Both the position numbers and the translations under genes were made by a program. From Acidobacteriota bacterium (GTDB taxonomy: Bacteria > Acidobacteriota > Terriglobia > Terriglobales > Acidobacteriaceae), in NCBI GenBank assembly GCA_013289795.1, contig JABCZH010000002.1:372001-436000 (forward strand): a stretch of DNA of 64,000 nucleotides. The letters run 5' to 3'. The notes under the pieces were generated by a model. It saw only the letters and a program-made list of their open reading frames with translations. It searched no databases and was not told the DNA's origin. How positions within the stretch are numbered: the stretch's first letter is position 1; each line of letters begins with the position of its first letter. This document shows positions 1 through 64,000 of this stretch, one piece after another.

Positions 1-1946
1 AGAGTCGTCCGCAGGACAACCGACATGGTCAGCAGGGATGGATACGGCTTCTGCTTGTAGGGAACATACATTTCGGGTCCGGGAGCATCACTCAAGGCGA
101 ATTTCTTCACATCGGCAGCGACTCCCACAATGGTCATCCCCGGGTACCAGGAAGCCGGAAGCTTGATGCGTTGGCCTACAGGGTCCTGCCCCGGCCAAAA
201 CTGCCGGGCGAAACTCTCGCTGATGATCGTGACCCAGGGTGCCTGGGCATTGTCAGCTTCGGTGAAGGCGCGGCCACTCAGAATCGGGACGTTGGCCGCT
301 TTAAAGTAGTCCGGACTCGCAATCGTGTAAGACGCCATCGGCAGATTCTCCTGCTTCACCGCCGCGCGATTCTCAATGGTGAAAACCGTCTCTTCCTGGC
401 TTCCGCTCATGGGCAAAGGCTTGACCGTACCGGCGGACTGGATCCCCGGCACTGCGGCCAAACCATCCAGGATGCGCTGGTAGATACCAGTCACGGCGTC
501 GGGAGACGAATACTTCAAAGCTGGGACGGTAACCTCCATCGTAATCAGATGACCCGCCTGAAAACCGGGATTGGCCTTCAGCAGATTGATGAAGCTCCGC
601 GCGAAGACACCGGTCCCGATCACCAGGACCAACGATACCCCCACTTGTCCGGCCACCATGGCTCGGCGGAACGAATTCACTCCCCGGCTCGAATGCTTCT
701 GCTCCCGGCTCTTCAAGTAATCCGCCAGTGGCAGTCCGCTCATATAGAGCGCTGGAAAGACTCCGAACAGGATGCCCACGCAAATGGTTAACCCGCCTGC
801 GAACGCCATCACGGGAAGGTTCAGATGCGCCTGTTCCAGGCGGGGAACATAGAGCAAGAATGATTTCCTGACCACATGAACGATTACTAGAGAGAGCAGG
901 GTCCCCAACACCGTTCCGCCAAAAGCCAGTAACAGGCTTTCGCTAAGCAGCTGCCGTACCAAGTCCACACGCCTGGCTCCCAGGGCTGCACGAACCGCGA
1001 AGTCCTTAAACCGTCCCAGTGACCGGGCAAGAAAAAGATTGGAGACATTCGCGCAGCTGATGAACAGGACCAGGACTACGGCGCCGGCCAGCATCCAAAG
1101 TCGGGATCGGGAGTCTCCCTCCACCTGAGCGCGCAGCGGCACCAGCTTGGAGTTGGCCCAACCCTTCCAGCCAGGTTCCTGTTCCACTAATTCGCGGTTC
1201 ATTTCGTGCAGATCCAACTGGGCCTGTTCCAGTGAAATGTTCGGCCGCGACCTCGCGATTAGAGCCAGGTCCGAAGGGCCGCGATAAGACGCGGGCAAGG
1301 CGAGCGGAACCCATAGTTCCGCCTGCTTGGGAAATTGCATGCTTTTCGGCATTTCGGCGCCCCGTGGAAAGGTGAATCCCTCGGGCATGACCCCAATCAC
1401 GGTATAGGTTTCGCTATTAAGGCGAATGGTTTTGCCTACCAACGCAGGATCCGATGCGAACCGGCGGCGCCACAGGCTGTGGCCAACCACAACCACGTGC
1501 TCCCTACCCGGCTGGTCCTCTTCTAACAAGAACGCCCTGCCGATCTGCGGTGGCACCCCGATGACTCGAAAGAAATCTCCGGAGGCCCGGATTCCGTCGA
1601 TCCGCTCAGTATCCGACTCGCCATTCAGGTTGAACTCATCGCTCTTGAAGGCGGCAACGCCCTCCAGGGACCGGCTGTGGGAGCTAATGAACAGGAACTC
1701 CTTGTTGTGTAGCGGTAGCTCGCCAAATCCGAGATGCATTTGCGGCGGCGGAACATCCCAGATGGCAAAGATTCTCTCCGCGTTCGGAAAAGGCAAAGGC
1801 CTCAACAAAACAGCATCTACAATCGAGAATATAGCGGTGCTGGCGCCCATCCCCAGTCCCAGCATCAGGATCGCCACACCAGTGAACCCCGGTGATTTCC
1901 GCAGCATGCGGAAGCTATGCCGCGCATCTCGAAAAGTAGACCCCAT
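1..1946 (-). CDS. ADOP/MacB-type ABC permease, C-terminus cut by window edge
   Basis: The reading frame is open from an ATG at 1946 to the left edge (648 codons), so the C-terminus is missing. The start is preceded by a GGGGGTGG-type ribosome site. The N-terminus (FRMLRKSPGFTGVAIL) and the first membrane segment followed by a MacB-like periplasmic core are typical of the Acidobacteria-duplicated-orphan permease (ADOP) family. An FtsX-like block of helices lies around residues 280-400, and a second periplasmic core begins after it. These permeases are usually about 800 residues with two FtsX-like modules; the second is lost at the edge. No ATPase is adjacent. Substrate cannot be read from sequence. 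Confidence 0.85.
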   Translation of the reverse strand, partial: MGSTFRDARHSFRMLRKSPGFTGVAILMLGLGMGASTAIFSIVDAVLLRPLPFPNAERIFAIWDVPPPQMHLGFGELPLHNKEFLFISSHSRSLEGVAAFKSDEFNLNGESDTERIDGIRASGDFFRVIGVPPQIGRAFLLEEDQPGREHVVVVGHSLWRRRFASDPALVGKTIRLNSETYTVIGVMPEGFTFPRGAEMPKSMQFPKQAELWVPLALPASYRGPSDLALIARSRPNISLEQAQLDLHEMNRELVEQEPGWKGWANSKLVPLRAQVEGDSRSRLWMLAGAVVLVLFISCANVSNLFLARSLGRFKDFAVRAALGARRVDLVRQLLSESLLLAFGGTVLGTLLSLVIVHVVRKSFLLYVPRLEQAHLNLPVMAFAGGLTICVGILFGVFPALYMSGLPLADYLKSREQKHSSRGVNSFRRAMVAGQVGVSLVLVIGTGVFARSFINLLKANPGFQAGHLITMEVTVPALKYSSPDAVTGIYQRILDGLAAVPGIQSAGTVKPLPMSGSQEETVFTIENRAAVKQENLPMASYTIASPDYFKAANVPILSGRAFTEADNAQAPWVTIISESFARQFWPGQDPVGQRIKLPASWYPGMTIVGVAADVKKFALSDAPGPEMYVPYKQKPYPSLLTMSVVLRTT

Positions 1947-2090
1947 CGCCACCCCCTCAGCGCTTTAGACGTGACTCCAGCCAGGTTGGTCACCGCTCTT
2001 GAGCACAAAGGCATCTGGCGGCTTTTGGTTCTGAGTGAAGCTGTGAGGATGGCAAAGTCAAAACCGCCGCCTGGCAACATGGAACACAAG

Positions 2091-2126
2091 ACAAAACCGC
2101 CGGTGCCTTGTGCAGGCGACCGGCGG
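2091..2126 (-). terminator. Rho-independent terminator after pilQ
   Basis: On the minus strand an 8-bp perfect stem (CCGCCGGT / ACCGGCGG) with a 14-nt loop is followed by TTTTGT. It lies 25 bases downstream of the pilQ stop and closes the pilus operon before the ADOP permease gene. Confidence 0.75.
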
Positions 2127-2150
2127 CTGTCTTTACTGCTAACTGGTTCG

Positions 2151-4259
2151 CTAGGTCTGGATAATCCGCGGAGTGATGAAGAAAATCAACTCCTGGTTCG
2201 TGGTGCTGACCTGCGTATGTTTGAACAAGTTGCCCAGGTACGGGATGTTGCCCAGGAGCGGCACCTGGCTGACTTGCACTGAGTTGTTGGTCTGGATCAC
2301 GCCGCCGATCACGACCGTGCCACCATCGGTGACCAGCACCTGGGTAGTGGCCTGTTGCGTAATCAACGTCGGGTTGCCCTGGATGGACTGCCCGAAGTCT
2401 GGCGTCGTGTTTTCCACGTCCACGTTCAGGAAGATCGTACCTTCCGAAGTGATCTGCGGAACCACCGTCAGGCGCAGGAACGCGTCCACGTAGGTTACGG
2501 TGGGCGGACCGCCTAACTGGGCCTGAGTCACGATGGGCACGCGTACGCCCTGCCGGACCAGTGCCTGGATGTTGTTCTGGGTCACAACTCGCGGACGGGA
2601 CAGAATCTTCACCAAGCCCCGCGACTCGGCCATGGTGAGAATGGCATCCAGACGTACGTTGTTGCTGGCGCTGGTGAAATTGAGGCCACTGGTCGGGCTG
2701 GTTGAACCCAAGTTTGAGAACAGCGGGATTTGTACCCCGGTAGTTGCAGTCGGTACGGAGGTTCCAATGATCGGGTAGTGGGGAGTCAATCCGAAGGTCG
2801 CGGTGGGTGTGGTGCCAACTGCACCGGCTCCGCCCACCGACGTGGTGTTGTTACCCCATCCAAAACCTAGCTGTGTGCCCAAGTCGCGGGCAAAACTCCG
2901 GGTCGCGGCCACTACCCGGGCTTCGATTTCCACTTGCTGCGTCTTGCGATCCAATTGCGTGAGCAGTTTGTCGATCGCAGGGACCACCGAGGGCACATCG
3001 GTCACGATAATGGCGTTGGTCCGTTCGTCGGCAATCACATCGCCACGCGAGGAGATGAACTTTTTGCAGGTAATTACCAGATCCTTGGAGTGGGCATAGC
3101 TGAGGAAACGGGTGAAAGTGATTTTGTCCACTGCCAGGGCTTCGGCGTCATGTTGGGCGCGACGGGATTCGGCCTCGTGACGCAGCGTGTCCACGGTGGC
3201 AATCCTCAGTACGTTGCCGTCCAGTTGGCGCGCCAGATCGTTGTTCTTGAGGACGATATCGAGTGCCTGGTCCCACGGCACATCGTCCAGCACGATGGTC
3301 AAGGACCCCTTCACATTGGGATCCAACACCACGTTCAGCCCGCTGATCTCGTGGATTAGGCGGAAGAAATCCTTCAGGTCTACATCCTTCAAGTTGACGG
3401 AAATCGGTTCACCGGTGTATTTCGGCTCAGGACTCGACACAATCTGCGTCGATTGGATCTTCTGCTCCGCCGCCAGATTCACCGCGGGTTGCATGGTGGT
3501 GGTGTTCGGCGCCTGCGAAGTCTGCTGCATGGCGGCGCTGGGTACGGGCAGCAAGCTGCCTTCCGGCTTATCCACGAACTTTGCCGCCGCTTCCACGACC
3601 CGGGCTGGCGGCGCCGTCACTGCGGCGTCGCTGCCTTGGCTTGCTGGCTTGGTCTGGTAGGCAGGCTCGACAAATACAAAATCATGGGCGGAGGCCGTCG
3701 ACGGGGCTGGCTTCTGCTCGGGTGCGGGTGCGCTGACCGTGGCTGGTGTCGGAACCGCAGGCTGGGTCAAGGCCGTGCGATGCATGGACACTGGCGCGAT
3801 CACGGCGTGCGGCGCGCTCGTCGCCGGCTGGGCCGTCTTCGCCGAATTTGCCGCGGGGTGCAACTTGACGATGACCTTGCCGTCGGTGCCTGGCAACAAT
3901 TCATAGCTGCATGCGTTGAGCAGGTCAATCACCACGCGGGTGGTGGGAGGCATACGGCCGTCCGTACCAATGCGCACGCCCTTGACCCCGTTGCTGTCCA
4001 CGCTCAAATGATTCTGGGCGGTGGCGGCTACGGTGTTGGGCAGACTCACCACAACGCGAGTCGGCGATTCCAGCGTGCTGACCGTGGGCGTGATTTGCCC
4101 GCGGGAGGTTATCTCCACACTGATCCCGTCGTTCCCGCGGATCACGTCCACCTTTTGCAGGGTGGCGTGCTTCGTGGTGTCGGTGGCAGCGCCGGGAGTT
4201 TCCCCAATCGCGCTCAGGACCAGCAGTGGTAACAGAACAACCAGCAGTTGCTTTCGCAT
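2151..4259 (-). CDS. pilQ: Type IV pilus secretin PilQ
   Basis: Outer-membrane secretin that forms the channel through which the type IV pilus passes. The chosen ATG has GGAGAAGG just upstream and begins a clean signal peptide (MRKQLLVVLLPLLVLSAIG); a start 54 bases earlier would only add charged residues. An AMIN-like peptidoglycan-binding domain follows (about residues 35-130), then a low-complexity Ala/Pro/Thr linker, a secretin/TonB short N-terminal domain (about 275-350), an N1-type domain (about 380-460) and the secretin channel domain with the C-terminal signature VPLLGNIPYLGNLFKH. The length of 702 residues fits the family. It is the last gene of the pilMNOPQ operon. Confidence 0.95.
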   Translation of the reverse strand: MRKQLLVVLLPLLVLSAIGETPGAATDTTKHATLQKVDVIRGNDGISVEITSRGQITPTVSTLESPTRVVVSLPNTVAATAQNHLSVDSNGVKGVRIGTDGRMPPTTRVVIDLLNACSYELLPGTDGKVIVKLHPAANSAKTAQPATSAPHAVIAPVSMHRTALTQPAVPTPATVSAPAPEQKPAPSTASAHDFVFVEPAYQTKPASQGSDAAVTAPPARVVEAAAKFVDKPEGSLLPVPSAAMQQTSQAPNTTTMQPAVNLAAEQKIQSTQIVSSPEPKYTGEPISVNLKDVDLKDFFRLIHEISGLNVVLDPNVKGSLTIVLDDVPWDQALDIVLKNNDLARQLDGNVLRIATVDTLRHEAESRRAQHDAEALAVDKITFTRFLSYAHSKDLVITCKKFISSRGDVIADERTNAIIVTDVPSVVPAIDKLLTQLDRKTQQVEIEARVVAATRSFARDLGTQLGFGWGNNTTSVGGAGAVGTTPTATFGLTPHYPIIGTSVPTATTGVQIPLFSNLGSTSPTSGLNFTSASNNVRLDAILTMAESRGLVKILSRPRVVTQNNIQALVRQGVRVPIVTQAQLGGPPTVTYVDAFLRLTVVPQITSEGTIFLNVDVENTTPDFGQSIQGNPTLITQQATTQVLVTDGGTVVIGGVIQTNNSVQVSQVPLLGNIPYLGNLFKHTQVSTTNQELIFFITPRIIQT

Positions 4260-4352
4260 TTCCCTTCTCCCCACAGGCTCGCCGTTTGGCTCGCCTCGTG
4301 ATCTCTTCCTCAAATTCTTATCGCACGCCGGTTGACCCGGCGCCCCGGTTGA

Positions 4353-5126
4353 CTACACGGCCGGGGTCGAAATCCTTTTGGTGACTTCCCGCTCGAACGG
4401 CTTGCCCATCTTGTCCTGGATGGTCTCTTTGAAAATGATCGAGTCGCCTGTGATCTTCACCACGTAGCCGTTGAATACCGGATCGTTTTCGCGCAGGAAA
4501 TATGCCTTGTTCAGCGCATTGACCACCACCGCAATCATGCCCGCATCCGACTTCACAATTCCCTGCAGGTTGATCTGGTCAATGGCCAGGCAGCGCTTTC
4601 CGGTGCTGCATCCCGATCCCGTCATGGTGCGGTTGACCACCGGGCTGATGAAGGGATCGCGCCGTCCATTCGCGCTGTAAGTTTTGGCCTCTTCTTTCTT
4701 GGGCTCGACGGGATTCTTCTTGTCTTCCACTGCAACCGTCGGTTGCGCCTCTGCCGGCTTCGTCACCGCGATAGCCGTCGACTTCTTCTTGCCCTTCGCA
4801 GCCGTGGTTTTAGGGGCATTGGCTGGAGTCACACTAACAACCGGGGTTTTACCCTGCTTCGCGGCAGCTGAACTGGCCGCAGTGGGCGTGCTCTGGGCCG
4901 CCTTGCTCGGAGCCGACTTCGCGGGTGCCGTCACCGCGGCGGGCGATGAGGTCGGGGCGCTGTTTTGCCCCTGCCCGGAAGCGGCCAACGCAGCATTCTC
5001 GTCAATGGTCTGCTTCTTCTGCACGTTCTGCAGAGTATTGCGCGTGTTTTCGATCACATCCGGGTTCTGTGCCCAGGCGGTGCCCAGACTCAGTCCCAAC
5101 GCCAACATTGCAGTGGTCAGCTTCAT
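4353..5126 (-). CDS. pilP: Type IV pilus assembly protein PilP
   Basis: Periplasmic protein that links the inner-membrane PilNO complex to the secretin. It has a signal peptide ending AWA-QN, a long Ala/Pro/Lys-rich linker (about 45-145), then the compact C-terminal HR domain beginning GRRDPF and containing INLQGIV and the repeated short strands of PilP. Canonical PilP proteins are lipoproteins, but no lipobox cysteine follows this signal peptide. Two cysteines sit seven residues apart in the C-terminal domain (C-STGKR-C). Its start overlaps the pilO stop by four bases, which suggests translational coupling. Confidence 0.85.
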   Translation of the reverse strand: MKLTTAMLALGLSLGTAWAQNPDVIENTRNTLQNVQKKQTIDENAALAASGQGQNSAPTSSPAAVTAPAKSAPSKAAQSTPTAASSAAAKQGKTPVVSVTPANAPKTTAAKGKKKSTAIAVTKPAEAQPTVAVEDKKNPVEPKKEEAKTYSANGRRDPFISPVVNRTMTGSGCSTGKRCLAIDQINLQGIVKSDAGMIAVVVNALNKAYFLRENDPVFNGYVVKITGDSIIFKETIQDKMGKPFEREVTKRISTPAV

Positions 5127-5755
5127 AAGGCTCCCCTGGTTCTAGCCGGTGTGCTCGCGGGCGGCGTTACGTCATGCGTGAAAAATGTTGACGCCTGGCA
5201 GGTGGCCACGATGCTCTCATTCGGAGCGTATTGATAGGTATGTTTCGTCCTGGCTTCGCCCGGCTTCTTCACCGTCGCAATCAACACGTTTGAAATGTTG
5301 ACGATGCGTTCCAGTTTCCCCACGCGGTCAAAGAAGTTGAGTACCGAGTAGTACGGCCCGTCGATTTCCAGATCGAACGGCACTTCGGTGTAGAACTCGC
5401 GGCTGGATACCGGCTTGGCGGTATAGCGGCGGATCTCGATCCCCGTCTTCAACGCCTCGGCGTCGAGAGCCTTGATAAAGTTGTCCACTTCCTTGTCATC
5501 CGGCACGATGCGGCGTTCAATCTCCAACTGCTGTTTGAGATTGGCAACTTGCCGTTCCATGTCCTTGAGCTTGGGCCGGTAGGATTCCAGTTCCGCGTTC
5601 TCGCGCAGCTTGGTCTGCAGGCTTTGTTGTGCCTGGTCGTTGGCTTCGCGCTTGGATTTGAACATGGTGTAATGCAACCCGACGCTTATTAGCGCCGCCA
5701 CCAGCATCAGGGCTGCCCACTGCTTGATCCCCGACAATTCGCCGAAGTTCCCCAT
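5123..5755 (-). CDS. pilO: Type IV pilus inner-membrane protein PilO
   Basis: Single-pass protein that dimerises with PilN and aligns the pilus machine. One N-terminal membrane segment (about 12-30) is followed by a coiled coil (about 35-85) and a ferredoxin-like periplasmic domain with the family motif PFDLEIDGPYYSVLNFFDRV. At 210 residues it matches the family. It lies 14 bases after pilN and overlaps pilP by 4 bases. Confidence 0.92.
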   Translation of the reverse strand: MGNFGELSGIKQWAALMLVAALISVGLHYTMFKSKREANDQAQQSLQTKLRENAELESYRPKLKDMERQVANLKQQLEIERRIVPDDKEVDNFIKALDAEALKTGIEIRRYTAKPVSSREFYTEVPFDLEIDGPYYSVLNFFDRVGKLERIVNISNVLIATVKKPGEARTKHTYQYAPNESIVATCQASTFFTHDVTPPASTPARTRGAL

Positions 5756-5769
5756 AGTCTCCTGCCCTC

Positions 5770-6357
5770 TTAGGACTTTGCCTTTTCGCAGGTCAGCGTG
5801 AACTGAAATGCCTGCATTTCTTTGAAGGTGTCGTCCTGATAGGTCTCTTTAATCTCGATGTTCTTGAAGTGCCCGGTCTTCTGCAGATTCTGGATCAGGG
5901 ACGCCACAGCGTCGGTGCTCAGAGCCATGCCTTCGATGTCCACGCTGCCACCCTGGTCCTTCATCGTGCTCAGCCAGACCGCTTCGGTGTTGTTAACGGT
6001 GTCGCCAATCGTGTTCAACAGCTCCACCGGTCCCGACTGGTTGGCACGTAGCTGGTCAATCACATCGACCCGGCGTTTGTAGTTGTCCGCCTCGCGCTGC
6101 CGCTCCAGATACTTGGCTTTGACTTCGGCCAGTTCTCGGTTCTTCTGCTCTGCCACCTGCATGTTCTTGGCGATGGTCTTGGCCTCATTGTCCAGGTGGT
6201 GCCAGGTCCAGCCGTTGAAACCCGCGGCCAACACCAGCGCGATCACAATTTTGATTTGCGGCGAACCGCTATCGCCCGATTCCAGCACCGCCGCGGCCGA
6301 TGCAGCCGCCCGCTTGCCTTTCGCTTTCGGGGTTCCGAGCAGGTTGATTCGGATCAT
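5770..6357 (-). CDS. pilN: Type IV pilus assembly protein PilN
   Basis: Bitopic inner-membrane protein. The conserved cytoplasmic N-terminus MIRINLLG is the motif that docks into PilM. A membrane segment (about 35-55) leads to a coiled coil and a ferredoxin-like periplasmic domain. An Ala/Gly/Ser insert between the docking motif and the membrane segment is a little longer than usual. The start overlaps the pilM stop by four bases. Confidence 0.92.
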   Translation of the reverse strand: MIRINLLGTPKAKGKRAAASAAAVLESGDSGSPQIKIVIALVLAAGFNGWTWHHLDNEAKTIAKNMQVAEQKNRELAEVKAKYLERQREADNYKRRVDVIDQLRANQSGPVELLNTIGDTVNNTEAVWLSTMKDQGGSVDIEGMALSTDAVASLIQNLQKTGHFKNIEIKETYQDDTFKEMQAFQFTLTCEKAKS

Positions 6358-7409
6358 AGGTTTTCAAAGCTCCTTAACGCCAAACCCACCGCAACCGCCA
6401 ACTGGCCGGCGTTCTTCTCGATCAATTCGACTCCCGGCCCTTCCGTCGGAGGGGCGATCTTCTGGAACGGATTGAAGATCTCCACCGGCAGAGAGAATTC
6501 CTGGCGCAGGGCTTCAATCAGCCCCGGAACCGTCGAGGAGCCACCCGCCAGATAAATCTTCTCGATGTGCTCTCCGGCCGCGCTGGCGCGGAAAAAGTCG
6601 AATGTCTTCTGAATTTCCAGCACGATGATCTCGGTCACCTGCTGCAGGATCGGCGTCTTTGCATCTTCGCTGACCGTACCCACTTTGTTTCCCAGCTTTA
6701 GAGACTCGGCGTCGTCAAAGCTCAGGTCGAGCTCCTTCTGCAGCGAGTCGGTGTACTGGTGCCCGCCCACGCTGACATCGCGCGGGAACAGCGGGGTGGT
6801 GCCCTTTACGATGTTGATGTTCATCACGCTCGCGCCCAGGTTCAAGAGCGCCACCACCTGGCCCGGTGCGGGCTCATAGTTGTACTCGTAACAATTCTGT
6901 AAGGCCAGGGCATCGATGTCCACAATAGCCGGAGTCTTGCCCGCCATCGAGAGTACGTTGGTGTAGTTGAGAATCTTGTCCTTCTTGACCGCCACCAACA
7001 GCACGTCCATCTGCGGGCTGCCGGCATCCTCGGAAAGGATCTGGTAGTCGAGGTTCACATCCGCCAGGTCGAAGGGAATATGCTGCGCCGCTTCCTTCTG
7101 GATGGTTTCCGCCAGTTCCTGGTCACTCATCGAGGGCAGCGAAATCTTCTTGACGATTACTGAGTGCCCGCTGACCGCGGTGGCCACGGCTTTGGTCTTG
7201 ATCTGGTTCTCGGTAAACAGCTTCGAGATCGCGCTCGAAACCGTTCCGGAGTCCACGATCATGGAGTCCACCACGATATCCGGCCCCAGCGGTTCCACTC
7301 CCAGGTGCGCCACTTCCAGACCATTGCGCCCCTTGCGCAGCTCCACCGCCTTGATGCTCGAGGAGCCCACATCCAGACCAACAATCGTCTTCGCTCCGAA
7401 TCCAAACAT
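6354..7409 (-). CDS. pilM: Type IV pilus actin-like ATPase PilM
   Basis: Cytoplasmic actin/FtsA-fold protein that binds the PilN tail and connects the inner-membrane complex to the motor ATPases. The ATG at 7409 (AAAGGCGGG upstream) gives the canonical N-terminus MFGFGAKTIVGLDVGSSSIK with the first phosphate loop. Later ATPase motifs are present: LLNLGAS near residue 190 and LAGGSSTVPGLIEAL near 290. The open frame extends 55 codons further upstream but only as a shadow of the preceding gene. At 351 residues it has the usual length. It follows the helix-turn-helix gene by 10 bases. Confidence 0.95.
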   Translation of the reverse strand: MFGFGAKTIVGLDVGSSSIKAVELRKGRNGLEVAHLGVEPLGPDIVVDSMIVDSGTVSSAISKLFTENQIKTKAVATAVSGHSVIVKKISLPSMSDQELAETIQKEAAQHIPFDLADVNLDYQILSEDAGSPQMDVLLVAVKKDKILNYTNVLSMAGKTPAIVDIDALALQNCYEYNYEPAPGQVVALLNLGASVMNINIVKGTTPLFPRDVSVGGHQYTDSLQKELDLSFDDAESLKLGNKVGTVSEDAKTPILQQVTEIIVLEIQKTFDFFRASAAGEHIEKIYLAGGSSTVPGLIEALRQEFSLPVEIFNPFQKIAPPTEGPGVELIEKNAGQLAVAVGLALRSFENL

Positions 7410-7419
7410 GTGCCCGCCT

Positions 7420-7656
7420 TTACGTTTGCCCGGCGGCTTTGGCAGCCACCTGCGTTTTCTTCTTGCCTCTGGCTTCCATTTGGGTGGACTTCTCTTCCAT
7501 CCACTGGTCCAGCTTCGACTTCTTGAAGCGCCAGCGGTTTCCCAACTTGAAAGCCGGTATCTTTTGTTCCCCAACGTACTTGTAAAGCGTGTCCGGACTC
7601 ACTCCCAGGTACTGCGAAGCCTGGCGAATATTCATGACTTCACGCGAGTCGGCCAT
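7420..7656 (-). CDS. Excisionase/MerR-type helix-turn-helix protein leading the pil operon
   Basis: A 78-residue protein. The ATG at 7656 with AAAGGA six bases upstream was preferred over a 42-codon longer frame without conserved sequence. Residues 8-55 form a helix-turn-helix of the excisionase/HTH_17 class (NIRQASQYLGVSPDTLYKYV followed by a winged GNRWRFKK), and the tail is Lys/Ala-rich. It sits 10 bases before pilM in the same direction and so is probably cotranscribed. It may regulate the pil operon or simply ride with it; the sequence does not show which. Confidence 0.8.
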   Translation of the reverse strand: MADSREVMNIRQASQYLGVSPDTLYKYVGEQKIPAFKLGNRWRFKKSKLDQWMEEKSTQMEARGKKKTQVAAKAAGQT

Positions 7657-8107
7657 AGTTCCTTTACCTTGTCCACAGACCTGATGCCCGTTTACGGCTT
7701 GTCCGTCGTACCTACGAGCAGAATTGGGAGAGAGAATTACTCGTATAAAATGCCTGCGAGTGAATTCAGGTGTCCCGAGCATATCTCAACCGGAAATTTC
7801 CCCAGGGCTCCGGGCTTTGTTGGGTTTTATGCCCGTTTTCTGGAAAGTAACCAGAATGGAGTTGCAGCGTGGATCTATAGGTTGTAGTCGAGGATAGTAA
7901 AGCTACAACTGGTTGTATCGTTTGACAGCGAGATCATAGCCAGACGCGAGAATCGTAACTAAAGTACTACAGACGGTACGAAGGTCGCGGGACGAGCGGG
8001 AAAGCGCCTTTGATTTCAGGGTGATTCCGCCAACAAGGCCGGACACTTCCTGCCTACTTCTGCAACCGCCCTCGATTGCGGTAATCTGCGTCTTTCAGGA
8101 GGGGTCC
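7657..8107. other. Divergent intergenic region between the pil operon and doxX-like gene
   Basis: About 450 bases without a credible gene. It must hold the pil promoter (leftward) and the promoter of the DoxX-like gene (rightward), but no pair of good -35/-10 boxes stands out. Visible structure: an inverted repeat ACGAG (7714-7718) / CTCGT (7740-7744) with two GAATT words inside it, close to the pil operon; a 7-bp inverted repeat GTTGTAG (7881-7887) / CTACAAC (7903-7909); and an isolated TTGACA at 7922-7927. The long frame across this region on the plus strand is an antisense shadow of pilM. Confidence 0.5.
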
Positions 8108-8536
8108 TTGCGCTTTCTCGATCGTTTGCAACCGCTCGCACTCTTAGCTCTGCGGGTGATTCTCGGCACCGTCATGATCGGCCACGGTTACGGCAAGGTA
8201 TTCCACGGCGGCCTCGCACATCATGTGCAGTTGGTCACCAGCCTGGGACTGCCGGGCTGGTGGGCCTATCTCTCGGCTTTCACTGAATTCTTCGGTGGAA
8301 TTCTGCTGATTGCCGGCTTCTTCACCCGTTTCGTGTCCCTGGCCACGTTGATCGACATGGCCGTCGCCATTTGGAAGATTCACTGGAAAAACGGCATGTT
8401 CGGCAGGGGCGGATACGAACTTCCCCTGACCCTGGCGACCATCGCTTTTGCCCTTATCTTCCTAGGAGCGGGTCCGATTGCAGTCGACGCTATTCGCAGC
8501 AGCGGGGGTGGCGGCGCCAGGCCCAAGAAAATCTGA
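8108..8536 (+). CDS. DoxX family membrane protein
   Basis: A 142-residue protein with about four membrane segments. The start is a TTG at 8108 because a perfect AGGAGG lies five bases upstream (8097-8102); the open frame runs back to a GTG at 8021 without conserved sequence. Family features are ALRVILGTVMIGHGYGKVFHG in the first helix, a Gly-rich second helix (FFGGILLIAGFFTRF) and a hydrophilic loop FGRGGYELPL before the last helix. DoxX/DoxD-like proteins are small quinone- or redox-associated membrane proteins of mostly unknown role. Confidence 0.85.
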   Translation: MRFLDRLQPLALLALRVILGTVMIGHGYGKVFHGGLAHHVQLVTSLGLPGWWAYLSAFTEFFGGILLIAGFFTRFVSLATLIDMAVAIWKIHWKNGMFGRGGYELPLTLATIAFALIFLGAGPIAVDAIRSSGGGGARPKKI

Positions 8537-8550
8537 TTTCGGCCTGTGGT

Positions 8551-8582
8551 CCCTCTGTAAACTCTGTGCTCTCTGTGGCTAA
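8551..8582. repeat. Single arm of an ACCACAGAGGACACAGAGG-type intergenic repeat
   Basis: The words CCTCTGT, CTCTGTG and CTCTGTGG follow each other in 32 bases. The same words form the two arms of the perfect inverted repeat at 59635-59715, so this is a half copy of that family. Confidence 0.55.
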
Positions 8583-8620
8583 CGCTTTTGAAGCTGGCCT
8601 CGACTAAACTAAACTCACAG

Positions 8621-9241
8621 ATGGACAGACCAACCAACGCATTTACTCCCCCCGAACTCCGCAGACTTCGCAGCCTGAAAGATCCCCACGGTATCCAGCG
8701 CTTGCTTGATGACATGCCGTATCACCTGGCCGATACTGCCTGGTCGCCGCGCCGGGTGCTGCGGGAAAACACTTCCCATTGCTTCGAGGGTGCACTGTTT
8801 GCCGCGGCCGCGCTGCGCGCTAACGGGTATCCGCCGCTGATTCTCGATCTCGAAGCCGACCACGACACCGACCACGTCATCGCGATTTACCGCGTCCACG
8901 GCCATTGGGGCGCGGTGGCCAAGTCCAACTACACCGGATGCCGATATCGCGAACCCGTGTACCGTTCGTTACGGGAACTGGCGCTGAGCTATTTTGACGT
9001 GTACTTTAACCTGCGCCGCGAGCGCAGCCTGCGGACCTTTTCCCGGTCGGTAAACATGGCCCGCTTCGACCCGCGCGGCTGGATGACCACCGACGACCAT
9101 CTCTGGTATGTTGCCGAGTATCTTTTCACCATCCGTCATCACCGGTTGTTCACACCGGCCATGATCAGGAACCTGCATCGCCTCGACGACCGTTCGTTTC
9201 GGGCCGGGTGCCTGGGACGGGCTGAGAAACCAACACCTTAG
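8621..9241 (+). CDS. Transglutaminase-like cysteine protein, function unknown
   Basis: A 206-residue cytoplasmic-looking protein. An ATG start at 8621 was chosen; an in-frame TTG 33 bases earlier is possible. A papain/transglutaminase-like triad can be proposed: Cys54 in SHCFEGALFAAAALRANG, His85 in DTDHVIAIYRVHGHWGA, and Asn103 in KSNYTGCRYREPVYRSLREL. The Cys at the head of a helix, a His on a strand and an Asn/Asp after it fit that fold. The arrangement recalls a family of hypothetical bacterial proteins annotated only as transglutaminase-like. There is no signal peptide. The neighbours give no pathway. Confidence 0.6.
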   Translation: MDRPTNAFTPPELRRLRSLKDPHGIQRLLDDMPYHLADTAWSPRRVLRENTSHCFEGALFAAAALRANGYPPLILDLEADHDTDHVIAIYRVHGHWGAVAKSNYTGCRYREPVYRSLRELALSYFDVYFNLRRERSLRTFSRSVNMARFDPRGWMTTDDHLWYVAEYLFTIRHHRLFTPAMIRNLHRLDDRSFRAGCLGRAEKPTP

Positions 9242-9274
9242 GCCAGGACAACTCCGCGGAACCTGGCGTGTTCT

Positions 9275-10186
9275 ATGAACGTAACCATGCTCATGCGTTT
9301 ACTCAGCTTTACGTTCGTTCTTGCCCTGTCTACCGCCGCCTTCGGCCAGCCGCAAGCACCGCCTCAATCCAACGATCCCGCGCCGGTCAGCCTCTCCGAA
9401 GACCAAATCCGCGACCTGATTCGCCAGTCCGCCGACAACGATCTCGAAAACGACAAGAAGCAACGCAACTATACCTACGTGGAGCGCGAAGAAGAGCGGC
9501 GGCTCGATGGCAAGGGGCAGGTGAAATCCACCGAAGTCAAGACCTATGACGTGATGGAAATCTACGGTGAGCAGGTGCAGAAGCTGACCGCCAAGGACGA
9601 CAAGCCGCTCACCGACAAGGACGCCAGAAAAGAAGACGAGAAGATCCAGAAGCTGATCGACAGGCGCAAGAACGAATCAGACGACGACCGGAGGAAGCGC
9701 CTGGAGAAAGAAGAGAAGGAACGGGAGCAGGGCCGTCAGTTCGTGAAGGAGATTGCCGACGCCTACACCTTCAAGTTTGCCGGCATCGAGTCGCTCGATG
9801 GCCGCGACAACTACGTGATCGACTGCGATCCAAGGCCGGGGTACCAGCCCCATATGAAGGAGGCCAAGTTCCTATCGAAAGCTCGGGGCCGCGTCTGGAT
9901 CGACAAAGACGACCGTCAAATGAAGAAGCTCGATGTGGTGTTTATTGACACCGTCTCCTTCGGCCTGTTCCTCGCACGCATCCACAAGGGCTCCCGCGTG
10001 GTGGTAGAGACGGTCCGGGTCAACGATGAGGTGTGGCTGCAAAAACACGTTGCCGTCAAAATCGATGTGCGCGTGGCGCTGTTGAAAAACTTCAATGTCG
10101 AAGTCGATGTAGCCGACAGTAACTACAAGAAATTCGGTACTACGACGAAGATCACCACGCTCGGCGAAGCGCAGCCCGAACACTAG
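9275..10186 (+). CDS. Secreted coiled-coil protein with LolA-like C-terminal fold
   Basis: A 303-residue protein of a type common in Acidobacteria and not functionally known. The signal peptide ends near AFGQ. Residues 50-175 are highly charged and predicted helical (KKQRNYTYVEREEERRL, and later runs of DDRRKRLEKEEKEREQ), fitting a coiled coil. The C-terminal half has alternating strands such as ARGRVWIDKDDRQMKKLDVV that resemble the outer-membrane lipoprotein-sorting (LolA/LppX) β-sheet. It lies 33 bases after the transglutaminase-like gene and may be cotranscribed with it. Confidence 0.6.
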   Translation: MNVTMLMRLLSFTFVLALSTAAFGQPQAPPQSNDPAPVSLSEDQIRDLIRQSADNDLENDKKQRNYTYVEREEERRLDGKGQVKSTEVKTYDVMEIYGEQVQKLTAKDDKPLTDKDARKEDEKIQKLIDRRKNESDDDRRKRLEKEEKEREQGRQFVKEIADAYTFKFAGIESLDGRDNYVIDCDPRPGYQPHMKEAKFLSKARGRVWIDKDDRQMKKLDVVFIDTVSFGLFLARIHKGSRVVVETVRVNDEVWLQKHVAVKIDVRVALLKNFNVEVDVADSNYKKFGTTTKITTLGEAQPEH

Positions 10187-10215
10187 CTCGACGCTTTCGC
10201 TGCGTTTTGCATGAG

Positions 10216-10249
10216 CAACAAAAGCTCCTCCTGCCGGGGCAGGAGGAGC
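10216..10249 (-). terminator. Rho-independent terminator after the Oar-like receptor gene
   Basis: A perfect 11-bp stem (GCTCCTCCTGC / GCAGGAGGAGC) with a 4-nt loop is followed on the minus strand by TTTTGTTG, 15 bases beyond the receptor stop codon. There is no T-run on the plus side, so it mainly serves the leftward gene. Confidence 0.85.
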
Positions 10250-10263
10250 CTGAAAGAAACTAA

Positions 10264-13200
10264 CTAGAACGTGAACTTCGCCGCCAGCTGAATACCACGC
10301 GGCGCGCCGCCACCCAGGAACGGGTTGCCCACACCAACGTCGCCAGTGGCGGCAATCTGGTAACCGCCGTTGCCGACTTCGCGGTTATTCGGTCCTTGCA
10401 CAAACCCGCAGCCGCACGCCTTGTTGATGTTGGCAGCCGGGTCAGCGATAAACGCTGGAAGCACCGGATTTGCGAAATTGGGATGGTTCAGGATGTTGAA
10501 GAAATCTGCGCGCAACTGTACCGACACGCGCTCGGTGATGGGAGTGTTCTTGTAAATTGCCAGGTCCCACTGTTTGTAGGTCGGGCCAACCAGCGCATTC
10601 CGCCCTAGGTTTCCATAGTGCCGCGTGCCCGGCACGCAATCCGCAGCCCCCCCCGAAAACTTTCCGACCGCCTCGGTGCAGGGCATGGAGAATGAACTGA
10701 GTACGAGGTAGTTGGCTGGGTTTCGCTTGTTATAGATGATGGGCCCGACCACATCCGGCCGGTCGTAGGCATCACCGCCACCGCTGTAGTCGTCCTCGGC
10801 ATTGTAGTTAAGTGTGAAGGGCTGGCCGCTTTGTAGGGTTGTTGTGCTATCCACACCCCAGCCATTCCTCAAACGTGACCAGCCGCCGCTCTGATTGGGC
10901 AGTGCGTAGCCTGCCACCCAAACAAACCGGTTGGGAACATTGAAATTGGACGGGCCATATTCCTTCTGCGGACTGTTGCTGTCCTGCGGCTGAGCCGCAT
11001 TGACCACGAAGTCTTCGCCGTCGCTGGAATTATCCAGAGACTTCGACCACACGTAGTTCACGATGGACATGAAGCCGTGATAATTGTTGACCCGCAAACT
11101 GGCCTGTAGCGAGTTGTAGTTTGACTTGCCAGTCGAGTTCTCCTGAAAGACATAAGTTGAGCCCGCGGCGGTGTTAAAACCGGGGGCGGGGACCCCGTAG
11201 GGTCGCGGCACCCCAAAGTCCTGGATTTTGCCGGTCGTCGCGCAGGTAGCGAGTCCCAGCGGGCAATCGGCCGCGTTAATGGCCGCCTGGCTAGGCTGAT
11301 TGAGGTCAAAGAAGCGGAATAGCCGGTGCCCTTGCGATCCCACATACCCAACCTGTAGCGCCACATTTCGTGAGAACTGCTGCTGGATGTTCAGATTGTA
11401 ATTCTCGATGTAGGGCGTCTTTATATGCTGGTCAAAGGAAAAAGTGTCGCACTCGACGGTGCAGCCCGGAGTTCCATAGATGTGCGCGTTAGGAATGTAA
11501 ACTCCACCTCTCGACGTATCGAGGTTGGCAGCAAACGCGGCACCATTGGCGTTCGCCATCTGAACTGGATCGGGTCCGATGTTGTTATAAGCAGGACCAG
11601 GAGCATAAAACGTCGGGTAGGGCAGGTGGCCGAGGAGCATATCCTGCGAGAACGCATCGAAAAAGAGCCCGTAGCCGGAGCGAACGACTGTCTTGCCGGT
11701 TCCGAAAACGTCCCAGGCGATTGCCACTCTCGGCGAAAAGTTCTTGTAGTCGGGCTGGTAAACGTTCGACAGACCTCCGGGGCCAACTCGCTCCAGCTTG
11801 CCCGTAGTGCCTGAAGTCGGAATGAAATCGGAGAAGAGGTTGTTCTTCTCTTTAACCGGCGCGTAATAATCCCAGCGCAAGCCGTAGTTCAGAGTAATCC
11901 GTTGCGTGATCCGGAAGGCATCCTGAGCGTAAAATCCGATACCATTTTGGCTGGTGTGGCGCCGCGTAAAGCCGGTGTAGTCAAAGAGTCCGAAATTCGA
12001 GGTCTGAGGCGCCATCTCCAGCAAGCTCTCCAGATCGTTGAAACGGATCCTTCCGCGAGAATACTTGTCGAACTGCTGTTCAACACTGGTGCGATGAAAT
12101 TCTCCACCGAACTTTATATCGTGCTTGTTGAGCTTCCAGGAGAAGCTGTCGATGAACTGATTGTTGGTATCCACCCGCTGCCGGGGATCACCCGAGGTAG
12201 CGCCGATTTGCGAGAAGAAACCTGAACCTCCGGTCGGCGTCGGCGCGAGAAGAATGATAGGGAGACCCTGAGAGTTGCAGGTGCCGAAAGTGGTCGGAAC
12301 ATTGCAGAACCCGATGGAGCTGGGATCGAAACCCTTGTCCTGCGGGAAAAATCCTTCCGCAAAACGGTTCCAGCCGTAGCGAACCTCATTCACCTTGGTC
12401 GACGAAATTACCTTGACATAAGAGATCGACACCAACTGCACCCGCGTTGGGGTCACCGTGTCGAAGCCAGGAAGCTGGCCGCCAGATGCGTTCAGAGCCA
12501 GTGGGAACTGCTGGGTGCTGTCGCCAAAGAAGTAGCGGCCACTGATGTTGTTATTTTGGTTGAAACTGTGGTCAATCTTGGCGATGAAGCTGCTCAGGTT
12601 ATTAAACGATGGAGCGATCGCGGTGTAGTCCGGAGCAAAGTTCCCACTTGCGTTGAAGCATCCCTTGTCACTCGATGTTGTCCCGGGAATGTAGTTGGCA
12701 GCGTTATGCGGATAGAAGTTGAGCAGGGACTGACCCACAGGACTTACGGTACCCTTTGCCGCGGGAATCGTAACGTTGATGGCATTCTGGATCTGGGCCA
12801 GGGTGGGCACGCAAGCCAGCGAAACTACGCCTACGTTTTCGCGCTGGCCTTCATAATCCACATAGAAGAAGGTGCGGTCCTTGATGATGGGCCCGCCCAG
12901 CGATCCGCCAAACTGGTTGTTGTGAAAAGGCGCTTTGGGAGAGGAACTCGGATCAAAATAGTTGCGGGCGTCCAGAGCATCGTTACGAAAATACTCGAAG
13001 AAACCGCCGTGTAGAGCGTTGGTTCCGCTCTTGGTCACAATGTTGACGATGGCCCCGCCGTTGCGCCCGTACTCCGGCATGAAGTTGGAAAGCACGTTCA
13101 TATCGGAGATGGCGTCGATCGGTAGAATTGCCGACGGGGTCCCGAACACGCCGGCCTGATTGATGGCTGGGTCGTTGCGGTAGCCATCGTTCATGTCGGT

Positions 13201-13779
13201 TCCATCGAGCAGGTAGTTGTTGGACCGGCCCCGAGCGCCATTCATGCTGAACTCGCCGAATGAACCCGGTGAGTCAGTGATCTGGTCGGGCGATCCGGTG
13301 ACGCCCGGAGTCAGGAAAATCAGTTTGGTGTAGTCCCGCCCGTTGATGGCCAAATCCTTCACGGTTTCCTGAGTGAGCACGCCACCCAGCGTGTTGCTTG
13401 TGGTTTCCACCATCGGCAGCGTCTCAGCCGACACTTCCACCTGTTGCGACACTTGTCCGGGCTTGAGCGCCATGTCGACGCGGCGCTCTTGGGCCACGTC
13501 AACCGCGACGCCGGTAATGGAGGAAGTTTGGAATCCGGTCTGCGATACGGTTACGGTATAGCTGCCGATGGGTAATTCCGGGACTGCGTAACTGCCATCG
13601 GCGCTGGTCTGCGTGGTGCGCTCCAGGCCGGTGTTGGCATTCTTTACCGACACCTTCGCGCCGGAAATCACCGCGCCACTTTGGTCGGTCACCGTACCCA
13701 GAACGGTTCCACGAAACGTCTGGGCGAACACTGCAGTTGCCGTTACCAGCACCGCCATCAGAACCAGTGTTGATCTCAT
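10264..13779 (-). CDS. Oar-like TonB-dependent receptor with carboxypeptidase regulatory domain
   Basis: A very large outer-membrane protein of 1171 residues. The start is the ATG at 13779, with GAGGAG seven bases upstream and a clean signal peptide (MRSTLVLMAVLVTATAVFAQ); an open extension of 15 codons is less likely. Residues 20-110 form a CnaB-like/carboxypeptidase-regulatory domain (GTVTDQSGAVISGAKVSVKN). A plug domain follows (about 115-260, with LAINGRDYTKLIFLTPGV and FSMNGARGRSNNYLLDG), then a long β-barrel ending in an aromatic residue (QLAAKFTF). Large families of such receptors are characteristic of Acidobacteria and are thought to import polymers or siderophores, or to bind substrates. 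The substrate here is unknown. Confidence 0.9.
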   Translation of the reverse strand: MRSTLVLMAVLVTATAVFAQTFRGTVLGTVTDQSGAVISGAKVSVKNANTGLERTTQTSADGSYAVPELPIGSYTVTVSQTGFQTSSITGVAVDVAQERRVDMALKPGQVSQQVEVSAETLPMVETTSNTLGGVLTQETVKDLAINGRDYTKLIFLTPGVTGSPDQITDSPGSFGEFSMNGARGRSNNYLLDGTDMNDGYRNDPAINQAGVFGTPSAILPIDAISDMNVLSNFMPEYGRNGGAIVNIVTKSGTNALHGGFFEYFRNDALDARNYFDPSSSPKAPFHNNQFGGSLGGPIIKDRTFFYVDYEGQRENVGVVSLACVPTLAQIQNAINVTIPAAKGTVSPVGQSLLNFYPHNAANYIPGTTSSDKGCFNASGNFAPDYTAIAPSFNNLSSFIAKIDHSFNQNNNISGRYFFGDSTQQFPLALNASGGQLPGFDTVTPTRVQLVSISYVKVISSTKVNEVRYGWNRFAEGFFPQDKGFDPSSIGFCNVPTTFGTCNSQGLPIILLAPTPTGGSGFFSQIGATSGDPRQRVDTNNQFIDSFSWKLNKHDIKFGGEFHRTSVEQQFDKYSRGRIRFNDLESLLEMAPQTSNFGLFDYTGFTRRHTSQNGIGFYAQDAFRITQRITLNYGLRWDYYAPVKEKNNLFSDFIPTSGTTGKLERVGPGGLSNVYQPDYKNFSPRVAIAWDVFGTGKTVVRSGYGLFFDAFSQDMLLGHLPYPTFYAPGPAYNNIGPDPVQMANANGAAFAANLDTSRGGVYIPNAHIYGTPGCTVECDTFSFDQHIKTPYIENYNLNIQQQFSRNVALQVGYVGSQGHRLFRFFDLNQPSQAAINAADCPLGLATCATTGKIQDFGVPRPYGVPAPGFNTAAGSTYVFQENSTGKSNYNSLQASLRVNNYHGFMSIVNYVWSKSLDNSSDGEDFVVNAAQPQDSNSPQKEYGPSNFNVPNRFVWVAGYALPNQSGGWSRLRNGWGVDSTTTLQSGQPFTLNYNAEDDYSGGGDAYDRPDVVGPIIYNKRNPANYLVLSSFSMPCTEAVGKFSGGAADCVPGTRHYGNLGRNALVGPTYKQWDLAIYKNTPITERVSVQLRADFFNILNHPNFANPVLPAFIADPAANINKACGCGFVQGPNNREVGNGGYQIAATGDVGVGNPFLGGGAPRGIQLAAKFTF

Positions 13780-14069
13780 GATCGTTCTCCTCAGTTCCTG
13801 AGTCATTAAAGATAAACTCTTCACACTTTCGCCCTCATCTGCCGTCAGAAACGCGAAGCTCCCAACGCCCTGGCCGAACTAACCGGAAATTGTAGCGCAC
13901 GGTGGTCACAAAGCAAGTGCGAAGGCGGTTCCCCCTTTACTCTTGTGGTCTCGCCTAGGCCCGGCATCCCTCCAGTTGTCCATCCACTTTTGCCGGATAC
14001 TCGCCTCATTCGGCAGCCTTGTTTGCAGCTCGAAACCCCACCGCTTTAAACTGAAGAGTGAGACACTCC

Positions 14070-14651
14070 ATGCAGAAAGCACGCGTCTTCCTTCTCAGCA
14101 CCACCCTCCTGTCGATTCTTGCTGGCCTCTGCCATGCCGCATCCTCGCCGGTAGATGTGGAGCATTCCACCCTTACCATCCATGCGTTTAGGAAGGGACT
14201 ATTCTCCGGTTTCGCTCACGATCACCAGATTGCTGCGCCGTTGTCCTCTGGAGTTGTCGATCCTGCCGCGCCTTCCGTCGAAGTCCATTTCGATGCCCGG
14301 AAACTCAAGGTGCTGGATCCGGGCGCCTCCGCCGGCGACCGCGCCAAGATTCAGGAGACCATGCTGAGTGACAAGGTCCTGGACGCAGCACGCTTCCCCG
14401 AGATCTCCTTCATCTCGCGCAGCGTCAAGCCCGCCGGAGAAAATGCCTACACAGTAGAGGGGGATTTGACCCTGCACGGCACGACTCATCCGCTCACCCT
14501 GACGGTTTCGCTGCAGAATGACCACTACAAAGGATCGGTGAAGTTGCAGCAGTCCGACTTTGGCATCACTCCCATCAGCTTGTTCGGTGGCAGCGTGAAA
14601 GTGAAGGATGGAGTCGAAATCAGCTTCGACATTGTGCTAGAGGCGAAGTAA
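14070..14651 (+). CDS. YceI family secreted lipocalin-like protein
   Basis: A 193-residue periplasmic protein with signal peptide (cleavage near CHA-AS). The YceI β-barrel is recognisable in STLTIHAFRKGLFSGFAHDH, the conserved block DKVLDAARFPEISFISRSV, and VEGDLTLHGTTHPLTL. YceI proteins bind amphiphilic isoprenoids such as polyisoprenoid quinones. A GTG at 14058 is an alternative start; the ATG gives the more ordinary signal sequence. It is convergent with the permease gene that ends five bases beyond its stop. Confidence 0.88.
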   Translation: MQKARVFLLSTTLLSILAGLCHAASSPVDVEHSTLTIHAFRKGLFSGFAHDHQIAAPLSSGVVDPAAPSVEVHFDARKLKVLDPGASAGDRAKIQETMLSDKVLDAARFPEISFISRSVKPAGENAYTVEGDLTLHGTTHPLTLTVSLQNDHYKGSVKLQQSDFGITPISLFGGSVKVKDGVEISFDIVLEAK

Positions 14652-14656
14652 GCAGC

Positions 14657-15898
14657 TTACTCGTATCGCAGCGCCTCGATCGGATCCAGTCGCGAAGCCC
14701 GGATAGCCGGCAACATTCCGCTCACCAGTCCCACCAGGGCAAGAATCAATGTCGAGACCAGCAAAGTGACCGGATCCAGCACCAGCCGGATATCGCCGGC
14801 CTCCGCGTGTTTCGCCATGGCGCTGTACAGCGTCAACCGGCCCACAGAGAGCGAGACCACATAGGCCAGGATGATGCCCAGCAGCCCACCCGCGAAGCTG
14901 ATGGTGAGCGCCTCCGCCAGGAATTGCAGAAAAATGTCGCGGCTACGCGCGCCCAAGGATTTTTCCATTCCTATCTCGCGCGTGCGCTGCGTCACCGACA
15001 CCAACATGATGTTCATCAGCCCCACGCCGCCGATTCCCAGGGTGAGCGTGCCAATGAAACCGAGCAGAATCTTCAAGCCTAGCGTTATGAGTTCAAACTC
15101 CTTCACCTGCTCCATCAAGTTGAACACCACCAGCGCGCGGCGGTCTGTAGGATTGAATTGGTGCTGCGTACCCAGCACCGAACGCACCGCCTGCTCCAGC
15201 CTCAAATATTCCGTGGTTTCGTAGTTGAACCAAACCGAATCCAGATAGTGGGTGTCCTTCAGGTCACTCATGGTGGTAAAAGGCACGAAGCTTACCTTAT
15301 TGATATTGTCGTTGCCCGCCTGCATCTTGGGCGCCAGCACGCCAATGACTTCAAAACTCAGACCGTCGATGCGAACTCGCTCGTGCAGCGCGTTCCGGCC
15401 CGAAAAGAGTTTCTCTTTGGCTTCCGAACCCAGCACCACCACGTGTGCCCGCTGCATCTCGTCCTCAAGATTGTAAAAACGTCCCTGGCCCACGGTTAGA
15501 GCACGTACCGAAAGCACGTTGGGGTAGTTGCCGGTCACGTTGAACGTGTAAGTGCGAGTTTCGTACTGAAAGTTGGAGTCCTTGCCGACTTCCGGCGTGA
15601 TGTGCATGATCTGGGGAATGTCAGCGACCAGGAGGTCCACGTCATCAAGGGTGAGGCGAAGCTGGGCTCCCGCCTTCTGTCCTCCCACCTGCATGGAGGA
15701 GCGCCCCGGCACGAGGATCATCAGCTTGGTGCCAAAGTTGGCGAAGATGTTGGCGCAAGCCTGCCCGAAACCGTTCCCGTAGGCAAGCAGCATGACCACA
15801 GTAGCAATGCCCCATGCCATGCCCAACATGGTGAGCGCGGTGCGGCGGCGGTTGTGCTGCATGGCGCCATAGGCTTCCTGGAGCAGGTCTCGTAACAT
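14657..15898 (-). CDS. MacB/FtsX-type ABC transporter permease (second of pair)
   Basis: A 413-residue permease with the standard plan: a first membrane segment (about 20-42, ALTMLGMAWGIATVVMLLAYGNG), a MacB-like periplasmic core (about 45-270), then three FtsX helices. Family motifs include GIGGVGLMNIMLVSVTQRTREIGMEKSLGA after the second helix and the C-terminal PAIRASRLDPIEALRYE. Its start lies three bases after the stop of the preceding permease, so the two are cotranscribed and could form a heterodimer. No ATP-binding subunit or adaptor is adjacent. Confidence 0.9.
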   Translation of the reverse strand: MLRDLLQEAYGAMQHNRRRTALTMLGMAWGIATVVMLLAYGNGFGQACANIFANFGTKLMILVPGRSSMQVGGQKAGAQLRLTLDDVDLLVADIPQIMHITPEVGKDSNFQYETRTYTFNVTGNYPNVLSVRALTVGQGRFYNLEDEMQRAHVVVLGSEAKEKLFSGRNALHERVRIDGLSFEVIGVLAPKMQAGNDNINKVSFVPFTTMSDLKDTHYLDSVWFNYETTEYLRLEQAVRSVLGTQHQFNPTDRRALVVFNLMEQVKEFELITLGLKILLGFIGTLTLGIGGVGLMNIMLVSVTQRTREIGMEKSLGARSRDIFLQFLAEALTISFAGGLLGIILAYVVSLSVGRLTLYSAMAKHAEAGDIRLVLDPVTLLVSTLILALVGLVSGMLPAIRASRLDPIEALRYE

Positions 15899-15901
15899 CG
15901 C

Positions 15902-17170
15902 CTATTCCTGTCGCAGCGCTTCCACAGGCTGCAAGCGAGCTGCTTTACGCGCAGGGTAGAGTCCCGCCACCACACCGGCCAGGGTAAGGCAAACAATTGC
16001 CAGCGTCGCGGTGGAGAGTACCAGTCGAGGCGGATCAAATCCCGCCGGTCCGTTCACCGTTCCCAGCACCGCCATGAATCCGCCCGACAGCACCAGGCCA
16101 ATCAGGCCGCTCAGCAAAGTAAGCAGCACTCCCTCCAGAAAGAACTGGAACAGGATGCTGCGGTTGGTGGCGCCCAAGGCTTTGCGCAGGCCGATCTCCC
16201 GTGTACGTTCGGAAACCGAAACCAGCATGATATTGATGACCCCGATCGCGCCCAGAGCCAGCGTCACCATCCCGACGGTTCCCAGAAACATGTTCATGGC
16301 GTCGAAAATCGTGCCCATCATTTCGGCTTGTTTGACCGTGTCCCAGCCCTCAAAAGCATCTTCATCGCGATAATCGAACCCGTGATTGCGGGCAACCACC
16401 TTGTGGGTCTCCTCGACCGCCAACAAGTGGTCTTCCGCGGTGACCGGTTGAAAGTTGATAAAGGAAATGGCGTTCTGCTCGGATTCTCCCTTGAGGCGGA
16501 AATACGTGCTCATGGTCTGGTAAGGAATGTAGCCGCGCATGTTGGTGGAGTTATCGTCGCCCCGCCCCACTCTCTCGATGGTGCCGACTACCTCGAAACT
16601 GATTCCATTCAGCAGCACCGTCGCACCCACCGCAGGCCGGCCGGGAAAGAGGTTCTTGGTCATCTCATCGCCGAGCACAATCACATTCCGGCGCTGGCCT
16701 TCATCCAGCCAATTGAGCCAGCGTCCCTGCTTCATCGGAAGGTAGCGGATTCCTTTGTATTGCGGCTCGATACCCGTGATTTCGCCGTTAGCGCTGGCGA
16801 ACTCACTCACCGCCCGCACATCGCCACTGACAAGCACGGGAGAAGCCGCCAGCACGTGGGGCGCTTCCCGGTGGATGTCAGCATAGTCTTGATACGTAAG
16901 CCGGTAGAAGCGCGCCGAATTCATACTCCCGGCAACCGCCGGAGCCCGCCCCGGAAACAGGAAGATGATGTTCTCCCCGTATTCGTTCATGCCGCGCTTG
17001 TTGCCCGACCGGAAACCCTCGCCCAGACCAACCAGAAGGAGCAGCGATCCCACCCCCCAAGCGATGCCAAACATGGTGAGAAACGAGCGCAGCTTGTGCG
17101 ACCACAAGGTACGGAAGATTTGCCCGAAGATGTCGAGCACCATGCGCATAGGACGCCAAGTGTAGGCCAT
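15902..17170 (-). CDS. MacB/FtsX-type ABC transporter permease (first of pair)
   Basis: A permease of about 422 residues. The frame is open from 17209; ATG codons at 17170 and 17149 are the realistic starts, neither with a strong ribosome site. It has an N-terminal membrane segment (LRSFLTMFGIAWGVGSLLLLVG), a MacB-like periplasmic core, and C-terminal FtsX helices with LGAIGVINIMLVSVSERTRE and the end motif PARKAARLQPVEALRQE. Together with the next gene it forms a two-permease operon. The adaptor and ATPase at 32.7-35.0 kb lack permeases and are plausible partners, which is an inference. Confidence 0.88.
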   Translation of the reverse strand: MAYTWRPMRMVLDIFGQIFRTLWSHKLRSFLTMFGIAWGVGSLLLLVGLGEGFRSGNKRGMNEYGENIIFLFPGRAPAVAGSMNSARFYRLTYQDYADIHREAPHVLAASPVLVSGDVRAVSEFASANGEITGIEPQYKGIRYLPMKQGRWLNWLDEGQRRNVIVLGDEMTKNLFPGRPAVGATVLLNGISFEVVGTIERVGRGDDNSTNMRGYIPYQTMSTYFRLKGESEQNAISFINFQPVTAEDHLLAVEETHKVVARNHGFDYRDEDAFEGWDTVKQAEMMGTIFDAMNMFLGTVGMVTLALGAIGVINIMLVSVSERTREIGLRKALGATNRSILFQFFLEGVLLTLLSGLIGLVLSGGFMAVLGTVNGPAGFDPPRLVLSTATLAIVCLTLAGVVAGLYPARKAARLQPVEALRQE

Positions 17171-17454
17171 CCCGATTTTACATGGAACCAGCACTGCGGT
17201 CAGCGACATTGTCCCGCTCCACGGAAGCTGTGAATGAGCGCAACCCTCGGGCAGTCAACGGCCTGGGGTGTTTTCTCGATGCGATAGACGGGCGGGGGAA
17301 GGGCAGGTTAGCGAGTTGTAAAAAGTGCGTTTGGAGGCGGTCCGAAGTGGCCGGAAATATGGTGTTCGCTTGCTTAGGTACTGGCTGATACCTTCGTAAC
17401 CTAGCTCCGCCTGGAGCCCGCAAACTAACCTTTTCGGCGGGGGTTTAAGCCACC

Positions 17455-17829
17455 ATGAGAAACAAAGTCACCAAATCGCTGTTAGTCATGGCAGCCGGAG
17501 TGTTGTTTGTAGGCGTATCGGCTGCTCAAACCGCAAACAGCACCACCTCAGGCGCCGGTCCGGGAGTAGTTGATCCTGGCCATCCCCGCGTTAACGAAGT
17601 AAATGGCCGGGCAGAGAATCAACAGCAAAGAATTGCGAGCGGCGTTAAGAACGGCTCGCTCAGTCCTGGTGAAACCGCGAACCTGGAAAGACGCGAAAAC
17701 CATATCCAGAACGAAGAAAAGAGAGATATGGCGAAGAACAATGGTCACCTGACCAAGGCGGAGCAGAACAAGCTCAACCGTCAGCAGAACCATGTCAGCA
17801 GAAGCATTTACAAAGACAAGCACAACTAG
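17455..17829 (+). CDS. Small secreted helical protein, function unknown
   Basis: A 124-residue protein with signal peptide (MRNKVTKSLLVMAAGVLFVGVSA). The mature part is rich in Asn, Gln, Arg and Lys and has two related segments, RIASGVKNGSLSPGETANLERRE and a later NGHLTKAEQNKLNRQQN, each a helix-turn-helix-like L-(S/T)-x-x-E pattern reminiscent of EF-hand-length helical repeats without the acidic loop. It ends IYKDKHN. Similar small proteins are common in soil bacteria with no known role. A strong terminator follows. An upstream AGGTA/TACCT inverted repeat lies in the 284-base leader region. Confidence 0.65.
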   Translation: MRNKVTKSLLVMAAGVLFVGVSAAQTANSTTSGAGPGVVDPGHPRVNEVNGRAENQQQRIASGVKNGSLSPGETANLERRENHIQNEEKRDMAKNNGHLTKAEQNKLNRQQNHVSRSIYKDKHN

Positions 17830-17859
17830 GTCGGCATCAAGCCTTCCAGTTGGAGACAA

Positions 17860-17889
17860 AGCCGCAGCCCGCTGCGGCTTTTGTTTTTT
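17860..17889 (+). terminator. Rho-independent terminator
   Basis: A stem of GCCGCAG / CTGCGGC around CCCG is followed by TTTTGTTTTTT, ending the small secreted protein gene before the toxin-antitoxin promoter. Confidence 0.9.
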
Positions 17890-17909
17890 GTGTATGAGTC
17901 GGAAATGGC

Positions 17910-17927
17910 GTGGCATATAATGGCCAC
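17910..17927 (+). promoter_or_regulatory. Toxin-antitoxin promoter with overlapping operator
   Basis: A perfect TATAAT (17916-17921) stands 18 bases before the antitoxin ATG. It is enclosed by a 5-bp inverted repeat, GTGGC (17910-17914) and GCCAC (17923-17927). Phd-type antitoxins bind palindromes of this kind to repress their own operon, so this is the likely operator. No good -35 box is visible. Confidence 0.6.
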
Positions 17928-17939
17928 ACGGGTGACCAC

Positions 17940-18215
17940 ATGAAAATTACGACAGTGCGAGAATTTCGCGATAAGGCCACTGGCCTGCTGCGTTCGAAGG
18001 ACCCGATTTTGGTGACACGCCGCGGGCGTCTGGCGGGCGTGTTTTTTCCCTGGCAAAAGGGCGCCCTGCCCATCGAACTGAAGCACGATCTATTTGCCAT
18101 GCTCACCACCGAGATCGCCCGGCAGATGAAGCGCCGCAGGGTTTCGGAACAAGCTGTACTGTCGGATTTCGAGCGCTGGCGAAAGGCACGACGTGCGAGT
18201 CGCAGCCGACGCTAA
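17940..18215 (+). CDS. Phd/YefM-like antitoxin
   Basis: A 91-residue protein. The ATG at 17940 gives the family N-terminus MKITTVREFRDKATGLL, followed by ILVTRRGRLAGVFFPW, the standard Phd/YefM DNA-binding fold. The C-terminal part (about 50-91) is basic and helical and would wrap the toxin. An open extension of ten codons upstream crosses the promoter and was rejected. It overlaps the toxin gene by 23 bases. Confidence 0.82.
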   Translation: MKITTVREFRDKATGLLRSKDPILVTRRGRLAGVFFPWQKGALPIELKHDLFAMLTTEIARQMKRRRVSEQAVLSDFERWRKARRASRSRR

Positions 18216-18609
18216 CGTTTTGCTGTCGGCGATCCTCGGAGGGCGAGCCCGCCTAATCTTGGAGAACTCGCAGGTCGAGGAAATCCTCACCACAGAAAGC
18301 ATCCTCGCTGAAGTGCGCGAGTACGCTGTCGTACTAGCCCAAAAAAGGAAACTTCCAGCAGACATTCTGCTGCTGGCAGTGGCCAGCCTTCCTGTCACCG
18401 TCGTGGACCAGCCGGCCTACGAACGCAGCCTCTCCGAAGCGAGGAGACGAATTGGGAAGCGTGACCCTGACGATGTTGAGATTCTGGCACTGGCGATCCA
18501 GTTCAAGATTCCTCTTTGGTCTAACGACAACGATTTTGAAGACGCCGGAATCCAGTGGTACACGACGAAAGACCTACTCAACCGGCTGGGACTGCTTCGA
18601 GAGGGCTGA
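18193..18609 (+). CDS. PIN-domain toxin (VapC-like ribonuclease)
   Basis: A 138-residue PIN-fold endoribonuclease, probably cleaving tRNA or rRNA when free of its antitoxin. It starts at a GTG inside the antitoxin gene. The acidic active site is complete: Asp6 (AADANVLL), Glu40 (ILAEVREY), Asp93/Asp94 (RDPDDVEILALA) and Asp112/Asp114 (SNDNDF). The pairing with a Phd-type rather than an AbrB- or RHH-type antitoxin is common. The stop is five bases from the stop of the convergent next gene. Confidence 0.85.
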   Translation: MRVAADANVLLSAILGGRARLILENSQVEEILTTESILAEVREYAVVLAQKRKLPADILLLAVASLPVTVVDQPAYERSLSEARRRIGKRDPDDVEILALAIQFKIPLWSNDNDFEDAGIQWYTTKDLLNRLGLLREG

Positions 18610-18614
18610 CCGCA

Positions 18615-20885
18615 TCAATAAGCCGACAAATGCAACTGCCGCAGCAAGTAATATTCATTGACCGGCTGGTCGTCGCGCAAAGCCGGGACGCCGGGAGCTT
18701 TTGCGATGATCCCATCCAGTGCAACTTCCTGCTTCAGAACTTCGGCAAATTGTTGTTCAGGGTTGGCATAGGGCCCCCACTCCACCAGGTCGGCAGCCGC
18801 GGCCGCAGGCAGACGCCGCGCCAATTCAGCAGCACTGCGATTGGGAATCGGGTAGTTGCTGGCAATCAAGTGGTAACCGTATTTCGGAACCGAACCGAAG
18901 GCGCGAACGTAGTGAAAGGACTCTTTTAGAGACTGCGCCACCGCAGCCTGGGCAACAATGTCACCATCGTCTGCGACCCACTGCTGGAAGATTCCATGGG
19001 CCCGCAGCCGCTGCTTAACGACCGAATAGAATTCCCGCGAATAGAGCAGGCTGGAAGCGGCCGCCTGGGTCGGAGGTGGAGGGTCAATGGCAATCACGTC
19101 ATACCGTTCCGCGGTTCGCTCCAGAAAACGGCGCCCATCATCGATCACAACGTGCGACCGCGCCGAGCGCAGCAGTTCACCACCGTCGGCGTGGAAGAAC
19201 CAGAACAGCGAGGGCACGCTGGGATCCAGCTCCACCGCAGTCGAATCGATTCCCCACGAAAGCATGGAGCGATGCGTCGTTCCCATGCCAAAACACACCA
19301 CCAAAGCGTTCGTGGGCGAATGATCAAGCATGGCCAACGGCAGCGCCGACATCATCTTTGTGGCCGGCGTCAGAAAGGTAATGCTGACACCGTTTACGTA
19401 GAGGCGTTTGTCCATTCCCTCGCCCTCGGCCAACACGGTCGCGGTACTGTCCCGGAGCAAGTGTCCCCGCGGATATTGCTGCTCAAAGCTATGAGTGTCA
19501 AAGATCACGAGCACCGCCGCGAGACACAGGACATAGCACGCAATGCGCCAGCTCAGCGACTCACGCACCCGCGATGATCCCGCGCGCGACATCGAAACCA
19601 GGCCCACCACCAACCAGGGAACAGCCAGCACCTGCACCGCCCGGTGCTCCCCCATCAGAGGCAGCAGCACAAAACCCGCCAACAGAGGGCCCAAAATGCA
19701 TCCGGTGATGTTGACGGCATAACCGCTGCCGGCCCGGTCGGGGTCGCCTTCCGACCATCGGTCAACCAGCATGGGAGTCACGAAGCCCATCAGGCCGCTG
19801 AAAGGCACAATGCCCAACACGCGGACAAAGTTTGAGAGTCCTACTTCGGGGTCCGCGGTAAACAAGGGAAAGAGCGCAACCAGCCAGAGGGCAAACCACA
19901 CCACGCCGTCTTCCCGGCTACGCCGCCGGCTCCAGGCACGATAAATGCTCGATCCGAGAAAAGTGGCGCCTAGATAGAGGGCCAGAATCAGGGCAAAGGA
20001 GTAAACAAACGTTCCGAGGTACGGAGTGAATTGCCGCGTCCACACCACCTCCATTCCCATGCTGCTCATGCCGGTGGCAAACAGCAACGCAAGACATTCA
20101 ATCCTCGCGGTGCGCGGCTGACCGGGGAGGCTCGGCTTCGGAGCAACGTTCACAACCATACCGCCAGGCACTCCCGCAGGCTTTACGCTCAATGCAAGGG
20201 CAGTGGCGAAAAGAGTCAGGTTTACGAGCATCCCGGCATGCAAGGTCGTTTTGAATCCCCAAAACTCGATCAGCAACAAAGGTAGAGTTGCGCCGGCGAT
20301 GGCGCCGAGCACGTTCGCCAAATAGAGGAAACTGAATGACCGCTGCGATTGCGGGCGATGATCCATGCGGATGGCGGACATCGCAACCGGTATGGTTGCC
20401 CCCATGCATGCACACCACGGTATGAGCGTGACTGCCAAGCCCATCCCCGTAGCAAGGTAATAGCCGGATGAAGACAGCGGCAGCCAGTTCCCCAAGTGCT
20501 CGAGGAACCCGCGGCCCCAGCGCAGCTCCAGCGGAACCGCCACGGCGGAGGCAGCGATAAACAGTTCAAGCAGGGCGTAGAGGCGCAACGGGGAATGCTT
20601 CGAGTGACCACCCAGTCTGGGGATGAGACGACCTGAAACCCAGGAACCTAATCCCAGGCCGGCCATGAACATCGACAAAGCCATGGAGACCAGCGCGGTG
20701 GTGACTCCAAACTGCGCCATGGCGAGCCGCAGCCAGATCAACTCGTAAAGAATGCTGCAGAAACCCGAGCCAACAAAAAGCATGAAGTACCACCCCATGC
20801 CCCGAGCCACTGGCGTTGGCACGGTCTTAGAAAATGCGGGCGATGACGATGCTGCCACAACTGCGGGACTGGTCCCAGCACTCAC
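18615..20885 (-). CDS. Fused MFS transporter / spermidine synthase-like protein
   Basis: A 756-residue fusion. The N-terminal two thirds carry about 12-14 membrane segments (starting GWYFMLFVGSGFCSILYELIWLRL, the typical opening of this family). The C-terminal part from about residue 530 is a Rossmann-fold aminopropyltransferase/methyltransferase-like domain: LVVCFGMGTTHRSML, VELDPSV, RFLERTAERYDVIAIDPPPP. The start is GTG with AAAGGA upstream. The family is widespread in Acidobacteria and Planctomycetes as fused MFS/spermidine synthase; polyamine synthesis has not been shown for most of them. The glycine-rich nucleotide loop here is GMGTTH rather than GGGDG, so catalytic activity is uncertain. 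Confidence 0.85.
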   Translation of the reverse strand: MSAGTSPAVVAASSSPAFSKTVPTPVARGMGWYFMLFVGSGFCSILYELIWLRLAMAQFGVTTALVSMALSMFMAGLGLGSWVSGRLIPRLGGHSKHSPLRLYALLELFIAASAVAVPLELRWGRGFLEHLGNWLPLSSSGYYLATGMGLAVTLIPWCACMGATIPVAMSAIRMDHRPQSQRSFSFLYLANVLGAIAGATLPLLLIEFWGFKTTLHAGMLVNLTLFATALALSVKPAGVPGGMVVNVAPKPSLPGQPRTARIECLALLFATGMSSMGMEVVWTRQFTPYLGTFVYSFALILALYLGATFLGSSIYRAWSRRRSREDGVVWFALWLVALFPLFTADPEVGLSNFVRVLGIVPFSGLMGFVTPMLVDRWSEGDPDRAGSGYAVNITGCILGPLLAGFVLLPLMGEHRAVQVLAVPWLVVGLVSMSRAGSSRVRESLSWRIACYVLCLAAVLVIFDTHSFEQQYPRGHLLRDSTATVLAEGEGMDKRLYVNGVSITFLTPATKMMSALPLAMLDHSPTNALVVCFGMGTTHRSMLSWGIDSTAVELDPSVPSLFWFFHADGGELLRSARSHVVIDDGRRFLERTAERYDVIAIDPPPPTQAAASSLLYSREFYSVVKQRLRAHGIFQQWVADDGDIVAQAAVAQSLKESFHYVRAFGSVPKYGYHLIASNYPIPNRSAAELARRLPAAAAADLVEWGPYANPEQQFAEVLKQEVALDGIIAKAPGVPALRDDQPVNEYYLLRQLHLSAY

Positions 20886-21108
20886 GATTCAGATTTCCTT
20901 TCGCGACTGTTGACCGCACAGAGCGCAGGCGTAACAACGCGCAGAACTACGTCCGTAACTGATTCGGGGAACGTTCTTTCAGTCTCTCAGGGCAGCGCAG
21001 AATTCAGATGGGCGTACTTCAAACTGCCGGTGACGAAGGTCACATGGTGGAGTCAGAGGGGGAGCGGAGGGGACGTGAAAGGCCGACGCAAACGGCCGAC
21101 AAACAGGT

Positions 21109-22794
21109 CTAGAAGGTGAAGCTTAATCCGCCGCGGACCGCCCGTGCCGACTGCACCAAGTACACGGTGTGCCCGTCATGGCCGACCACAGGTACATAAC
21201 CCTCGGCGAGCAGATTGCGCAGATCAACAACGGCCTCAAAATGGCCGGGAAGAGAAGCAGTTCCGGGTATGGGTTGGCGGAAGAACAGATTTAGATAAGG
21301 ATCGGCGCGCCCGGCCGAGGTGTTGAACATATCCACCGGCGTGAGCGCCTGTTGGTCGATCCAGCGATAGGACGCAATCCAGCGGGTCTTGGTCTTCGGC
21401 ATCACACCACTGATCTTGCCAGCGACGCTGTGGCGGTCCCGCGTCCCGATCCATTGTTGCACATCTTCGAGACGGACTCCCGGCTTCTCCAAATCCAGCA
21501 CGCCGCCGTATTCAAAATCCATGGTCGCAGTTATGTCGTCCGTCAGCTTGCGTTGCACCACGAAGCGGACGCCCTCGGTCTTAAGATCATTGCCCTGGTA
21601 GGTAAAGGTTCCGGAATAGGGATCGGGCAGCACCGAGCCATTGTCGGTGGCGAATTCGCCGACGCCAGTCAAGGCCGGATCCACCACGCGATCATAGAAA
21701 ACAGCCGCTTGCAGGCTGGTCTTACCCGCGCGGTGGGACAGCGAAAGCTCATGGTGATGCGGATGCTCCAGGGACGAAGCATAGCCCACCATACTCATGC
21801 GTGGTCCGGATTCGCTGAGATCGGCGGGCGCGGTATCGAAGCCCTTGTCCAGACGGCCATCGGGTTCGGAGGTGGCATAGCGGTATTCCACGACCGTGTT
21901 CGGGGAGAGATGCACATCCACCGACCCGAAGGGACGAAACGCGGTCACGCGTCCCAGAAACTGGATGGTTTGCAATTCGCTGCCAAAGTGTAGTTCGACC
22001 ACGTCGCCAAGCGCAAAGCTATCGGCCGTGGTCAGTGAAAAGGCCTGGAACGAGCTGCTGTGCAAGCCAAGGTCAGGCGCCGGCAGGTTCCGCATGGTCA
22101 GGGCAAACGACGGCTCAGTGCCGTTGTTCATCTTGTGGCTGTAGGAAGCGCGCAGGACCGAGGCGGGCGAATCGCCGCCGTATCCAATGTTGCCCTGCAA
22201 TCCGACTGTGTCGGAAGAGAAAATCGATCGCTCCAGCGAAAAACCGGTACCTAAATCAGAGGCGCTCCCGAAACCTTCCGCCGCGGAGCCGGCGACTAAT
22301 GACAGGCTGCCTCTCAAATCGTGGCCACTCTTTTGTTCCCCGCTTCCCAACTTGGCGGACGGGTCGTCGATCAGGCGCAGAATGGGCCGGTTGGACACCG
22401 AACGCAACACCCACTTCCAATCGTCAACCTCTGCCGGACCCCTAACTGGCGCCATCTTAATGGCTTCAAACAAGGTGTTAAGCGTGAGGTTGACCAGAAC
22501 TCGGGCCCCGGGCCGGAGGCCTACACCTTCTTTAAGCGTGGGAAGAAAGGAAGCTGCCGAAACCTTGAGATCGTAGAGACCGGGAATAAGGTCAGTCGCG
22601 GAGAAGTATCCGTTCTCGTCGGTGAACACGCGGACCGTATGGGCCGCAGCGCCCAGCACTTCGACGACCGCACCCATCTGCGGCGCACCACTGGCACTGC
22701 GCACGTATCCGGAAATGGTGCCGGGGCGGTCCGCCGACCATAGCGGAAGCGCCAGGCCAAAAACCATCACTACGAACCCGAGCCTACGGAACAT
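21109..22794 (-). CDS. Outer-membrane β-barrel protein with carboxypeptidase regulatory domain
   Basis: A protein of about 560 residues. The start is the ATG at 22794, preceded by GAGGTGG. A signal peptide (cleavage near LWSA-DR) is followed by a CnaB-like regulatory domain (GTISGYVRSASGAPQMGAVVEV ... YFSATDLIPGLYDLKV), then long alternating hydrophobic strands up to a terminal aromatic (GGLSFTF), as in TonB-dependent receptor barrels. No plug-domain motifs were found between the regulatory domain and the barrel, which makes it unlike a normal TonB-dependent receptor. The gene follows the GWxTD gene by about 35 bases, so the two are probably one operon. Confidence 0.65.
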   Translation of the reverse strand: MFRRLGFVVMVFGLALPLWSADRPGTISGYVRSASGAPQMGAVVEVLGAAAHTVRVFTDENGYFSATDLIPGLYDLKVSAASFLPTLKEGVGLRPGARVLVNLTLNTLFEAIKMAPVRGPAEVDDWKWVLRSVSNRPILRLIDDPSAKLGSGEQKSGHDLRGSLSLVAGSAAEGFGSASDLGTGFSLERSIFSSDTVGLQGNIGYGGDSPASVLRASYSHKMNNGTEPSFALTMRNLPAPDLGLHSSSFQAFSLTTADSFALGDVVELHFGSELQTIQFLGRVTAFRPFGSVDVHLSPNTVVEYRYATSEPDGRLDKGFDTAPADLSESGPRMSMVGYASSLEHPHHHELSLSHRAGKTSLQAAVFYDRVVDPALTGVGEFATDNGSVLPDPYSGTFTYQGNDLKTEGVRFVVQRKLTDDITATMDFEYGGVLDLEKPGVRLEDVQQWIGTRDRHSVAGKISGVMPKTKTRWIASYRWIDQQALTPVDMFNTSAGRADPYLNLFFRQPIPGTASLPGHFEAVVDLRNLLAEGYVPVVGHDGHTVYLVQSARAVRGGLSFTF

Positions 22795-22829
22795 CACCCA
22801 CCACCTCGCGGTCGTCAAGCTCCGCGCGG

Positions 22830-24566
22830 TCACTCCACGGCAAACGTGGCCGTGGGATCGACCGTCTGCTTGGAAATGTTATCGTTCACCTTGATCTGGA
22901 TCCTATAAACACCTGGGTTAAGGTTGGCCGCCGAGAGCGTCTTCTGCAGGGTCACTTGCTCGCCGACATTCCCCATCTGCTCCGTGGATTCCACGGTATG
23001 AACCACATTTGCGTTGGTCGCGGCGTTGATCACGTTGTATTCCACCGTCGCCGAAGGCTTGTGGGTCTTCTCGTCCACGGTCAGGTTATATACCTGCATC
23101 CAGAAGTTCAATTTTTGTCCACGTTTGAAAGTCATGGGCTTGCCGTCGGACGGTGGCACACGGGGACGAACTTTGGTGGCGCCGATCACGAAACTCCCCG
23201 TTCCCACATTCTTCGCCGCCACCGGCTCCATCAGATCAGCCACAATCAGCGACGAAGCTACCAGACGGTCGTCGGCGAAGTCAGGCACCTGTATGCCCTT
23301 GCTCCAACTACCCACACGATCGCCGTTGACGTCTTTCACCACGATGTCGAAGCGGTAACGTGCTGGGCGTAACGGAAGCGCCTTCCAATAGACTTGCGAA
23401 TTTTCCGCTACTTTGGCCAGCAATTCCGCGGGAATGTCGGCCTGCACAGTGTCCTCAAAAGTCTGCGCGACGCGCCCGGTCAGGGTGGAGACCCGGCCAA
23501 AAATATTCACCGTCCCGCGCTGCACACCATCTTTGTTGATGAAGGTGATGTCGCGGTTCTTGATCTGGATAGTCACCGGAACCAGCACCGTATCGCTGGT
23601 AACTCTCACAAAATCTGCCAGCACATCGAAAGGCATGAGGTTGACACTGATCTTGTGACTGACCACTTCTTCGAGGTCTTTGAACTTCACCGGCGGCGGA
23701 GCCTGGAGTTTCGCGTATTGCGATAGACGGTCAAACTCTTTGCTTACCTGGCTGCCGCTCGAAGGCCCAGGGCCAAGCGTCTCGAGCCCTCCTTGATCCA
23801 GGCGGCTGGTCTTGGACGCCAAGCCCATCCCTTCGTAAAGCGTGAGACCCGCATTCGGCGTGTACAACAATGCGTCCTTCTCGCCGCGGTCGAGGGTCAT
23901 GTGGTACTCGCCGCACATGCACTTATCTACAAATTCGATGATGACTTCCTGTCCCACGCCCTCCAGGTAGCGGTACCGCCAGTCTTCGAAAGGGTACGTG
24001 GAAGTTGAGCCGCCACCCTCTTCGATGGGCCGATCATATGCTCCACCGGAGGGACTTGCATCAATCTCGTCGGGCGCTCCGTACATAATGTAGATACGGC
24101 CACGATCCGTCCGCCAGCCGGCAATCCCAGCCGCGAAGTGTTCGTTTGAGTACTCGATGCGGCGGTAGTGCTCTTCTTTGAATTCGTTTTCTTCGGTGTC
24201 CGGGGTGGGATCGCGGCGCTGCCAGAAAGCCTCGATGAACTGGTCGCGCTCCTCGTCGTTGGAAAGCTGTTTGAAGGCCCGGCGCTCTTCGTCGCTGATG
24301 ATCCAGGCTACGTCCTCGTCTAGCCACTTCTTATAAGTCTTGCCCAACTCCCGTTGCAGGGCCTTGGCGTTCTCCTTCTTTTGCTTCTCGCTGATGGATC
24401 GCTTTAACGGATCCATCGAGGGTGCCGGTTGCGCGGAAGGAGTCCCAGGCGCAGCTTGATCCGGGCTCCCCGGATTAGAGCTTTGCGCAAGGGCCGGGAA
24501 GCCGCTTAAAACCAGCAGCGTCAAGGAAGTGATGAAAACCTGCCAGCGCAACCCTACCCGGAACAT
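22830..24566 (-). CDS. GWxTD domain-containing secreted protein
   Basis: A protein of about 578 residues. The ATG at 24566 is preceded by AGAGGAG and starts a signal peptide; an upstream ATG at 24605 lacks a ribosome site. The N-terminal third is a charged helical region (KKWLDEDVAWIISDEERRAF, FWQRRDPTPDTEENEFKEEH) leading to the name-giving motif GIAGWRTDRGRIYIMYGAPD. The C-terminal half has β-sandwich domains, the last of which ends the protein. GWxTD proteins are mostly found in Acidobacteria and Bacteroidetes and have no established function. It is the first gene of a two-gene unit with the β-barrel protein. Confidence 0.88.
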   Translation of the reverse strand: MFRVGLRWQVFITSLTLLVLSGFPALAQSSNPGSPDQAAPGTPSAQPAPSMDPLKRSISEKQKKENAKALQRELGKTYKKWLDEDVAWIISDEERRAFKQLSNDEERDQFIEAFWQRRDPTPDTEENEFKEEHYRRIEYSNEHFAAGIAGWRTDRGRIYIMYGAPDEIDASPSGGAYDRPIEEGGGSTSTYPFEDWRYRYLEGVGQEVIIEFVDKCMCGEYHMTLDRGEKDALLYTPNAGLTLYEGMGLASKTSRLDQGGLETLGPGPSSGSQVSKEFDRLSQYAKLQAPPPVKFKDLEEVVSHKISVNLMPFDVLADFVRVTSDTVLVPVTIQIKNRDITFINKDGVQRGTVNIFGRVSTLTGRVAQTFEDTVQADIPAELLAKVAENSQVYWKALPLRPARYRFDIVVKDVNGDRVGSWSKGIQVPDFADDRLVASSLIVADLMEPVAAKNVGTGSFVIGATKVRPRVPPSDGKPMTFKRGQKLNFWMQVYNLTVDEKTHKPSATVEYNVINAATNANVVHTVESTEQMGNVGEQVTLQKTLSAANLNPGVYRIQIKVNDNISKQTVDPTATFAVE

Positions 24567-25004
24567 AGACGGGACACTCCTCTTAGACACTCTGGTGCAC
24601 ATCATTTTATGTTCTTAGCATCCGGAAAGCAAGGTTAACCATCACGTTCTAAACAAATTGTAGGATGCAGGCAACCCCGCTGAGGGTGCCCAGTCTTACC
24701 TGCGAGTTGGCCCAAACAGAGGGTGCCCCGCGAGGGTGGCGCCAGGGTTTGGCTTCCAAAGCCTGTTTTGGAGTTCCGCCGCAGTACGGCGGTCCTGGTC
24801 GGAGAAAGCCGCAACCGGCAAATTCGGCAGGCTGTAACCACCCGTGCATCAACTATCTGCAACCGTACACTGCGCAGCAATGGTGGCCGCTGGTGAAGGA
24901 AACTCTTTGCCTGGAGCAGTTGTTTTTGCTAACATTGCGGCCCTGCCGGTTCTCCCCTTGGCAGAATCTGGTTGTTCGGTAGCTCTCAGGAAAGGTGACC
25001 CATC
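24567..25004. other. Divergent intergenic region with likely promoter for the propeller gene
   Basis: About 440 bases with no supported gene. A plausible rightward promoter is TTGCCT (24907-24912), 17 bases, then TAACAT (24930-24935), about 70 bases before the TTG start at 25005. A short hairpin CCGCCG/CGGCGG lies near 24777-24793. Nothing else was recognised. Confidence 0.45.
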
Positions 25005-26447
25005 TTGCGAAAACTCTGTCTTCTTGCCATTCCCCTGCTGGTCCTTGCGCTCACTTGCGCTTTACAGGCCCAGACAGTTCAAACACTCACCCACCAACCC
25101 CCGGACGGCGCCATATTGACTTTTCAGCTGACTGACGGCACGGTCATGGCGCAAGGCTTCAATGACTCCGATTGGTGGAGACTCACTCCCGACAACAAAG
25201 GCAGCTACGTCAACGGCACTTGGACACAACTTGCCAGTCTTCCTTCGAACTACGTGCCGGACGCCTTCGCCTCGGCGGTGTTAGCCGATGGCCGGTTGTT
25301 GATTGAAGGTGGAGAATATCTATTTGGCAACTTCACTCTGACCAACCTGGGTGCAGTTTACAATCCCAAAACCAATGTCTGGACCCCGCTCCAGCCACCG
25401 CCGGGCTGGTCGTATATCGGGGACTCTCCTTCCTCGGTGTTGCCCGACGGCACCTTTCTCATCGGCAACAAGCTGGTCAAGAATGTCGCCGCGCTCAATC
25501 CCAAGACCATGCAATGGGTCCAGGGCAATGCGCCCGGAAAGAGCGATTTCAACGCCGAAGAAGGCTGGACGCTCATGCCTGACGGCACCATCCTTACCTA
25601 CGATGTGAAGAATGCGCCCAATTCCGAGAGATTCTTCCCGACACTGAAAAAGTGGGAAACCGCCGGCAGTACCATCGTCGACTTGCATTCGCCGTCCCCG
25701 TTTGGCTGCCTGAATTACGGGCCGAACGGCAAGTACTGCTACTACCCACCTGGAGAAGTGGGGCCATCAATTCTGCGTCCCGACGGCACTGTATTCGCCA
25801 CTGGTTCCTATACCACTGCCGGCCCCGGACATACTGCCATCTATACACCCGGAGCCCAACTGACAGACCCCGGCACCTGGACCGTGGGTCCGGATTTCCC
25901 GAACGGCGATAACGCCGGCGATTCCTTCGCCTCGCTCCTGACCAACGGCGAAGTGCTGGTGGAAGGCGACTCCGGAACTCTGTACACCTTCGACGGAACC
26001 AACCTTACTCCCGGCCCGTTCGCGGGAGGAAGCCTGATGGTGCTGCCAACCGGCCAAATCCTTATCGGCGGCTCCGAGGTTTACAACTCCACCGGAACCT
26101 ATAAACCCTCGTGGGCTCCTACGATCACCAATAGTCCGGCTAGCGTGACCCGGGGAAGCACGTACCAGATCTCCGGAACTCAGTTCAACGGTTTGTCGCA
26201 GGCGAACTCATTCGGAGACGAGTATCAAACCGCGACCAACTACCCCCTGGTGCGGATCACGAATAACAAAACCGGGCATGTTTTCTATGCTCCTACGCAT
26301 GATCACAGCAGCATGGGCGTGGCCACTGGTAGCAAGCCGGTGTTCACTAATTTCGACGTGCCCGCGGGAATGGAGACCGGAGCAAGTTCGCTGGTAGTGG
26401 TGGCGAACGGAATTCCTTCTATGGCCGTGAATATTACCGTCAACTAA
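25005..26447 (+). CDS. Secreted galactose-oxidase/Kelch-like β-propeller protein
   Basis: A 480-residue secreted protein beginning at TTG with AAAGGTG seven bases upstream, then a signal peptide ending LQA-QT. Residues 30-370 hold repeated blade motifs such as LADGRLLIEGGEY, LPDGTFLIGNK, LPTGQILIGGSEVY and RPDGTVFATGSY. The last 100 residues (PTITNSPASVTRGSTYQISGTQF) resemble the immunoglobulin-like C-terminal domain (DUF1929) of galactose oxidase. The copper-ligand pattern of true galactose oxidase was not identified, so enzymatic activity is uncertain. It stands alone, followed by a terminator. Confidence 0.7.
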   Translation: MRKLCLLAIPLLVLALTCALQAQTVQTLTHQPPDGAILTFQLTDGTVMAQGFNDSDWWRLTPDNKGSYVNGTWTQLASLPSNYVPDAFASAVLADGRLLIEGGEYLFGNFTLTNLGAVYNPKTNVWTPLQPPPGWSYIGDSPSSVLPDGTFLIGNKLVKNVAALNPKTMQWVQGNAPGKSDFNAEEGWTLMPDGTILTYDVKNAPNSERFFPTLKKWETAGSTIVDLHSPSPFGCLNYGPNGKYCYYPPGEVGPSILRPDGTVFATGSYTTAGPGHTAIYTPGAQLTDPGTWTVGPDFPNGDNAGDSFASLLTNGEVLVEGDSGTLYTFDGTNLTPGPFAGGSLMVLPTGQILIGGSEVYNSTGTYKPSWAPTITNSPASVTRGSTYQISGTQFNGLSQANSFGDEYQTATNYPLVRITNNKTGHVFYAPTHDHSSMGVATGSKPVFTNFDVPAGMETGASSLVVVANGIPSMAVNITVN

Positions 26448-26453
26448 ATTCCC

Positions 26454-26498
26454 ACCGCGCTCGTCCGGAATCGCCGGATGAGCGCGGTGTTTCTGTTT
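26454..26498 (+). terminator. Rho-independent terminator
   Basis: A 15-bp stem with one G·T-type mismatch (ACCGCGCTCGTCCGG / CCGGATGAGCGCGGT) is followed by GTTTCTGTTT, just after the propeller gene. Confidence 0.8.
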
Positions 26499-26568
26499 GG
26501 GTTGAAAGGACCTGCCGATTCTCTCCGCCAATCATCAGGGAAGAAATTTCGCTTCCATTTCCTGGACA

Positions 26569-27975
26569 TTATTGATTGGCCTTCCCGCCTCGCTCGTTTC
26601 TATCGTGGCGCACCTCGCCGGACAGCAGAATCCGCAGCAGCAACAGCCATCTCCGAATGTTGGTCGTCATCAGGAAATTTTCCTTCACATGCTCGCGGCC
26701 ATTCTTTCCGAGCCCGGCGGCAAATTCGGGATGCGTCAGCAGATACCTGATCTGATACGCGCAGCCTTCAACCGAATGCACCAAGGCACCGGTCAGCTTG
26801 TGGATGACCTGGTTGGGAATGCCCCCAACCGCCCCGGCAATGGTCGGCTTCCCTTTCCACAGCGCCTCGGTGACCGTCAGCCCGAAGCCTTCCTTAATCG
26901 ATTTTTGGACGATCAGGGTCGAAGCCCGCTGTAGGGCGTTGATCTCCATTGCGCACCAGGGAGGTAGATCCAAAATAACAATATCGGGATCATTGTCAGC
27001 TACCTCCTTGACCTCCTTCAGGACGGTTGCTCCCTCCGGGTCATCGCTCGCTCCTCCTCCAGCCAACACCAATTGGCAGTCCACGTATTTTCGGGCCAAC
27101 TTGAAGGCTTGGACTACTCCCACCGGATCCTTCAACCGGTCAAAACGCGAGACCTGGGTCACGATGGGGCGGGAGCGATCGATCCCAAATTCGTCGCACA
27201 CCTTCTGAACCACGCTGTCTTCGAGTTCTTTGTTTTTCTCGGATAGTGGGTCGATGCATGGATAAAACAAATATTGCGGGATGGGTAACTGCCGTGCGAA
27301 TGACTGGGAAGAAAAAATCGCGGCGTCGTATTGCTCGATAAAAGGTCTCAGGAACTCCCAGACTTGTGGGTTCGGATTGGACAGATCGATGTGGCAGCGC
27401 CACACCCAGCGAGCAGCCCCATCCTGACGGGCGCGAATGAGCGCGGCCGGCTGGGGGTCGTGGATCACCACCAGGTCCTCGGAAAACCGCATACGCTGAC
27501 GGTTCTGCTCGTTGTACATCAGGAAGATTTCTTCCGCATGCCGGGTCAACTCGTACTCACTGCCGTGCAACGCATTGTGAAACGCTTTGGTGACCTCAAA
27601 GAAGTCATTGCCCCCAGTGATCACGTCCCAGTGGGTTGTCACCTCCAGTTCGTTAAGCAGCGGAACCAGGCGGTTCAGCATTTCCGCAACTCCTCCGCCG
27701 ACTGCGGTGGAGTTGACCATCTTTAACGTCTTGCCCCTGAGTTCGCTGGCCAGAAAACGCAACTCATCGATTTCTGCCACGCCCACGATGTTGCGATAGT
27801 CATCCAGGTGGGGCGATGGAACCGGAGCGGGGGGTGTTTCCCAGGTCCGGGGCAAAGCGCGCGGTTCCGGTTGTGCGGGCGCGCGCCGCGGGGATGCCGA
27901 AGCAACCGAGCTTTCCGGAGCTGGTGACGAACTCGCCACATCTGCCTGGTTCACGGTTTCTGTTGGTTCGGTCAT
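26569..27975 (-). CDS. treT: Trehalose synthase TreT-type glycosyltransferase (GT4)
   Basis: A 468-residue GT-B glycosyltransferase of family GT4, of the TreT/trehalose-phosphorylase type that joins NDP-glucose (or glucose-1-phosphate) and glucose to trehalose. Seen motifs: MVNSTAVGGGVAEMLNRLVP near residue 88, VIHDPQPAALI near 168, VTQVSRFDRLKDPVGVVQAF near 285, and the nucleotide-sugar site KSIKEGFGLTVTEALWKGKP near 375. The first 50 residues are Pro/Ala-rich and poorly conserved. It is the last gene of the trehalose operon, six bases after the DUF5752-like gene. The precise donor and direction cannot be told. Confidence 0.8.
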   Translation of the reverse strand: MTEPTETVNQADVASSSPAPESSVASASPRRAPAQPEPRALPRTWETPPAPVPSPHLDDYRNIVGVAEIDELRFLASELRGKTLKMVNSTAVGGGVAEMLNRLVPLLNELEVTTHWDVITGGNDFFEVTKAFHNALHGSEYELTRHAEEIFLMYNEQNRQRMRFSEDLVVIHDPQPAALIRARQDGAARWVWRCHIDLSNPNPQVWEFLRPFIEQYDAAIFSSQSFARQLPIPQYLFYPCIDPLSEKNKELEDSVVQKVCDEFGIDRSRPIVTQVSRFDRLKDPVGVVQAFKLARKYVDCQLVLAGGGASDDPEGATVLKEVKEVADNDPDIVILDLPPWCAMEINALQRASTLIVQKSIKEGFGLTVTEALWKGKPTIAGAVGGIPNQVIHKLTGALVHSVEGCAYQIRYLLTHPEFAAGLGKNGREHVKENFLMTTNIRRWLLLLRILLSGEVRHDRNERGGKANQ

Positions 27976-27981
27976 GGTCGT

Positions 27982-28659
27982 CTAAGCCAACGCTCGCTCT
28001 ACGATCCTCACCATTTGGGCGCGCACGTTTTCGAGGGTTGCGGTGTAAATGTCAATCCGGTTCAGTTCTCTGGCAGTCTCGGTCAAACCCACATCCTCGT
28101 GCAGCCATTGCGAGAAATCGTTGGACATCAGTTTGAGCCGCAAGCGAGCCTCAATGAAATGATGGTGAATGGAATGCACACTGACCTGGCGCAACCCCTC
28201 GGCAAACTCCTGCATGGTGCTAGCGACAAAGCTGGTTGGCATCACCACAATGTCGGAGGCGCAGAAATAGAAAGTGTCCTCCGCCGGACGCAAACCCGCG
28301 GCCGCATTCTCTTGCAGGAATCCGGCGACGATCTGGACAAATCTCTCCCGCAGTTCGGCCACAGCAGTAAATTCCCTGACGTCCACGCTGGCCAATCTCT
28401 CAGCCAGGCTGGGTTCGTTGCAGGCCGAAAGTGTCCAGTGAGCAAAATCGTTGGAAAAGCCTTCTCGAATAAAGTGATGCTCCTGCAGAGTGCGGAAAGT
28501 ATGTTGGAAGATGGAATCCTTGGGACATTTGCGCAGCGCGTCCAGAAAGTCCGCGAGCGTGCCCGCTTTCTGCGTGGTGATGCGGAGCAGATGGGCTGAA
28601 GTGTTGAAATAGAACGGCTTCGCCGGCGTGCGTTGCGGAGTGAGTGCAGGACTGGTCAT
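27982..28659 (-). CDS. DUF5752-like protein in the trehalose operon
   Basis: A 225-residue cytoplasmic protein of unknown function. It opens FYFNTSAHLLRITTQKAGTLADFL, then KCPKDSIFQHTFRTLQEHHF and NDFAHWT, which from memory match the DUF5752 family found beside retaining glycosyltransferases. No catalytic motif was recognised. Its ATG overlaps the otsB stop by four bases (ATGA), and its stop is six bases before treT, so it is translated as part of the trehalose operon. It may assist or regulate trehalose synthesis. Confidence 0.65.
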   Translation of the reverse strand: MTSPALTPQRTPAKPFYFNTSAHLLRITTQKAGTLADFLDALRKCPKDSIFQHTFRTLQEHHFIREGFSNDFAHWTLSACNEPSLAERLASVDVREFTAVAELRERFVQIVAGFLQENAAAGLRPAEDTFYFCASDIVVMPTSFVASTMQEFAEGLRQVSVHSIHHHFIEARLRLKLMSNDFSQWLHEDVGLTETARELNRIDIYTATLENVRAQMVRIVERALA

Positions 28660-29483
28660 CCGTTCACCGCCGCTACACCCTTGCTGCCGAGCAAGTCGTG
28701 TTTCTCAGATGCACCCAGCCATTGCTCAAGAAACTCTAGTAGTTCACCCGGTGGTTTGATCCATAGCTGCGCGGCTGTGCGTCGCCATTGCGGCCGCACC
28801 AGCACACTTAAGCCGTGACGGTTCACCGCTTGGAAGGCGCGTTCGTCGGTGCTGTCATCTCCCAGATAGGCGACTGGAGTATCGGGCGCCATCTCATTCA
28901 CGATGGCGCGGACGGCATCGCCTTTGTCGGTCGCCGATGCTCTGATTTCGACACCGCCATCGAATTCCAACAAATCCAGGCCGGTGTCCTGGGCTATGTG
29001 CATCCAGCCCAGCAGTATCCGTCCCCGAATCTGGTCGGCCTCCCATTCGTCAAGGTCTCTCCAATGAACCGCGATGCTGCCCGGTTTAAACTCCGCCAAA
29101 TGCCGCAACTGCTGGTACCTCAGCCAATGATCAGCCACTGCGAGGGTCTCCAGAGCAGCCGGGTCCGGTCGCACGATATCGGCTGGGCCGCCCGGTTTCA
29201 TACGCTGAGAGCCGTGAAGTCCCCACACTTCGGGCGGAGGTTGAATTCCGAGAAGGCGAACTGTGTCCTCTGCATCGCGTCCGGAAATGATGACCACGCG
29301 AATGTGAGAGTTCTGGATAATCCTCTGCAAGACGGAAGTGACGCCGGGATAAGGAAATGCTTGATCGCGCTGCTTGCAGAATGGCGCCAAAGTTCCGTCG
29401 TAGTCGAGCAGCAGCAGGGACCGGGATGCGTCCGCGACCGTTCGCAAGAACGGCTCTACTGTGGATTGCGCTTGCGGCTTCAG
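28656..29483 (-). CDS. otsB: Trehalose-6-phosphate phosphatase OtsB, apparent CTG start
   Basis: A HAD-superfamily phosphatase that removes phosphate from trehalose-6-phosphate. Motifs: LLLLDYDGTLAPF (nucleophile Asp), VVIISGRDAEDTVRLLG, GLHGSQRM, and the late AYLGDDSTDERAF. No ATG or GTG exists between the synthase stop and the first motif. A CTG at 29483 lies five bases after GGAGG in a very strong GAGGAGGGAGG site, so I place the start there (275 residues). The open frame extends to 29567 inside the synthase gene, and a TTG nearer the first motif is another option. Confidence 0.85.
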   Translation of the reverse strand: MKPQAQSTVEPFLRTVADASRSLLLLDYDGTLAPFCKQRDQAFPYPGVTSVLQRIIQNSHIRVVIISGRDAEDTVRLLGIQPPPEVWGLHGSQRMKPGGPADIVRPDPAALETLAVADHWLRYQQLRHLAEFKPGSIAVHWRDLDEWEADQIRGRILLGWMHIAQDTGLDLLEFDGGVEIRASATDKGDAVRAIVNEMAPDTPVAYLGDDSTDERAFQAVNRHGLSVLVRPQWRRTAAQLWIKPPGELLEFLEQWLGASEKHDLLGSKGVAAVNG

Positions 29484-29511
29484 TGTTTCCTCCCTCCTCT
29501 GCGGTTTGGAA

Positions 29512-31806
29512 TCATGCGAACGAAACGCTCGCCCGCAGTTTTTCCTGAGTGTCTTCCGGCGCGTCAAGCCGGACCTCGCAGAGTTCAGTGATCAAGTTTC
29601 CTGCCCAGCGATAGATGTTGTGTTCCTTGATGACCCTGCGCATGCGCTGCATGCGCAGTTGTTTGTCTTCCGGCTCCATTTCCAGGGCCTGGCGGATGGC
29701 GTCGGCGGTCTGATCGATGTCGTATGGGTTGACCAACAGGGCATCGCGCAGTTCACGAGCGGCTCCCGTGAACTGGCTCAGAATCAGCACTCCGCGTTCG
29801 TCATGGCGGGCGGCCAAAAATTCCTTCGATACCAGATTCATGCCGTCGTGCAGCGAGGTAACGAGACAGAGATCGGCGGCGCGATAGTAAGGCGCGATCT
29901 CGGCGTGGCTGTGCTGCCGCTTTAGAAATACGATCGGCTTCCACCTGCTTGTCTGAAAGCGCCAGTTGATGCGCTCCGCCTCTGCCTCCACTTCTGCCAG
30001 CAGGTCGTGGTATCGCTTGATATGAGTGCGACTGGGCGCGCCAACCTGTACGAAAGTGAACTTGCCTTGATAGTTGGAACACTTCTCCAGAAAGCGCTCC
30101 ACCGCCAGAAAGCGTTCGAGAATCCCCTTGGTGTAGTCCACCCGGTCAACTCCAATCCCTAGGAAGGTCGCTTCAACTCCCAAGCCCCGGAGGAGCGCCG
30201 AGCGTTCCAGGTAGTTGAGCCCCTGGTTGGCACTTTCGGCGGAGTCATCTTCCGGAGTCAGGTCGACGCTGATGGGGAAAGGACGGACGGCGGTGCGGTG
30301 GTCCTGCCGCAGAACGGAGAAGTGTTCCCAGTCCACCCGTGACTCGACAATCCGGTCCACGGTTTGCAGGAAGTTGTTGCAATGCGACTGGATGTGAAAT
30401 CCAATGAGATCGGCGCCCAGCAATCCATCCACTAATTGCCGCTGCCATGGGCAGATGCCGAAGGCTTCCGGATTGGGCCAGGGGATGTGCCAGAAGATCG
30501 CTACCCGGGCATCCGGCCGCTTTTCCTTGATGAGCCGTGGCAGCAACGCAAAGTGATAGTCCTGGGTCAGAATCACCGGGTTGGGGACGTCTTCGATTTC
30601 TTCGAGCACGGCCTCGGTGAACTTTTGGTTTACCTCCTGGTAATGCCGCCAGTCGGCGGCGCGGAAAATCGGACGGGTGTGAGCAATGTGGCAAAGCGGC
30701 CACAACCCTTCGTTGGCAAAACCGTAATAGTAACCTTCCTCCTGTGCTTTGCTCAGCCATACCCGCCGCAGGCTGTAGCGAGGATCATCGACCGGAACGC
30801 GCAGGCGATCTCTTGAATCCACGACTTCCACATCGGCGTCTCCGCTGCCGTGAGCGATCCAGGTACCATCACAAGCGTTGAGCACCGGCTCCAGGGCCGT
30901 CACCAGGCCGCTGGGCGGGACCACAACGTCGATCGCCTTCCCGTTGCGCTGATGTATGTAGGGCTCGCGATTCGACACCACAAAAAGGCGGCTTCCCTCC
31001 AGACGGGTGTGTACTTGTACTGAGAGCCGGTCCGCCGTCCACATCGATTCCGAAGCTTCCCGCAACCGGGCTTCATTCTCGGCTGCACTGCGTGCCTGGT
31101 TGAGGCTTTCCGCCAGAGTGGCTACTTCGCGTGCCAGGGGCCGGAAGAGATCGAGATCGGGGATCCCCTGGCGTGAGGAGACTTTCCCAGTACGCAACGC
31201 GCGCATCCATTGCGCAGCGCGGGCGATCGGGCCAGTAATGCTCCACCGGACGATGACTAACGTGATCAGCACTATCAGGAAAACTTCAGCTAGAACCCGC
31301 AGGAACGCTTCACGCCAGGTCCGCAGCGTCTGTTGACGTATGTAGCCCGCCTCATGCAGCACCGCGAGGCCGCCCACCAACTCGCCCTGCCGCTCGAGAG
31401 GTAAGGCCAGGATATGCACCCGCTGGCCAGCCAAATTGTCGAAGGAACTCTGCTGGTGGCCCTCGGAGATCGCTCTGGACACCGTTTGCGGGCCGCTGGT
31501 GAGCAACTTCTCTAACCCCGGAGTCATAGCCACCAGACTGCCGTGGCGGTCGTAGACGGCAACTCCCAACAAATGCTCGCGGTTGCCAAAGCGTTGTACC
31601 AGGCGTTGCAGTTCGGCTTCCGAGCCCGAGCCCCACGATCGCTCGACATTGCCGGCGAGGCTCTCCCCCAGCACCTCGGCGCGGTGTTCCAGGTCACTGC
31701 GCAGATTTCGCTTTTCCCCCACCACCCCCGAATATGAGAACAGCAGAGACACCAAGGTGCTACCGAGAATCAGGGAAACGATGAGCCGAACACTCAGCAG
31801 TCGCAT
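29512..31806 (-). CDS. otsA: Membrane sensor-HAMP-trehalose-6-phosphate synthase fusion
   Basis: A 764-residue fusion. The ATG at 31806 (GGAG eight bases upstream) begins a membrane segment (about 5-25). A periplasmic sensor-like region (about 30-160) with [14 protein letters not shown] follows, then a second membrane segment (about 167-188), a HAMP linker starting [17 protein letters not shown], and a short coiled coil. From about residue 274 the chain is GT20 trehalose-6-phosphate synthase, which makes trehalose-6-phosphate from UDP-glucose and glucose-6-phosphate. Conserved sites are [39 protein letters not shown] and [11 protein letters not shown], so it should be active. It is the first gene of the trehalose operon. 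Glucosylglycerol-phosphate synthase, a GT20 relative, is the main alternative. Confidence 0.9.
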
Positions 31807-31920
31807 GCGTCGATCTCCGGCTGCAAATTTGGCAACGGCCAGGTAGCCAACGAGAGTGGCGAGAGCAGTAGGTTGTGAAGAAGAAAGATGAGGGCGGGGC
31901 GCACCGCCCATTCTCAATGA

Positions 31921-32286
31921 TCAGGCTGGGTCGATGGCACTCACGCGAATTGTGCCGCTGGAGGCATCAAGAACGCCAGTGACTTTCACGTTCTGATTCA
32001 TGAACTGTTTCGCCTTCTTCTGGTCGTCGAGTTGATAGCTGGTCTTGCCGTCCGCATCAGTCAGAACTAGCTTGCTTCCCGACTTCACGATTTTTCCCGT
32101 AAAGGTTGCGGTCTGCGCTGCCTGATTCTGATCGGCGGGTTGCGGCATGGATTGCTGTTGAGCATTGGGATCTGAATTCGGGCTGGCCGCGTTCTGCGCC
32201 ATTGAAGATTGGCTCATAAGACACAGGCCCACAATCAACGCCGCTACCGGCAACACGTGGAGCATCAGTTCTTGCATTCTCTTCAT
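31921..32286 (-). CDS. Small secreted DUF5818-like protein
   Basis: A 121-residue protein. The ATG at 32286 has AAGGAGA six bases upstream and opens a signal peptide (about 1-30). A Gln/Pro/Asn-rich linker precedes a compact domain: ATFTGKIVKSGSKLVLTD, then KKAKQFMNQNVKVTGVLD and TIRVSAI, which looks like a small OB-like β-barrel and from memory matches DUF5818, common in Acidobacteria. Function unknown. It precedes the trehalose operon on the same strand, with 114 bases between. Confidence 0.65.
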   Translation of the reverse strand: MKRMQELMLHVLPVAALIVGLCLMSQSSMAQNAASPNSDPNAQQQSMPQPADQNQAAQTATFTGKIVKSGSKLVLTDADGKTSYQLDDQKKAKQFMNQNVKVTGVLDASSGTIRVSAIDPA

Positions 32287-32725
32287 TGCAGTCTCCTTGG
32301 GGAGGGATTTGTACGTATAGCCTGTGAGGAGCAACTGCCCTGCCAAAGTGGTGCATTGAGACTCAAGTGGTTGAAAGACCGTTGGTTCTTCGCGGTCCAC
32401 CAACCTCGCCACAGTGCAAGGATGACCGGTGGGGTGGGAAATAGTTCCTTACAGGTCTCTCTTGTAGCACGACCGCAGCAGAGCTGGAGTTGACAACCTG
32501 GAGGCCTAATCAGTTTCGCTTAAGGCGGGCACGTTATAATTCAAGGCTTGGCGGTAAATCCGCTGCATTTCTGGCGGTTCCGGTCGTTCCAACCACGGGG
32601 AACTTTTGGGCGGGGATAGTCGTATCTGAAGGTGTGCACCCCGACGTCCCCAACGGGCCGGGATCAGCCAGGTTCAGGAGTCGACGCCGCGGCAGGCGCG
32701 GCTCAGGGACGCATGTGGGGAGGCA
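32287..32725. other. Divergent intergenic region before the efflux adaptor gene
   Basis: About 440 bases without a supported gene. TATAAT occurs at 32535-32540 and TTGACA at 32490-32495, but they are too far apart to form one promoter. The adaptor's own ribosome site is GGGGAGG just before 32726. Frames crossing this region on the minus strand are antisense to the adaptor gene. Confidence 0.4.
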
Positions 32726-34114
32726 ATGAGCACCTGGAAGAAAATTGCGATTGGCCTTGGAGCTGTCGTAGTCCTGTCCAGCATCGTCGGTTTTACTGTT
32801 TACCAGAGTCACAAGAATGTGGTGACGGTACAAACCGGCAAAGTGCAGCGGCAAGACCTGGCAGCCGTAGTCAGCGCTTCCGGAGAAGTCAGGCCGAAGA
32901 CTTACGTGAACATCGGCGCCAATGCCTTCGGCAAGATCATTAAGTTGTATGTCAAGGAAGGCGAGCGGGTAAAGCAGGGACAGATGCTGGCGCAACTGGA
33001 AAACGTGCAGGCCGGAGCCGACATGGATGCCATGCAGGCTTCGCTCGAAGCTGCGCGTACCGACGCGCTGGCCGCCGACGCCGCCCGCAATACTGCACAA
33101 GCTGACCTCAACCGCGCCCACTCCGATGCCGAGCGTTCCGAGCTCGATTGGACCCGCGCTCAGGGTTTATACAAAGACGCACTAATCGCGAAGTCAGACT
33201 TCGACAGTCAAAAGGCATCCCACCAGACGGCAGTCTCAGGACTGGCCCAAGCCGAAGCCCGGCTGGCGCAAGCCAAGGCGCAGAAAGACTCGGCCGATCG
33301 CCGGGTTTCCCAAGCCATCGCCAACCTCACCCACGCCACCGACGTCTTGAAGAAGACCACGTATCAAGCGCCGTATGAAGGAGTGATCACCAACCTCCCG
33401 GTGCGGGAAGGCGAAACCGTGGTCATGGGAATCCAGAACGCTCCCGGCAGCACGCTGATGACCCTCGCCGACATGTCGATCATCACCGCCGAGGTTCAAG
33501 TCGACGAGACCGACATCGTCAACGTGCAACTGGGACAAACCGCGCAGGTGACAATCGACGCGATTCCCAAGAAGACTTTCAAAGCCATCGTCACGCAGAT
33601 TGGCGACAACGCCATCGTGCGCTCCACCGGTGTTTCCACTTCCCAGCAAGCCGGCAGCAGCCAGGAAGCCAAAGACTTCAAGGTAGTGGTCACGCTCCAG
33701 GATCCGCCGGAAGACTTGCGACCCGGGCTTTCCGCGACCGCCAAGATTACCACCGCCACCCGAAGCAATGTGCTGTCCATCCCCATCCAGGCCTTGACGG
33801 TGCGGCGGCGGGAAGACCTGATTCCGAAAAACGAAAAAGATTCGGTCGAGGCCGCCGCGCCGCCGAAAACCGTGTCTAATGACAGTAGCAAAGAAGAAAT
33901 CCAGGGCGTGTTCGTCCTGCGCAACCATAAGGCAGAGTTTGTGGCGGTGGAATCGGGCATCGCAGGAACGACGGATATCGAAGTATTAAAAGGACTTAAA
34001 GATGGCGACGAGATCGTTACCGGAAGCTACAGAGTCTTGCGGACATTGCGCCCCGGAAGCAGCGTAAAGGTCGATAACTCGGCCCCGAAGAAGGAAGAAG
34101 AAGAAGAGACATAA
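32726..34114 (+). CDS. HlyD/MacA-type periplasmic adaptor subunit
   Basis: A 462-residue membrane-fusion protein. One N-terminal membrane anchor (WKKIAIGLGAVVVLSSIVGF) is followed by a β-barrel/lipoyl half (VVSASGEVRPKTYVNIGANAFGKI ... LYVKEGERVKQGQMLAQLEN), a long α-hairpin (about 95-200, rich in Ala/Gln/Glu), the second lipoyl half (YQAPYEGVITNLPVREGETV) and a membrane-proximal domain. The last part is acidic. In MacAB-type pumps this subunit bridges the MacB ATPase-permease and the outer membrane. Only an ATPase gene follows. Confidence 0.92.
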   Translation: MSTWKKIAIGLGAVVVLSSIVGFTVYQSHKNVVTVQTGKVQRQDLAAVVSASGEVRPKTYVNIGANAFGKIIKLYVKEGERVKQGQMLAQLENVQAGADMDAMQASLEAARTDALAADAARNTAQADLNRAHSDAERSELDWTRAQGLYKDALIAKSDFDSQKASHQTAVSGLAQAEARLAQAKAQKDSADRRVSQAIANLTHATDVLKKTTYQAPYEGVITNLPVREGETVVMGIQNAPGSTLMTLADMSIITAEVQVDETDIVNVQLGQTAQVTIDAIPKKTFKAIVTQIGDNAIVRSTGVSTSQQAGSSQEAKDFKVVVTLQDPPEDLRPGLSATAKITTATRSNVLSIPIQALTVRRREDLIPKNEKDSVEAAAPPKTVSNDSSKEEIQGVFVLRNHKAEFVAVESGIAGTTDIEVLKGLKDGDEIVTGSYRVLRTLRPGSSVKVDNSAPKKEEEEET

Positions 34115-34208
34115 CTTTCGCCGACATGGTTCGTCCAATGATGAGCCGGCCGGGTTGTGATGCGAGATCGGAGAGCCGTTAGTGTCCTTAGAGGACGAGG
34201 AGAAGAGA

Positions 34209-34955
34209 ATGGCAACCGCTGAAGTTCTGAATTTTTCCCAGCCCGCAGTGTCGGCAGCTCCCGACGCCTACATGATCAACACCGTCGATCTATGGAAAAC
34301 CTACGACATGGGGTCGGAGCAGGTGCACGCCCTGCGCGGGGTCAATTTGACCATCCAGCGCAACGAATACGTTGCCATCATGGGGCCGTCGGGATCGGGC
34401 AAATCGACGCTGATGAACTTGATCGGCTGCCTGGACACGCCCAGCAAAGGCCAGTACTGGCTGAATAGCCAACTGGTAAGCGAACTCGACGACGACGAAC
34501 TGGCGCGCATTCGCAACAAAGAAATTGGATTCGTCTTCCAGACCTTCAACCTGCTGGCCCGCGCCACCGCGCTGCACAACGTGGAACTACCGCTCATCTA
34601 CGCCGGAGTTCCGGCGGACGAACGTTCGGAACGGGCGAAGGCGGCGCTGGCCTCGGTGGGCATGGCGGATCGCATGATGCACAAGCCCAACGAACTCTCG
34701 GGCGGACAGCGGCAAAGAGTCGCCATTGCCCGTGCCCTGGTGAACCGGCCTTCGATTATTCTTGCCGACGAGCCCACCGGAAACCTGGATTCACAAACCG
34801 GAAACGAAATCATGGCCGTGTTCGATCGTCTACAGGCGCAGGGAAACACCATCGTGCTGGTGACCCACGAGCACGACATCGCCGAATTCGCCCACCGCGT
34901 GATCCACATCAAAGACGGTGTGGTGGAAAGAGATGTGGTGAAGGACAAGAGCTGA
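34209..34955 (+). CDS. MacB/LolD-type ABC transporter ATP-binding protein
   Basis: A 248-residue ATPase. The ATG at 34209 directly follows GAGGAGAAGAG; a GTG 27 bases earlier is less likely. Walker A is GPSGSGKST, the Q-loop is VFQTFNLL, the signature is [15 protein letters not shown], Walker B is [11 protein letters not shown], and the switch His is in LVTHEHDIA. This subclass (MacB, LolD, FtsE) works with FtsX-like permeases, yet no permease gene adjoins it. A terminator follows 21 bases beyond the stop, so the operon ends here. Confidence 0.93.
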
Positions 34956-34976
34956 CAGACCGCACTGTGGATAAAA

Positions 34977-35011
34977 GCAACGCCCAGCCGATTGGCTGGG
35001 CGTTGCTTTTT
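34977..35011. terminator. Bidirectional Rho-independent terminator
   Basis: A perfect 13-bp stem (GCAACGCCCAGCC / GGCTGGGCGTTGC) with a GATT loop has T5 on the right and A4 on the left. It can end both the rightward ATPase gene and the leftward TPR gene. Confidence 0.95.
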
Positions 35012-35025
35012 GAAACCGGCAGATC

Positions 35026-36564
35026 CTACTTCTTCAACGAGACGGCCTTCACGCTGCCGCTGCACGATGGGTCTTCGTAGCACTTGCGGAACGGAAGCAC
35101 CACCATCGCCTGCTCCAGCGAAGGATCGTTCAAGTTCGCCAGCGTATCGCTGGTGCGCTTCGCGCCCGCGCTGTAGCCGATCTTTTGATAAGCCGACACC
35201 AGCAGTTTCAGCGATAGCGGATTGTTCTTGTCCTCTTCCAGATGCGAGATGGCTTCGTCGTATTTATGTTGGGAGAACGATGCCGCACCCGCAGCGCCGT
35301 GATACGCAGTATCAATCAACCGGTCGGTGGAACTGGAGGACATCTCGCCCAAACGAACCAGAAGAGTGTGGACAGTCTGGCGATTACCCGTTTTCACTGC
35401 CAGCTCTACGCGGACGCGCAAGATCTGCGCCTGCTCCTGATGAATGGCGGCTGGCAGGGAGTTCTTGCCTTCTTTGAGCGCCACTTCCGCTTTACTGAGG
35501 AGCACGAGCGCTGCTTTGGGATCGGGCTGATACATCGCCATCTGGCGGTAGGTGTCGGCTTCCACCTGACTCAGGTGCTTGGCGTGCGCATCGTCGGCGA
35601 TTGCCTGGAAAGCATGATCGGCGCCTTGCAGATCGCCCTCGCGGATAAAGGTCTCCGCTTCGCGCGTCTGCCACTGCACCAGGTGCAGTTCGGGCAGGGG
35701 GAACTTTTGAAATCCGATTTCATATTCCTGGCGGGCGCGGACCTGGTCTCCCATCAGCGAGTAGGTATCGGCAATGCCGAATTGCGATGAGTAAAACGTA
35801 GGATCGATGGCCAGCGCGGCGCGATAATGCTCCAGCGACTTGTTGAAGTTGCCCGCCATGCGCAGAATCTCCGCGTAAGAATCTTGCGGGTTGGCATCCT
35901 TGGGCATCGCGGCGACATATTTGTCCATCAGCGTGAAGGCCTTGTCGAACTCGCGCATGTAGGCATAGCAGTAGCCCATGTTGTTCATCAGACCCGGAGA
36001 GTCGGTGATGCCGGAGCGCTCATAGACGGCGATGGCGCGTTCGTACTGCGTCTGCGTGGTCAGCCAGTTCGTGACCATGAAAATGACCCACTTGTCATGG
36101 GGATACTGGCTGAGCACGTCATTCATTTTGGTGATGGCCGAAATCAGCTTATGGTCGGATGAGTCCTGCCACCACTCGATCAACAATCGTTCTGCGGGCG
36201 AAGCGTGGCTTTTCAGGGCAATCGCCTTGGCGTTTTCGACAACCTGCTCGGCGGGATCAAGGCTGTTCTCGGCAAGCAGCAGATGGGCCATGGCGAAATC
36301 GGGATCGAGTTTGATGGCCTGGCGGAGCATTACATCAGACTGCTCTTGTTCCACCAGATCGAGGCCCACGCGCATGGCCTCCACCACCAGGCGCTGCGCC
36401 TCTGGAGATTTGGAGGTAAGAGGCAGGGCTGCTGATGGAGAATCAGGCTGCACCGGAGTGGATTCCTGACCGAAAGCAATGGTCGCAAACAGCAGGGTGA
36501 AGACAGCAAGAAAAAGAGTTGCTCTACGAATCGCACCCTTCAAGATCACGTGTGTACAAAGCAT
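35026..36564 (-). CDS. Secreted TPR-repeat protein
   Basis: A 512-residue protein with an N-terminal signal peptide (about 1-32, ending AFGQ) and helical tetratricopeptide-like repeats throughout, e.g. MLRQAIKLDPDFAMAHLLLA, NNMGYCYAYMREFDKAFTLM and SLEHYRAALAIDPTFYSSQF. It is a periplasmic scaffold by appearance and no catalytic domain is seen. Three cysteines occur, two in the C-terminal CYEDPSC. The ATG has GAGGGGG nine bases upstream and lies two bases after the stop of the binding-protein-like gene, so the two form an operon. Confidence 0.8.
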   Translation of the reverse strand: MLCTHVILKGAIRRATLFLAVFTLLFATIAFGQESTPVQPDSPSAALPLTSKSPEAQRLVVEAMRVGLDLVEQEQSDVMLRQAIKLDPDFAMAHLLLAENSLDPAEQVVENAKAIALKSHASPAERLLIEWWQDSSDHKLISAITKMNDVLSQYPHDKWVIFMVTNWLTTQTQYERAIAVYERSGITDSPGLMNNMGYCYAYMREFDKAFTLMDKYVAAMPKDANPQDSYAEILRMAGNFNKSLEHYRAALAIDPTFYSSQFGIADTYSLMGDQVRARQEYEIGFQKFPLPELHLVQWQTREAETFIREGDLQGADHAFQAIADDAHAKHLSQVEADTYRQMAMYQPDPKAALVLLSKAEVALKEGKNSLPAAIHQEQAQILRVRVELAVKTGNRQTVHTLLVRLGEMSSSSTDRLIDTAYHGAAGAASFSQHKYDEAISHLEEDKNNPLSLKLLVSAYQKIGYSAGAKRTSDTLANLNDPSLEQAMVVLPFRKCYEDPSCSGSVKAVSLKK

Positions 36565-36566
36565 GG

Positions 36567-37019
36567 CTAATTCCCCCTCAAGAGATAACCTTGTTCAACC
36601 GGCAGCTTGCCGTCGATCTTCAAGACGTTCACATCTTTGGTGAGCGAGTACAGATCGATCACTCCCACCGCACCGCGGGTGGACGAGACAAAATGAATCA
36701 CGGCGTCGTCGGAATCCGCGACCACGATGGCGCCCTTGTGGGCCTGTATGAATGCCTGCGCCTGGTCGGGCGTCATATTGAACAGCTTGCGCAAGACCAG
36801 TTGCATGTCGGCGGACGATGGGTCACGCAGCACAATCGTGATGGGCCTGCCATCCGGCCAGGTGCGGGTATGCGCATTAAAGATCTTCACCAGGTCGGCG
36901 GAGGTCAGGTTGGCGGTGGCATTGCCAGTGTCCGCAACCAGCGCCAGCTGCCGGGCGTGGACGAGATTCGGCATCGCCGTAGCCCACAACAGGACTACCA
37001 ATAGACGCCAATGTCCCAT
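36567..37019 (-). CDS. Short PstS-like substrate-binding protein
   Basis: A 150-residue secreted protein (signal peptide ending VHA-RQ). It is a shortened version of the phosphate-binding PstS fold: LTSADLVKIFNAHTRTWPDGRPITIVLRD, QAQAFIQAHKGAIVVADSDDAVIHFVSSTRGAVGVIDL. Many genomes have such short relatives annotated as phosphate ABC transporter substrate-binding proteins without an adjacent permease, as here. It is cotranscribed with the TPR protein downstream. The ligand is unknown. Confidence 0.7.
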   Translation of the reverse strand: MGHWRLLVVLLWATAMPNLVHARQLALVADTGNATANLTSADLVKIFNAHTRTWPDGRPITIVLRDPSSADMQLVLRKLFNMTPDQAQAFIQAHKGAIVVADSDDAVIHFVSSTRGAVGVIDLYSLTKDVNVLKIDGKLPVEQGYLLRGN

Positions 37020-37142
37020 GGGTGCCTATTTTGACCTAGATACGGCCTTCCGGACATGTAACTGAGGTAACCGTCGTCGCGAGCAGAGGCCCGTGCGGGT
37101 CGTGACCAGCACAATCGGCCGGCGGGATTGGGCAGTCGCGGG

Positions 37143-37180
37143 AAACAAGAAATGGCGTGGTCCGAAGACCACGCCATTTC
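37143..37180 (-). terminator. Terminator of the secreted propeller gene
   Basis: A 14-bp perfect stem (GAAATGGCGTGGTC / GACCACGCCATTTC, loop CGAA), on the minus strand followed by TTGTTT, 26 bases after the stop of the next upstream gene. Confidence 0.75.
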
Positions 37181-37205
37181 AACAAAAGCGGTGAAGACCC
37201 AAAAA

Positions 37206-38360
37206 CTAGCGGCCAACTCCGTTGGTCGAGAATGCAAAGCTACCGGACGAGGTCGTCTTCAGGCTGAAAGCCGGAGTCAGAGTCGTGCCGCTAACCGTGT
37301 AGGACTGAACGGTGTTGTTGGCGGACCCATCGCTCCAGATCTGAGTGATCGGGCTGCCGGTTCCGGTGTTTCCGATGGTCTGGACGTTGCCGGCGTAGAA
37401 AGCCGACGCGTTCACCGTGGCGTTGTCGAACGTGATGGTGCCATTGTTAAAGGTGGCTACGATGATCCCTGCCGGGTAGCCGGTGCCGAAGCCCGATGCG
37501 CCGAGGTAGAGATTGCCGTTGCCAGCCCTTCCAGCCGGGCTCAACCACGGAGTTTCAACGTTCGCCAGACCGCTGGTCGGATAGGTCTGCAGTGCAGCGC
37601 TGGTGAAACCAGTGTTGCCCAGCTTAGCGGTGAGGGAAGTTGCCGAAAAGGTTGCGTTAGCAATAACCCAGTTCGTGTCGGTGTGGTCGACATCCATAGC
37701 CGTCGGGAAGCAGCCTGTCGTTGGGCAAGCCGAAACCGAGTTGTTGAAAACCAACTCAGCGCCGAGGGGGGTCATGGCTCCCGTGGTTGCGTTCAGAGTG
37801 TAAGCCTGTAAACCACCAGCGTTCGGAAAGGAAACGACCAGAATCTTCCCATCGTGGGTGATGGTGATATCAGCAACGCTGTCCGGTTGGGAGACCGGGG
37901 ATCCGACCAGACTCAACGTGCAGTCGGAAGCGATCGCCAGAACAGCGATGTTGGCGCTACCGGCCCAGGCCGAGTAGAGGAACTTGCCATTGGGAGATGT
38001 CGCCAGCCCAATACCCAAGCCGTCGCCACTCAGTGAAGGGTTGGAGAAGTTGCCCGACTTCGCGAGACTGGGGATCTTGAAGGAAGCGATGTCGCTGGTA
38101 CCAGTATCGGTCACGAAGAAGCACTTCAAATTTTGTCCGATAGCGTTACGTGGAGCAGCGAAGTAGCCGCCGCCCACACCGGTCCCGCCGGTCGGAACGT
38201 TTTTCAAGAGCGCGAGGGCACCAGTCGCGCTGACAGTATCGATGTCGGCGCTATTGCCGTTGATGTTGTCGTTGTTGATCAGAAGGTGGCCTTTATTTTG
38301 CGCCACACTTACAGTGGCGAACAAAGCCATCACAGCAAGAGCCAGAATAATTCTCCTCAT
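37206..38360 (-). CDS. Secreted lactonase/YncE-like β-propeller protein
   Basis: A 384-residue protein with signal peptide (MRRIILALAVMALFATVSVA) and AAGGAG before the start. Blade-like repeats recur: GIGLATSPNGKFLYSAWAGS, VADITITHDGKILVVSFPNA, TAMDVDHTDTNWVIANATF. This pattern is that of seven-bladed lactonase/YncE-like propellers. The protein is rich in Ser, Thr, Asn and Gly, as expected for an exported surface protein. Three cysteines sit close together in CPTTGC and nearby. No enzyme active site was recognised. Confidence 0.7.
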   Translation of the reverse strand: MRRIILALAVMALFATVSVAQNKGHLLINNDNINGNSADIDTVSATGALALLKNVPTGGTGVGGGYFAAPRNAIGQNLKCFFVTDTGTSDIASFKIPSLAKSGNFSNPSLSGDGLGIGLATSPNGKFLYSAWAGSANIAVLAIASDCTLSLVGSPVSQPDSVADITITHDGKILVVSFPNAGGLQAYTLNATTGAMTPLGAELVFNNSVSACPTTGCFPTAMDVDHTDTNWVIANATFSATSLTAKLGNTGFTSAALQTYPTSGLANVETPWLSPAGRAGNGNLYLGASGFGTGYPAGIIVATFNNGTITFDNATVNASAFYAGNVQTIGNTGTGSPITQIWSDGSANNTVQSYTVSGTTLTPAFSLKTTSSGSFAFSTNGVGR

Positions 38361-38708
38361 CTGTTAGGTTCTCCTTTTTTTTGTACTCAGGTATAGATCT
38401 TCAGTTCTTCAGGTGGTGCAACTACTGATTCAGCTTTCAGCAGCGGTATCGGGCAATAGCCCGAACCGCGCGCAATCCTATCCTTCATCACCGAACGATG
38501 CAAGAGAGAAGGAAGTCCCCATCACTCGGAAAACCGTCAGGGGCGGGAACTCCCGGCTTCGGGCTAGGTCAGCCAAACGCCACGATGGCTGCGGAACCCA
38601 GGGCGATCGACTGGGTGGGACTCGGCGGGCACTCGGCGGAAACATGCCCGTTGTTGCCCGCCGTGCGGGTTTCAGTTTTCAGGCAAACCCCGCCATCTCC
38701 GTGCCAGA
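38361..38708. other. Intergenic region, no supported gene
   Basis: About 350 bases between two leftward genes. It holds the promoter of the propeller gene but no clear boxes. Several short GC-rich hairpins are visible (for example TCGGGC/GCCCGA around 38450-38463). A riboswitch was considered and could not be supported. Confidence 0.4.
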
Positions 38709-39377
38709 TCAGGGTTTGGGAGGGGGTGCAGCCGGTGAATCCTTAACCGGAGCGGGTTTGGAGGATCGCGCAGCGGCGGCCGCGGCCTTCGCCAGTTCTT
38801 CATTGGAGCGCCAGAATCCACCCATTAGAGTCCGCATACGTAACTCGTCGTATTCCTCCCAGATTTGCCTGATTCTGCCATTCTTGAGATGAAACATCAG
38901 CATCTCGGTCGCGCGTATGGTTTTCGGGTTGTCGGTCGCGGGCATGGCCGTGTTGGCGAAAAGACGCTCTTTGTAGGACCCCGTGAAACTGAGCCGCATG
39001 GCGACTTCGTCGCCTTGGATAATAGTGTCCTCGATCTTGAAATTCAGGTCGGGCATCGCCTTTCGCCATGTCACAATCACTCTTTTCAACATTTCAGGCG
39101 TGAGCATGAGCCGGTTGCCGTGGGAAACCATGGCCGCCGGGGGAGAAAAGATGGATTCGAGGTGATCGAAGTTGCCGGTGTTCCACAGGTCGACGTACTT
39201 GCGCGGCATGGTGTCGGCCGGCTCGTCCGCGGTCGCTGGCGGAGCAGGGTTTTGAGCCTGAGCTGGGCTTTGTGCGGGCACGGCCGGTGGTGTGGGCGGT
39301 GTGGAAACCTGTGGCAGGGCAAAAGGCGAAATCAACAAACCAAGCCCGGCCACGGCGAACAGCAGCGTGAATTTCAC
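38709..39377 (-). CDS. Secreted SnoaL/ester-cyclase-like NTF2-fold protein
   Basis: A 222-residue protein: signal peptide, a Pro/Ala/Gln-rich linker (about 22-55), then an NTF2-like domain (RKYVDLWNTGNFDHLESIFS, VIVTWRKAMPDLNFKIEDTI, GDEVAMRLSFTGSY) typical of SnoaL-like polyketide-cyclase/ester-cyclase relatives. The tail is Ala/Pro/Lys-rich. In this family the fold is used for many substrates and the acidic catalytic pair was not verified, so no reaction is assigned. Confidence 0.65.
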   Translation of the reverse strand: MKFTLLFAVAGLGLLISPFALPQVSTPPTPPAVPAQSPAQAQNPAPPATADEPADTMPRKYVDLWNTGNFDHLESIFSPPAAMVSHGNRLMLTPEMLKRVIVTWRKAMPDLNFKIEDTIIQGDEVAMRLSFTGSYKERLFANTAMPATDNPKTIRATEMLMFHLKNGRIRQIWEEYDELRMRTLMGGFWRSNEELAKAAAAAARSSKPAPVKDSPAAPPPKP

Positions 39378-39508
39378 GTTCCGGAATCCTCCTTTGTGAA
39401 GTTCAGCCAGAATACCGCAAGCCGAGTGTCTCCCGCAAAACCGCCTGGTTCAGTCTTTGTTCAATCTTTCCGCGGCGGCCATGCTTCGGTCGAGGTCCAC
39501 GGCAGGCA

Positions 39509-39517
39509 TGATATAAT
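39509..39517 (+). promoter_or_regulatory. Extended -10 promoter of the infC operon
   Basis: TGATATAAT (39509-39517) is a perfect extended -10 element, which can work without a -35 box; none is seen. The predicted RNA start near 39524 leaves a leader of only about 30 bases before the ATC start of infC. Confidence 0.7.
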
Positions 39518-39554
39518 TTTTTTCTTACCAGCTCTTTAACGACCGGAGGATTGT

Positions 39555-40127
39555 ATCGACAAGCGTTTTATCCGCACCAACGAGCGCATTCGGGCACGCG
39601 AAATTCGCGTGATCGGGGACGAAGGTGAACAGATCGGGATTATGCCGCCCTTCGAAGCGCTGAAGAAGGCCCGCGAACAGAACCTGGATCTGGTGGAGAT
39701 TTCTCCCAGCGCAGTACCTCCTGTATGCCGCATCATGGACTACGGGAAATTCCTGTACCAGCAGGAAAAGAAAGAACGTGAAGCCAAGAAGCATCAGAAG
39801 GTCATCACCGTCAAGGAAGTAAAATTCCGCATCAATGTGGATGACCATGATTACGAGACCAAGAAAAACCACGTGTTGCGTTTTCTGGACGAGGGAGACA
39901 AAGTCAAGGCGACCATTTTTTTTCGCGGACGCGAGATGACGCGCACCAATCTTGGCCGACAGATTTTGGAACGGTTGATCAAGGACGTTGAAGACAAGAG
40001 CATCGTGGAATTCCGGCCGCGACAGGAAGGCAACACGCTGCACGCCATCCTGGCTCCCAAGAAGGACGCGGGAGGCCATAAGCCGCCAGCGGCCCCGCCA
40101 GTTCCGGATCGCGTGAAGCAAGCTTAG
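39555..40127 (+). CDS. infC: Translation initiation factor IF-3, ATC start codon
   Basis: IF-3 binds the 30S subunit and rejects wrong start codons and initiator mismatches. The canonical N-terminus, (I)DKRFIRTNERIRAREIRVIG, is encoded from an ATC at 39555. An in-frame TAA lies at 39537, and the codons between (CGA CCG GAG GAT TGT) include no ATG, GTG, TTG or CTG. GGAGG (39545-39549) is five bases before the ATC. The first ordinary start codon, GTG at 39609, would delete conserved sequence. The N-domain, linker helix (QQEKKEREAKKHQK) and C-domain (DEGDKVKATIFFRGREMTR) are complete: 190 residues. Confidence 0.93.
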   Translation: MDKRFIRTNERIRAREIRVIGDEGEQIGIMPPFEALKKAREQNLDLVEISPSAVPPVCRIMDYGKFLYQQEKKEREAKKHQKVITVKEVKFRINVDDHDYETKKNHVLRFLDEGDKVKATIFFRGREMTRTNLGRQILERLIKDVEDKSIVEFRPRQEGNTLHAILAPKKDAGGHKPPAAPPVPDRVKQA

Positions 40128-40138
40128 TCAAGCAGCAA

Positions 40139-40228
40139 TCAGCACTCAGCCGTCAGCATTCAGCCCGTTGACGTCGTGCGGATTCCAAAAGCAATCTACC
40201 TTGACTGAGTGCTGACGGCTGAATGCTG
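40139..40228. repeat. Inverted repeat of CTGARTGCTG words between infC and rpmI
   Basis: The left arm (40139-40163) and right arm (40205-40228) are reverse complements except for two symmetrical changes. Each arm is itself CTGARTGCTG-ACGG-CTGARTGCTG. The same words recur at 55044-55154. Confidence 0.8.
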
Positions 40229-40242
40229 GTTTTGAGGACTTT

Positions 40243-40437
40243 ATGCCTAAATTGAAAACGCACAAAGGCGCCGCCAAGCGCTTTAAGAAAACCGCGACGG
40301 GAAAGGTGAAACGTCATCATTCGCATTTGCGTCATATGCTGACCTCGAAGGCGCATAAGCGCAAGAAGAAGTTGGGCCAGTCCATTCTGGTGAGTGATGC
40401 GGACACACCTAAGATCAAGCGGATGATTCCGTACTAA
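40243..40437 (+). CDS. rpmI: 50S ribosomal protein L35
   Basis: A 64-residue ribosomal protein with the family opening [17 protein letters not shown] and the basic core [22 protein letters not shown] lies six bases upstream of the ATG. It stands between infC and rplT in the order conserved across bacteria. The gap from infC holds a palindromic repeat. Confidence 0.98.
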
Positions 40438-40568
40438 TCGTTGCCGGGTTTCAGTGGCAACAGGCCGCAGCCAAGACTAAGGCTGCTGCCGGCGTGTGAA
40501 GAGGTCATGACGAACCTTCGTCTCCTACCTCCAGCCGCCGTAAATTGAAAGCAGAAAAAGGAGAAACC

Positions 40569-40934
40569 ATGCCTCGTGTAAAACGTGGGACCAAACGCCG
40601 CGCCAAGCGCAAGAAGATTCTTGACCGCGCCAGCGGCTACTTCCTGACAAAATCCAAGCTTTACCGCGCCGCCAAAGAGGCGGTCGAACGTGGGCTAAAG
40701 TTCGCCTATTCCGGGCGCAAACAGCGCAAGCGCCAGTTCCGCTCGCTGTGGATTGTGCGCATCGGAGCGGCAGCCAAGCTGCACGGTCTGAGTTATAGCC
40801 AGTTCATCCACGGATTGAAGAATGCGGGTGTGGAGCTGGACCGCAAGATTCTGGCCGACCTGGCGGTAAACGATCCGGGAGGGTTCAAGACCCTCGCAGG
40901 GCAGGCCAAGGGCGCTTTGAGCGGCACGGCGTAG
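40569..40934 (+). CDS. rplT: 50S ribosomal protein L20
   Basis: A 121-residue protein that helps nucleate assembly of the large subunit; in other bacteria it represses its own operon. The ATG at 40569 has AAGGAGAAACC just upstream and gives [21 protein letters not shown]. The frame open from 40545 adds only eight residues that include the ribosome site. The 131-base gap after rpmI contains two small inverted repeats, GTTGCC/GGCAAC and GCAGCC/GGCTGC, which could serve regulation; no L20-binding mimic was proven. Confidence 0.97.
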
Positions 40935-40950
40935 CCAGGGTTGTCTGCAG

Positions 40951-41026
40951 AGAGACGCAGCAAGCTGCGTCTCTACCGGCCTTCGCTGTAGAGACCTTGC
41001 TTGCAAAGTCTCACGTGTCATGACAC
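40951..41026. repeat. GTAGAGAC-type palindromes between rplT and pheS
   Basis: Two palindromes follow each other: AGAGACGCAGC / GCTGCGTCTCT with a 2-nt loop (40951-40974, perfect), and GAGACCTTGC / GCAAAGTCTC (40991-41012, one mismatch). Next to them is a perfect 12-bp palindrome GTGTCATGACAC (41015-41026). Confidence 0.75.
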
Positions 41027-41046
41027 ATAGGCGGAGTCAAAGCACC

Positions 41047-42168
41047 GTGGCATATACCGTTCCCAAACTGAAAGATTTTTCGGCTGCGGCGCTGGAGAAG
41101 GCCACGAAGAAACTCCTGTCTGCCCTCGACGAGGAAGCCGCAGCAATCGAGACTGAACCCGACTGGAAGACCTTCCGCGATCGCTGGATGGCGCGCAAGG
41201 ACGGAGTGCTCACCCAGGTAAACGACTTGTGGCTCAAAGCGGCGCCTAAAGAAGCCAAGCGTCACGCCGGCCAACAGGTCAATGAGATCAAGAAGCGAGT
41301 CGAGCAGGCCATCGACGTAGCTCAGAATCGGGCCCGCGGCGATTCTGCCTCGAGGTTGGATTCCGATCGTCTCGACATCACCCTTCCCGGCATCCAGCGT
41401 CCCATCGGCGCCGAGCATCCGGTCATCAAGACCATGAACGAAATTGTCTCGGTGTTCCGCAACCTCGGCTATTCCGTGCAGGAGGGGCCGGTAATTGAGA
41501 CCGACTATTACAACTTCGAAGCGCTGAATTTCCCGCCGAACCACCCGGCACGCGACACCCAGGACACATTATTCATCGCCAATCAGGAATCGAAACCGCA
41601 GCGCGAGCGATTACTGCTGCGTACACACACTTCGCCGGTGCAGATTCGCACCATGGAGAAGATCAAGCCGCCACTTCGGATCGTGATTCCGGGCAAGGTC
41701 CACCGCAATGATCCACCCGACGCCAGTCATTCGCCCATGTTTCATCAGATTGAGGGCCTGGCCGTCGATACCAACATTACATTTGGCGATTTAAAGGGCA
41801 CGCTCGATCACGCCATGAAGGCGCTGTTCGGATCGAGCGTGAAAACCCACTTCCGGCCGTCTTTTTTTCCTTTCACCGAACCCAGCGCCGAGATGATGGT
41901 GAGTTGCTTCATTTGCGGCGGCAGCGGGCAGCGCGGCTCCGAGCCTTGCCGTCCTTGCAAACGGACGGGATGGATTGAAATCCTCGGTTGCGGCATGGTC
42001 GATCCCAATGTGTTCGAGTTCGTGAAAGATAACGGCTACGATCCACGCAAGGTTTCGGGATTCGCATTTGGCATGGGCGCCGATCGCGTAGCGCTATTGA
42101 AGTATGGTGTGGACGACATTCAGTTGTTCTTTCAGGGGGATGTGAGATTTTTGCGGCAGTTTGCGTGA
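41047..42168 (+). CDS. pheS: Phenylalanyl-tRNA synthetase α subunit
   Basis: Catalytic α subunit of the class II PheRS tetramer. A GTG at 41047 with GGAG ten bases upstream gives 373 residues; an ATG at 41020 has no ribosome site and lies against a palindrome. An N-terminal coiled coil is followed by class II motif 1 (EHPVIKTMNEIVSVFRNLGY), motif 2 (LRTHTSPVQIRTM ... PGKVHRNDPPDASHSPMFHQ) and motif 3 (GFAFGMGADRVALLKYG). Between motifs 2 and 3 an insert carries four cysteines (CFIC ... CRPC), a zinc-ribbon-like element found in some bacterial PheS and absent in E. coli. Confidence 0.96.
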   Translation: MAYTVPKLKDFSAAALEKATKKLLSALDEEAAAIETEPDWKTFRDRWMARKDGVLTQVNDLWLKAAPKEAKRHAGQQVNEIKKRVEQAIDVAQNRARGDSASRLDSDRLDITLPGIQRPIGAEHPVIKTMNEIVSVFRNLGYSVQEGPVIETDYYNFEALNFPPNHPARDTQDTLFIANQESKPQRERLLLRTHTSPVQIRTMEKIKPPLRIVIPGKVHRNDPPDASHSPMFHQIEGLAVDTNITFGDLKGTLDHAMKALFGSSVKTHFRPSFFPFTEPSAEMMVSCFICGGSGQRGSEPCRPCKRTGWIEILGCGMVDPNVFEFVKDNGYDPRKVSGFAFGMGADRVALLKYGVDDIQLFFQGDVRFLRQFA

Positions 42169-42171
42169 AAC

Positions 42172-42276
42172 GGCTCTTGGCTATTGGCTCTTAGCCCTTG
42201 GCTTTTAAACGCAAGTAGCCGCGTGAACATAGCGCGCACGAAAAAGCTAAGAGCTAAAGGCCAAGAGCCAAAAGCT
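42172..42276. repeat. GGCTCTTGGC/TTAGCTCTTAGC inverted repeat between pheS and pheT
   Basis: The left arm (42172-42206) is built from GGCTCTTGGC and GGCTCTTAGC words; the right arm (42241-42276) from their complements, GCTAAGAGC and GCCAAGAGCC. The right arm runs up to the pheT start codon. Confidence 0.75.
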
Positions 42277-42280
42277 GAAG

Positions 42281-44350
42281 ATGAAACTTTCTCCCCAATG
42301 GATACGCGACTTCGTTGACCTCTCGGTGGATGACCGCCGCCTGGCCGATGACCTGACCAATTCCGGCATCGCAGTGGAAGGCATCAGTGGCGAGGGAAGC
42401 AAGACGGTCTTCGAGATGGAGATTGGCACCAACCGACCTGACGCCATGAGTCACTATGGCGTGGCGCGGGAGGCGGCGGCGATCTACGGCCTGTCGCTGA
42501 AACCGATTCAAACCACTATCCCTGCCGGCAAGGCTGCAAAGCGGATTGCCGCCGAACCGCAGGCCCCTCCCACTTTCCCCGTCGAGATCAAAGACCCGCA
42601 GGGATGTGCGCGTTTTACCGCACGCGTGCTGCGAAAGGTCACGGTAAAGCAGTCGCCAAAGCCGATTATCGAGCGGCTGGCATTGCTCGATCAGCGGGCG
42701 ATCAACAACGCAGCCGATGCCACCAATTATGTGCTGTGGGAGATGGGCAAGCCCACTCACGTCTTCGATCTTGACTTGCTCGAAGGCGGAAAGATCATAG
42801 TGCGTCGTGCGCGCGACGGAGAAAAGCTGAAGACGCTCGACGGAGTGGAACGCACACTGACCGCCGAAGACCTGGTCGTCGCCGATGCGGTGAAGCCGGT
42901 CGGCCTGGCCGGCACCATGGGCGGGTTCGACACCATGATCACCGATAAGACCAGGAACATTCTGATCGAGTCGGCGTGGTGGGATCCGGTGACAGTGCGC
43001 AAGATGTCTCGGCGACACGGACTGCATACCGACGCTTCGCATCGTTTCGAGCGCGGGGCCGACTTCGAGTCAACCCTCCCCTCCTGCGACCGCGTGGCAG
43101 AGCTAATTCTGCAATCGGGCGGGGGCGAACTCGGCGGCGACCCGGTTGACGTAGTGGCGCGCTGGCTCGACCAGGCTCCGGTTGGCCTGCGCATGGCCGA
43201 GGTGCACCGCATTCTGGGCAACACCCTGGACACCAATCAGGTGGTACACATTCTGCAACGGCTGGGATTTGAAGTTCTGCCGGAGCCCGACCGGGAACCT
43301 GAATTCACGGTACGCATTCCGAGCTGGCGGCTCGACATTGAATGCGAGATCGATTTGATCGAAGAAATCGCGCGTCTTCATGGATACGACAAATTTGAGA
43401 ATACGTTGCCATCGTTTTCCGGATCGGTGATTGAAACCCCGGACGCGGCCAAGGACCGAAAACTGCGCAGTATGCTGCTGGCACTGGGTTATGACGAGGC
43501 CGTCTCGCTGACTTTTATTTCACACAACGACGCGCAGGATTTTTGCGCGGTGCCAGTTGTCGAAATCGCGAATCCGCTGAGCGACGAGGCTTCCGTCATG
43601 CGCACGTCATTGGTGCCGGGAATGCTGAACATGCTGGCTTATAACCTGAACCGCGGCAGCGGTGAGGTGCGCTTATTCGAGGCGGGCAATGTGTTTGAAG
43701 CGGAAAACGCGGCCGTCGCAGAGCTGAGACGAATTTGCCTGGGTGCGAGCGGCAGCTCGGTCAAGCCCAATGTTCATCAGCCGGCACGGCCGTTCTCGTT
43801 CTTCGATCTGAAGGGTGAGGTGGAGATCGTGCTCGACTTACTCCAGCACGATGCCCTCGCGTTTGACGCCCAAACCGCGGAGTACTACCATCCCGGGCGG
43901 TCGGCGCGGGCAGTGATGGATGGTGCGACCGTGGCGCAATTCGGGCAACTTCATCCGGAGACGGCAGCCAAGCGAAAATTCAAGCAGGACGTGTTCATCG
44001 CCGAGGTGTATTTAGACCGGTTGTACCAGCATGGTCTGCGCGAAGTGCGTTATGAAACCTTGCCGCGGTTTCCAGCGGTGGAGCGGGATTTCTCGTTCGT
44101 CTTCGCGGACACGGTGAAGTTTGATCAAATCCGGCAAGCCGTCACCGCCTTAGATCTAGGTGAATTGCACAGCTTTGTTCCAGTTGAGATCTTCCGCGGC
44201 GGAGCAGTTCCGGCGGGCAAATACTCTCTCCTGCTCCGAGCAACCTTCCAATCCAACGAGCGGACGCTGCGGGAAGATGAAGTGGCACGCTGGTCGGCGC
44301 TGGTGGTTAAGGCGATCGAAAGAACGGGCGGAACGCTGAGGACGTCCTGA
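42281..44350 (+). CDS. pheT: Phenylalanyl-tRNA synthetase β subunit, short form
   Basis: A 689-residue β subunit, about 100 residues shorter than the E. coli protein. The B1 domain (MKLSPQWIRDFVDLSVDDRR) passes directly to FEMEIGTNRPDAMSHYGVAREAAAIYG, so the EMAP-II-like tRNA-binding OB domain (B2) normally found between them is missing. The B3/B4 editing domain (DATNYVLWEMGKPTHVFDLD), the B5 domain, the catalytic-like core (RTSLVPGMLNMLAYNLNRG) and the C-terminal anticodon-binding ferredoxin-like domain (RFPAVERDFSFVF) are present. The ribosome site GAAG belongs to the preceding repeat. Confidence 0.96.
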   Translation: MKLSPQWIRDFVDLSVDDRRLADDLTNSGIAVEGISGEGSKTVFEMEIGTNRPDAMSHYGVAREAAAIYGLSLKPIQTTIPAGKAAKRIAAEPQAPPTFPVEIKDPQGCARFTARVLRKVTVKQSPKPIIERLALLDQRAINNAADATNYVLWEMGKPTHVFDLDLLEGGKIIVRRARDGEKLKTLDGVERTLTAEDLVVADAVKPVGLAGTMGGFDTMITDKTRNILIESAWWDPVTVRKMSRRHGLHTDASHRFERGADFESTLPSCDRVAELILQSGGGELGGDPVDVVARWLDQAPVGLRMAEVHRILGNTLDTNQVVHILQRLGFEVLPEPDREPEFTVRIPSWRLDIECEIDLIEEIARLHGYDKFENTLPSFSGSVIETPDAAKDRKLRSMLLALGYDEAVSLTFISHNDAQDFCAVPVVEIANPLSDEASVMRTSLVPGMLNMLAYNLNRGSGEVRLFEAGNVFEAENAAVAELRRICLGASGSSVKPNVHQPARPFSFFDLKGEVEIVLDLLQHDALAFDAQTAEYYHPGRSARAVMDGATVAQFGQLHPETAAKRKFKQDVFIAEVYLDRLYQHGLREVRYETLPRFPAVERDFSFVFADTVKFDQIRQAVTALDLGELHSFVPVEIFRGGAVPAGKYSLLLRATFQSNERTLREDEVARWSALVVKAIERTGGTLRTS

Positions 44351-44407
44351 CCGCCCCTCGCGCCGAACTCAGGTCTCTGCTAATATCATGCACCGAGGGG
44401 GATACAC

Positions 44408-44641
44408 ATGCCGAGTCTTACGGGAGTACTAAGTCAGTTGCAAGCGGAACGTCAAAAGATGTTGAAGGAAGTGGGTAAGTTGGATCACGCAATCGGGGTT
44501 ATACGGGGCCTGAATAACACCACGGGCAGCCTTTCTGCGCGGCCGCGCAGCCGGATGTCCCTCGCTGCGCGAAGAAGAATCGCTGCCGCCCAAAGAGTAC
44601 GCTGGGCGAAGTGGAAAGCAGCGCAGAAAAAAGCGGCATAA
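44408..44641 (+). CDS. Small basic protein with NUMOD3-like motif
   Basis: A 77-residue protein. The N-terminal half is a helix (LTGVLSQLQAERQKMLKEVGKLDHAI); the C-terminal half is basic, and its segment SLAARRRIAAAQRVRWAKWKAAQKK resembles the DNA-binding NUMOD3/'RARWAK' element found in small Acidobacteria proteins. It may bind DNA; this is not shown. The ATG follows GAGGGGG nearby. It stands alone after the pheT gene. Confidence 0.6.
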   Translation: MPSLTGVLSQLQAERQKMLKEVGKLDHAIGVIRGLNNTTGSLSARPRSRMSLAARRRIAAAQRVRWAKWKAAQKKAA

Positions 44642-44786
44642 GATCGAGCCGCAATCCAGCGCCACATCGTCCCAAGAACGGCAAAGCCAGGGCTTGGTCG
44701 AAAAGACCTCGGCTTGCGCCGCGGTCAGGGCCGCCTACAGGAAGTCGATTTGAGGCGAACCTGGCCGCGGACGGCTGTTCACGTTC

Positions 44787-46184
44787 CTATGGGCTCTCGG
44801 GCGGGACAACCGCCCGGGACATGGGGCGGCCCTTGCTTTCGTATAGGTCGCGGTCGGCCGCAGCCAACAAGCCTTCGATGGTGTCTCCGTCGTCCGGGTA
44901 CACGGCTGTGCCGACACTTACAGTGATCGCAGGAGTTTCGCTGTCCGAGCGCAATCCGTCGGCGATGCGCTGCGCCACCTGCTGGGCCGCATCGCGGCTG
45001 GCCTCCGGAAGAACGAGGGCGAACTCGTCACCCCCGTGCCGGGCAGCGGTATCAATGTCGCGGCAATGGCTCCGCATCACATTCGCCAGCCGGCACAGAG
45101 CACGGTTGCCAGTCAAATGACCATGCGTGTCGTTAAGTCTTTTCAGCCCATCCAAGTCAAAAAGCAGGATTGCAAAGCATCGAGTGCTGCGGGCATGGCG
45201 CTTGATTTCTGCATCGAGGGTGTCGAATAGCTTACGGTAGTTAGCCAATCCAGTCAGCGGATCACTCACCGCGAGATGCCGCGCCTGTTCGATGGCTCGC
45301 TGGCGCTCGGCAAACTCCGCTGCCAAGCCCAGAGTAGTCACCGCCACCACTGCCATGAAAGCTTGCAGCAGGAGCAGAGACTCGTTCTCGGTCCGCCGGA
45401 CGAAAGGCCCCAGACGGTGTAGAGTCCCCCAAACCGCGGTGACGGAGAGCACGAAGGTTGCCGCGGCGGCCTCACGCTGTCCAAACCGATACGCCGCCCA
45501 GATCAGAAATGGAATACAGATGTACTCCAGCGGATAGTTGGCGGTGTCGGGCAGCAGGAATCCGTCGAAGACAACCAGGCCGGCCACAATCAGGCAAGCC
45601 AGCAGGGCGAGGGCTTCAAGCGATTGTGCTCGATCCCATCGCGGGCGCGGCCCCGAACTCCAGAGAATCAACAGGGGAGCCACGATTACAATGCCGGCGG
45701 CGTCGCCCAACCACCAGGTTGCCCAGATAGGACCGTAATTGGCCCATGGGGCAAACCCTCCGAGCGAGAGGCTGGTAACGCCAAACGAGGCAGCGACCGT
45801 GGTACTGACCATGCCCGCGAGCATGGCGAACTTGAAGGTGTCCTGCGTGCGTTCGAAAGCATGGCGTCCGCCCGCGAAGCGATTCACCAGGTACGCGCCC
45901 AGCAGCGCTTCAAGAGTGTTTCCAGCCGCGATGCCGATAGAGGTCGCCATCGAGCCGGCTGTCGTCAGGTTGACGAGAAACGCGCCCACCAGGATCCCGG
46001 GCCAAACCTCCGAGCCCAAGGTCAGCAGAGCGGCAAGCGCAATTCCCGCGGGAGGCCAAACGGCGGTGGCGCTGGGATGCACGAAAGCCAGGGTGAGCCC
46101 GAGTTTCCCCGCGACAAAATACACCGCGGCCAGCACGCCCATCGTAGCCAATCTGCGCTGGTATTGGTGTGCAGTCTGGTTCAC
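44787..46184 (-). CDS. MASE1-GGDEF diguanylate cyclase
   Basis: A 465-residue membrane protein. About eight membrane segments form a MASE1 sensory domain (PSATAVWPPAGIALAALLTLG, WWLGDAAGIVIVAPLLIL). A GGDEF domain follows (about 305-460) with an intact active site GGDEF at 384-388 and a complete inhibitory RxxD site (R375-D378) nine residues before it, so it should make cyclic-di-GMP from GTP under product control. A phosphate-binding LAVSDPLTGLANYRKL opens the domain. The signal sensed by MASE1 is unknown. Cyclic-di-GMP could act on the type IV pili encoded elsewhere in the window. Confidence 0.93.
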   Translation of the reverse strand: MNQTAHQYQRRLATMGVLAAVYFVAGKLGLTLAFVHPSATAVWPPAGIALAALLTLGSEVWPGILVGAFLVNLTTAGSMATSIGIAAGNTLEALLGAYLVNRFAGGRHAFERTQDTFKFAMLAGMVSTTVAASFGVTSLSLGGFAPWANYGPIWATWWLGDAAGIVIVAPLLILWSSGPRPRWDRAQSLEALALLACLIVAGLVVFDGFLLPDTANYPLEYICIPFLIWAAYRFGQREAAAATFVLSVTAVWGTLHRLGPFVRRTENESLLLLQAFMAVVAVTTLGLAAEFAERQRAIEQARHLAVSDPLTGLANYRKLFDTLDAEIKRHARSTRCFAILLFDLDGLKRLNDTHGHLTGNRALCRLANVMRSHCRDIDTAARHGGDEFALVLPEASRDAAQQVAQRIADGLRSDSETPAITVSVGTAVYPDDGDTIEGLLAAADRDLYESKGRPMSRAVVPPESP

Positions 46185-46344
46185 GTTCGTGGTCCCGAAA
46201 CACTTGTACAGGGTGAAGGTGGACGAAATTATACACGTGGGCTAATCGCTTCGGATCAGTTTGATCTCACGGTCGCGCAACGGAATTCGGTGTTGTCCCG
46301 CCAACTGTTCTGCGGCGCGGCGTGTGTGCTAGTCTGACCGGAAT

Positions 46345-47544
46345 ATGGCCGATGCAGGCGTCGAATCCAAGCATTTTCTGAGTGACAAAGTCGAGCATTT
46401 CACTGAATCGGTGATTCGTGAGATGACGCGCCAGGCCATACTTTATGGCGCCGTCAATCTGGCGCAGGGGTTTCCCGACTTCCCTGCCCCGGCAGAGATC
46501 AAGCGCGCTGCCCAGGACGCGGTCGCAGCGGACGTCAACCAGTACGCCATCACCTGGGGCGCAAAGAATCTGCGCCAAGCCATCGCCCGGCAGATGAAGG
46601 AGTGGCAGGGGATTCCAGTCGATCCGGAAACCCAGATCACAGTCTGCTGCGGCTCAACCGAAGCGATGATCTCGACCCTGCTCGCGGTTTGTAATCGGGG
46701 CGACGAGGTCGTGATCTTCGAACCGTTCTACGAGAACTATGGCCCGGATGCCGTTTTGTCCGGGGCGAAGCCGATGTTTGTGAAGTTGCGCCCGCCGCTG
46801 AGCGCGGACGGCGAGTGGACGTTCGACGAACAGGAACTGCGGGCTGCTTTTCACTCTCACACCAAGGCCATCATCCTCAATACTCCAAACAATCCCACCG
46901 GCAAGGTATTCACTCGAACGGAACTGGAGTTGATTCGCGATCTTTGCGTCGAGTTCAATGTGCTTGCGATCACCGATGAGATCTACGAGCACATCCTTTA
47001 CGACGGAACGCAGCACATTTCCATTGCCGGCCTGGACGGTATGCAGGAGCGGACAGTCACCATCAATGGCTTGTCGAAAAGCTACAGCGTGACTGGTTGG
47101 CGCGTGGGGTGGGCGGTGGGACCGCCGGAGATCACCAACGCGATTCGCAAAGTCCACGACTTTCTCACCGTGGGAGCGCCAGCTCCCTTGCAGGAGGCGG
47201 GCGCAGCCGCGCTGGCACTGCCGGGCAGCTACTATCAAAATCTGGCGAAGGGTTACTGTGCGCGGCGAGATCGACTCGTGCCGGCTCTGACAGGGGCTGG
47301 ATTTCACTGCTTCCGGCCGCGCGGTGCGTACTACGTGATGACCGACATCAGCAGCTTCGGGTTCGCGAACGATTTGGAGTTCACCAAACATCTGGTGAAG
47401 GAGATTGGCGTCGCCGCGGTTCCGGGATCAAGCTTCTACAACGATCCTCGCGATGGCGCACAGCAGGTGCGGTTCGCCTTTTGCAAACGAGACGAGACCC
47501 TGGACGAAGCCGCTCGCCGTTTGCAACGGTTAAGAACGCCTTAG
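46345..47544 (+). CDS. Class I/II pyridoxal-phosphate aminotransferase
   Basis: A 399-residue fold-type I aminotransferase. Motifs: VNLAQGFPDFPAP, ITVCCGSTEAMISTLLA, ILNTPNNPTGKVF, ITDEIYEHILYDG (the cofactor Asp/Tyr), and the Schiff-base lysine in NGLSKSYSVTGWRVGW. The opening and this lysine block recall the kynurenine/methionine aminotransferase (YbdL-type) group, but substrate cannot be fixed from sequence. It is followed after eight bases by the CPBP gene, so it may be the first gene of a three-gene operon. Confidence 0.88.
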   Translation: MADAGVESKHFLSDKVEHFTESVIREMTRQAILYGAVNLAQGFPDFPAPAEIKRAAQDAVAADVNQYAITWGAKNLRQAIARQMKEWQGIPVDPETQITVCCGSTEAMISTLLAVCNRGDEVVIFEPFYENYGPDAVLSGAKPMFVKLRPPLSADGEWTFDEQELRAAFHSHTKAIILNTPNNPTGKVFTRTELELIRDLCVEFNVLAITDEIYEHILYDGTQHISIAGLDGMQERTVTINGLSKSYSVTGWRVGWAVGPPEITNAIRKVHDFLTVGAPAPLQEAGAAALALPGSYYQNLAKGYCARRDRLVPALTGAGFHCFRPRGAYYVMTDISSFGFANDLEFTKHLVKEIGVAAVPGSSFYNDPRDGAQQVRFAFCKRDETLDEAARRLQRLRTP

Positions 47545-47552
47545 GCCACTGA

Positions 47553-48116
47553 GTGCTCTTCTATATCAAGCGGTTCTTGACTCTTGAGATCGCTGTGACC
47601 CTGCTGCTCGGAGGACTGGGCTATTGGGGAATTCGGCACAGCCACCTTCCACTCACACTCACGATCAACCCAAGGGAGATTGCACTGGGCATCGCTGGTT
47701 CTCTATGGCTAGCGGCTTGGACGCTGCTCTTGCAGTACGGATACTCAGTAGCAAAGGGAAAAGCCTACGCGCGGGACCTGACCGCTTCGCTAGCGAGCGT
47801 ATATGTGGGAGCGGGCGTGGCGCAGATCATTTTCGGCGGCGTAACCGCCGCTTGTGGCGAGGAGTTTTTTTTTCGCGGCTTCCTGCAGCAACGCTTCGGC
47901 ATGATTGCGGCATCGTTGCTGTTCATGCTCGCGCATTTCGGTGGCAAGAAGATCCGCGTAGTCAGCCTGTGGTCGATATTCCAAGCACTGTACCTAGGGT
48001 TGTTTTTCGCATGGTCGAAGAACCTGCTGGTCCCCATGATTGCCCACGGACTCTTTGATATTGGCGGAATGATCTATTTCCGCGAGTTCATGGCGCGGCG
48101 CGGGGAAACCGCGTGA
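47553..48116 (+). CDS. CPBP-family intramembrane metalloprotease
   Basis: A 187-residue membrane protein (GTG start). The CPBP/Rce1-like active site is complete: E103-E104 in CGEEFFFRGF with Arg108, His128 in LFMLAHFGG, and His165/Asp169 in PMIAHGLFDIGG. Bacterial members include bacteriocin-immunity and processing proteins. It is only about 190 residues, the short form. It overlaps the next gene by four bases (GTGA). Confidence 0.85.
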   Translation: MLFYIKRFLTLEIAVTLLLGGLGYWGIRHSHLPLTLTINPREIALGIAGSLWLAAWTLLLQYGYSVAKGKAYARDLTASLASVYVGAGVAQIIFGGVTAACGEEFFFRGFLQQRFGMIAASLLFMLAHFGGKKIRVVSLWSIFQALYLGLFFAWSKNLLVPMIAHGLFDIGGMIYFREFMARRGETA

Positions 48117-48994
48117 ACATCCTCATCACCGGAGCATCCGGCAACCTGGGTTCGCTGGTGGTGCGTCATTTACTGTCGGGGAGCCACCGCTTGTACCTGG
48201 CGGTTCACAAAGCTCCTCTATCGCCCGATCTCGTCGGACATCCGAACGTTTCAGTTCGCCACCTCGACCTTTCTTGCCCCGAAACATTGCCACAAGCATG
48301 CGCCGGCATTGACTGTATCGTGCATTTGGCTGGAGTCCTCTTCGCCCCTTTGCCGGAACGATTTTTGCCCAGGACGAACATCGGCTATGTGAGAGACTTG
48401 GTCGAAGCAGCTAAGGGTGCTGGAGTGCGGAAGTTCATTCTGGTGAGCTTCCCACATGCCGAAGGAAGAACAACCCCTGACCATCCTGCTGTCGGCCGTC
48501 TGGATGCGAGTCCAGCTGTGATCCATTTTCGAACGCGTTTGGAAGCGGAGAGGCTTCTATTCGCGGCTACGAAAGACGAATCCGTGACTGCGGTCGTATT
48601 TCGCGCGGGAATCGTCTACGGCAGGGGAATAAAACTGATCGAGGGCGCACGCTGGATGCTACATCATCATCTGTTGGCCGTTTGGCGCAAGCCGACGTGG
48701 GCGCATCTGATCGCGCTACCGGATTTTCTGACTGCGCTTCAGGCCGCCATTGAGCTAGAGAGTGCCCGAGGCATCTATCAGGTTTGCGACGACTATCCGA
48801 TCACGATTCAGGACTTTCTCGACCGGCTGGCTGATCATTACCATTGCCACAGGCCCTGGCGTCTACCCGCATGGATGTTCCGTCTCGCAGGAGTGAGTTG
48901 GGAGATGGCATCTCTTGTTTTCCCCGTTCCGGCGCTGCTAAACCGCGACATCGTGGAAGCAGGCATGACTGCGTCGCTGACACCTCGCGGATGA
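48113..48994 (+). CDS. NAD(P)-dependent sugar epimerase-like protein, frameshifted near the end
   Basis: An extended short-chain dehydrogenase with the Rossmann start NILITGASGNLGSLVVRHLL, the conserved HLAGVLFAP, and a central FRAGIVYGRG. GGGGAAA precedes the GTG start. The frame ends at 48994 after TASLTPRG, but the family C-terminus (DTSRMKRELLPVLAYPTIEQ) is encoded in another frame from about 48970 to 49056. A single missing base near 48968 (or a programmed -1 shift) would restore a protein ending at 49056. The catalytic Tyr-x3-Lys was not clearly found, so it may act only as a reductase-like NAD(P)-binding protein. Confidence 0.75.
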   Translation: MNILITGASGNLGSLVVRHLLSGSHRLYLAVHKAPLSPDLVGHPNVSVRHLDLSCPETLPQACAGIDCIVHLAGVLFAPLPERFLPRTNIGYVRDLVEAAKGAGVRKFILVSFPHAEGRTTPDHPAVGRLDASPAVIHFRTRLEAERLLFAATKDESVTAVVFRAGIVYGRGIKLIEGARWMLHHHLLAVWRKPTWAHLIALPDFLTALQAAIELESARGIYQVCDDYPITIQDFLDRLADHYHCHRPWRLPAWMFRLAGVSWEMASLVFPVPALLNRDIVEAGMTASLTPRG

Positions 48995-49065
48995 AGCGTG
49001 AATTATTGCCTGTGCTCGCCTACCCGACGATCGAGCAGGGGCTCAGGTTGTTGTAGCGGCCCGGC

Positions 49066-50175
49066 TCACTCCGCCATTTTGGCTACGTGGAGATCGAATC
49101 CTGTCTTGGGCAGCAATGAGGTCAGTTCGAACGCACGGAAGCCATCGCCGCTGATTTCAGTGTGACGATAGAGTCCCGGCTCGGTCTCCACCGTTTCGTG
49201 ACGGCCCTCCAGTTCTTCGAGAAACTGTTGTGCCGCTTTCACATTGACCTGTTTGTCTCTGGCCCGGCTGACATAGGCTTCAGCGGCGTAGGAGCGGACT
49301 AACTTTGGCCAATACTTCTCCAGCAAATTGGTGCTGGCGAAGACATCAGCCCAGATGATTTCTCCATTCACGGCGACCACCACTCCGACCGCATTACGGT
49401 CACGAAGCTGTTTGATAAGGCTCTGATAGTCGCGCTGCATGGGTGCAGCGACCGCGTCCACTTTCTGTTTTACTTCATCGTTCTCCATCACCTTCGCGTA
49501 GGAAGTCGTGCCCGCAATCACCCCAGCAGCCTGCGGTGAAGAAGCCAGCGCTTCCACGCGTGCCTGCGCACTCCGAACCTCCGACCACACTTGGGCTTGG
49601 TCTTTGTCCGCCATAGCTTTGGCGCGAACTCCGGGCTGGGCCATGCCCGCGCCGATGCCTCCGCCGGAAAAGCTCATCTTGGCGCCAGTCCAGCGTCCCG
49701 GCTCGACGCAGAAAACGCTTAAGTCAATGGGATCACTCTCGGCGGGCACCAGGCGGTCCTTGCCGATGACGCGGTCCTGTTTGCCCCCGGTCACTATTTC
49801 TCCCGCCAGCAGAAGCAGCGGTCGCTTGGAATTATTCACCAGCACTAATTGGTTGACCTGCGCGCTTGCGCCAATACGCGGCGGAGGAACTATGTTCCGG
49901 TTACGCGGTCGAATCAGGGGAGAGATGTTTCCAGACTCGCTCACAATCACGTCGCCGGAGCGCAGGCCTTCGTCCAGAGTCAGGAAATTCTGCGTATCGT
50001 GCGATGAAGCCGCCACCACCGGAAACACTTCCAGATTTCCGTGCCGGATCGGCGCCAGTGCTTTGTACGAAGAAACGGCCGGCACCTCGCCCGCCGGCGC
50101 CAGACACGGTATTACCATCGCTGCACTTACCATTACCGCAACTGCCAGACTCGCAATCGACCATCTCAGCCGCAT
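49066..50175 (-). CDS. Secreted DUF6569/ARPP-1-like protein
   Basis: A 369-residue exported protein. The ATG at 50175 with GGGGGAG seven bases upstream gives a signal peptide (MRLRWSIASLAVAVMVSAAM). The body resembles the ARPP-1 domain (DUF6569): YKALAPIRHGNLEVFPVVA, QNFLTLDEGLRSGDVIVSES, LLLLAGEIVTGGKQDRVIGK, DLSVFCVEPGRW, VVAVNGEIIWADVFAS. This fold is usually described as an uncharacterised β-rich module. The family is common in soil bacteria and its role is unknown. Confidence 0.7.
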   Translation of the reverse strand: MRLRWSIASLAVAVMVSAAMVIPCLAPAGEVPAVSSYKALAPIRHGNLEVFPVVAASSHDTQNFLTLDEGLRSGDVIVSESGNISPLIRPRNRNIVPPPRIGASAQVNQLVLVNNSKRPLLLLAGEIVTGGKQDRVIGKDRLVPAESDPIDLSVFCVEPGRWTGAKMSFSGGGIGAGMAQPGVRAKAMADKDQAQVWSEVRSAQARVEALASSPQAAGVIAGTTSYAKVMENDEVKQKVDAVAAPMQRDYQSLIKQLRDRNAVGVVVAVNGEIIWADVFASTNLLEKYWPKLVRSYAAEAYVSRARDKQVNVKAAQQFLEELEGRHETVETEPGLYRHTEISGDGFRAFELTSLLPKTGFDLHVAKMAE

Positions 50176-50329
50176 ATTCGGCTCCCCCAAGGTTCGGAGA
50201 CACCTCGTTAGGGGCGGGGTCTGTCCCACCCCTTGAGGCGATATCTCGGTCCCTTGCTATCTTCCGAACGGCAAAAATCTCAATCCTTGCGTCTAAAAGT
50301 TGGTAGCATCCAGAAAGGCTGCGCCACTT

Positions 50330-51247
50330 ATGCCCGACCGCGGTGTCCAATCCGTAGTAGCAGAACGTCCCGCGGGATTGGGTTCTCTTGTGAACGAGCT
50401 CTATCGGAAGAGTGGCGGCGCAGAACTCGGACTGACCGCCGACGCCTTCGAGCAAGTGTTGCAGGAAGTGATTGCGAAGTACCTGCCCGCGAACGCCCCG
50501 CGGGCCGGCGTCCACGAATTCTGCAGCAGTCTGCGCGTTGAGGAATTGGCCCTGGCCCGCGCTTGTGCTGCCGGGCACGAGCGTGCGTGGGAGGTGTTCC
50601 TCACCCGCTACCGGGAGAAGCTCTACAACATTGCCGGCTACATCGCGAAGGAAAGTTCCGCAGCGCGAGAGTTGGCGGACTCGATTTACGCCGACCTCTA
50701 CGGCACCACGACACGCGAAGGAAAACGCAATTCCAAACTGGCTTCTTATACCGGCCGAGGCTCTTTAGAGGGCTGGCTGCGTACCGTGATGGCGCAGGAA
50801 TTTGTGAACCGCTATCGCCGCCGGCGCAAGACGGTCAGCCTGGACGAAGAAAGTGAGGAGGGAGCGCAGTTCGCCGCCGCCAATCCGGAGCCGGTGATTG
50901 CCGTCGACTCCCGAGTTGAAATCGCGACCGACGAAGCTCTCGCAGAACTGTCCTCCGAGGACAAGTTCGTTCTGGCCTCGTATTTTCTCGATTCGCGCAC
51001 CCTGGCCGAGATCGCCCGCGCTTTGCATGTGCACGAATCGACCATCAGCCGCAAAGTGGACAAATTGGCCAAGTCGTTGCGCAAGCGGATCTTGGCTGGC
51101 CTGAGCAGGCAGGGGATGAGCCGTCGCCAGGCGGAGGAAGCGATGGAAGTCGATGTTCGAGACCTTAGGGTAAATCTCCGTAACCGGCTGGTGCAAGAAA
51201 GCGGGCCTCCGGCGTTCTCAGAGAAGAAGGCAGGAGGGTCGGGGTAA
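50330..51247 (+). CDS. ECF-type RNA polymerase sigma factor
   Basis: A sigma-70 family factor of about 305 residues (ATG at 50330; a TTG at 50300 is possible). Region 2 lies about 80-170: AWEVFLTRYREKLYNIAGYI, GRGSLEGWLRTVMAQEFVNRYRRRRK. Region 4 lies about 205-260: ALAELSSEDKFVLASYFLDS and AEIARALHVHESTISRKVDK, a helix-turn-helix. About 80 N-terminal residues precede region 2, more than usual for an ECF factor. It is followed after 51 bases by its presumed anti-sigma factor, and diverges from the DUF6569 gene. Confidence 0.88.
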   Translation: MPDRGVQSVVAERPAGLGSLVNELYRKSGGAELGLTADAFEQVLQEVIAKYLPANAPRAGVHEFCSSLRVEELALARACAAGHERAWEVFLTRYREKLYNIAGYIAKESSAARELADSIYADLYGTTTREGKRNSKLASYTGRGSLEGWLRTVMAQEFVNRYRRRRKTVSLDEESEEGAQFAAANPEPVIAVDSRVEIATDEALAELSSEDKFVLASYFLDSRTLAEIARALHVHESTISRKVDKLAKSLRKRILAGLSRQGMSRRQAEEAMEVDVRDLRVNLRNRLVQESGPPAFSEKKAGGSG

Positions 51248-51298
51248 ACATCGGCCGTCGGGACGTGGCTTGCTACGTCGCTGTCGATCGAAGCACAC

Positions 51299-52414
51299 AT
51301 GACAGACTTACCCAAAATCGCGATGCGGCGGCTGCATGCTAAGGGCACGGCAGCGGAGATTCATCCTGATCCCAACCTGATCAGTGCGTTCGTGGAGAAC
51401 TCACTGCCCGGTGACTCGCGTGCCCAGATCGTGCAGCACCTCGCGCAGTGTGCCGATTGCCGCGAGGTAGTATTTCTCTCCAGCCCTAATCAGACGGCAG
51501 CCCTGCCGGCAGCGGTTTTCGCTCCATCCAGATGGCTGACTTGGCCGGTGCTGCGCTGGGGGGCTGCCGTGGCAGCAGTTGTGGTCGTGGTCGCCGCCGT
51601 CAGCTTGCATCGGCAATCGGGCGGAGTCTCAACATCCTCTGGCTCGATGCAACAAACGGATGCGTCAATCGCGACGGAGAAGGCGGCGCCCGTCCCAGAG
51701 GAGAAGCGGGAAATCGCCGTGGCCGCAACGCCCGCCTTGGCGCCAGCGACAGGCGATTCGATAGCAAACGTAGAAGGCCAGCGCCCGGACCAACTCAAGA
51801 AGCAAGGTGCGCGAGTGGCTGCCTCGCCAATGGTTGCGCAGAAGGTGGACTCGTTGTCAGGCGCCCTCACCAACGAGCCCCGGAGTGAACTTGATAAGAG
51901 CACAACGGTCGAAGCAGCCGCGCAGTCGGTGGCGGGTAGCGTTGAGGCCGATCGACTCGTGCCAGGCAGGGCCAAGGATGCGTCTAACCTGCCAAATGCT
52001 GGCGGCGGGATCGGTGGAGGTGCCTTGCATGCAGCCCCAGCGTTTCAGCCCCGCTCGGCGTTACTCCTTCCCACGGTCGCTCCGCGCTGGACCCTTACCT
52101 CCGATGGCACGCTGCAGCGCTCACTCGATTTCGGCAGGACCTGGCAGACCGTCCCGGTGGCCAGCCAAGCCAGCTTCCGTGCCCTGGCCGCCAGCGGAAA
52201 GGACATTTGGGTGGGAGGCGCGAAAGGCGCACTCTATCATTCCATGGACGCCGGGCAAAACTGGACTCAAGTACAACCCCTTACCGCAGGCCAGACACTT
52301 ACTGATGACATCATCGGGGTTGAATTCCCCGATCCGTTGCACGGCAAGCTGACCACGGCCAGTAAGGAAATCTGGACGACTGAAGATGGCGGCCAAAGCT
52401 GGCACAAACCGTGA
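51299..52414 (+). CDS. Transmembrane anti-sigma factor with C-terminal propeller-like sensor
   Basis: A 371-residue protein. The cytoplasmic part has a zinc-finger anti-sigma domain (ligands His22, His47, Cys51, Cys54 in HLAQCADC), which would hold the sigma factor encoded upstream. One membrane segment (about 82-102) leads to an Ala/Val/Pro/Gln-rich external region, then about 120 residues of BNR/YCF48-type strands, TSDGTLQRSLDFGRTWQTV and AKGALYHSMDAGQNWTQV and SKEIWTTEDGGQSWH, about three blades of a propeller. This external domain could bind a ligand or an envelope partner and control sigma release. An ATG at 51323 is another possible start. Confidence 0.85.
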   Translation: MTDLPKIAMRRLHAKGTAAEIHPDPNLISAFVENSLPGDSRAQIVQHLAQCADCREVVFLSSPNQTAALPAAVFAPSRWLTWPVLRWGAAVAAVVVVVAAVSLHRQSGGVSTSSGSMQQTDASIATEKAAPVPEEKREIAVAATPALAPATGDSIANVEGQRPDQLKKQGARVAASPMVAQKVDSLSGALTNEPRSELDKSTTVEAAAQSVAGSVEADRLVPGRAKDASNLPNAGGGIGGGALHAAPAFQPRSALLLPTVAPRWTLTSDGTLQRSLDFGRTWQTVPVASQASFRALAASGKDIWVGGAKGALYHSMDAGQNWTQVQPLTAGQTLTDDIIGVEFPDPLHGKLTTASKEIWTTEDGGQSWHKP

Positions 52415-52506
52415 TCCCTGATTCAACTGCTTATCCTGCCCACGCTTAAACGCCATTACTCGCGGAAAAATAGCGCATTACCAAAGTGACATTTACACGA
52501 ATATAG

Positions 52507-52592
52507 GGCCACGCTACTATCCAGTCGTGGTTTGGCAGTTCTGGGGGAGGGCTGCCAGGCGTCCTGAACTGAAAAGTTTAGGGCGCTTTTTT
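52507..52592 (+). ncRNA. Candidate three-hairpin small RNA
   Basis: Three successive hairpins occur in about 85 bases: GCCACG/CGTGGT (52508-52531), TGGCAG/CTGCCA (52533-52557, a 13-nt G-rich loop), and a 12-bp terminator stem with T6. A possible promoter lies just before (TTACCA at 52478-52483, 17 bases, ATATAG at 52501-52506). It could instead be only the 3' end of the anti-sigma mRNA. Confidence 0.35.
52559..52592 (+). terminator. Rho-independent terminator
   Basis: GCGTCCTGAACT (52559-52570), loop GAAA, AGTTTAGGGCGC (52575-52586, two G·U pairs) and T6. It ends the sigma/anti-sigma operon or the candidate RNA. Confidence 0.85.
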
Positions 52593-52650
52593 ATTTGGGT
52601 TTTGAAGGGGGCTGAGGGCGTTTCCGCCCCCTGCCCGCCAAGACGCCGTC

Positions 52651-54459
52651 CTAGTTCCCGCTTGCAACCGTCGCCGCCGCCACACCAGCATTCTGCTTCT
52701 GCTGTGCAACCCACTCGTGGATTCGGTCGCCCAATACATCCATCGGCAGAGCGCCAGCGCCTAGCACCTGGTCATGGAAGCCACGAATGTCAAACTTGTC
52801 ACCCAACTGATCCTTCGCGTACTGCCTCAGTTTGAGGATTTCCAACTGCCCGATCTTGTAACCCAGGGCCTGCCCGGGAGTGGAAATGTAACGGTCGGTT
52901 TCGCTCTGCACTTCCGGTTCGTCGGAGGCGGAGTGCTCGTGAAAGAAATCCACCACCTGTTGCCGCGTCCAGTGTTTGTAATGGATGCCGGTGTCAACCA
53001 CCAGTCGGATCGCCCGCAGCATGTCGTCCGAAAGGTGGCCGTAATAACTGTAGGGGTCCTGGTAGAAACCAAGCTCTTTTCCCAAACGTTCGGAATAGAG
53101 CGCCCAGCCCTCGGTGTAGGCGGTGTAATACTCCTGCTGACGGAACGGCGGCAGTGCCGGCAATTCCTGGGCGATCGAGATTTGCATGTGGTGTCCGGGA
53201 ACGCCCTCGTGATAAGCCGTGGTTTCAATGTTGAGTACACTGCGCTGAGCGAAGTCTCCGGTGTTGACCATTACGTGGCCGGGACGCGAGCCGTCAGGCG
53301 TGCCTTGCACGTACGCCGCTCCGGAAGCTTCCTTTTCGCGGAACTCCTCCACTGGCATGATCTCAAGCCTGGCCTTGGGCAGCCGGCCGAAGAGCCCTGG
53401 CAGCTTGGGATACATCTGGTCGGTGTACTTCCGGTAAAGATCAAGGATCTCCTGGCGGGAGTGCGCGTGCAGTTTGGGATCCTTGGCGATGGCGGCGTTG
53501 AAACTCTTCACATCTTTGTAGCCTAATTGATTGGCCACGGCCAGCATTCGGCCTTCGATCTCCTTCACCTGCGCCAATCCCAACCGGTGGATTCCTTCTG
53601 GTGTGAGATCGGTGGTAGTGCTGTCTTTTACGCGGAAGGCATAGCGTGCGTCGCCGTCGGGAAGCGACCAGACTCCAACCTCGGTCCGTCCCTTGGGAGC
53701 GTACTCATCGCGCACAAACTTCGCGAACCTGAGGTAAGCGGGCAAGACCGCTTCCCGGATCGCAGACAGTCCCTGTTCGCGAAGCCGCTTCTGGTCAGCT
53801 TCAGAAATCGCCTTGGGGAATGTGGCAAAGGGTTGGGCGAACGGTGATTTGTCCGGCGGCTGCGTGCCGATGCCATTGGCCTGGACGACAACTTTCTCCA
53901 ACAGAAAACGAGGTGGCATCAGCCCTTCCGCCATTCCCTTGCGCATCTGCACCACGTTCTGATCGAAAAGCACGGGCAATTGCCGTAGCCGGGCGATGTA
54001 ATCTTCGTAGTCTTTCACGCTCTCGAACGACAGCACGCTGACCAGTTGCGGCATGTCGAGATGGACTCCGTGGTTCTGCGCGACCGGCATTTCCCAGGGT
54101 TTGAAGCGGGCCTCGTCCAGCTTCATTTTCAGGTCGCGCACCATCAGCTTCTTGTTCAACACTTCCTGCTCAGGAAAACCTGCGGTGTCGATGGCCTCAA
54201 AGCGCACCAGGAATTTCTGGCTTTCGCGCAAGTCGTCATCGATGGCCTGCTGTGAAAAATCATCCACCTTATCGTTCCAGCGCTTGTCTCCCAGAATCGA
54301 AGCATAAATCGGGCTGGTGTGCATGGTGTATTCCCACTGCTCTGCCAGCAGATCGTTGAGCGCCTTGCGCCGCGATTCCACGTCGGCGGGCGGGTGCGCG
54401 CTAGCAAAGAGCGGACAAATCAGCACACCAAGTAAAGTAGCGATGAGAAATTTCGACAT
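52651..54459 (-). CDS. Secreted DUF885 metallopeptidase-like protein
   Basis: A 602-residue exported protein (signal peptide MSKFLIATLLGVLICPLFASA). The DUF885 family is a group of largely uncharacterised zincin-like peptidases of the M3/M32 type. The hallmark is AYHEGVPGHHMQ (HExxxGHH), with the conserved RLEIMPVEEFRE, EGWALYSERLGKELGFYQDP and the late TPGQALGYKIGQ. The length fits. It ends before the candidate RNA region and stands alone. The substrate is unknown. Confidence 0.88.
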   Translation of the reverse strand: MSKFLIATLLGVLICPLFASAHPPADVESRRKALNDLLAEQWEYTMHTSPIYASILGDKRWNDKVDDFSQQAIDDDLRESQKFLVRFEAIDTAGFPEQEVLNKKLMVRDLKMKLDEARFKPWEMPVAQNHGVHLDMPQLVSVLSFESVKDYEDYIARLRQLPVLFDQNVVQMRKGMAEGLMPPRFLLEKVVVQANGIGTQPPDKSPFAQPFATFPKAISEADQKRLREQGLSAIREAVLPAYLRFAKFVRDEYAPKGRTEVGVWSLPDGDARYAFRVKDSTTTDLTPEGIHRLGLAQVKEIEGRMLAVANQLGYKDVKSFNAAIAKDPKLHAHSRQEILDLYRKYTDQMYPKLPGLFGRLPKARLEIMPVEEFREKEASGAAYVQGTPDGSRPGHVMVNTGDFAQRSVLNIETTAYHEGVPGHHMQISIAQELPALPPFRQQEYYTAYTEGWALYSERLGKELGFYQDPYSYYGHLSDDMLRAIRLVVDTGIHYKHWTRQQVVDFFHEHSASDEPEVQSETDRYISTPGQALGYKIGQLEILKLRQYAKDQLGDKFDIRGFHDQVLGAGALPMDVLGDRIHEWVAQQKQNAGVAAATVASGN

Positions 54460-54705
54460 CGAGCCTCCTTAGCTCTGATGGGCTTGCTGGATGCATGCAT
54501 CTTATAGCAAGAATTGTCTTTGACTTTGGGTCAGACGCACGGACCGCGGTTTTGGTAGCTCAAGGCGCTAGCGGCGCCCTAATCTGCGTCCTCTGATGCT
54601 GCCGCGCATCCAATAAAAGTGCTAGGATAATCAGTTCGCGACTTGGTTTGTCTTGACTCGGTTTGACCCGGAGAGAGCTTTCCGGGCGCGCCACGGGAGG
54701 CAGTA

Positions 54706-55038
54706 ATGGCAGCAAATGGCATCATGGAAGTTACCGATTCGAATTTTGATCAGGATGTGCTCAAGTCCGACACTCCAGTGTTGGTGGACTTTTGGGCAAC
54801 GTGGTGCGGCCCTTGCCGCGCCCTCGCCCCTATCGTCGATGAACTGGCCAAGGACTTCCAAGGCAAGTTGAAGATCGGGAAAATGGATGTAGACCGCAAC
54901 GGCGCCACACCCATGCGTTACAAAGTGACCGGTATCCCCACTCTGCTGGTGTTCAAGGGCGGTCAGGTGGTGGAGCAGCTCGTAGGCTACAAGCCGAAGG
55001 AAGCCATCGCCGAAGCGCTTAGAAAGCACGTAGGGTAA
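54706..55038 (+). CDS. trxA: Thioredoxin
   Basis: A 110-residue thioredoxin with the redox pair Cys34-Gly-Pro-Cys37 in FWATWCGPCRAL, the buried Asp in PVLVDFW and the cis-Pro of TGIPTLLVFKGG. A ribosome site GGGAGG lies nine bases upstream of the ATG. TAGGATAAT near 54624 is a possible -10 element. Cytoplasmic, monocistronic, and followed by a hairpin. Confidence 0.95.
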   Translation: MAANGIMEVTDSNFDQDVLKSDTPVLVDFWATWCGPCRALAPIVDELAKDFQGKLKIGKMDVDRNGATPMRYKVTGIPTLLVFKGGQVVEQLVGYKPKEAIAEALRKHVG

Positions 55039-55043
55039 AAGGC

Positions 55044-55154
55044 AGCACTCAGCACTCAGCCGTCAGCATTCAGTCTTGAGGTGCCCGGGGTCGCCCCGGG
55101 CATTTCTGCTGTTTGGGGAGATGTGAAGCGGTTTTGCCTAAGTGCTGAATGCTG
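55044..55154. repeat. CTGARTGCTG repeat pair flanking the trxA terminator
   Basis: Left arm 55044-55073 (words CAGCACTCAG, CAGCATTCAG), right arm 55140-55154 (AAGTGCTGAATGCTG). Between them a hairpin of TGCCCGGGG / CCCCGGGCA (55082-55102) followed by TTTCTG probably terminates trxA. The words match the repeat at 40139-40228. Confidence 0.7.
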
Positions 55155-55157
55155 CTT

Positions 55158-55778
55158 TCAGTACTTCCTCAACACACCAATTACCCTGCCCTGCAATGCA
55201 ACCGACGCTGCCGGCACGATGATGGGTTTCATGCTCGCGTTTGAAGGCTGCAGGCGGATGGTGTCACCCTCGCGGTAAAAGCGCTTCAAGGTGGCGTCGG
55301 TGCCATCGACTAATGCGACGACGATTTCCCCGTTGTGCGCAGTCTTGGCCTTTTCCACCAGCACATAGTCGCCGCTGAGAATGTGTTCATCCTGCATGGA
55401 GTCGCCACGTACCTCTAGAACGAACACTTCCTTCGAGCGCACGAAGTCGGCTAGGGAAATGGTCTCGGGATTCTCCACAGCTTCAATTGGCTGCCCGGCG
55501 GCGATTCTGCCGAGGAGCGGCAGCACCATGGTGGTATTCACGCTCATGGCCTGCTTGAGGCGGCCTTTCGGCGGCACCAGATCGATGGAGCGGCTGCGGT
55601 TGTAGTCGCGTGTCAGCAGTCCCTTTTTCTCCAGATTGGTGACGTGCTTGTGCACCGTGGCCAGCGAATTCAGCCCCATGCCTTCGCGAATTTCGTCGAA
55701 CGAAGGGGAATATTGGTTCTTTTGCACAAACTCTGAGATGAAGTCGTACAGTTCACGCTGTCGTCTGGTGATTGCCAT
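55158..55778 (-). CDS. lexA: LexA repressor
   Basis: A 206-residue SOS repressor with protease. The winged helix-turn-helix (residues about 1-65, PSFDEIREGMGLNSLATVHK) precedes the S24 self-cleaving domain. The cleavage site is Ala94-Gly95 in GRIAAGQPIE, the catalytic Ser127 is in RGDSMQDEHI and Lys165 in TLKRFYREGD. All are intact. No Shine-Dalgarno sequence precedes the ATG, and the promoter puts the transcription start at or next to it. Confidence 0.96.
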   Translation of the reverse strand: MAITRRQRELYDFISEFVQKNQYSPSFDEIREGMGLNSLATVHKHVTNLEKKGLLTRDYNRSRSIDLVPPKGRLKQAMSVNTTMVLPLLGRIAAGQPIEAVENPETISLADFVRSKEVFVLEVRGDSMQDEHILSGDYVLVEKAKTAHNGEIVVALVDGTDATLKRFYREGDTIRLQPSNASMKPIIVPAASVALQGRVIGVLRKY

Positions 55779-55784
55779 GAGAGA

Positions 55785-55812
55785 ATTGTAGGCGAATATA
55801 AAGCGAAGTCAA
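55785..55812 (-). promoter_or_regulatory. lexA promoter with a direct repeat in the spacer
   Basis: On the minus strand -35 TTGACT (55807-55812), a 16-base spacer, and -10 TACAAT (55785-55790) lie six bases before the lexA ATG. Two TTCGC words (55803-55807 and 55792-55796) repeat at 11-base spacing within the promoter and may be the autoregulatory operator. Confidence 0.7.
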
Positions 55813-55898
55813 TAGAAAAGCAAGGGGTCGGTTGCTGCGACCGCCGATGTTCATCCCTGGGATTCACGTAAAATAAGGAAGTTCGTCGTCACCATTTC

Positions 55899-56595
55899 AT
55901 GCGCCTTGTCGGAACCATTTTGCTCGCGCTGCTGAGTACCACTCTTTCTGCGCAGTCTTTGGGATTGGGTCAAAGCCGCACATTTCGCGTTCAAGGCACG
56001 ATCAAGGATCCAAATGGGGCTGTGATCCGCGGCGTCCAGATAATGTTCGAGAGCGCGCTCGCGACCAAGACTACCGAGACGAACGACTCAGGCAGGTATC
56101 AGTTGGATCTTCCTTTTGGCGTTTACACAATGCAAGCGCACAGCAAGGGCTTCCGAGTCTATAATCGACCGCCGTTTTGCGTGACGTCGTCGAGCGGCAT
56201 CACCTTCGACAGTCACTCTGCCCGTTGAAAAGTACGTTGATGGTGTGATCATCAGTATGTCCGGCGAACCCGCATTGCGAGATTACTACGGCGAGGAGAG
56301 TTTCCCGCTTCAATCGAGGGACTGCCAGCAATCAAGCCTTCTCGTTCGCTATGTGAAGCGTACTGCAAACAACGGCGTCTATAGTTACGCGGGTGAGAAG
56401 GACCCGTACGACGATCCTGTCTTTCTAGCGTACAACTTCTTTTCGCTACAAGCGGATCGTGTGGTGTACAACCCGAAGCGCCAGACGGTTGAGGCGAGTG
56501 GCAACGTCGTAGTCATCAAGGAATCGGGTGCAACCGAGCACGGGGACTCCATAACCCTCAAGATCGACAACGGCCAGGCTATCCCGCTTCCATAA
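55899..56595 (+). pseudogene. Secreted regulatory-domain protein with LptA-like tail, frameshifted
   Basis: One gene in two frames. The first part (55899-56228) has a signal peptide and a CnaB/carboxypeptidase-regulatory domain (FRVQGTIKDPNGAVIRGVQI, GRYQLDLPFGVYTMQAHSKG). At 56211 an extra base shifts the frame: GITFD is followed in the other frame by VTLPVEKYVDGVIISMSGEP, and that frame continues to 56595. The tail FFSLQADRVVYNPKRQTVEA, then SGNVVV, resembles the LptA/OstA jelly-roll edge. The restored product would have about 232 residues. It may be a real pseudogene or a sequence error. Confidence 0.65.
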
Positions 56596-56656
56596 TGCCG
56601 GCGTAACTTTTTTGGTTGTGTTGGATCGAATAAGGAGTAGCAACCTAAGAAACCTC

Positions 56657-57067
56657 ATGCCTGACAAGATCACCAAAACCGATGCCGAATGGAAACAGCA
56701 GCTATCCCCCGAGCAGTTCCACGTGGCCCGCAAAGCCGGGACCGAGCCAGCATTTACCGGAAAGTACTGGGACACGAAGGAAAAAGGAACGTATAACTGC
56801 GTATGCTGTGGAGCGCCGCTGTTTGAATCCGAGACAAAGTTTAATTCCGGCACTGGCTGGCCCAGTTTCTACAAGCCGGTTGATCCGGCGGCGGTCGCCG
56901 AGCATACCGACAGCACCTATGGCATGCAGAGGACGGAAGCGCGATGCGCCAAATGCGATGCGCACTTGGGGCATGTCTTCCCCGACGGCCCTAAGCCAAC
57001 CGGCCTGCGCTATTGCATGAATTCAGCTTCGCTGGATCTCAAGCCCGAGAAGCTCGAAAAGAAGTAG
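56657..57067 (+). CDS. msrB: Peptide-methionine (R)-S-oxide reductase MsrB
   Basis: A 136-residue repair enzyme that reduces methionine-R-sulfoxide in proteins. The ATG at 56657 gives the usual N-terminus; the open frame runs to 56612. The zinc pairs are Cys48/Cys51 ([10 protein letters not shown]) and Cys97/Cys100 ([12 protein letters not shown]). The catalytic Cys120 is in [11 protein letters not shown]. The substrate loop [12 protein letters not shown] is present. It is convergent with the bactofilin gene, with four bases between the stops. Confidence 0.95.
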
Positions 57068-57071
57068 GAGC

Positions 57072-57515
57072 TTACGCGCCGGCGGCAGCCGCTTTGGCTT
57101 TTTCTTTCTCTTGGGCGCGCACCTGCACCTTGCCGCTCATCACCGCGCCGTCCTCCACGCTGATGCGCTGGGTCACGACGTCGCCGACCAGCGTGCCTTC
57201 GCCACGGATGTCCAGGCGGTCACTGCACTCGATGTTGCCGGTGACTTTGCCCATGATGACGACTTCTCTGGCGCTGATATCGGCTGTGACGCTGCCGTTG
57301 CGCCCAATAGTGACGCGGTGGTCGGCCAGTGTGATCGTGCCCTCAACTTGACCGTCGATGAAGAGCGGCTCGGCGCCACTGATGTCACCCTTAATGACCA
57401 CGGAACGGCCGATAGTGGCCTGCTCCAGAGGAGCAGTCACGGTCTTTACTGGGTTGTAGGTCGGAATTGCGGTTGCGGGGAACTTCTGGGTATTGGATTG
57501 AGCTGGCTGCAACAT
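57072..57515 (-). CDS. Bactofilin (polymer-forming cytoskeletal protein)
   Basis: A 147-residue bactofilin. The ATG at 57515 with AAGGA six bases upstream was preferred to a GTG at 57554. The core is a right-handed β-helix with repeated short strands: ATIGRSVVIKGDISGAEPLF, ITLADHRVTIGRNGSVTADI, AREVVIMGKVTGNIECSDRL, GTLVGDVVTQRISVEDGAVM. The tails are flexible, the C-terminus Lys/Ala-rich. Bactofilins polymerise and place cell-wall or pilus enzymes. Confidence 0.93.
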   Translation of the reverse strand: MLQPAQSNTQKFPATAIPTYNPVKTVTAPLEQATIGRSVVIKGDISGAEPLFIDGQVEGTITLADHRVTIGRNGSVTADISAREVVIMGKVTGNIECSDRLDIRGEGTLVGDVVTQRISVEDGAVMSGKVQVRAQEKEKAKAAAAGA

Positions 57516-57677
57516 CGAGATTCCTTGTTCCGCACGGCTTTGGAGGGAGGTCACGCCTGCGGGTCAGTGGATTTGTGAGTTGACTATCGCACGCGCAGGA
57601 GAATAAGAGGAGGTTACGGAAGCCGTAGAACGGGAGATGACGGAGTCACGACTTCAACTGGACACTCTGCGCGCGGG

Positions 57678-59606
57678 CTAGTCCTGCAATGCCGCTGCTA
57701 GTTTCTCCCACTCGGTCACGCTCGTCTTCAGCGCGGCGCGATGGGTTTCCAGTGCCTGAGTGAGGCGCGCAGTCTCCTCGGCGCTGACAAAGCTTTGCAG
57801 GGAGGTCTCGTGCTCGGTGATCGCAGTTTCGGTGCGGTTGATCTCTTGCTCCAATTCGCGGACTCGCTCTTCCATCTGTTTGCGCTTGATGGGATTCAGG
57901 CGTTTCGCCTTGCTCTCGACAGCGTCTGAACCAGCGGGCTTGTTTCCGTTGGTTGGCGCAGAAGCCACTGCAAGCTGGGTATTTTCCTGCAAGCGAGCGG
58001 CACCGCCCTCTTTGCGCCAGCGATAGTCTTCATAATTGCCGGGATAAACCTCTACCCGCCCCTCGCCAATCTCAAACACCCGCGTGGCCAGGTTGTCGAT
58101 GAAGTAGCGATCATGCGAAACGAACACCACCGTGCCGGTGTACTTCGACAACGCTTCCAGTAGAACGTCCTTGGCTCGCATGTCCAGATGGTTTGTCGGT
58201 TCGTCGAGCAGCAGAAAGTTTGCAGGATGCAACAACATGCGCAGCAGCGCGTAGCGATTGCGCTCACCGCCAGAAAGCACGCCGATGCGCTTGAAAACGT
58301 CGTCGCCGGAAAACAAAAAGCAACCTAATAAACTGCGGAGCTCGGTTTCGCGGGATTGCGGAGAAACCCTACCCAGGTCATCCAGGATGCGCGAGTCTTG
58401 GTCGAGTTCTTTGTATTGGTCCTGCGCGAAGTAGTCGGCTTGCACGTTGTGGCCCAGCTTGTATTCTCCCTGGGTGAGATCTTCTTCGTTTGCCAGCAGC
58501 TTGATCAACGTGGATTTGCCCGCCCCATTCACTCCCACCAGCGCGATGCGGTCGCCGCGCTCGATCATGAAGTTGACCCCGTGAAAGACCTCCTTCTCAC
58601 CGTAAGACTTCGCCACGCCGTCGAACTCAGCCACAATCCTGCCGCTGGCCTTGGGCTGTGGAAAGGAGAAATGAATGGTTTTCTCTTCCTCCGGCAGCTC
58701 AATACGCTCTATCTTTCCCAGTTCCTTGATGCGGCTCTGCACCTGCTTCGCCTTGGTCGCCTGATATCGAAAGCGGTTGATGAACACTTCCAACTGCTCA
58801 ATCCGCTCCCGTTGGTTGCGATAAGCCGCGTCGAGTTGTTCCCGCCGCTGCGTTTTCTGGGCCAGATACTTTTCATAGTTGCCGGGATAGAAATAAATTC
58901 GTTTATTCCAGATTTCGACGATCTTGTTCACGGTGACGTCGAGAAAGTAGCGGTCATGCGAGATCAAAATGAAGGTATAGGGATAGCTGGTCAGATATTC
59001 TTCCAGCCAATTGCGCGCTTCGAGATCGAGGTGATTAGTTGGCTCGTCGAGCAGCAACAGGTTCGGCTTCTGCAGCAAAAGTTTGGCAAGGGCGATGCGC
59101 ATCTGCCAGCCCCCGGAGAATTCCTCGGTCTGCCGCTGCCAGTCTTCTTTGCTAAAGCCCAACCCCATGAGAACGCTGCCAACCTGCGCCTCGATGGCAT
59201 ATCCGTCTCGCGCGCGGAACTCGTGCTCGATTCGCTGATAGCGCTCGGCCACCTGCGAATAATCGGGAGACGCGTGGTCCAACTCAGACATGCGCCCGGT
59301 CAGGTCTTCCATCTCCTGCTCCATGGCGCGCAGTTTGGAAAACACCGACATGCACTCGGCGAATACAGACCGGCCAGAGAGTGCCAGCCCGTCCTGCGGA
59401 AGATAGCCTGCGCTGATGCCTTTGGCTGTGCTCAGGGCACCGTAGTCGAGCGTTTCCATCTCGGCGAGGATCTTCAACAGCGTGGATTTCCCAGTGCCGT
59501 TCGCTCCCACCAGACCCACACGGTCGTGGTTGGTGATCAGCCAGTCCACTCCCTCAAACAGGAGCTTGTGGCCATAGCGTTTTCCGGCGGCTGAGAGCTG
59601 AATCAT
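57678..59606 (-). CDS. ABC-F family ATPase (Uup/YdiF-like)
   Basis: A 642-residue protein with two ABC ATPase domains and no membrane segments, acting on the ribosome. Walker A motifs are GANGTGKST and GVNGAGKST; signatures FSGGWQMRIALAKLL and LSGGERNRYALLRML; Walker B LLLLDEPTNHLD in both halves. The linker between the domains is a long coiled hairpin (QRREQLDAAYRNQRERIEQL). The C-terminal coiled coil (about 555-640) is as in Uup-type proteins, which help resolve stalled ribosomes and replication intermediates. Confidence 0.9.
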   Translation of the reverse strand: MIQLSAAGKRYGHKLLFEGVDWLITNHDRVGLVGANGTGKSTLLKILAEMETLDYGALSTAKGISAGYLPQDGLALSGRSVFAECMSVFSKLRAMEQEMEDLTGRMSELDHASPDYSQVAERYQRIEHEFRARDGYAIEAQVGSVLMGLGFSKEDWQRQTEEFSGGWQMRIALAKLLLQKPNLLLLDEPTNHLDLEARNWLEEYLTSYPYTFILISHDRYFLDVTVNKIVEIWNKRIYFYPGNYEKYLAQKTQRREQLDAAYRNQRERIEQLEVFINRFRYQATKAKQVQSRIKELGKIERIELPEEEKTIHFSFPQPKASGRIVAEFDGVAKSYGEKEVFHGVNFMIERGDRIALVGVNGAGKSTLIKLLANEEDLTQGEYKLGHNVQADYFAQDQYKELDQDSRILDDLGRVSPQSRETELRSLLGCFLFSGDDVFKRIGVLSGGERNRYALLRMLLHPANFLLLDEPTNHLDMRAKDVLLEALSKYTGTVVFVSHDRYFIDNLATRVFEIGEGRVEVYPGNYEDYRWRKEGGAARLQENTQLAVASAPTNGNKPAGSDAVESKAKRLNPIKRKQMEERVRELEQEINRTETAITEHETSLQSFVSAEETARLTQALETHRAALKTSVTEWEKLAAALQD

Positions 59607-59634
59607 GGGCTACTTCAATCGTCTCATAAAAGCT

Positions 59635-59715
59635 TTAACCACAGAGGACACGGGGTCACACAGAGGGGGCGTGGATTAGCGTTCCCCTGTGCGCCTCTGT
59701 GTCCTCTGTGGTTAA
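59635..59715. repeat. TTAACCACAGAGGACAC perfect inverted repeat
   Basis: Perfect 17-bp arms: TTAACCACAGAGGACAC (59635-59651) and GTGTCCTCTGTGGTTAA (59699-59715), with further CACAGAGG / CCTCTGTG pairing inside. The right arm includes the murG stop codon. A half copy lies at 8551-8582. Confidence 0.85.
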
Positions 59716-60776
59716 GGTTTGCGCGCCGCCAACCTGGCCGCCATCGACGCGATGTCCCGGGCAGCGTTGGGGTGGGACAGCTTGCGGGCTGCCTCCGCCA
59801 TTCTCTTCAGCCTTGACGCATCCGCCAGGAGCGAAAATACGGTCTCGACCAGAGTCTCACGGGTAAGCTTGGTTTCTTCCAGCATGACCGCCGCTCCAGC
59901 GCGTTCGAGAGCTTCAGCATTACGTTTCTGATGATCGTCGGCGGCGCGGGGAAAAGGAACGAATACCGCCGGCTTCCCTGCCGCCGTAATTTCGGCGACC
60001 GTGCTGGCTCCGGAGCGGCAAATCAACAGGCTCGCCCTCGCGAAGGCTCCAGGCATGTCGTCGATAAAATGGTGAGCTTCCACCGCTCCGCCCAGCTTCG
60101 CGTACGCAGCTTGTACATCGTTGAAGTCACGCTCACCAGTTTGGTGGACGATCCGCAGCCCGGGGACCCGCAGTAGCAATTTTCCGGCAGAATCCATCAT
60201 CACCCGATTAATTGCGTGTGCTCCCTGGCTCCCGCCGAAGACCAGGACCGTGGGAGTCGCGGGTTCGCTGGCGATATGAAAGAATGCCTCGCGCACCGGC
60301 ACTCCCGTGACTTCGCAGCGGCGAAAGTATCTTCCAGTTTCCTCGAAATGCACCGCCGCACCTGAGACGAACCGGGCCACCACCCGATTGGCAAAGCCGG
60401 GGACGAAATTCGGCTCGAATACCAGCGTCGGAATCCGCATGAGCACTGCGGCCAGCATTCCCGGTCCGGAGGCGTATCCACCCACACCGATGACAACATC
60501 TGGGTGAAACTCGCGAAAGATCCGCCGCGCTTCCCAGACCGATCGTGGCAGATCAGAGAACGTCCGTAGGCGTGTGGCTAGGCTGACATTCTTGAGCGCG
60601 CCTACTTGCACTAAGCGCAAGGGGAATCCAGCCGCGGGAACCAGGCGGTTCTCAATCCCACGCGCCGTACCAATGAACAGAGTCTCGGCGTTGTACTCTT
60701 TCTGAAGTTGCTGTGCGATGGCAAGGGCGGGAATCACGTGCCCTCCCGTCCCGCCTCCCGCCAGAATAGCCCGCAT
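59712..60776 (-). CDS. murG: Lipid II synthase MurG
   Basis: UDP-N-acetylglucosamine transferase that converts lipid I to lipid II at the inner face of the membrane. A 354-residue GT28 protein with [16 protein letters not shown] (glycine-rich donor loop), [29 protein letters not shown] and the acceptor loop [24 protein letters not shown]. It is the third gene of the leftward cell-wall group here. Its stop codon lies in a palindromic repeat. Confidence 0.97.
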
Positions 60777-60845
60777 GCAGTGACTATAAACCGGAAGCTA
60801 GGACACGTGGGCCGGGCCAGGTTGACACTTCAGGGGCGGGTGTTC

Positions 60846-61937
60846 TCACTCCGCTTGTTTCGAGATATTCAGCAGCACACCCACGCTCGCCAACGCAAAC
60901 AACAACGAAGAACCGCCATAAGAGACGAACGGCAGCGGGATTCCCTTGGTCGGCATCAGGCCCAGCACCACACTGATATTGATGAACGCCTGTACTACGA
61001 TCATGCTGGTGATGCCGACCGCAAGCAGGCGTCCGAACATGTCGTGGGTTCGCAAAGCGGTGCGAGTGCCGCGCCACAAGAACACGGCAAACAGCATCAC
61101 GATGATCAAAGATCCCACCAGCCCCAGTTCTTCCGCCGTTACCGCGAAGATGAAGTCCGTGTGAGGCTCCGGCAAATAGAAAAGCTTTTGCTTGCCTTCC
61201 ATCAAACCGACGCCGGTGATGCCGCCCGTGCTCACCGCAATCAACGACTGGATGATGTGAAAACCGCGGCCCTGTGGGTCAGAATATGGATTCAGAAATG
61301 CCAGCATGCGGTCGCGGCGCCAGGCCACGTGGAAGATCAGGAAATACAACGGTAACAACGAAACCAGAAAGCCGTAGCCTAGGTAGCGCATCTCCATGCC
61401 GGCGACGAACAGAACGCAGCCGGTGATGGCGGCGCAGGCAATGGCGGTACCCAGGTCGGGTTGGGCCACGATCAGGCCGATGAAAATGAGAGTCGGCACC
61501 ACCGCGGGCAAGATGGTATTGCGCCAATCGCTGATCGCCTTGGTGCGGTCCGCGAGAAAGAATGCCAGAAACAAGATGAGCGCGGGCTTGGCCATTTCCG
61601 AAGGCTGGAAGGAGAGCGGGCCCCAGTGCATCCAGCGATGAGTGTGATGAGCGCGGTCGAGGAAGAAGACCGAAATCAACATCAGGGTAGTGATGCCCAA
61701 CAACGAAAAAACCACAGCCGGGTGCTTGTAGCGGCGATAGTCGATCTTCATCCCGGCAACCATCAGCAGAAGCCCGGCGGCGGCCCAGCCCAGTTGCTTG
61801 AACAGAAACACATAGGCCGACCCATAGCGCTCCTTGGCCATGACCGCGGAAGCGCTGAACACCATGACCAGACCCACGAAGATCAGAAACAGGGTCACGG
61901 CGAACAGCCAACCATCGACGCTGACTCGCTTTGCCAT
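60846..61937 (-). CDS. ftsW: FtsW glycosyltransferase (SEDS family)
   Basis: A 363-residue polytopic protein (about ten membrane segments) that polymerises septal peptidoglycan. It has the SEDS features MVFSASAVMAKERYG, PSEMAKPALILFLAFFLADR, VAQPDLGTAIACAAITGCVL, EPHTDFIFAVTAEELGL and the late GLMPTKGIPLPFVSYGGSS. The ribosome site is weak. Upstream, an antisense gene separates it from murD, whereas these two are usually adjacent. It precedes murG by about 70 bases. Confidence 0.96.
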   Translation of the reverse strand: MAKRVSVDGWLFAVTLFLIFVGLVMVFSASAVMAKERYGSAYVFLFKQLGWAAAGLLLMVAGMKIDYRRYKHPAVVFSLLGITTLMLISVFFLDRAHHTHRWMHWGPLSFQPSEMAKPALILFLAFFLADRTKAISDWRNTILPAVVPTLIFIGLIVAQPDLGTAIACAAITGCVLFVAGMEMRYLGYGFLVSLLPLYFLIFHVAWRRDRMLAFLNPYSDPQGRGFHIIQSLIAVSTGGITGVGLMEGKQKLFYLPEPHTDFIFAVTAEELGLVGSLIIVMLFAVFLWRGTRTALRTHDMFGRLLAVGITSMIVVQAFINISVVLGLMPTKGIPLPFVSYGGSSLLFALASVGVLLNISKQAE

Positions 61938-62074
61938 GAGATTTCATTGCACCACGGGGAAGGGCCGAGGGGAGGATTCTTGTTGAGGATTCCCGTGAAA
62001 ACAGGTGACTCTCTTGGTACGCGACCCGAGATATAGTTGTGAGGGCTGAGAATCGACGACGGGACAGGCTGTAC

Positions 62075-62863
62075 ATGCACCTCACGGTTGTGGCGAAATC
62101 GGACGAACCTCCCATCAAAGCGCAGCGTGTAGCCGACGCGAACCGGGTCGTAGAGCATTTCGGTGACCGGATTTTCGATCTGCGACTGCTATGTTTCTTC
62201 GATGATCAGGACTGGCAATCGATAAGGGATCAGTGCAAATGGAACCGAGGCCTCTTCACCTTATGCAAGAGGCGACATTTGTTCCCCCAGTGGGGAGAGT
62301 GGCCAGGATACTTGCAAGAACTGGTTGTCGAGACTGATCTCGTTTCATGGCGACCCAAGTATCTTTTTGACGGTGTGATCTATCTGCATGGAAGCACCAG
62401 CGCAGATCAGCACGGCTTAATTATGACGTTTGCACACGAGTTGCAGCATTCCATTCAGTACGCGAACGTGAGAAGGTTGTGGGCCGAGAACACACTACTA
62501 AACAATCTCCCTGAGGAGGTCTTTAGACCTCTAGGGCTGATGACATTCGACCTCCCGATCGAACGAGAAGCCAGGATCATCTCCAAACAAGTTGCCGAGA
62601 CGCTTTGCGGCCCGGACGTCATCAGTCAATACATCAAGAAGAAAATTGCAGAAGCAACCTACGAACATGACAAGCTGGACTGGCAATTTGTGAGCACCCT
62701 AGGTCCGTCAACTCCATGCGACTTGGCAGCCGATACCCATTCGCTTTTTAAGAAATTCAGACACTGTCGGGCGCAGTTTGAGGAGGTGCTTAAGGAGTGG
62801 CACGACGACGAAGACTTCAAAGACATTGATTTGGATACCCTTCTTGACGGGACGAATCAATGA
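62075..62863 (+). CDS. HExxH-motif protein of unknown function inserted in the murD-ftsW junction
   Basis: A protein of about 262 residues on the opposite strand to the cell-wall genes. The ATG at 62075 has AGG six bases upstream; a GTG at 62039 is possible. The central motif FAHELQHSIQYANVRRLWAE carries His121-Glu122-His125 of a zincin, and a later LPIEREARIISKQVAETLCG (Glu163/Glu165) could give the third zinc ligand. No signal peptide or membrane segment. Hand counts on one line show 28 of 60 G+C here against 40 of 60 in a murG line, so base composition is clearly lower. Its 3' end overlaps murD's stop by seven bases. No family was recognised. Confidence 0.6.
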   Translation: MHLTVVAKSDEPPIKAQRVADANRVVEHFGDRIFDLRLLCFFDDQDWQSIRDQCKWNRGLFTLCKRRHLFPQWGEWPGYLQELVVETDLVSWRPKYLFDGVIYLHGSTSADQHGLIMTFAHELQHSIQYANVRRLWAENTLLNNLPEEVFRPLGLMTFDLPIEREARIISKQVAETLCGPDVISQYIKKKIAEATYEHDKLDWQFVSTLGPSTPCDLAADTHSLFKKFRHCRAQFEEVLKEWHDDEDFKDIDLDTLLDGTNQ

Positions 62864-64000
62864 CCTGTCTCCTTCTGCTTTTCCGCTGCCATCGCTTTCA
62901 CCGCTTCCTTGAAGACCTTGCCCCGATGCTCGTAGCTGCGAAACTGGTCGAAGCTGGCGCAGGCGGGAGCCAGCAGCACGATGTCCCCAGGCTGGGCTGA
63001 CTCCGCGGCGCGCTCGATGGCGTTCTCAAGAGTCTCAGCAGAGACGATCTCTGCCGCTCCCTTGATTTGGGACTCGATTTTCGCGGCCGCCGCGCCGATG
63101 GTGTAAACCCGTTTTACCCGCTGCCGCAGCAGACCGTTAAGGACGCTGTAGTCGCTGCCTTTGTCCTTTCCGCCGAGAATCAGATGAATATTCGCGGGGA
63201 AAGATTCCAGCGCCTTGATGGTGGCGTCCACGTTGGTAGCTTTGGAATCGTTGAAGTATTCCACGCCACGTACGGTGGCAACGTACTCGAGCCGGTGTTC
63301 CACCGCTCTAAAACTGGCGACTGCCTTGCGAATCGGTCCGGCTTCGACCCCGCTCAGCGCGCCCACACACACAGCCGCCAGGACATTTTCTACATTGTGG
63401 GCGCCCTTTAGCGGGATCTCCGACAGCAGCATGATTTCCCGCTGACCCTTTGAGTCGCGAAATAGAATCTGACCTTCGCGAACGTAAGCCCCATGCTTCA
63501 CTTCTTTCTTCCGGCTGAACCAGAAGACGCCTGCTTTCGTCCTCGTCGCCATCTCAACGCAGGTGGGATCGTCGGCGTTTAGTACCGCGAAATCGTCCGC
63601 CTTTTGGTTCTCAAAGATGCGGGCCTTGGCGTCGGTGTAGGTAGCAAACGTGCGATGGCGGTCGAGATGGTCTGGAGTCACGTTGAGCACCACGGCAATC
63701 CTCGGATGAAACGTCTGAATGGTCTCCAACTGAAAACTCGAGACCTCGAGGACCGCAACGGTCTGGTTCGACGCTCGCTCCACCAGTGAAATCGCAGGCG
63801 TCCCTATGTTGCCGCCGACCACGGTGGATAGTCCGCCAGCCGCCAGGATTTCCCCCGCCAGAGTCGTCGTCGTGGTTTTTCCATTCGAGCCGGTGATGGC
63901 GACGATCTCTCCGGGAAAGAATTCTGCCGCCAATTCGATTTCGCCGATGACCTGCTCACCCAGGGCACGAGCCTGAACCAGCGGCGGCGCATCTACCGGC
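62857..64000 (-). CDS. murD: UDP-N-acetylmuramoylalanine-D-glutamate ligase MurD (5' part missing)
   Basis: The frame is open to the right edge; only the N-terminal UDP-binding domain is missing. It adds D-glutamate to UDP-MurNAc-L-Ala in the cytoplasm. Motifs: the ATP loop VAITGSNGKTTTTTL, VLEVSSFQLETI, LNVTPDHLDRH, AEHRLEYV-type VEHRLEYVATVRGVEYFNDS, and the C-terminal LLAPACASFDQFRSYEHRG. The ATP and UDP-MurNAc sites of the central domain are intact. It is the first of murD-ftsW-murG here, with an antisense gene following it. Confidence 0.95.
   Translation of the reverse strand, partial: PVDAPPLVQARALGEQVIGEIELAAEFFPGEIVAITGSNGKTTTTTLAGEILAAGGLSTVVGGNIGTPAISLVERASNQTVAVLEVSSFQLETIQTFHPRIAVVLNVTPDHLDRHRTFATYTDAKARIFENQKADDFAVLNADDPTCVEMATRTKAGVFWFSRKKEVKHGAYVREGQILFRDSKGQREIMLLSEIPLKGAHNVENVLAAVCVGALSGVEAGPIRKAVASFRAVEHRLEYVATVRGVEYFNDSKATNVDATIKALESFPANIHLILGGKDKGSDYSVLNGLLRQRVKRVYTIGAAAAKIESQIKGAAEIVSAETLENAIERAAESAQPGDIVLLAPACASFDQFRSYEHRGKVFKEAVKAMAAEKQKETGH

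Follow-up and report, generated by a model that had tools for sequence, protein, structure and literature searches.

Results

Organization of the locus

The window, that is, the whole stretch of 64,000 nucleotides of Acidobacteriota DNA that was analyzed, carries on its minus strand a gene of one open frame (29512..31806) whose 764-amino-acid product joins a membrane module of receptor type to a trehalose-6-phosphate synthase domain of family GT20. The initial annotation had given the correct coordinates without stating the strand. The 764-codon frame reads from an ATG at 31806 down to 29512, with the stop codon at 29512-29514; the first methionine is common to 96 of 98 aligned rows (an alignment that includes the window's own gene twice), and a Shine-Dalgarno-like GGAG lies eight bases 5' of the ATG. 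From its N-terminus, the protein comprises a single-Cache domain set between two membrane helices, then a HAMP-like module and a helical linker that leads to the GT20 domain. Upstream of the gene, at 31921-32412, lies a gene for a small DUF5818 protein, which also adjoins the fusion gene in close relatives (loci L033, L035 and L103).

The fusion gene heads a same-strand, operon-like packed set in the order synthase, OtsB, DUF5752 and TreT. The otsB-like trehalose-6-phosphate phosphatase gene is an open frame at 28656..29567 (minus strand) when provisionally read from a TTG; a CTG at 29483 follows a GGAGG and may be the start instead. The part from 28656 to 29483 matches Pfam family PF02358 at 81.8 bits (cut-off 27) and TIGR00685 at 90.4 bits (cut-off 68.05). 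Overlapping otsB by four bases (ATGA) is the gene for a DUF5752 protein of 225 amino acids (27982..28659, minus strand; PF19027, E 2e-59), and six bases beyond it lies that for a TreT-type GT4 trehalose synthase of 468 amino acids (26569..27975, minus strand). The latter matches PF21269 (TreT_GT1) and the PDB entries 6zj4 (411.8 bits) and 2x6q (348.5 bits), and scores 376.5 bits with the TreT_Thcocales equivalog model, below the cut-off of 775. No MscS gene was seen beside the synthase, OtsB or TreT in the window's own cassette. The genome to which the window belongs is 99.9% complete and has a single GT20 gene; searching it with the Pfam Trehalase (GH37) model gave no match, and the TreY and TreS models gave matches below cut-off only.

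The membrane helices and the Cache domain

The two membrane segments proposed in the initial annotation are found at approximately residues 3-21 (31744..31800, minus strand; Kyte-Doolittle scan, within a helix spanning residues 2-57 in the model) and residues 168-186 (31249..31305, minus strand; hydrophobicity scan and model). Between them, at approximately residues 30-161 (31324..31719, minus strand), is an extracytoplasmic single-Cache (PAS-like) domain, which gives substance to the periplasmic domain of that annotation and is supported by a structural model, by matches to WalK and by family-level profile matches. The AlphaFold2 model of residues 2-282 (mean pLDDT 85.6) runs from a long helix through an alpha/beta Cache fold to a second long helix, which spans the membrane, continues as the first HAMP helix and is followed by a connector and the second HAMP helix.

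A kinase-type sensor at the N-terminus was first hinted at by the NCBIfam WalK model, which matches residues 13-247 (E 4.6e-8) at 32.1 bits, far under its cut-off of 725. The best Foldseek match to the N-terminal model is full-length WalK (9a5d, itself an integrative model; TM 0.70, E 5.3e-12), aligned over the whole length, and VIA-align superimposes the two with Z 16.0 and rmsd 5.8 over 273 residues. The same program aligns the WalK crystal structures 5is1 (Z 15.3, rmsd 2.5, 127 residues) and 4ywz (Z 15.3, rmsd 2.3, 134 residues), and the family profile retrieves the WalK extracellular domain 5is1 from the PDB with E 4e-4. Structures of CitA, DctB and sporulation kinase D are matched by the Cache model as well.

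Ninety N-terminal regions were aligned, and the members were also scanned singly against Pfam at E 0.01. This gave sCache_3_2 in 21 members, SMP_2 in 19, dCache_3 and CHASE8 in five each, dCache_1 in four, HAMP in three and Cache_WalK in one; the window protein itself does not reach sCache_3_2 at this threshold. A dCache or CHASE identity, which the initial annotation had considered alongside HAMP, was rejected because sCache_3_2 is far more frequent and the model contains one Cache unit; a single Cache is therefore preferred. Within the protein, conservation is lowest in the Cache part (mean identity 38%, against 68% for GT20). Few of its positions reach 85% identity, and no conserved ligand pocket or ligand motif was recognized in it.

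The HAMP-like module and the linker

HAMP domains are recognized by two amphipathic heptad helices, a proline in the first, a glutamate at the start of the second and a position directly after a membrane helix. All of these features are present in the fusion family at residues 187-240 (31087..31248, minus strand), a divergent HAMP-like module identified by conservation, heptads and hhalign. Pro193 occurs in 96 of 98 rows and Glu227 in all 98; the hydrophobic heptad columns are I190-I194-A198-M201-L204 in helix 1 and L224-V228-L231-L235-A238-A242 in helix 2. When compared by hhalign with 11 HAMPs of the same genome, the family profile scores E 8.8e-5, with a probability of 59.8%. The HAMP linker of the initial annotation is thus found at the level of the family, and the outcome that would have refuted it, a profile search without any HAMP-like module, did not occur. 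In the single sequence, Pfam HAMP (PF00672) aligned to residues 186-240 gives 16.9 bits, under the cut-off of 25. As the score is too low but the hallmarks are present, we file the module as HAMP-like, which the family-level sequence evidence indicates it is, and not as a Pfam HAMP.

Spacings within this region are close to constant over the 98 rows: I156 and P193 are 37 residues apart in 96, P193 and R205 12 apart in 97, E227 and W256 29 apart in 94, and L261 and N279 18 apart in all 98. The segments whose length does vary are one GT20 loop and the HAMP connector, the latter from 20 to 32. Near-fixed helix lengths are what a signal-carrying rod would need; plain helices, even mere tethers, would also resist insertions. 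The helical linker that leads into the enzyme (residues 241-272; 30991..31086, minus strand) was defined by conservation and fixed spacing, and its residues Trp256 and Leu261 are present in 98 of the 98 fusion rows. These two residues were entertained as a coupling motif and dropped, since soluble relatives share them in part: among three such proteins read directly, two have W256 and all three have L261. They are consequently no evidence of coupling, and the stretch belongs to the enzyme side. About 20 match rows in a draw of genomes from the phylum (described below) begin between residues 231 and 256. The run at about 238-249, ahead of W256, was seen in fusions only.

The GT20 domain

Residues 273-742 (29581..30990, minus strand) form the GT20 domain, matched by Pfam PF00982 with E 3.8e-120 and 402.3 bits (cut-off 32.5) over positions 2-471 of the 473 in the profile. 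R280, G300, Y360, W369, D416, H440, R555, K560, R593, D654 and E662 do not vary among the 64 fusions sampled and are also found in E. coli OtsA. All of them except W369 correspond, through alignment with 5jij, to donor or acceptor contacts described for MtrOtsA in the accessible part of the report on that enzyme (PMC6879718). The complete synthase with intact active-site motifs that had been annotated from the sequence is thereby borne out, and the catalytic competence of the fusion protein is well supported by these conserved residues. The OtsA equivalog model TIGR02400 gives 427.8 bits, under its cut-off of 564.85, so we call the protein a GT20 enzyme with a probable OtsA-like function and not OtsA itself; the glucosylglycerol-phosphate model gives 305.3 bits. 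Taken together, we regard it as very probable, on sequence grounds, that the domain is an active trehalose-6-phosphate synthase.

Distribution of the fusion

Of 61 genomes (that of the window and 60 relatives), 40 contain a match to at least part of the protein. From a second scan, with one genome per species, the best 80 of at least 580 relatives were kept; their record titles name Acidobacteria, Elusimicrobia, Nitrospirae, Omnitrophota, Methylomirabilota, Rokubacteria, Edwardsbacteria, Patescibacteria and others, phylum labels that depend on binning because most of the loci come from metagenome bins. Edaphobacter aggregans DSM 19364 is a named isolate among these best 80 of at least 580. The homologues with the same fusion that the initial annotation had proposed to collect are thus at hand: the full-length fusion (from residue 15 or before to residue 735 or beyond, in one frame) is present in 97 of the 110 loci from both searches, the window's own included, a sample in which full-length matches are favored since 80 of the loci are the best-scoring of at least 580. 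The Cache-TM-HAMP order is maintained at 50% identity and below.

In a separate draw of 392 genomes from the phylum, 126 had a match at E 1e-30, and 38 full-length fusions were counted in 34 genomes, again including the window's own. Besides these, the draw contained one partial fusion (genome G255) and one in which the gene for a full-length fusion is broken into two frames (G131:C19:14598-16660), owing either to a genuine frameshift or to an error in sequencing. That two genes were joined by misassembly, which the initial annotation had named as a refuting outcome, or by chance is ruled out by the recurrence of the same joined frame in 97 of 110 loci and by the 38 full-length rows among the 392 genomes.

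Phylogeny of the GT20 domain and sister exchanger fusions

A tree was built from 105 hand-chosen GT20 domains, namely 64 from Cache-HAMP fusions, 10 from exchanger fusions, 12 from TPS-TPP fusions (every second TPS-TPP row was left out, as were five near-duplicate rows) and 19 others; it was obtained with a "quick" method with no bootstrap and has long branches. The 64 Cache-HAMP fusions cluster together (SH-aLRT 94), along with a single soluble gene on a long branch, and five further soluble genes join them in a group of 70 (SH-aLRT 97). The sister of this group (SH-aLRT 100) consists of the ten GT20 domains joined to exchangers and of L154, a soluble long-branch gene without membrane segments by hydrophobicity scan. 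The group holding both the Cache-HAMP and the exchanger fusions sits on a long branch (0.68).

The ten exchanger fusions, in which GT20 follows a cation/proton exchanger of the Na+/H+-exchanger or CPA2-like type, were retrieved for their long frames and do not represent a census. PF00999 scores above cut-off in eight of them (L144-L148, L150, L152 and L153); L142 and L143 match the CPA2 model TIGR00932 at 50-52 bits, under its cut-off of 238.3, and L142 has no Pfam exchanger match at E 0.01. In each of the ten, at least ten hydrophobic segments precede GT20, and the last exchanger helix leads through a short linker to the first GT20 strand. The existence of both kinds of fusion implies that membrane modules of at least two different types have become joined to this GT20 lineage. 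The stretch that we take to be the ion site of the exchanger fusions is not invariant, so that some of them may be sensors and not transporters.

The trehalose cassette in other genomes

Sixty-three of the best 80 loci have at least 3.5 kb of downstream sequence, and in these the cassette genes were counted anywhere in the locus. OtsB is present in 42, TreT in 36, DUF5752 in 35 and all three in 26; none of the three was found in 12 of the 63. When the neighbors in 100 fusion loci were clustered, the larger extra clusters among the top 28 appear, from where they lie and how they are oriented, to be frames that overlap cassette genes or run antisense to them, and each remaining cluster among those listed occurs in about 10 loci or fewer. 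Antisense frames are also chained into the OtsB cluster, whose size was therefore left out of account.

The DUF5752 protein was modelled with a pLDDT of 90.4. Foldseek matches the model to T. tenax OrfY (4cso) with E 1.1e-16, and structural alignment to 4cso gives Z 23.1 and rmsd 2.3 over 212 residues at 28% identity, the next chain having Z 3.3; the notion that DUF5752 is of unknown fold is ruled out by this OrfY-like match. Our literature search returned no paper on DUF5752 and none combining OrfY with Thermoproteus tenax. In five loci, an MscS-type membrane part and beta-domain are fused ahead of DUF5752 (L056:9042-10439, L057:3266-4651, L064:3258-4640, L085:9015-10424 and L093:8762-10153); the usual C-terminal domain of MscS does not appear among the matches listed for the five. 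These fusions offer a hint to the function of DUF5752 and OrfY. In all, phmmer searches with five queries found MscS-like genes in at least 8 of the 80 fusion loci L032-L111, a weak match in L094 (21-24 bits) being left out of the count; five of them are the DUF5752 fusions. Separate MscS genes are seen in L051, L065, L074, L122 and L123, either directly next to a cassette or synthase gene or at up to about 4 kb from the closest one; those in L122 and L123 adjoin TPS-TPP fusions. A TreT-type GT4 gene adjoins 7 of 22 TPS-TPP fusion genes without a receptor module (L112-L114, L116, L125, L126 and L134).

Discussion

The architecture of the protein, its conservation, the intact active site and the surrounding cassette are the evidence for a receptor-enzyme. 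A receptor-enzyme that couples the state of the envelope to trehalose-6-phosphate synthesis is, in our judgment, the best explanation of the fusion, with somewhat better than even prospects of being right. That the activity of the GT20 domain is controlled by the N-terminal module appears likely from the conserved sequence features, and the stimulus might plausibly be osmotic or related to turgor, although here we would put the chances slightly below even. Dimeric HAMP signalling, control of activity and a stimulus of osmotic or envelope stress are what we infer from these data. The initial annotation had proposed such a switch, with osmotic or desiccation stress as an example of the signal, and its interpretation is supported in part. 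The MscS-DUF5752 fusions and the exchanger fusions of the sister group also speak for the receptor-enzyme. Speaking against it are the HAMP score below the Pfam cut-off, the partial sharing of the conserved linker residues with soluble relatives, the low conservation of the Cache part, the 12 of 63 well-flanked loci without a cassette gene and the soluble long-branch gene L154 among the fusions of the tree. In such a mechanism, the Cache domain and/or the membrane helices would sense the envelope state, and the change would travel through the second membrane helix, the HAMP-like four-helix module and the fixed-length helical linker to enter the first strand and the mobile loop of GT20. The linker continues directly into the strand ending in R280 and thence to the mobile loop, which suggests a route by which the receptor could gate catalysis. 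When OtsA closes, its helix 1 and Arg35-Gly39 loop are displaced by as much as about 12 Angstrom, according to the accessible text (PMC6879718). The GT20 domain could shift between less and more active (open and closed) states, so that trehalose-6-phosphate would be made on envelope demand. OtsB would then remove the phosphate, and TreT, DUF5752 and, in some lineages, the MscS channel would belong to the same trehalose and turgor module.

One could instead envision that the N-terminal part has lost its sensing role and merely anchors an always-active synthase at the membrane, near OtsB, TreT or an exporter. The low conservation of the Cache part relative to GT20 (38% versus 68%), the divergence of the HAMP module and the presence of soluble relatives close to the fusions in the tree of GT20 domains would all fit such a constitutive tether. 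However, an anchor needs neither an invariant Glu227, nor Pro193, heptads or constant helix lengths, and the Cache-TM-HAMP order persists at 50% identity and below; we consider a tether unlikely, if a serious competitor. Somewhat less probable still is a complex of the kind described in T. tenax, in which binding of the TreT or other GT4 protein would activate the synthase and the membrane part would simply place the complex beside an MscS channel. In that archaeon, as far as the accessible part of the paper goes, the GT4 protein activates TPSP and the operon includes an MSC gene (PMC3634074); here, a TreT-type GT4 and, in some loci, an MscS-DUF5752 fusion lie within the cassette, and TreT is found beside 7 of the 22 TPS-TPP fusion genes as well. 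Yet the same source places the T. tenax GT closest to PimA and not to TreT (PMC3634074), 27 of the 63 well-flanked loci have no TreT, and the Cache and HAMP modules would be left unexplained. Finally, a product other than trehalose-6-phosphate, such as a phosphosugar glycoside of the glucosylglycerol-phosphate type, might be read from the missed OtsA equivalog cut-off (427.8 versus 564.85 bits) and from the long branch (0.68) of the fusion and exchanger group, but is quite improbable given that the OtsA model outscores the glucosylglycerol-phosphate model (427.8 versus 305.3 bits), that the acceptor-site residues R280, Y360, D416 and R593 are invariant, and that OtsB and TreT adjoin the synthase.

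The receptor-enzyme that we favor combines properties of systems that are known separately. With the OtsA proteins of E. coli and M. thermoresistibile it shares the GT20 family and all the donor and acceptor residues tested, although it scores below the OtsA equivalog cut-off. The figure of about 450-500 residues that the initial annotation gave for an ordinary OtsA agrees with the E. coli protein, which has 474 amino acids and starts at the GT20 strand; we know of no OtsA with a membrane receptor. With sensor histidine kinases of the WalK/YycG type the fusion shares the order of membrane helix, extracytoplasmic Cache/PAS domain, membrane helix and HAMP, as well as the structural match, but its output is a glycosyltransferase and not a kinase. 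The gene orfY, we presume, adjoins treT in T. tenax. The OrfY protein (PDB 4cso) has the same fold as the DUF5752 protein of the cassette, at 28% identity. The msc-gt-tpsp operon of T. tenax, as described in the accessible portion of its report, unites a GT20 synthase and a phosphatase with a GT4 protein and with a mechanosensitive channel, but its synthase is a TPS-TPP fusion and its GT4 is closest to PimA; the authors saw no comparable operon in bacteria (PMC3634074). Judging from gene content, the bacterial cassettes described here appear comparable to that operon, but their GT4 is TreT-like and the window's own cassette is without MscS. The GT4-type synthase of Sulfolobus represents a different solution, as far as can be told from the available text of Stracke et al. 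2020 (PMC7688234).

The nearest published idea seems to be that of OtsA as an osmotic stress sensor in Arthrobacter (PMC5685639). There, too, a trehalose-6-phosphate synthase is linked to osmotic sensing, but it works through self-assembly and the level of trehalose-6-phosphate, and the accessible part of the paper mentions no receptor domain (PMC5685639). Our literature search, conducted mostly outside subscription journals, found no description of a receptor-GT20 fusion, and the word "transmembrane" is absent from the available text of a 2024 review of alpha-glucan enzymes (PMC11046441).

How bacteria sense osmotic conditions and set their production of compatible solutes is a long-standing question. 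The known outputs of HAMP receptors are kinases, cyclases, cyclic-di-GMP enzymes and chemotaxis. If a committed step in the making of an osmoprotectant were such an output too, this would provide a direct route from the state of the envelope to a metabolite, and the presence of sensor and enzyme in a single protein makes the osmotic question testable in vitro. The soluble relatives offer natural controls and the exchanger-fused cousins a second natural experiment. Together with the cassette and the MscS link, the sister exchanger fusions go beyond what the initial annotation had read from the gene. It is tempting to propose, at chances somewhat below even, that these observations belong to a widespread bacterial membrane turgor module in which Cache-HAMP receptors, CPA2-like exchangers and MscS channels are fused to trehalose-making proteins. 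Envelope tension or ion balance would then set compatible-solute synthesis directly, without a kinase, a second messenger or transcription, and HAMP receptors would gain a class of metabolic-enzyme outputs.

Longer variants of the architecture occur in two loci (L149:4729-8262 and L151:3362-6343), where the Cache-HAMP-GT20 protein is preceded by an extra N-terminal stretch of about 250-430 residues without a Pfam match.
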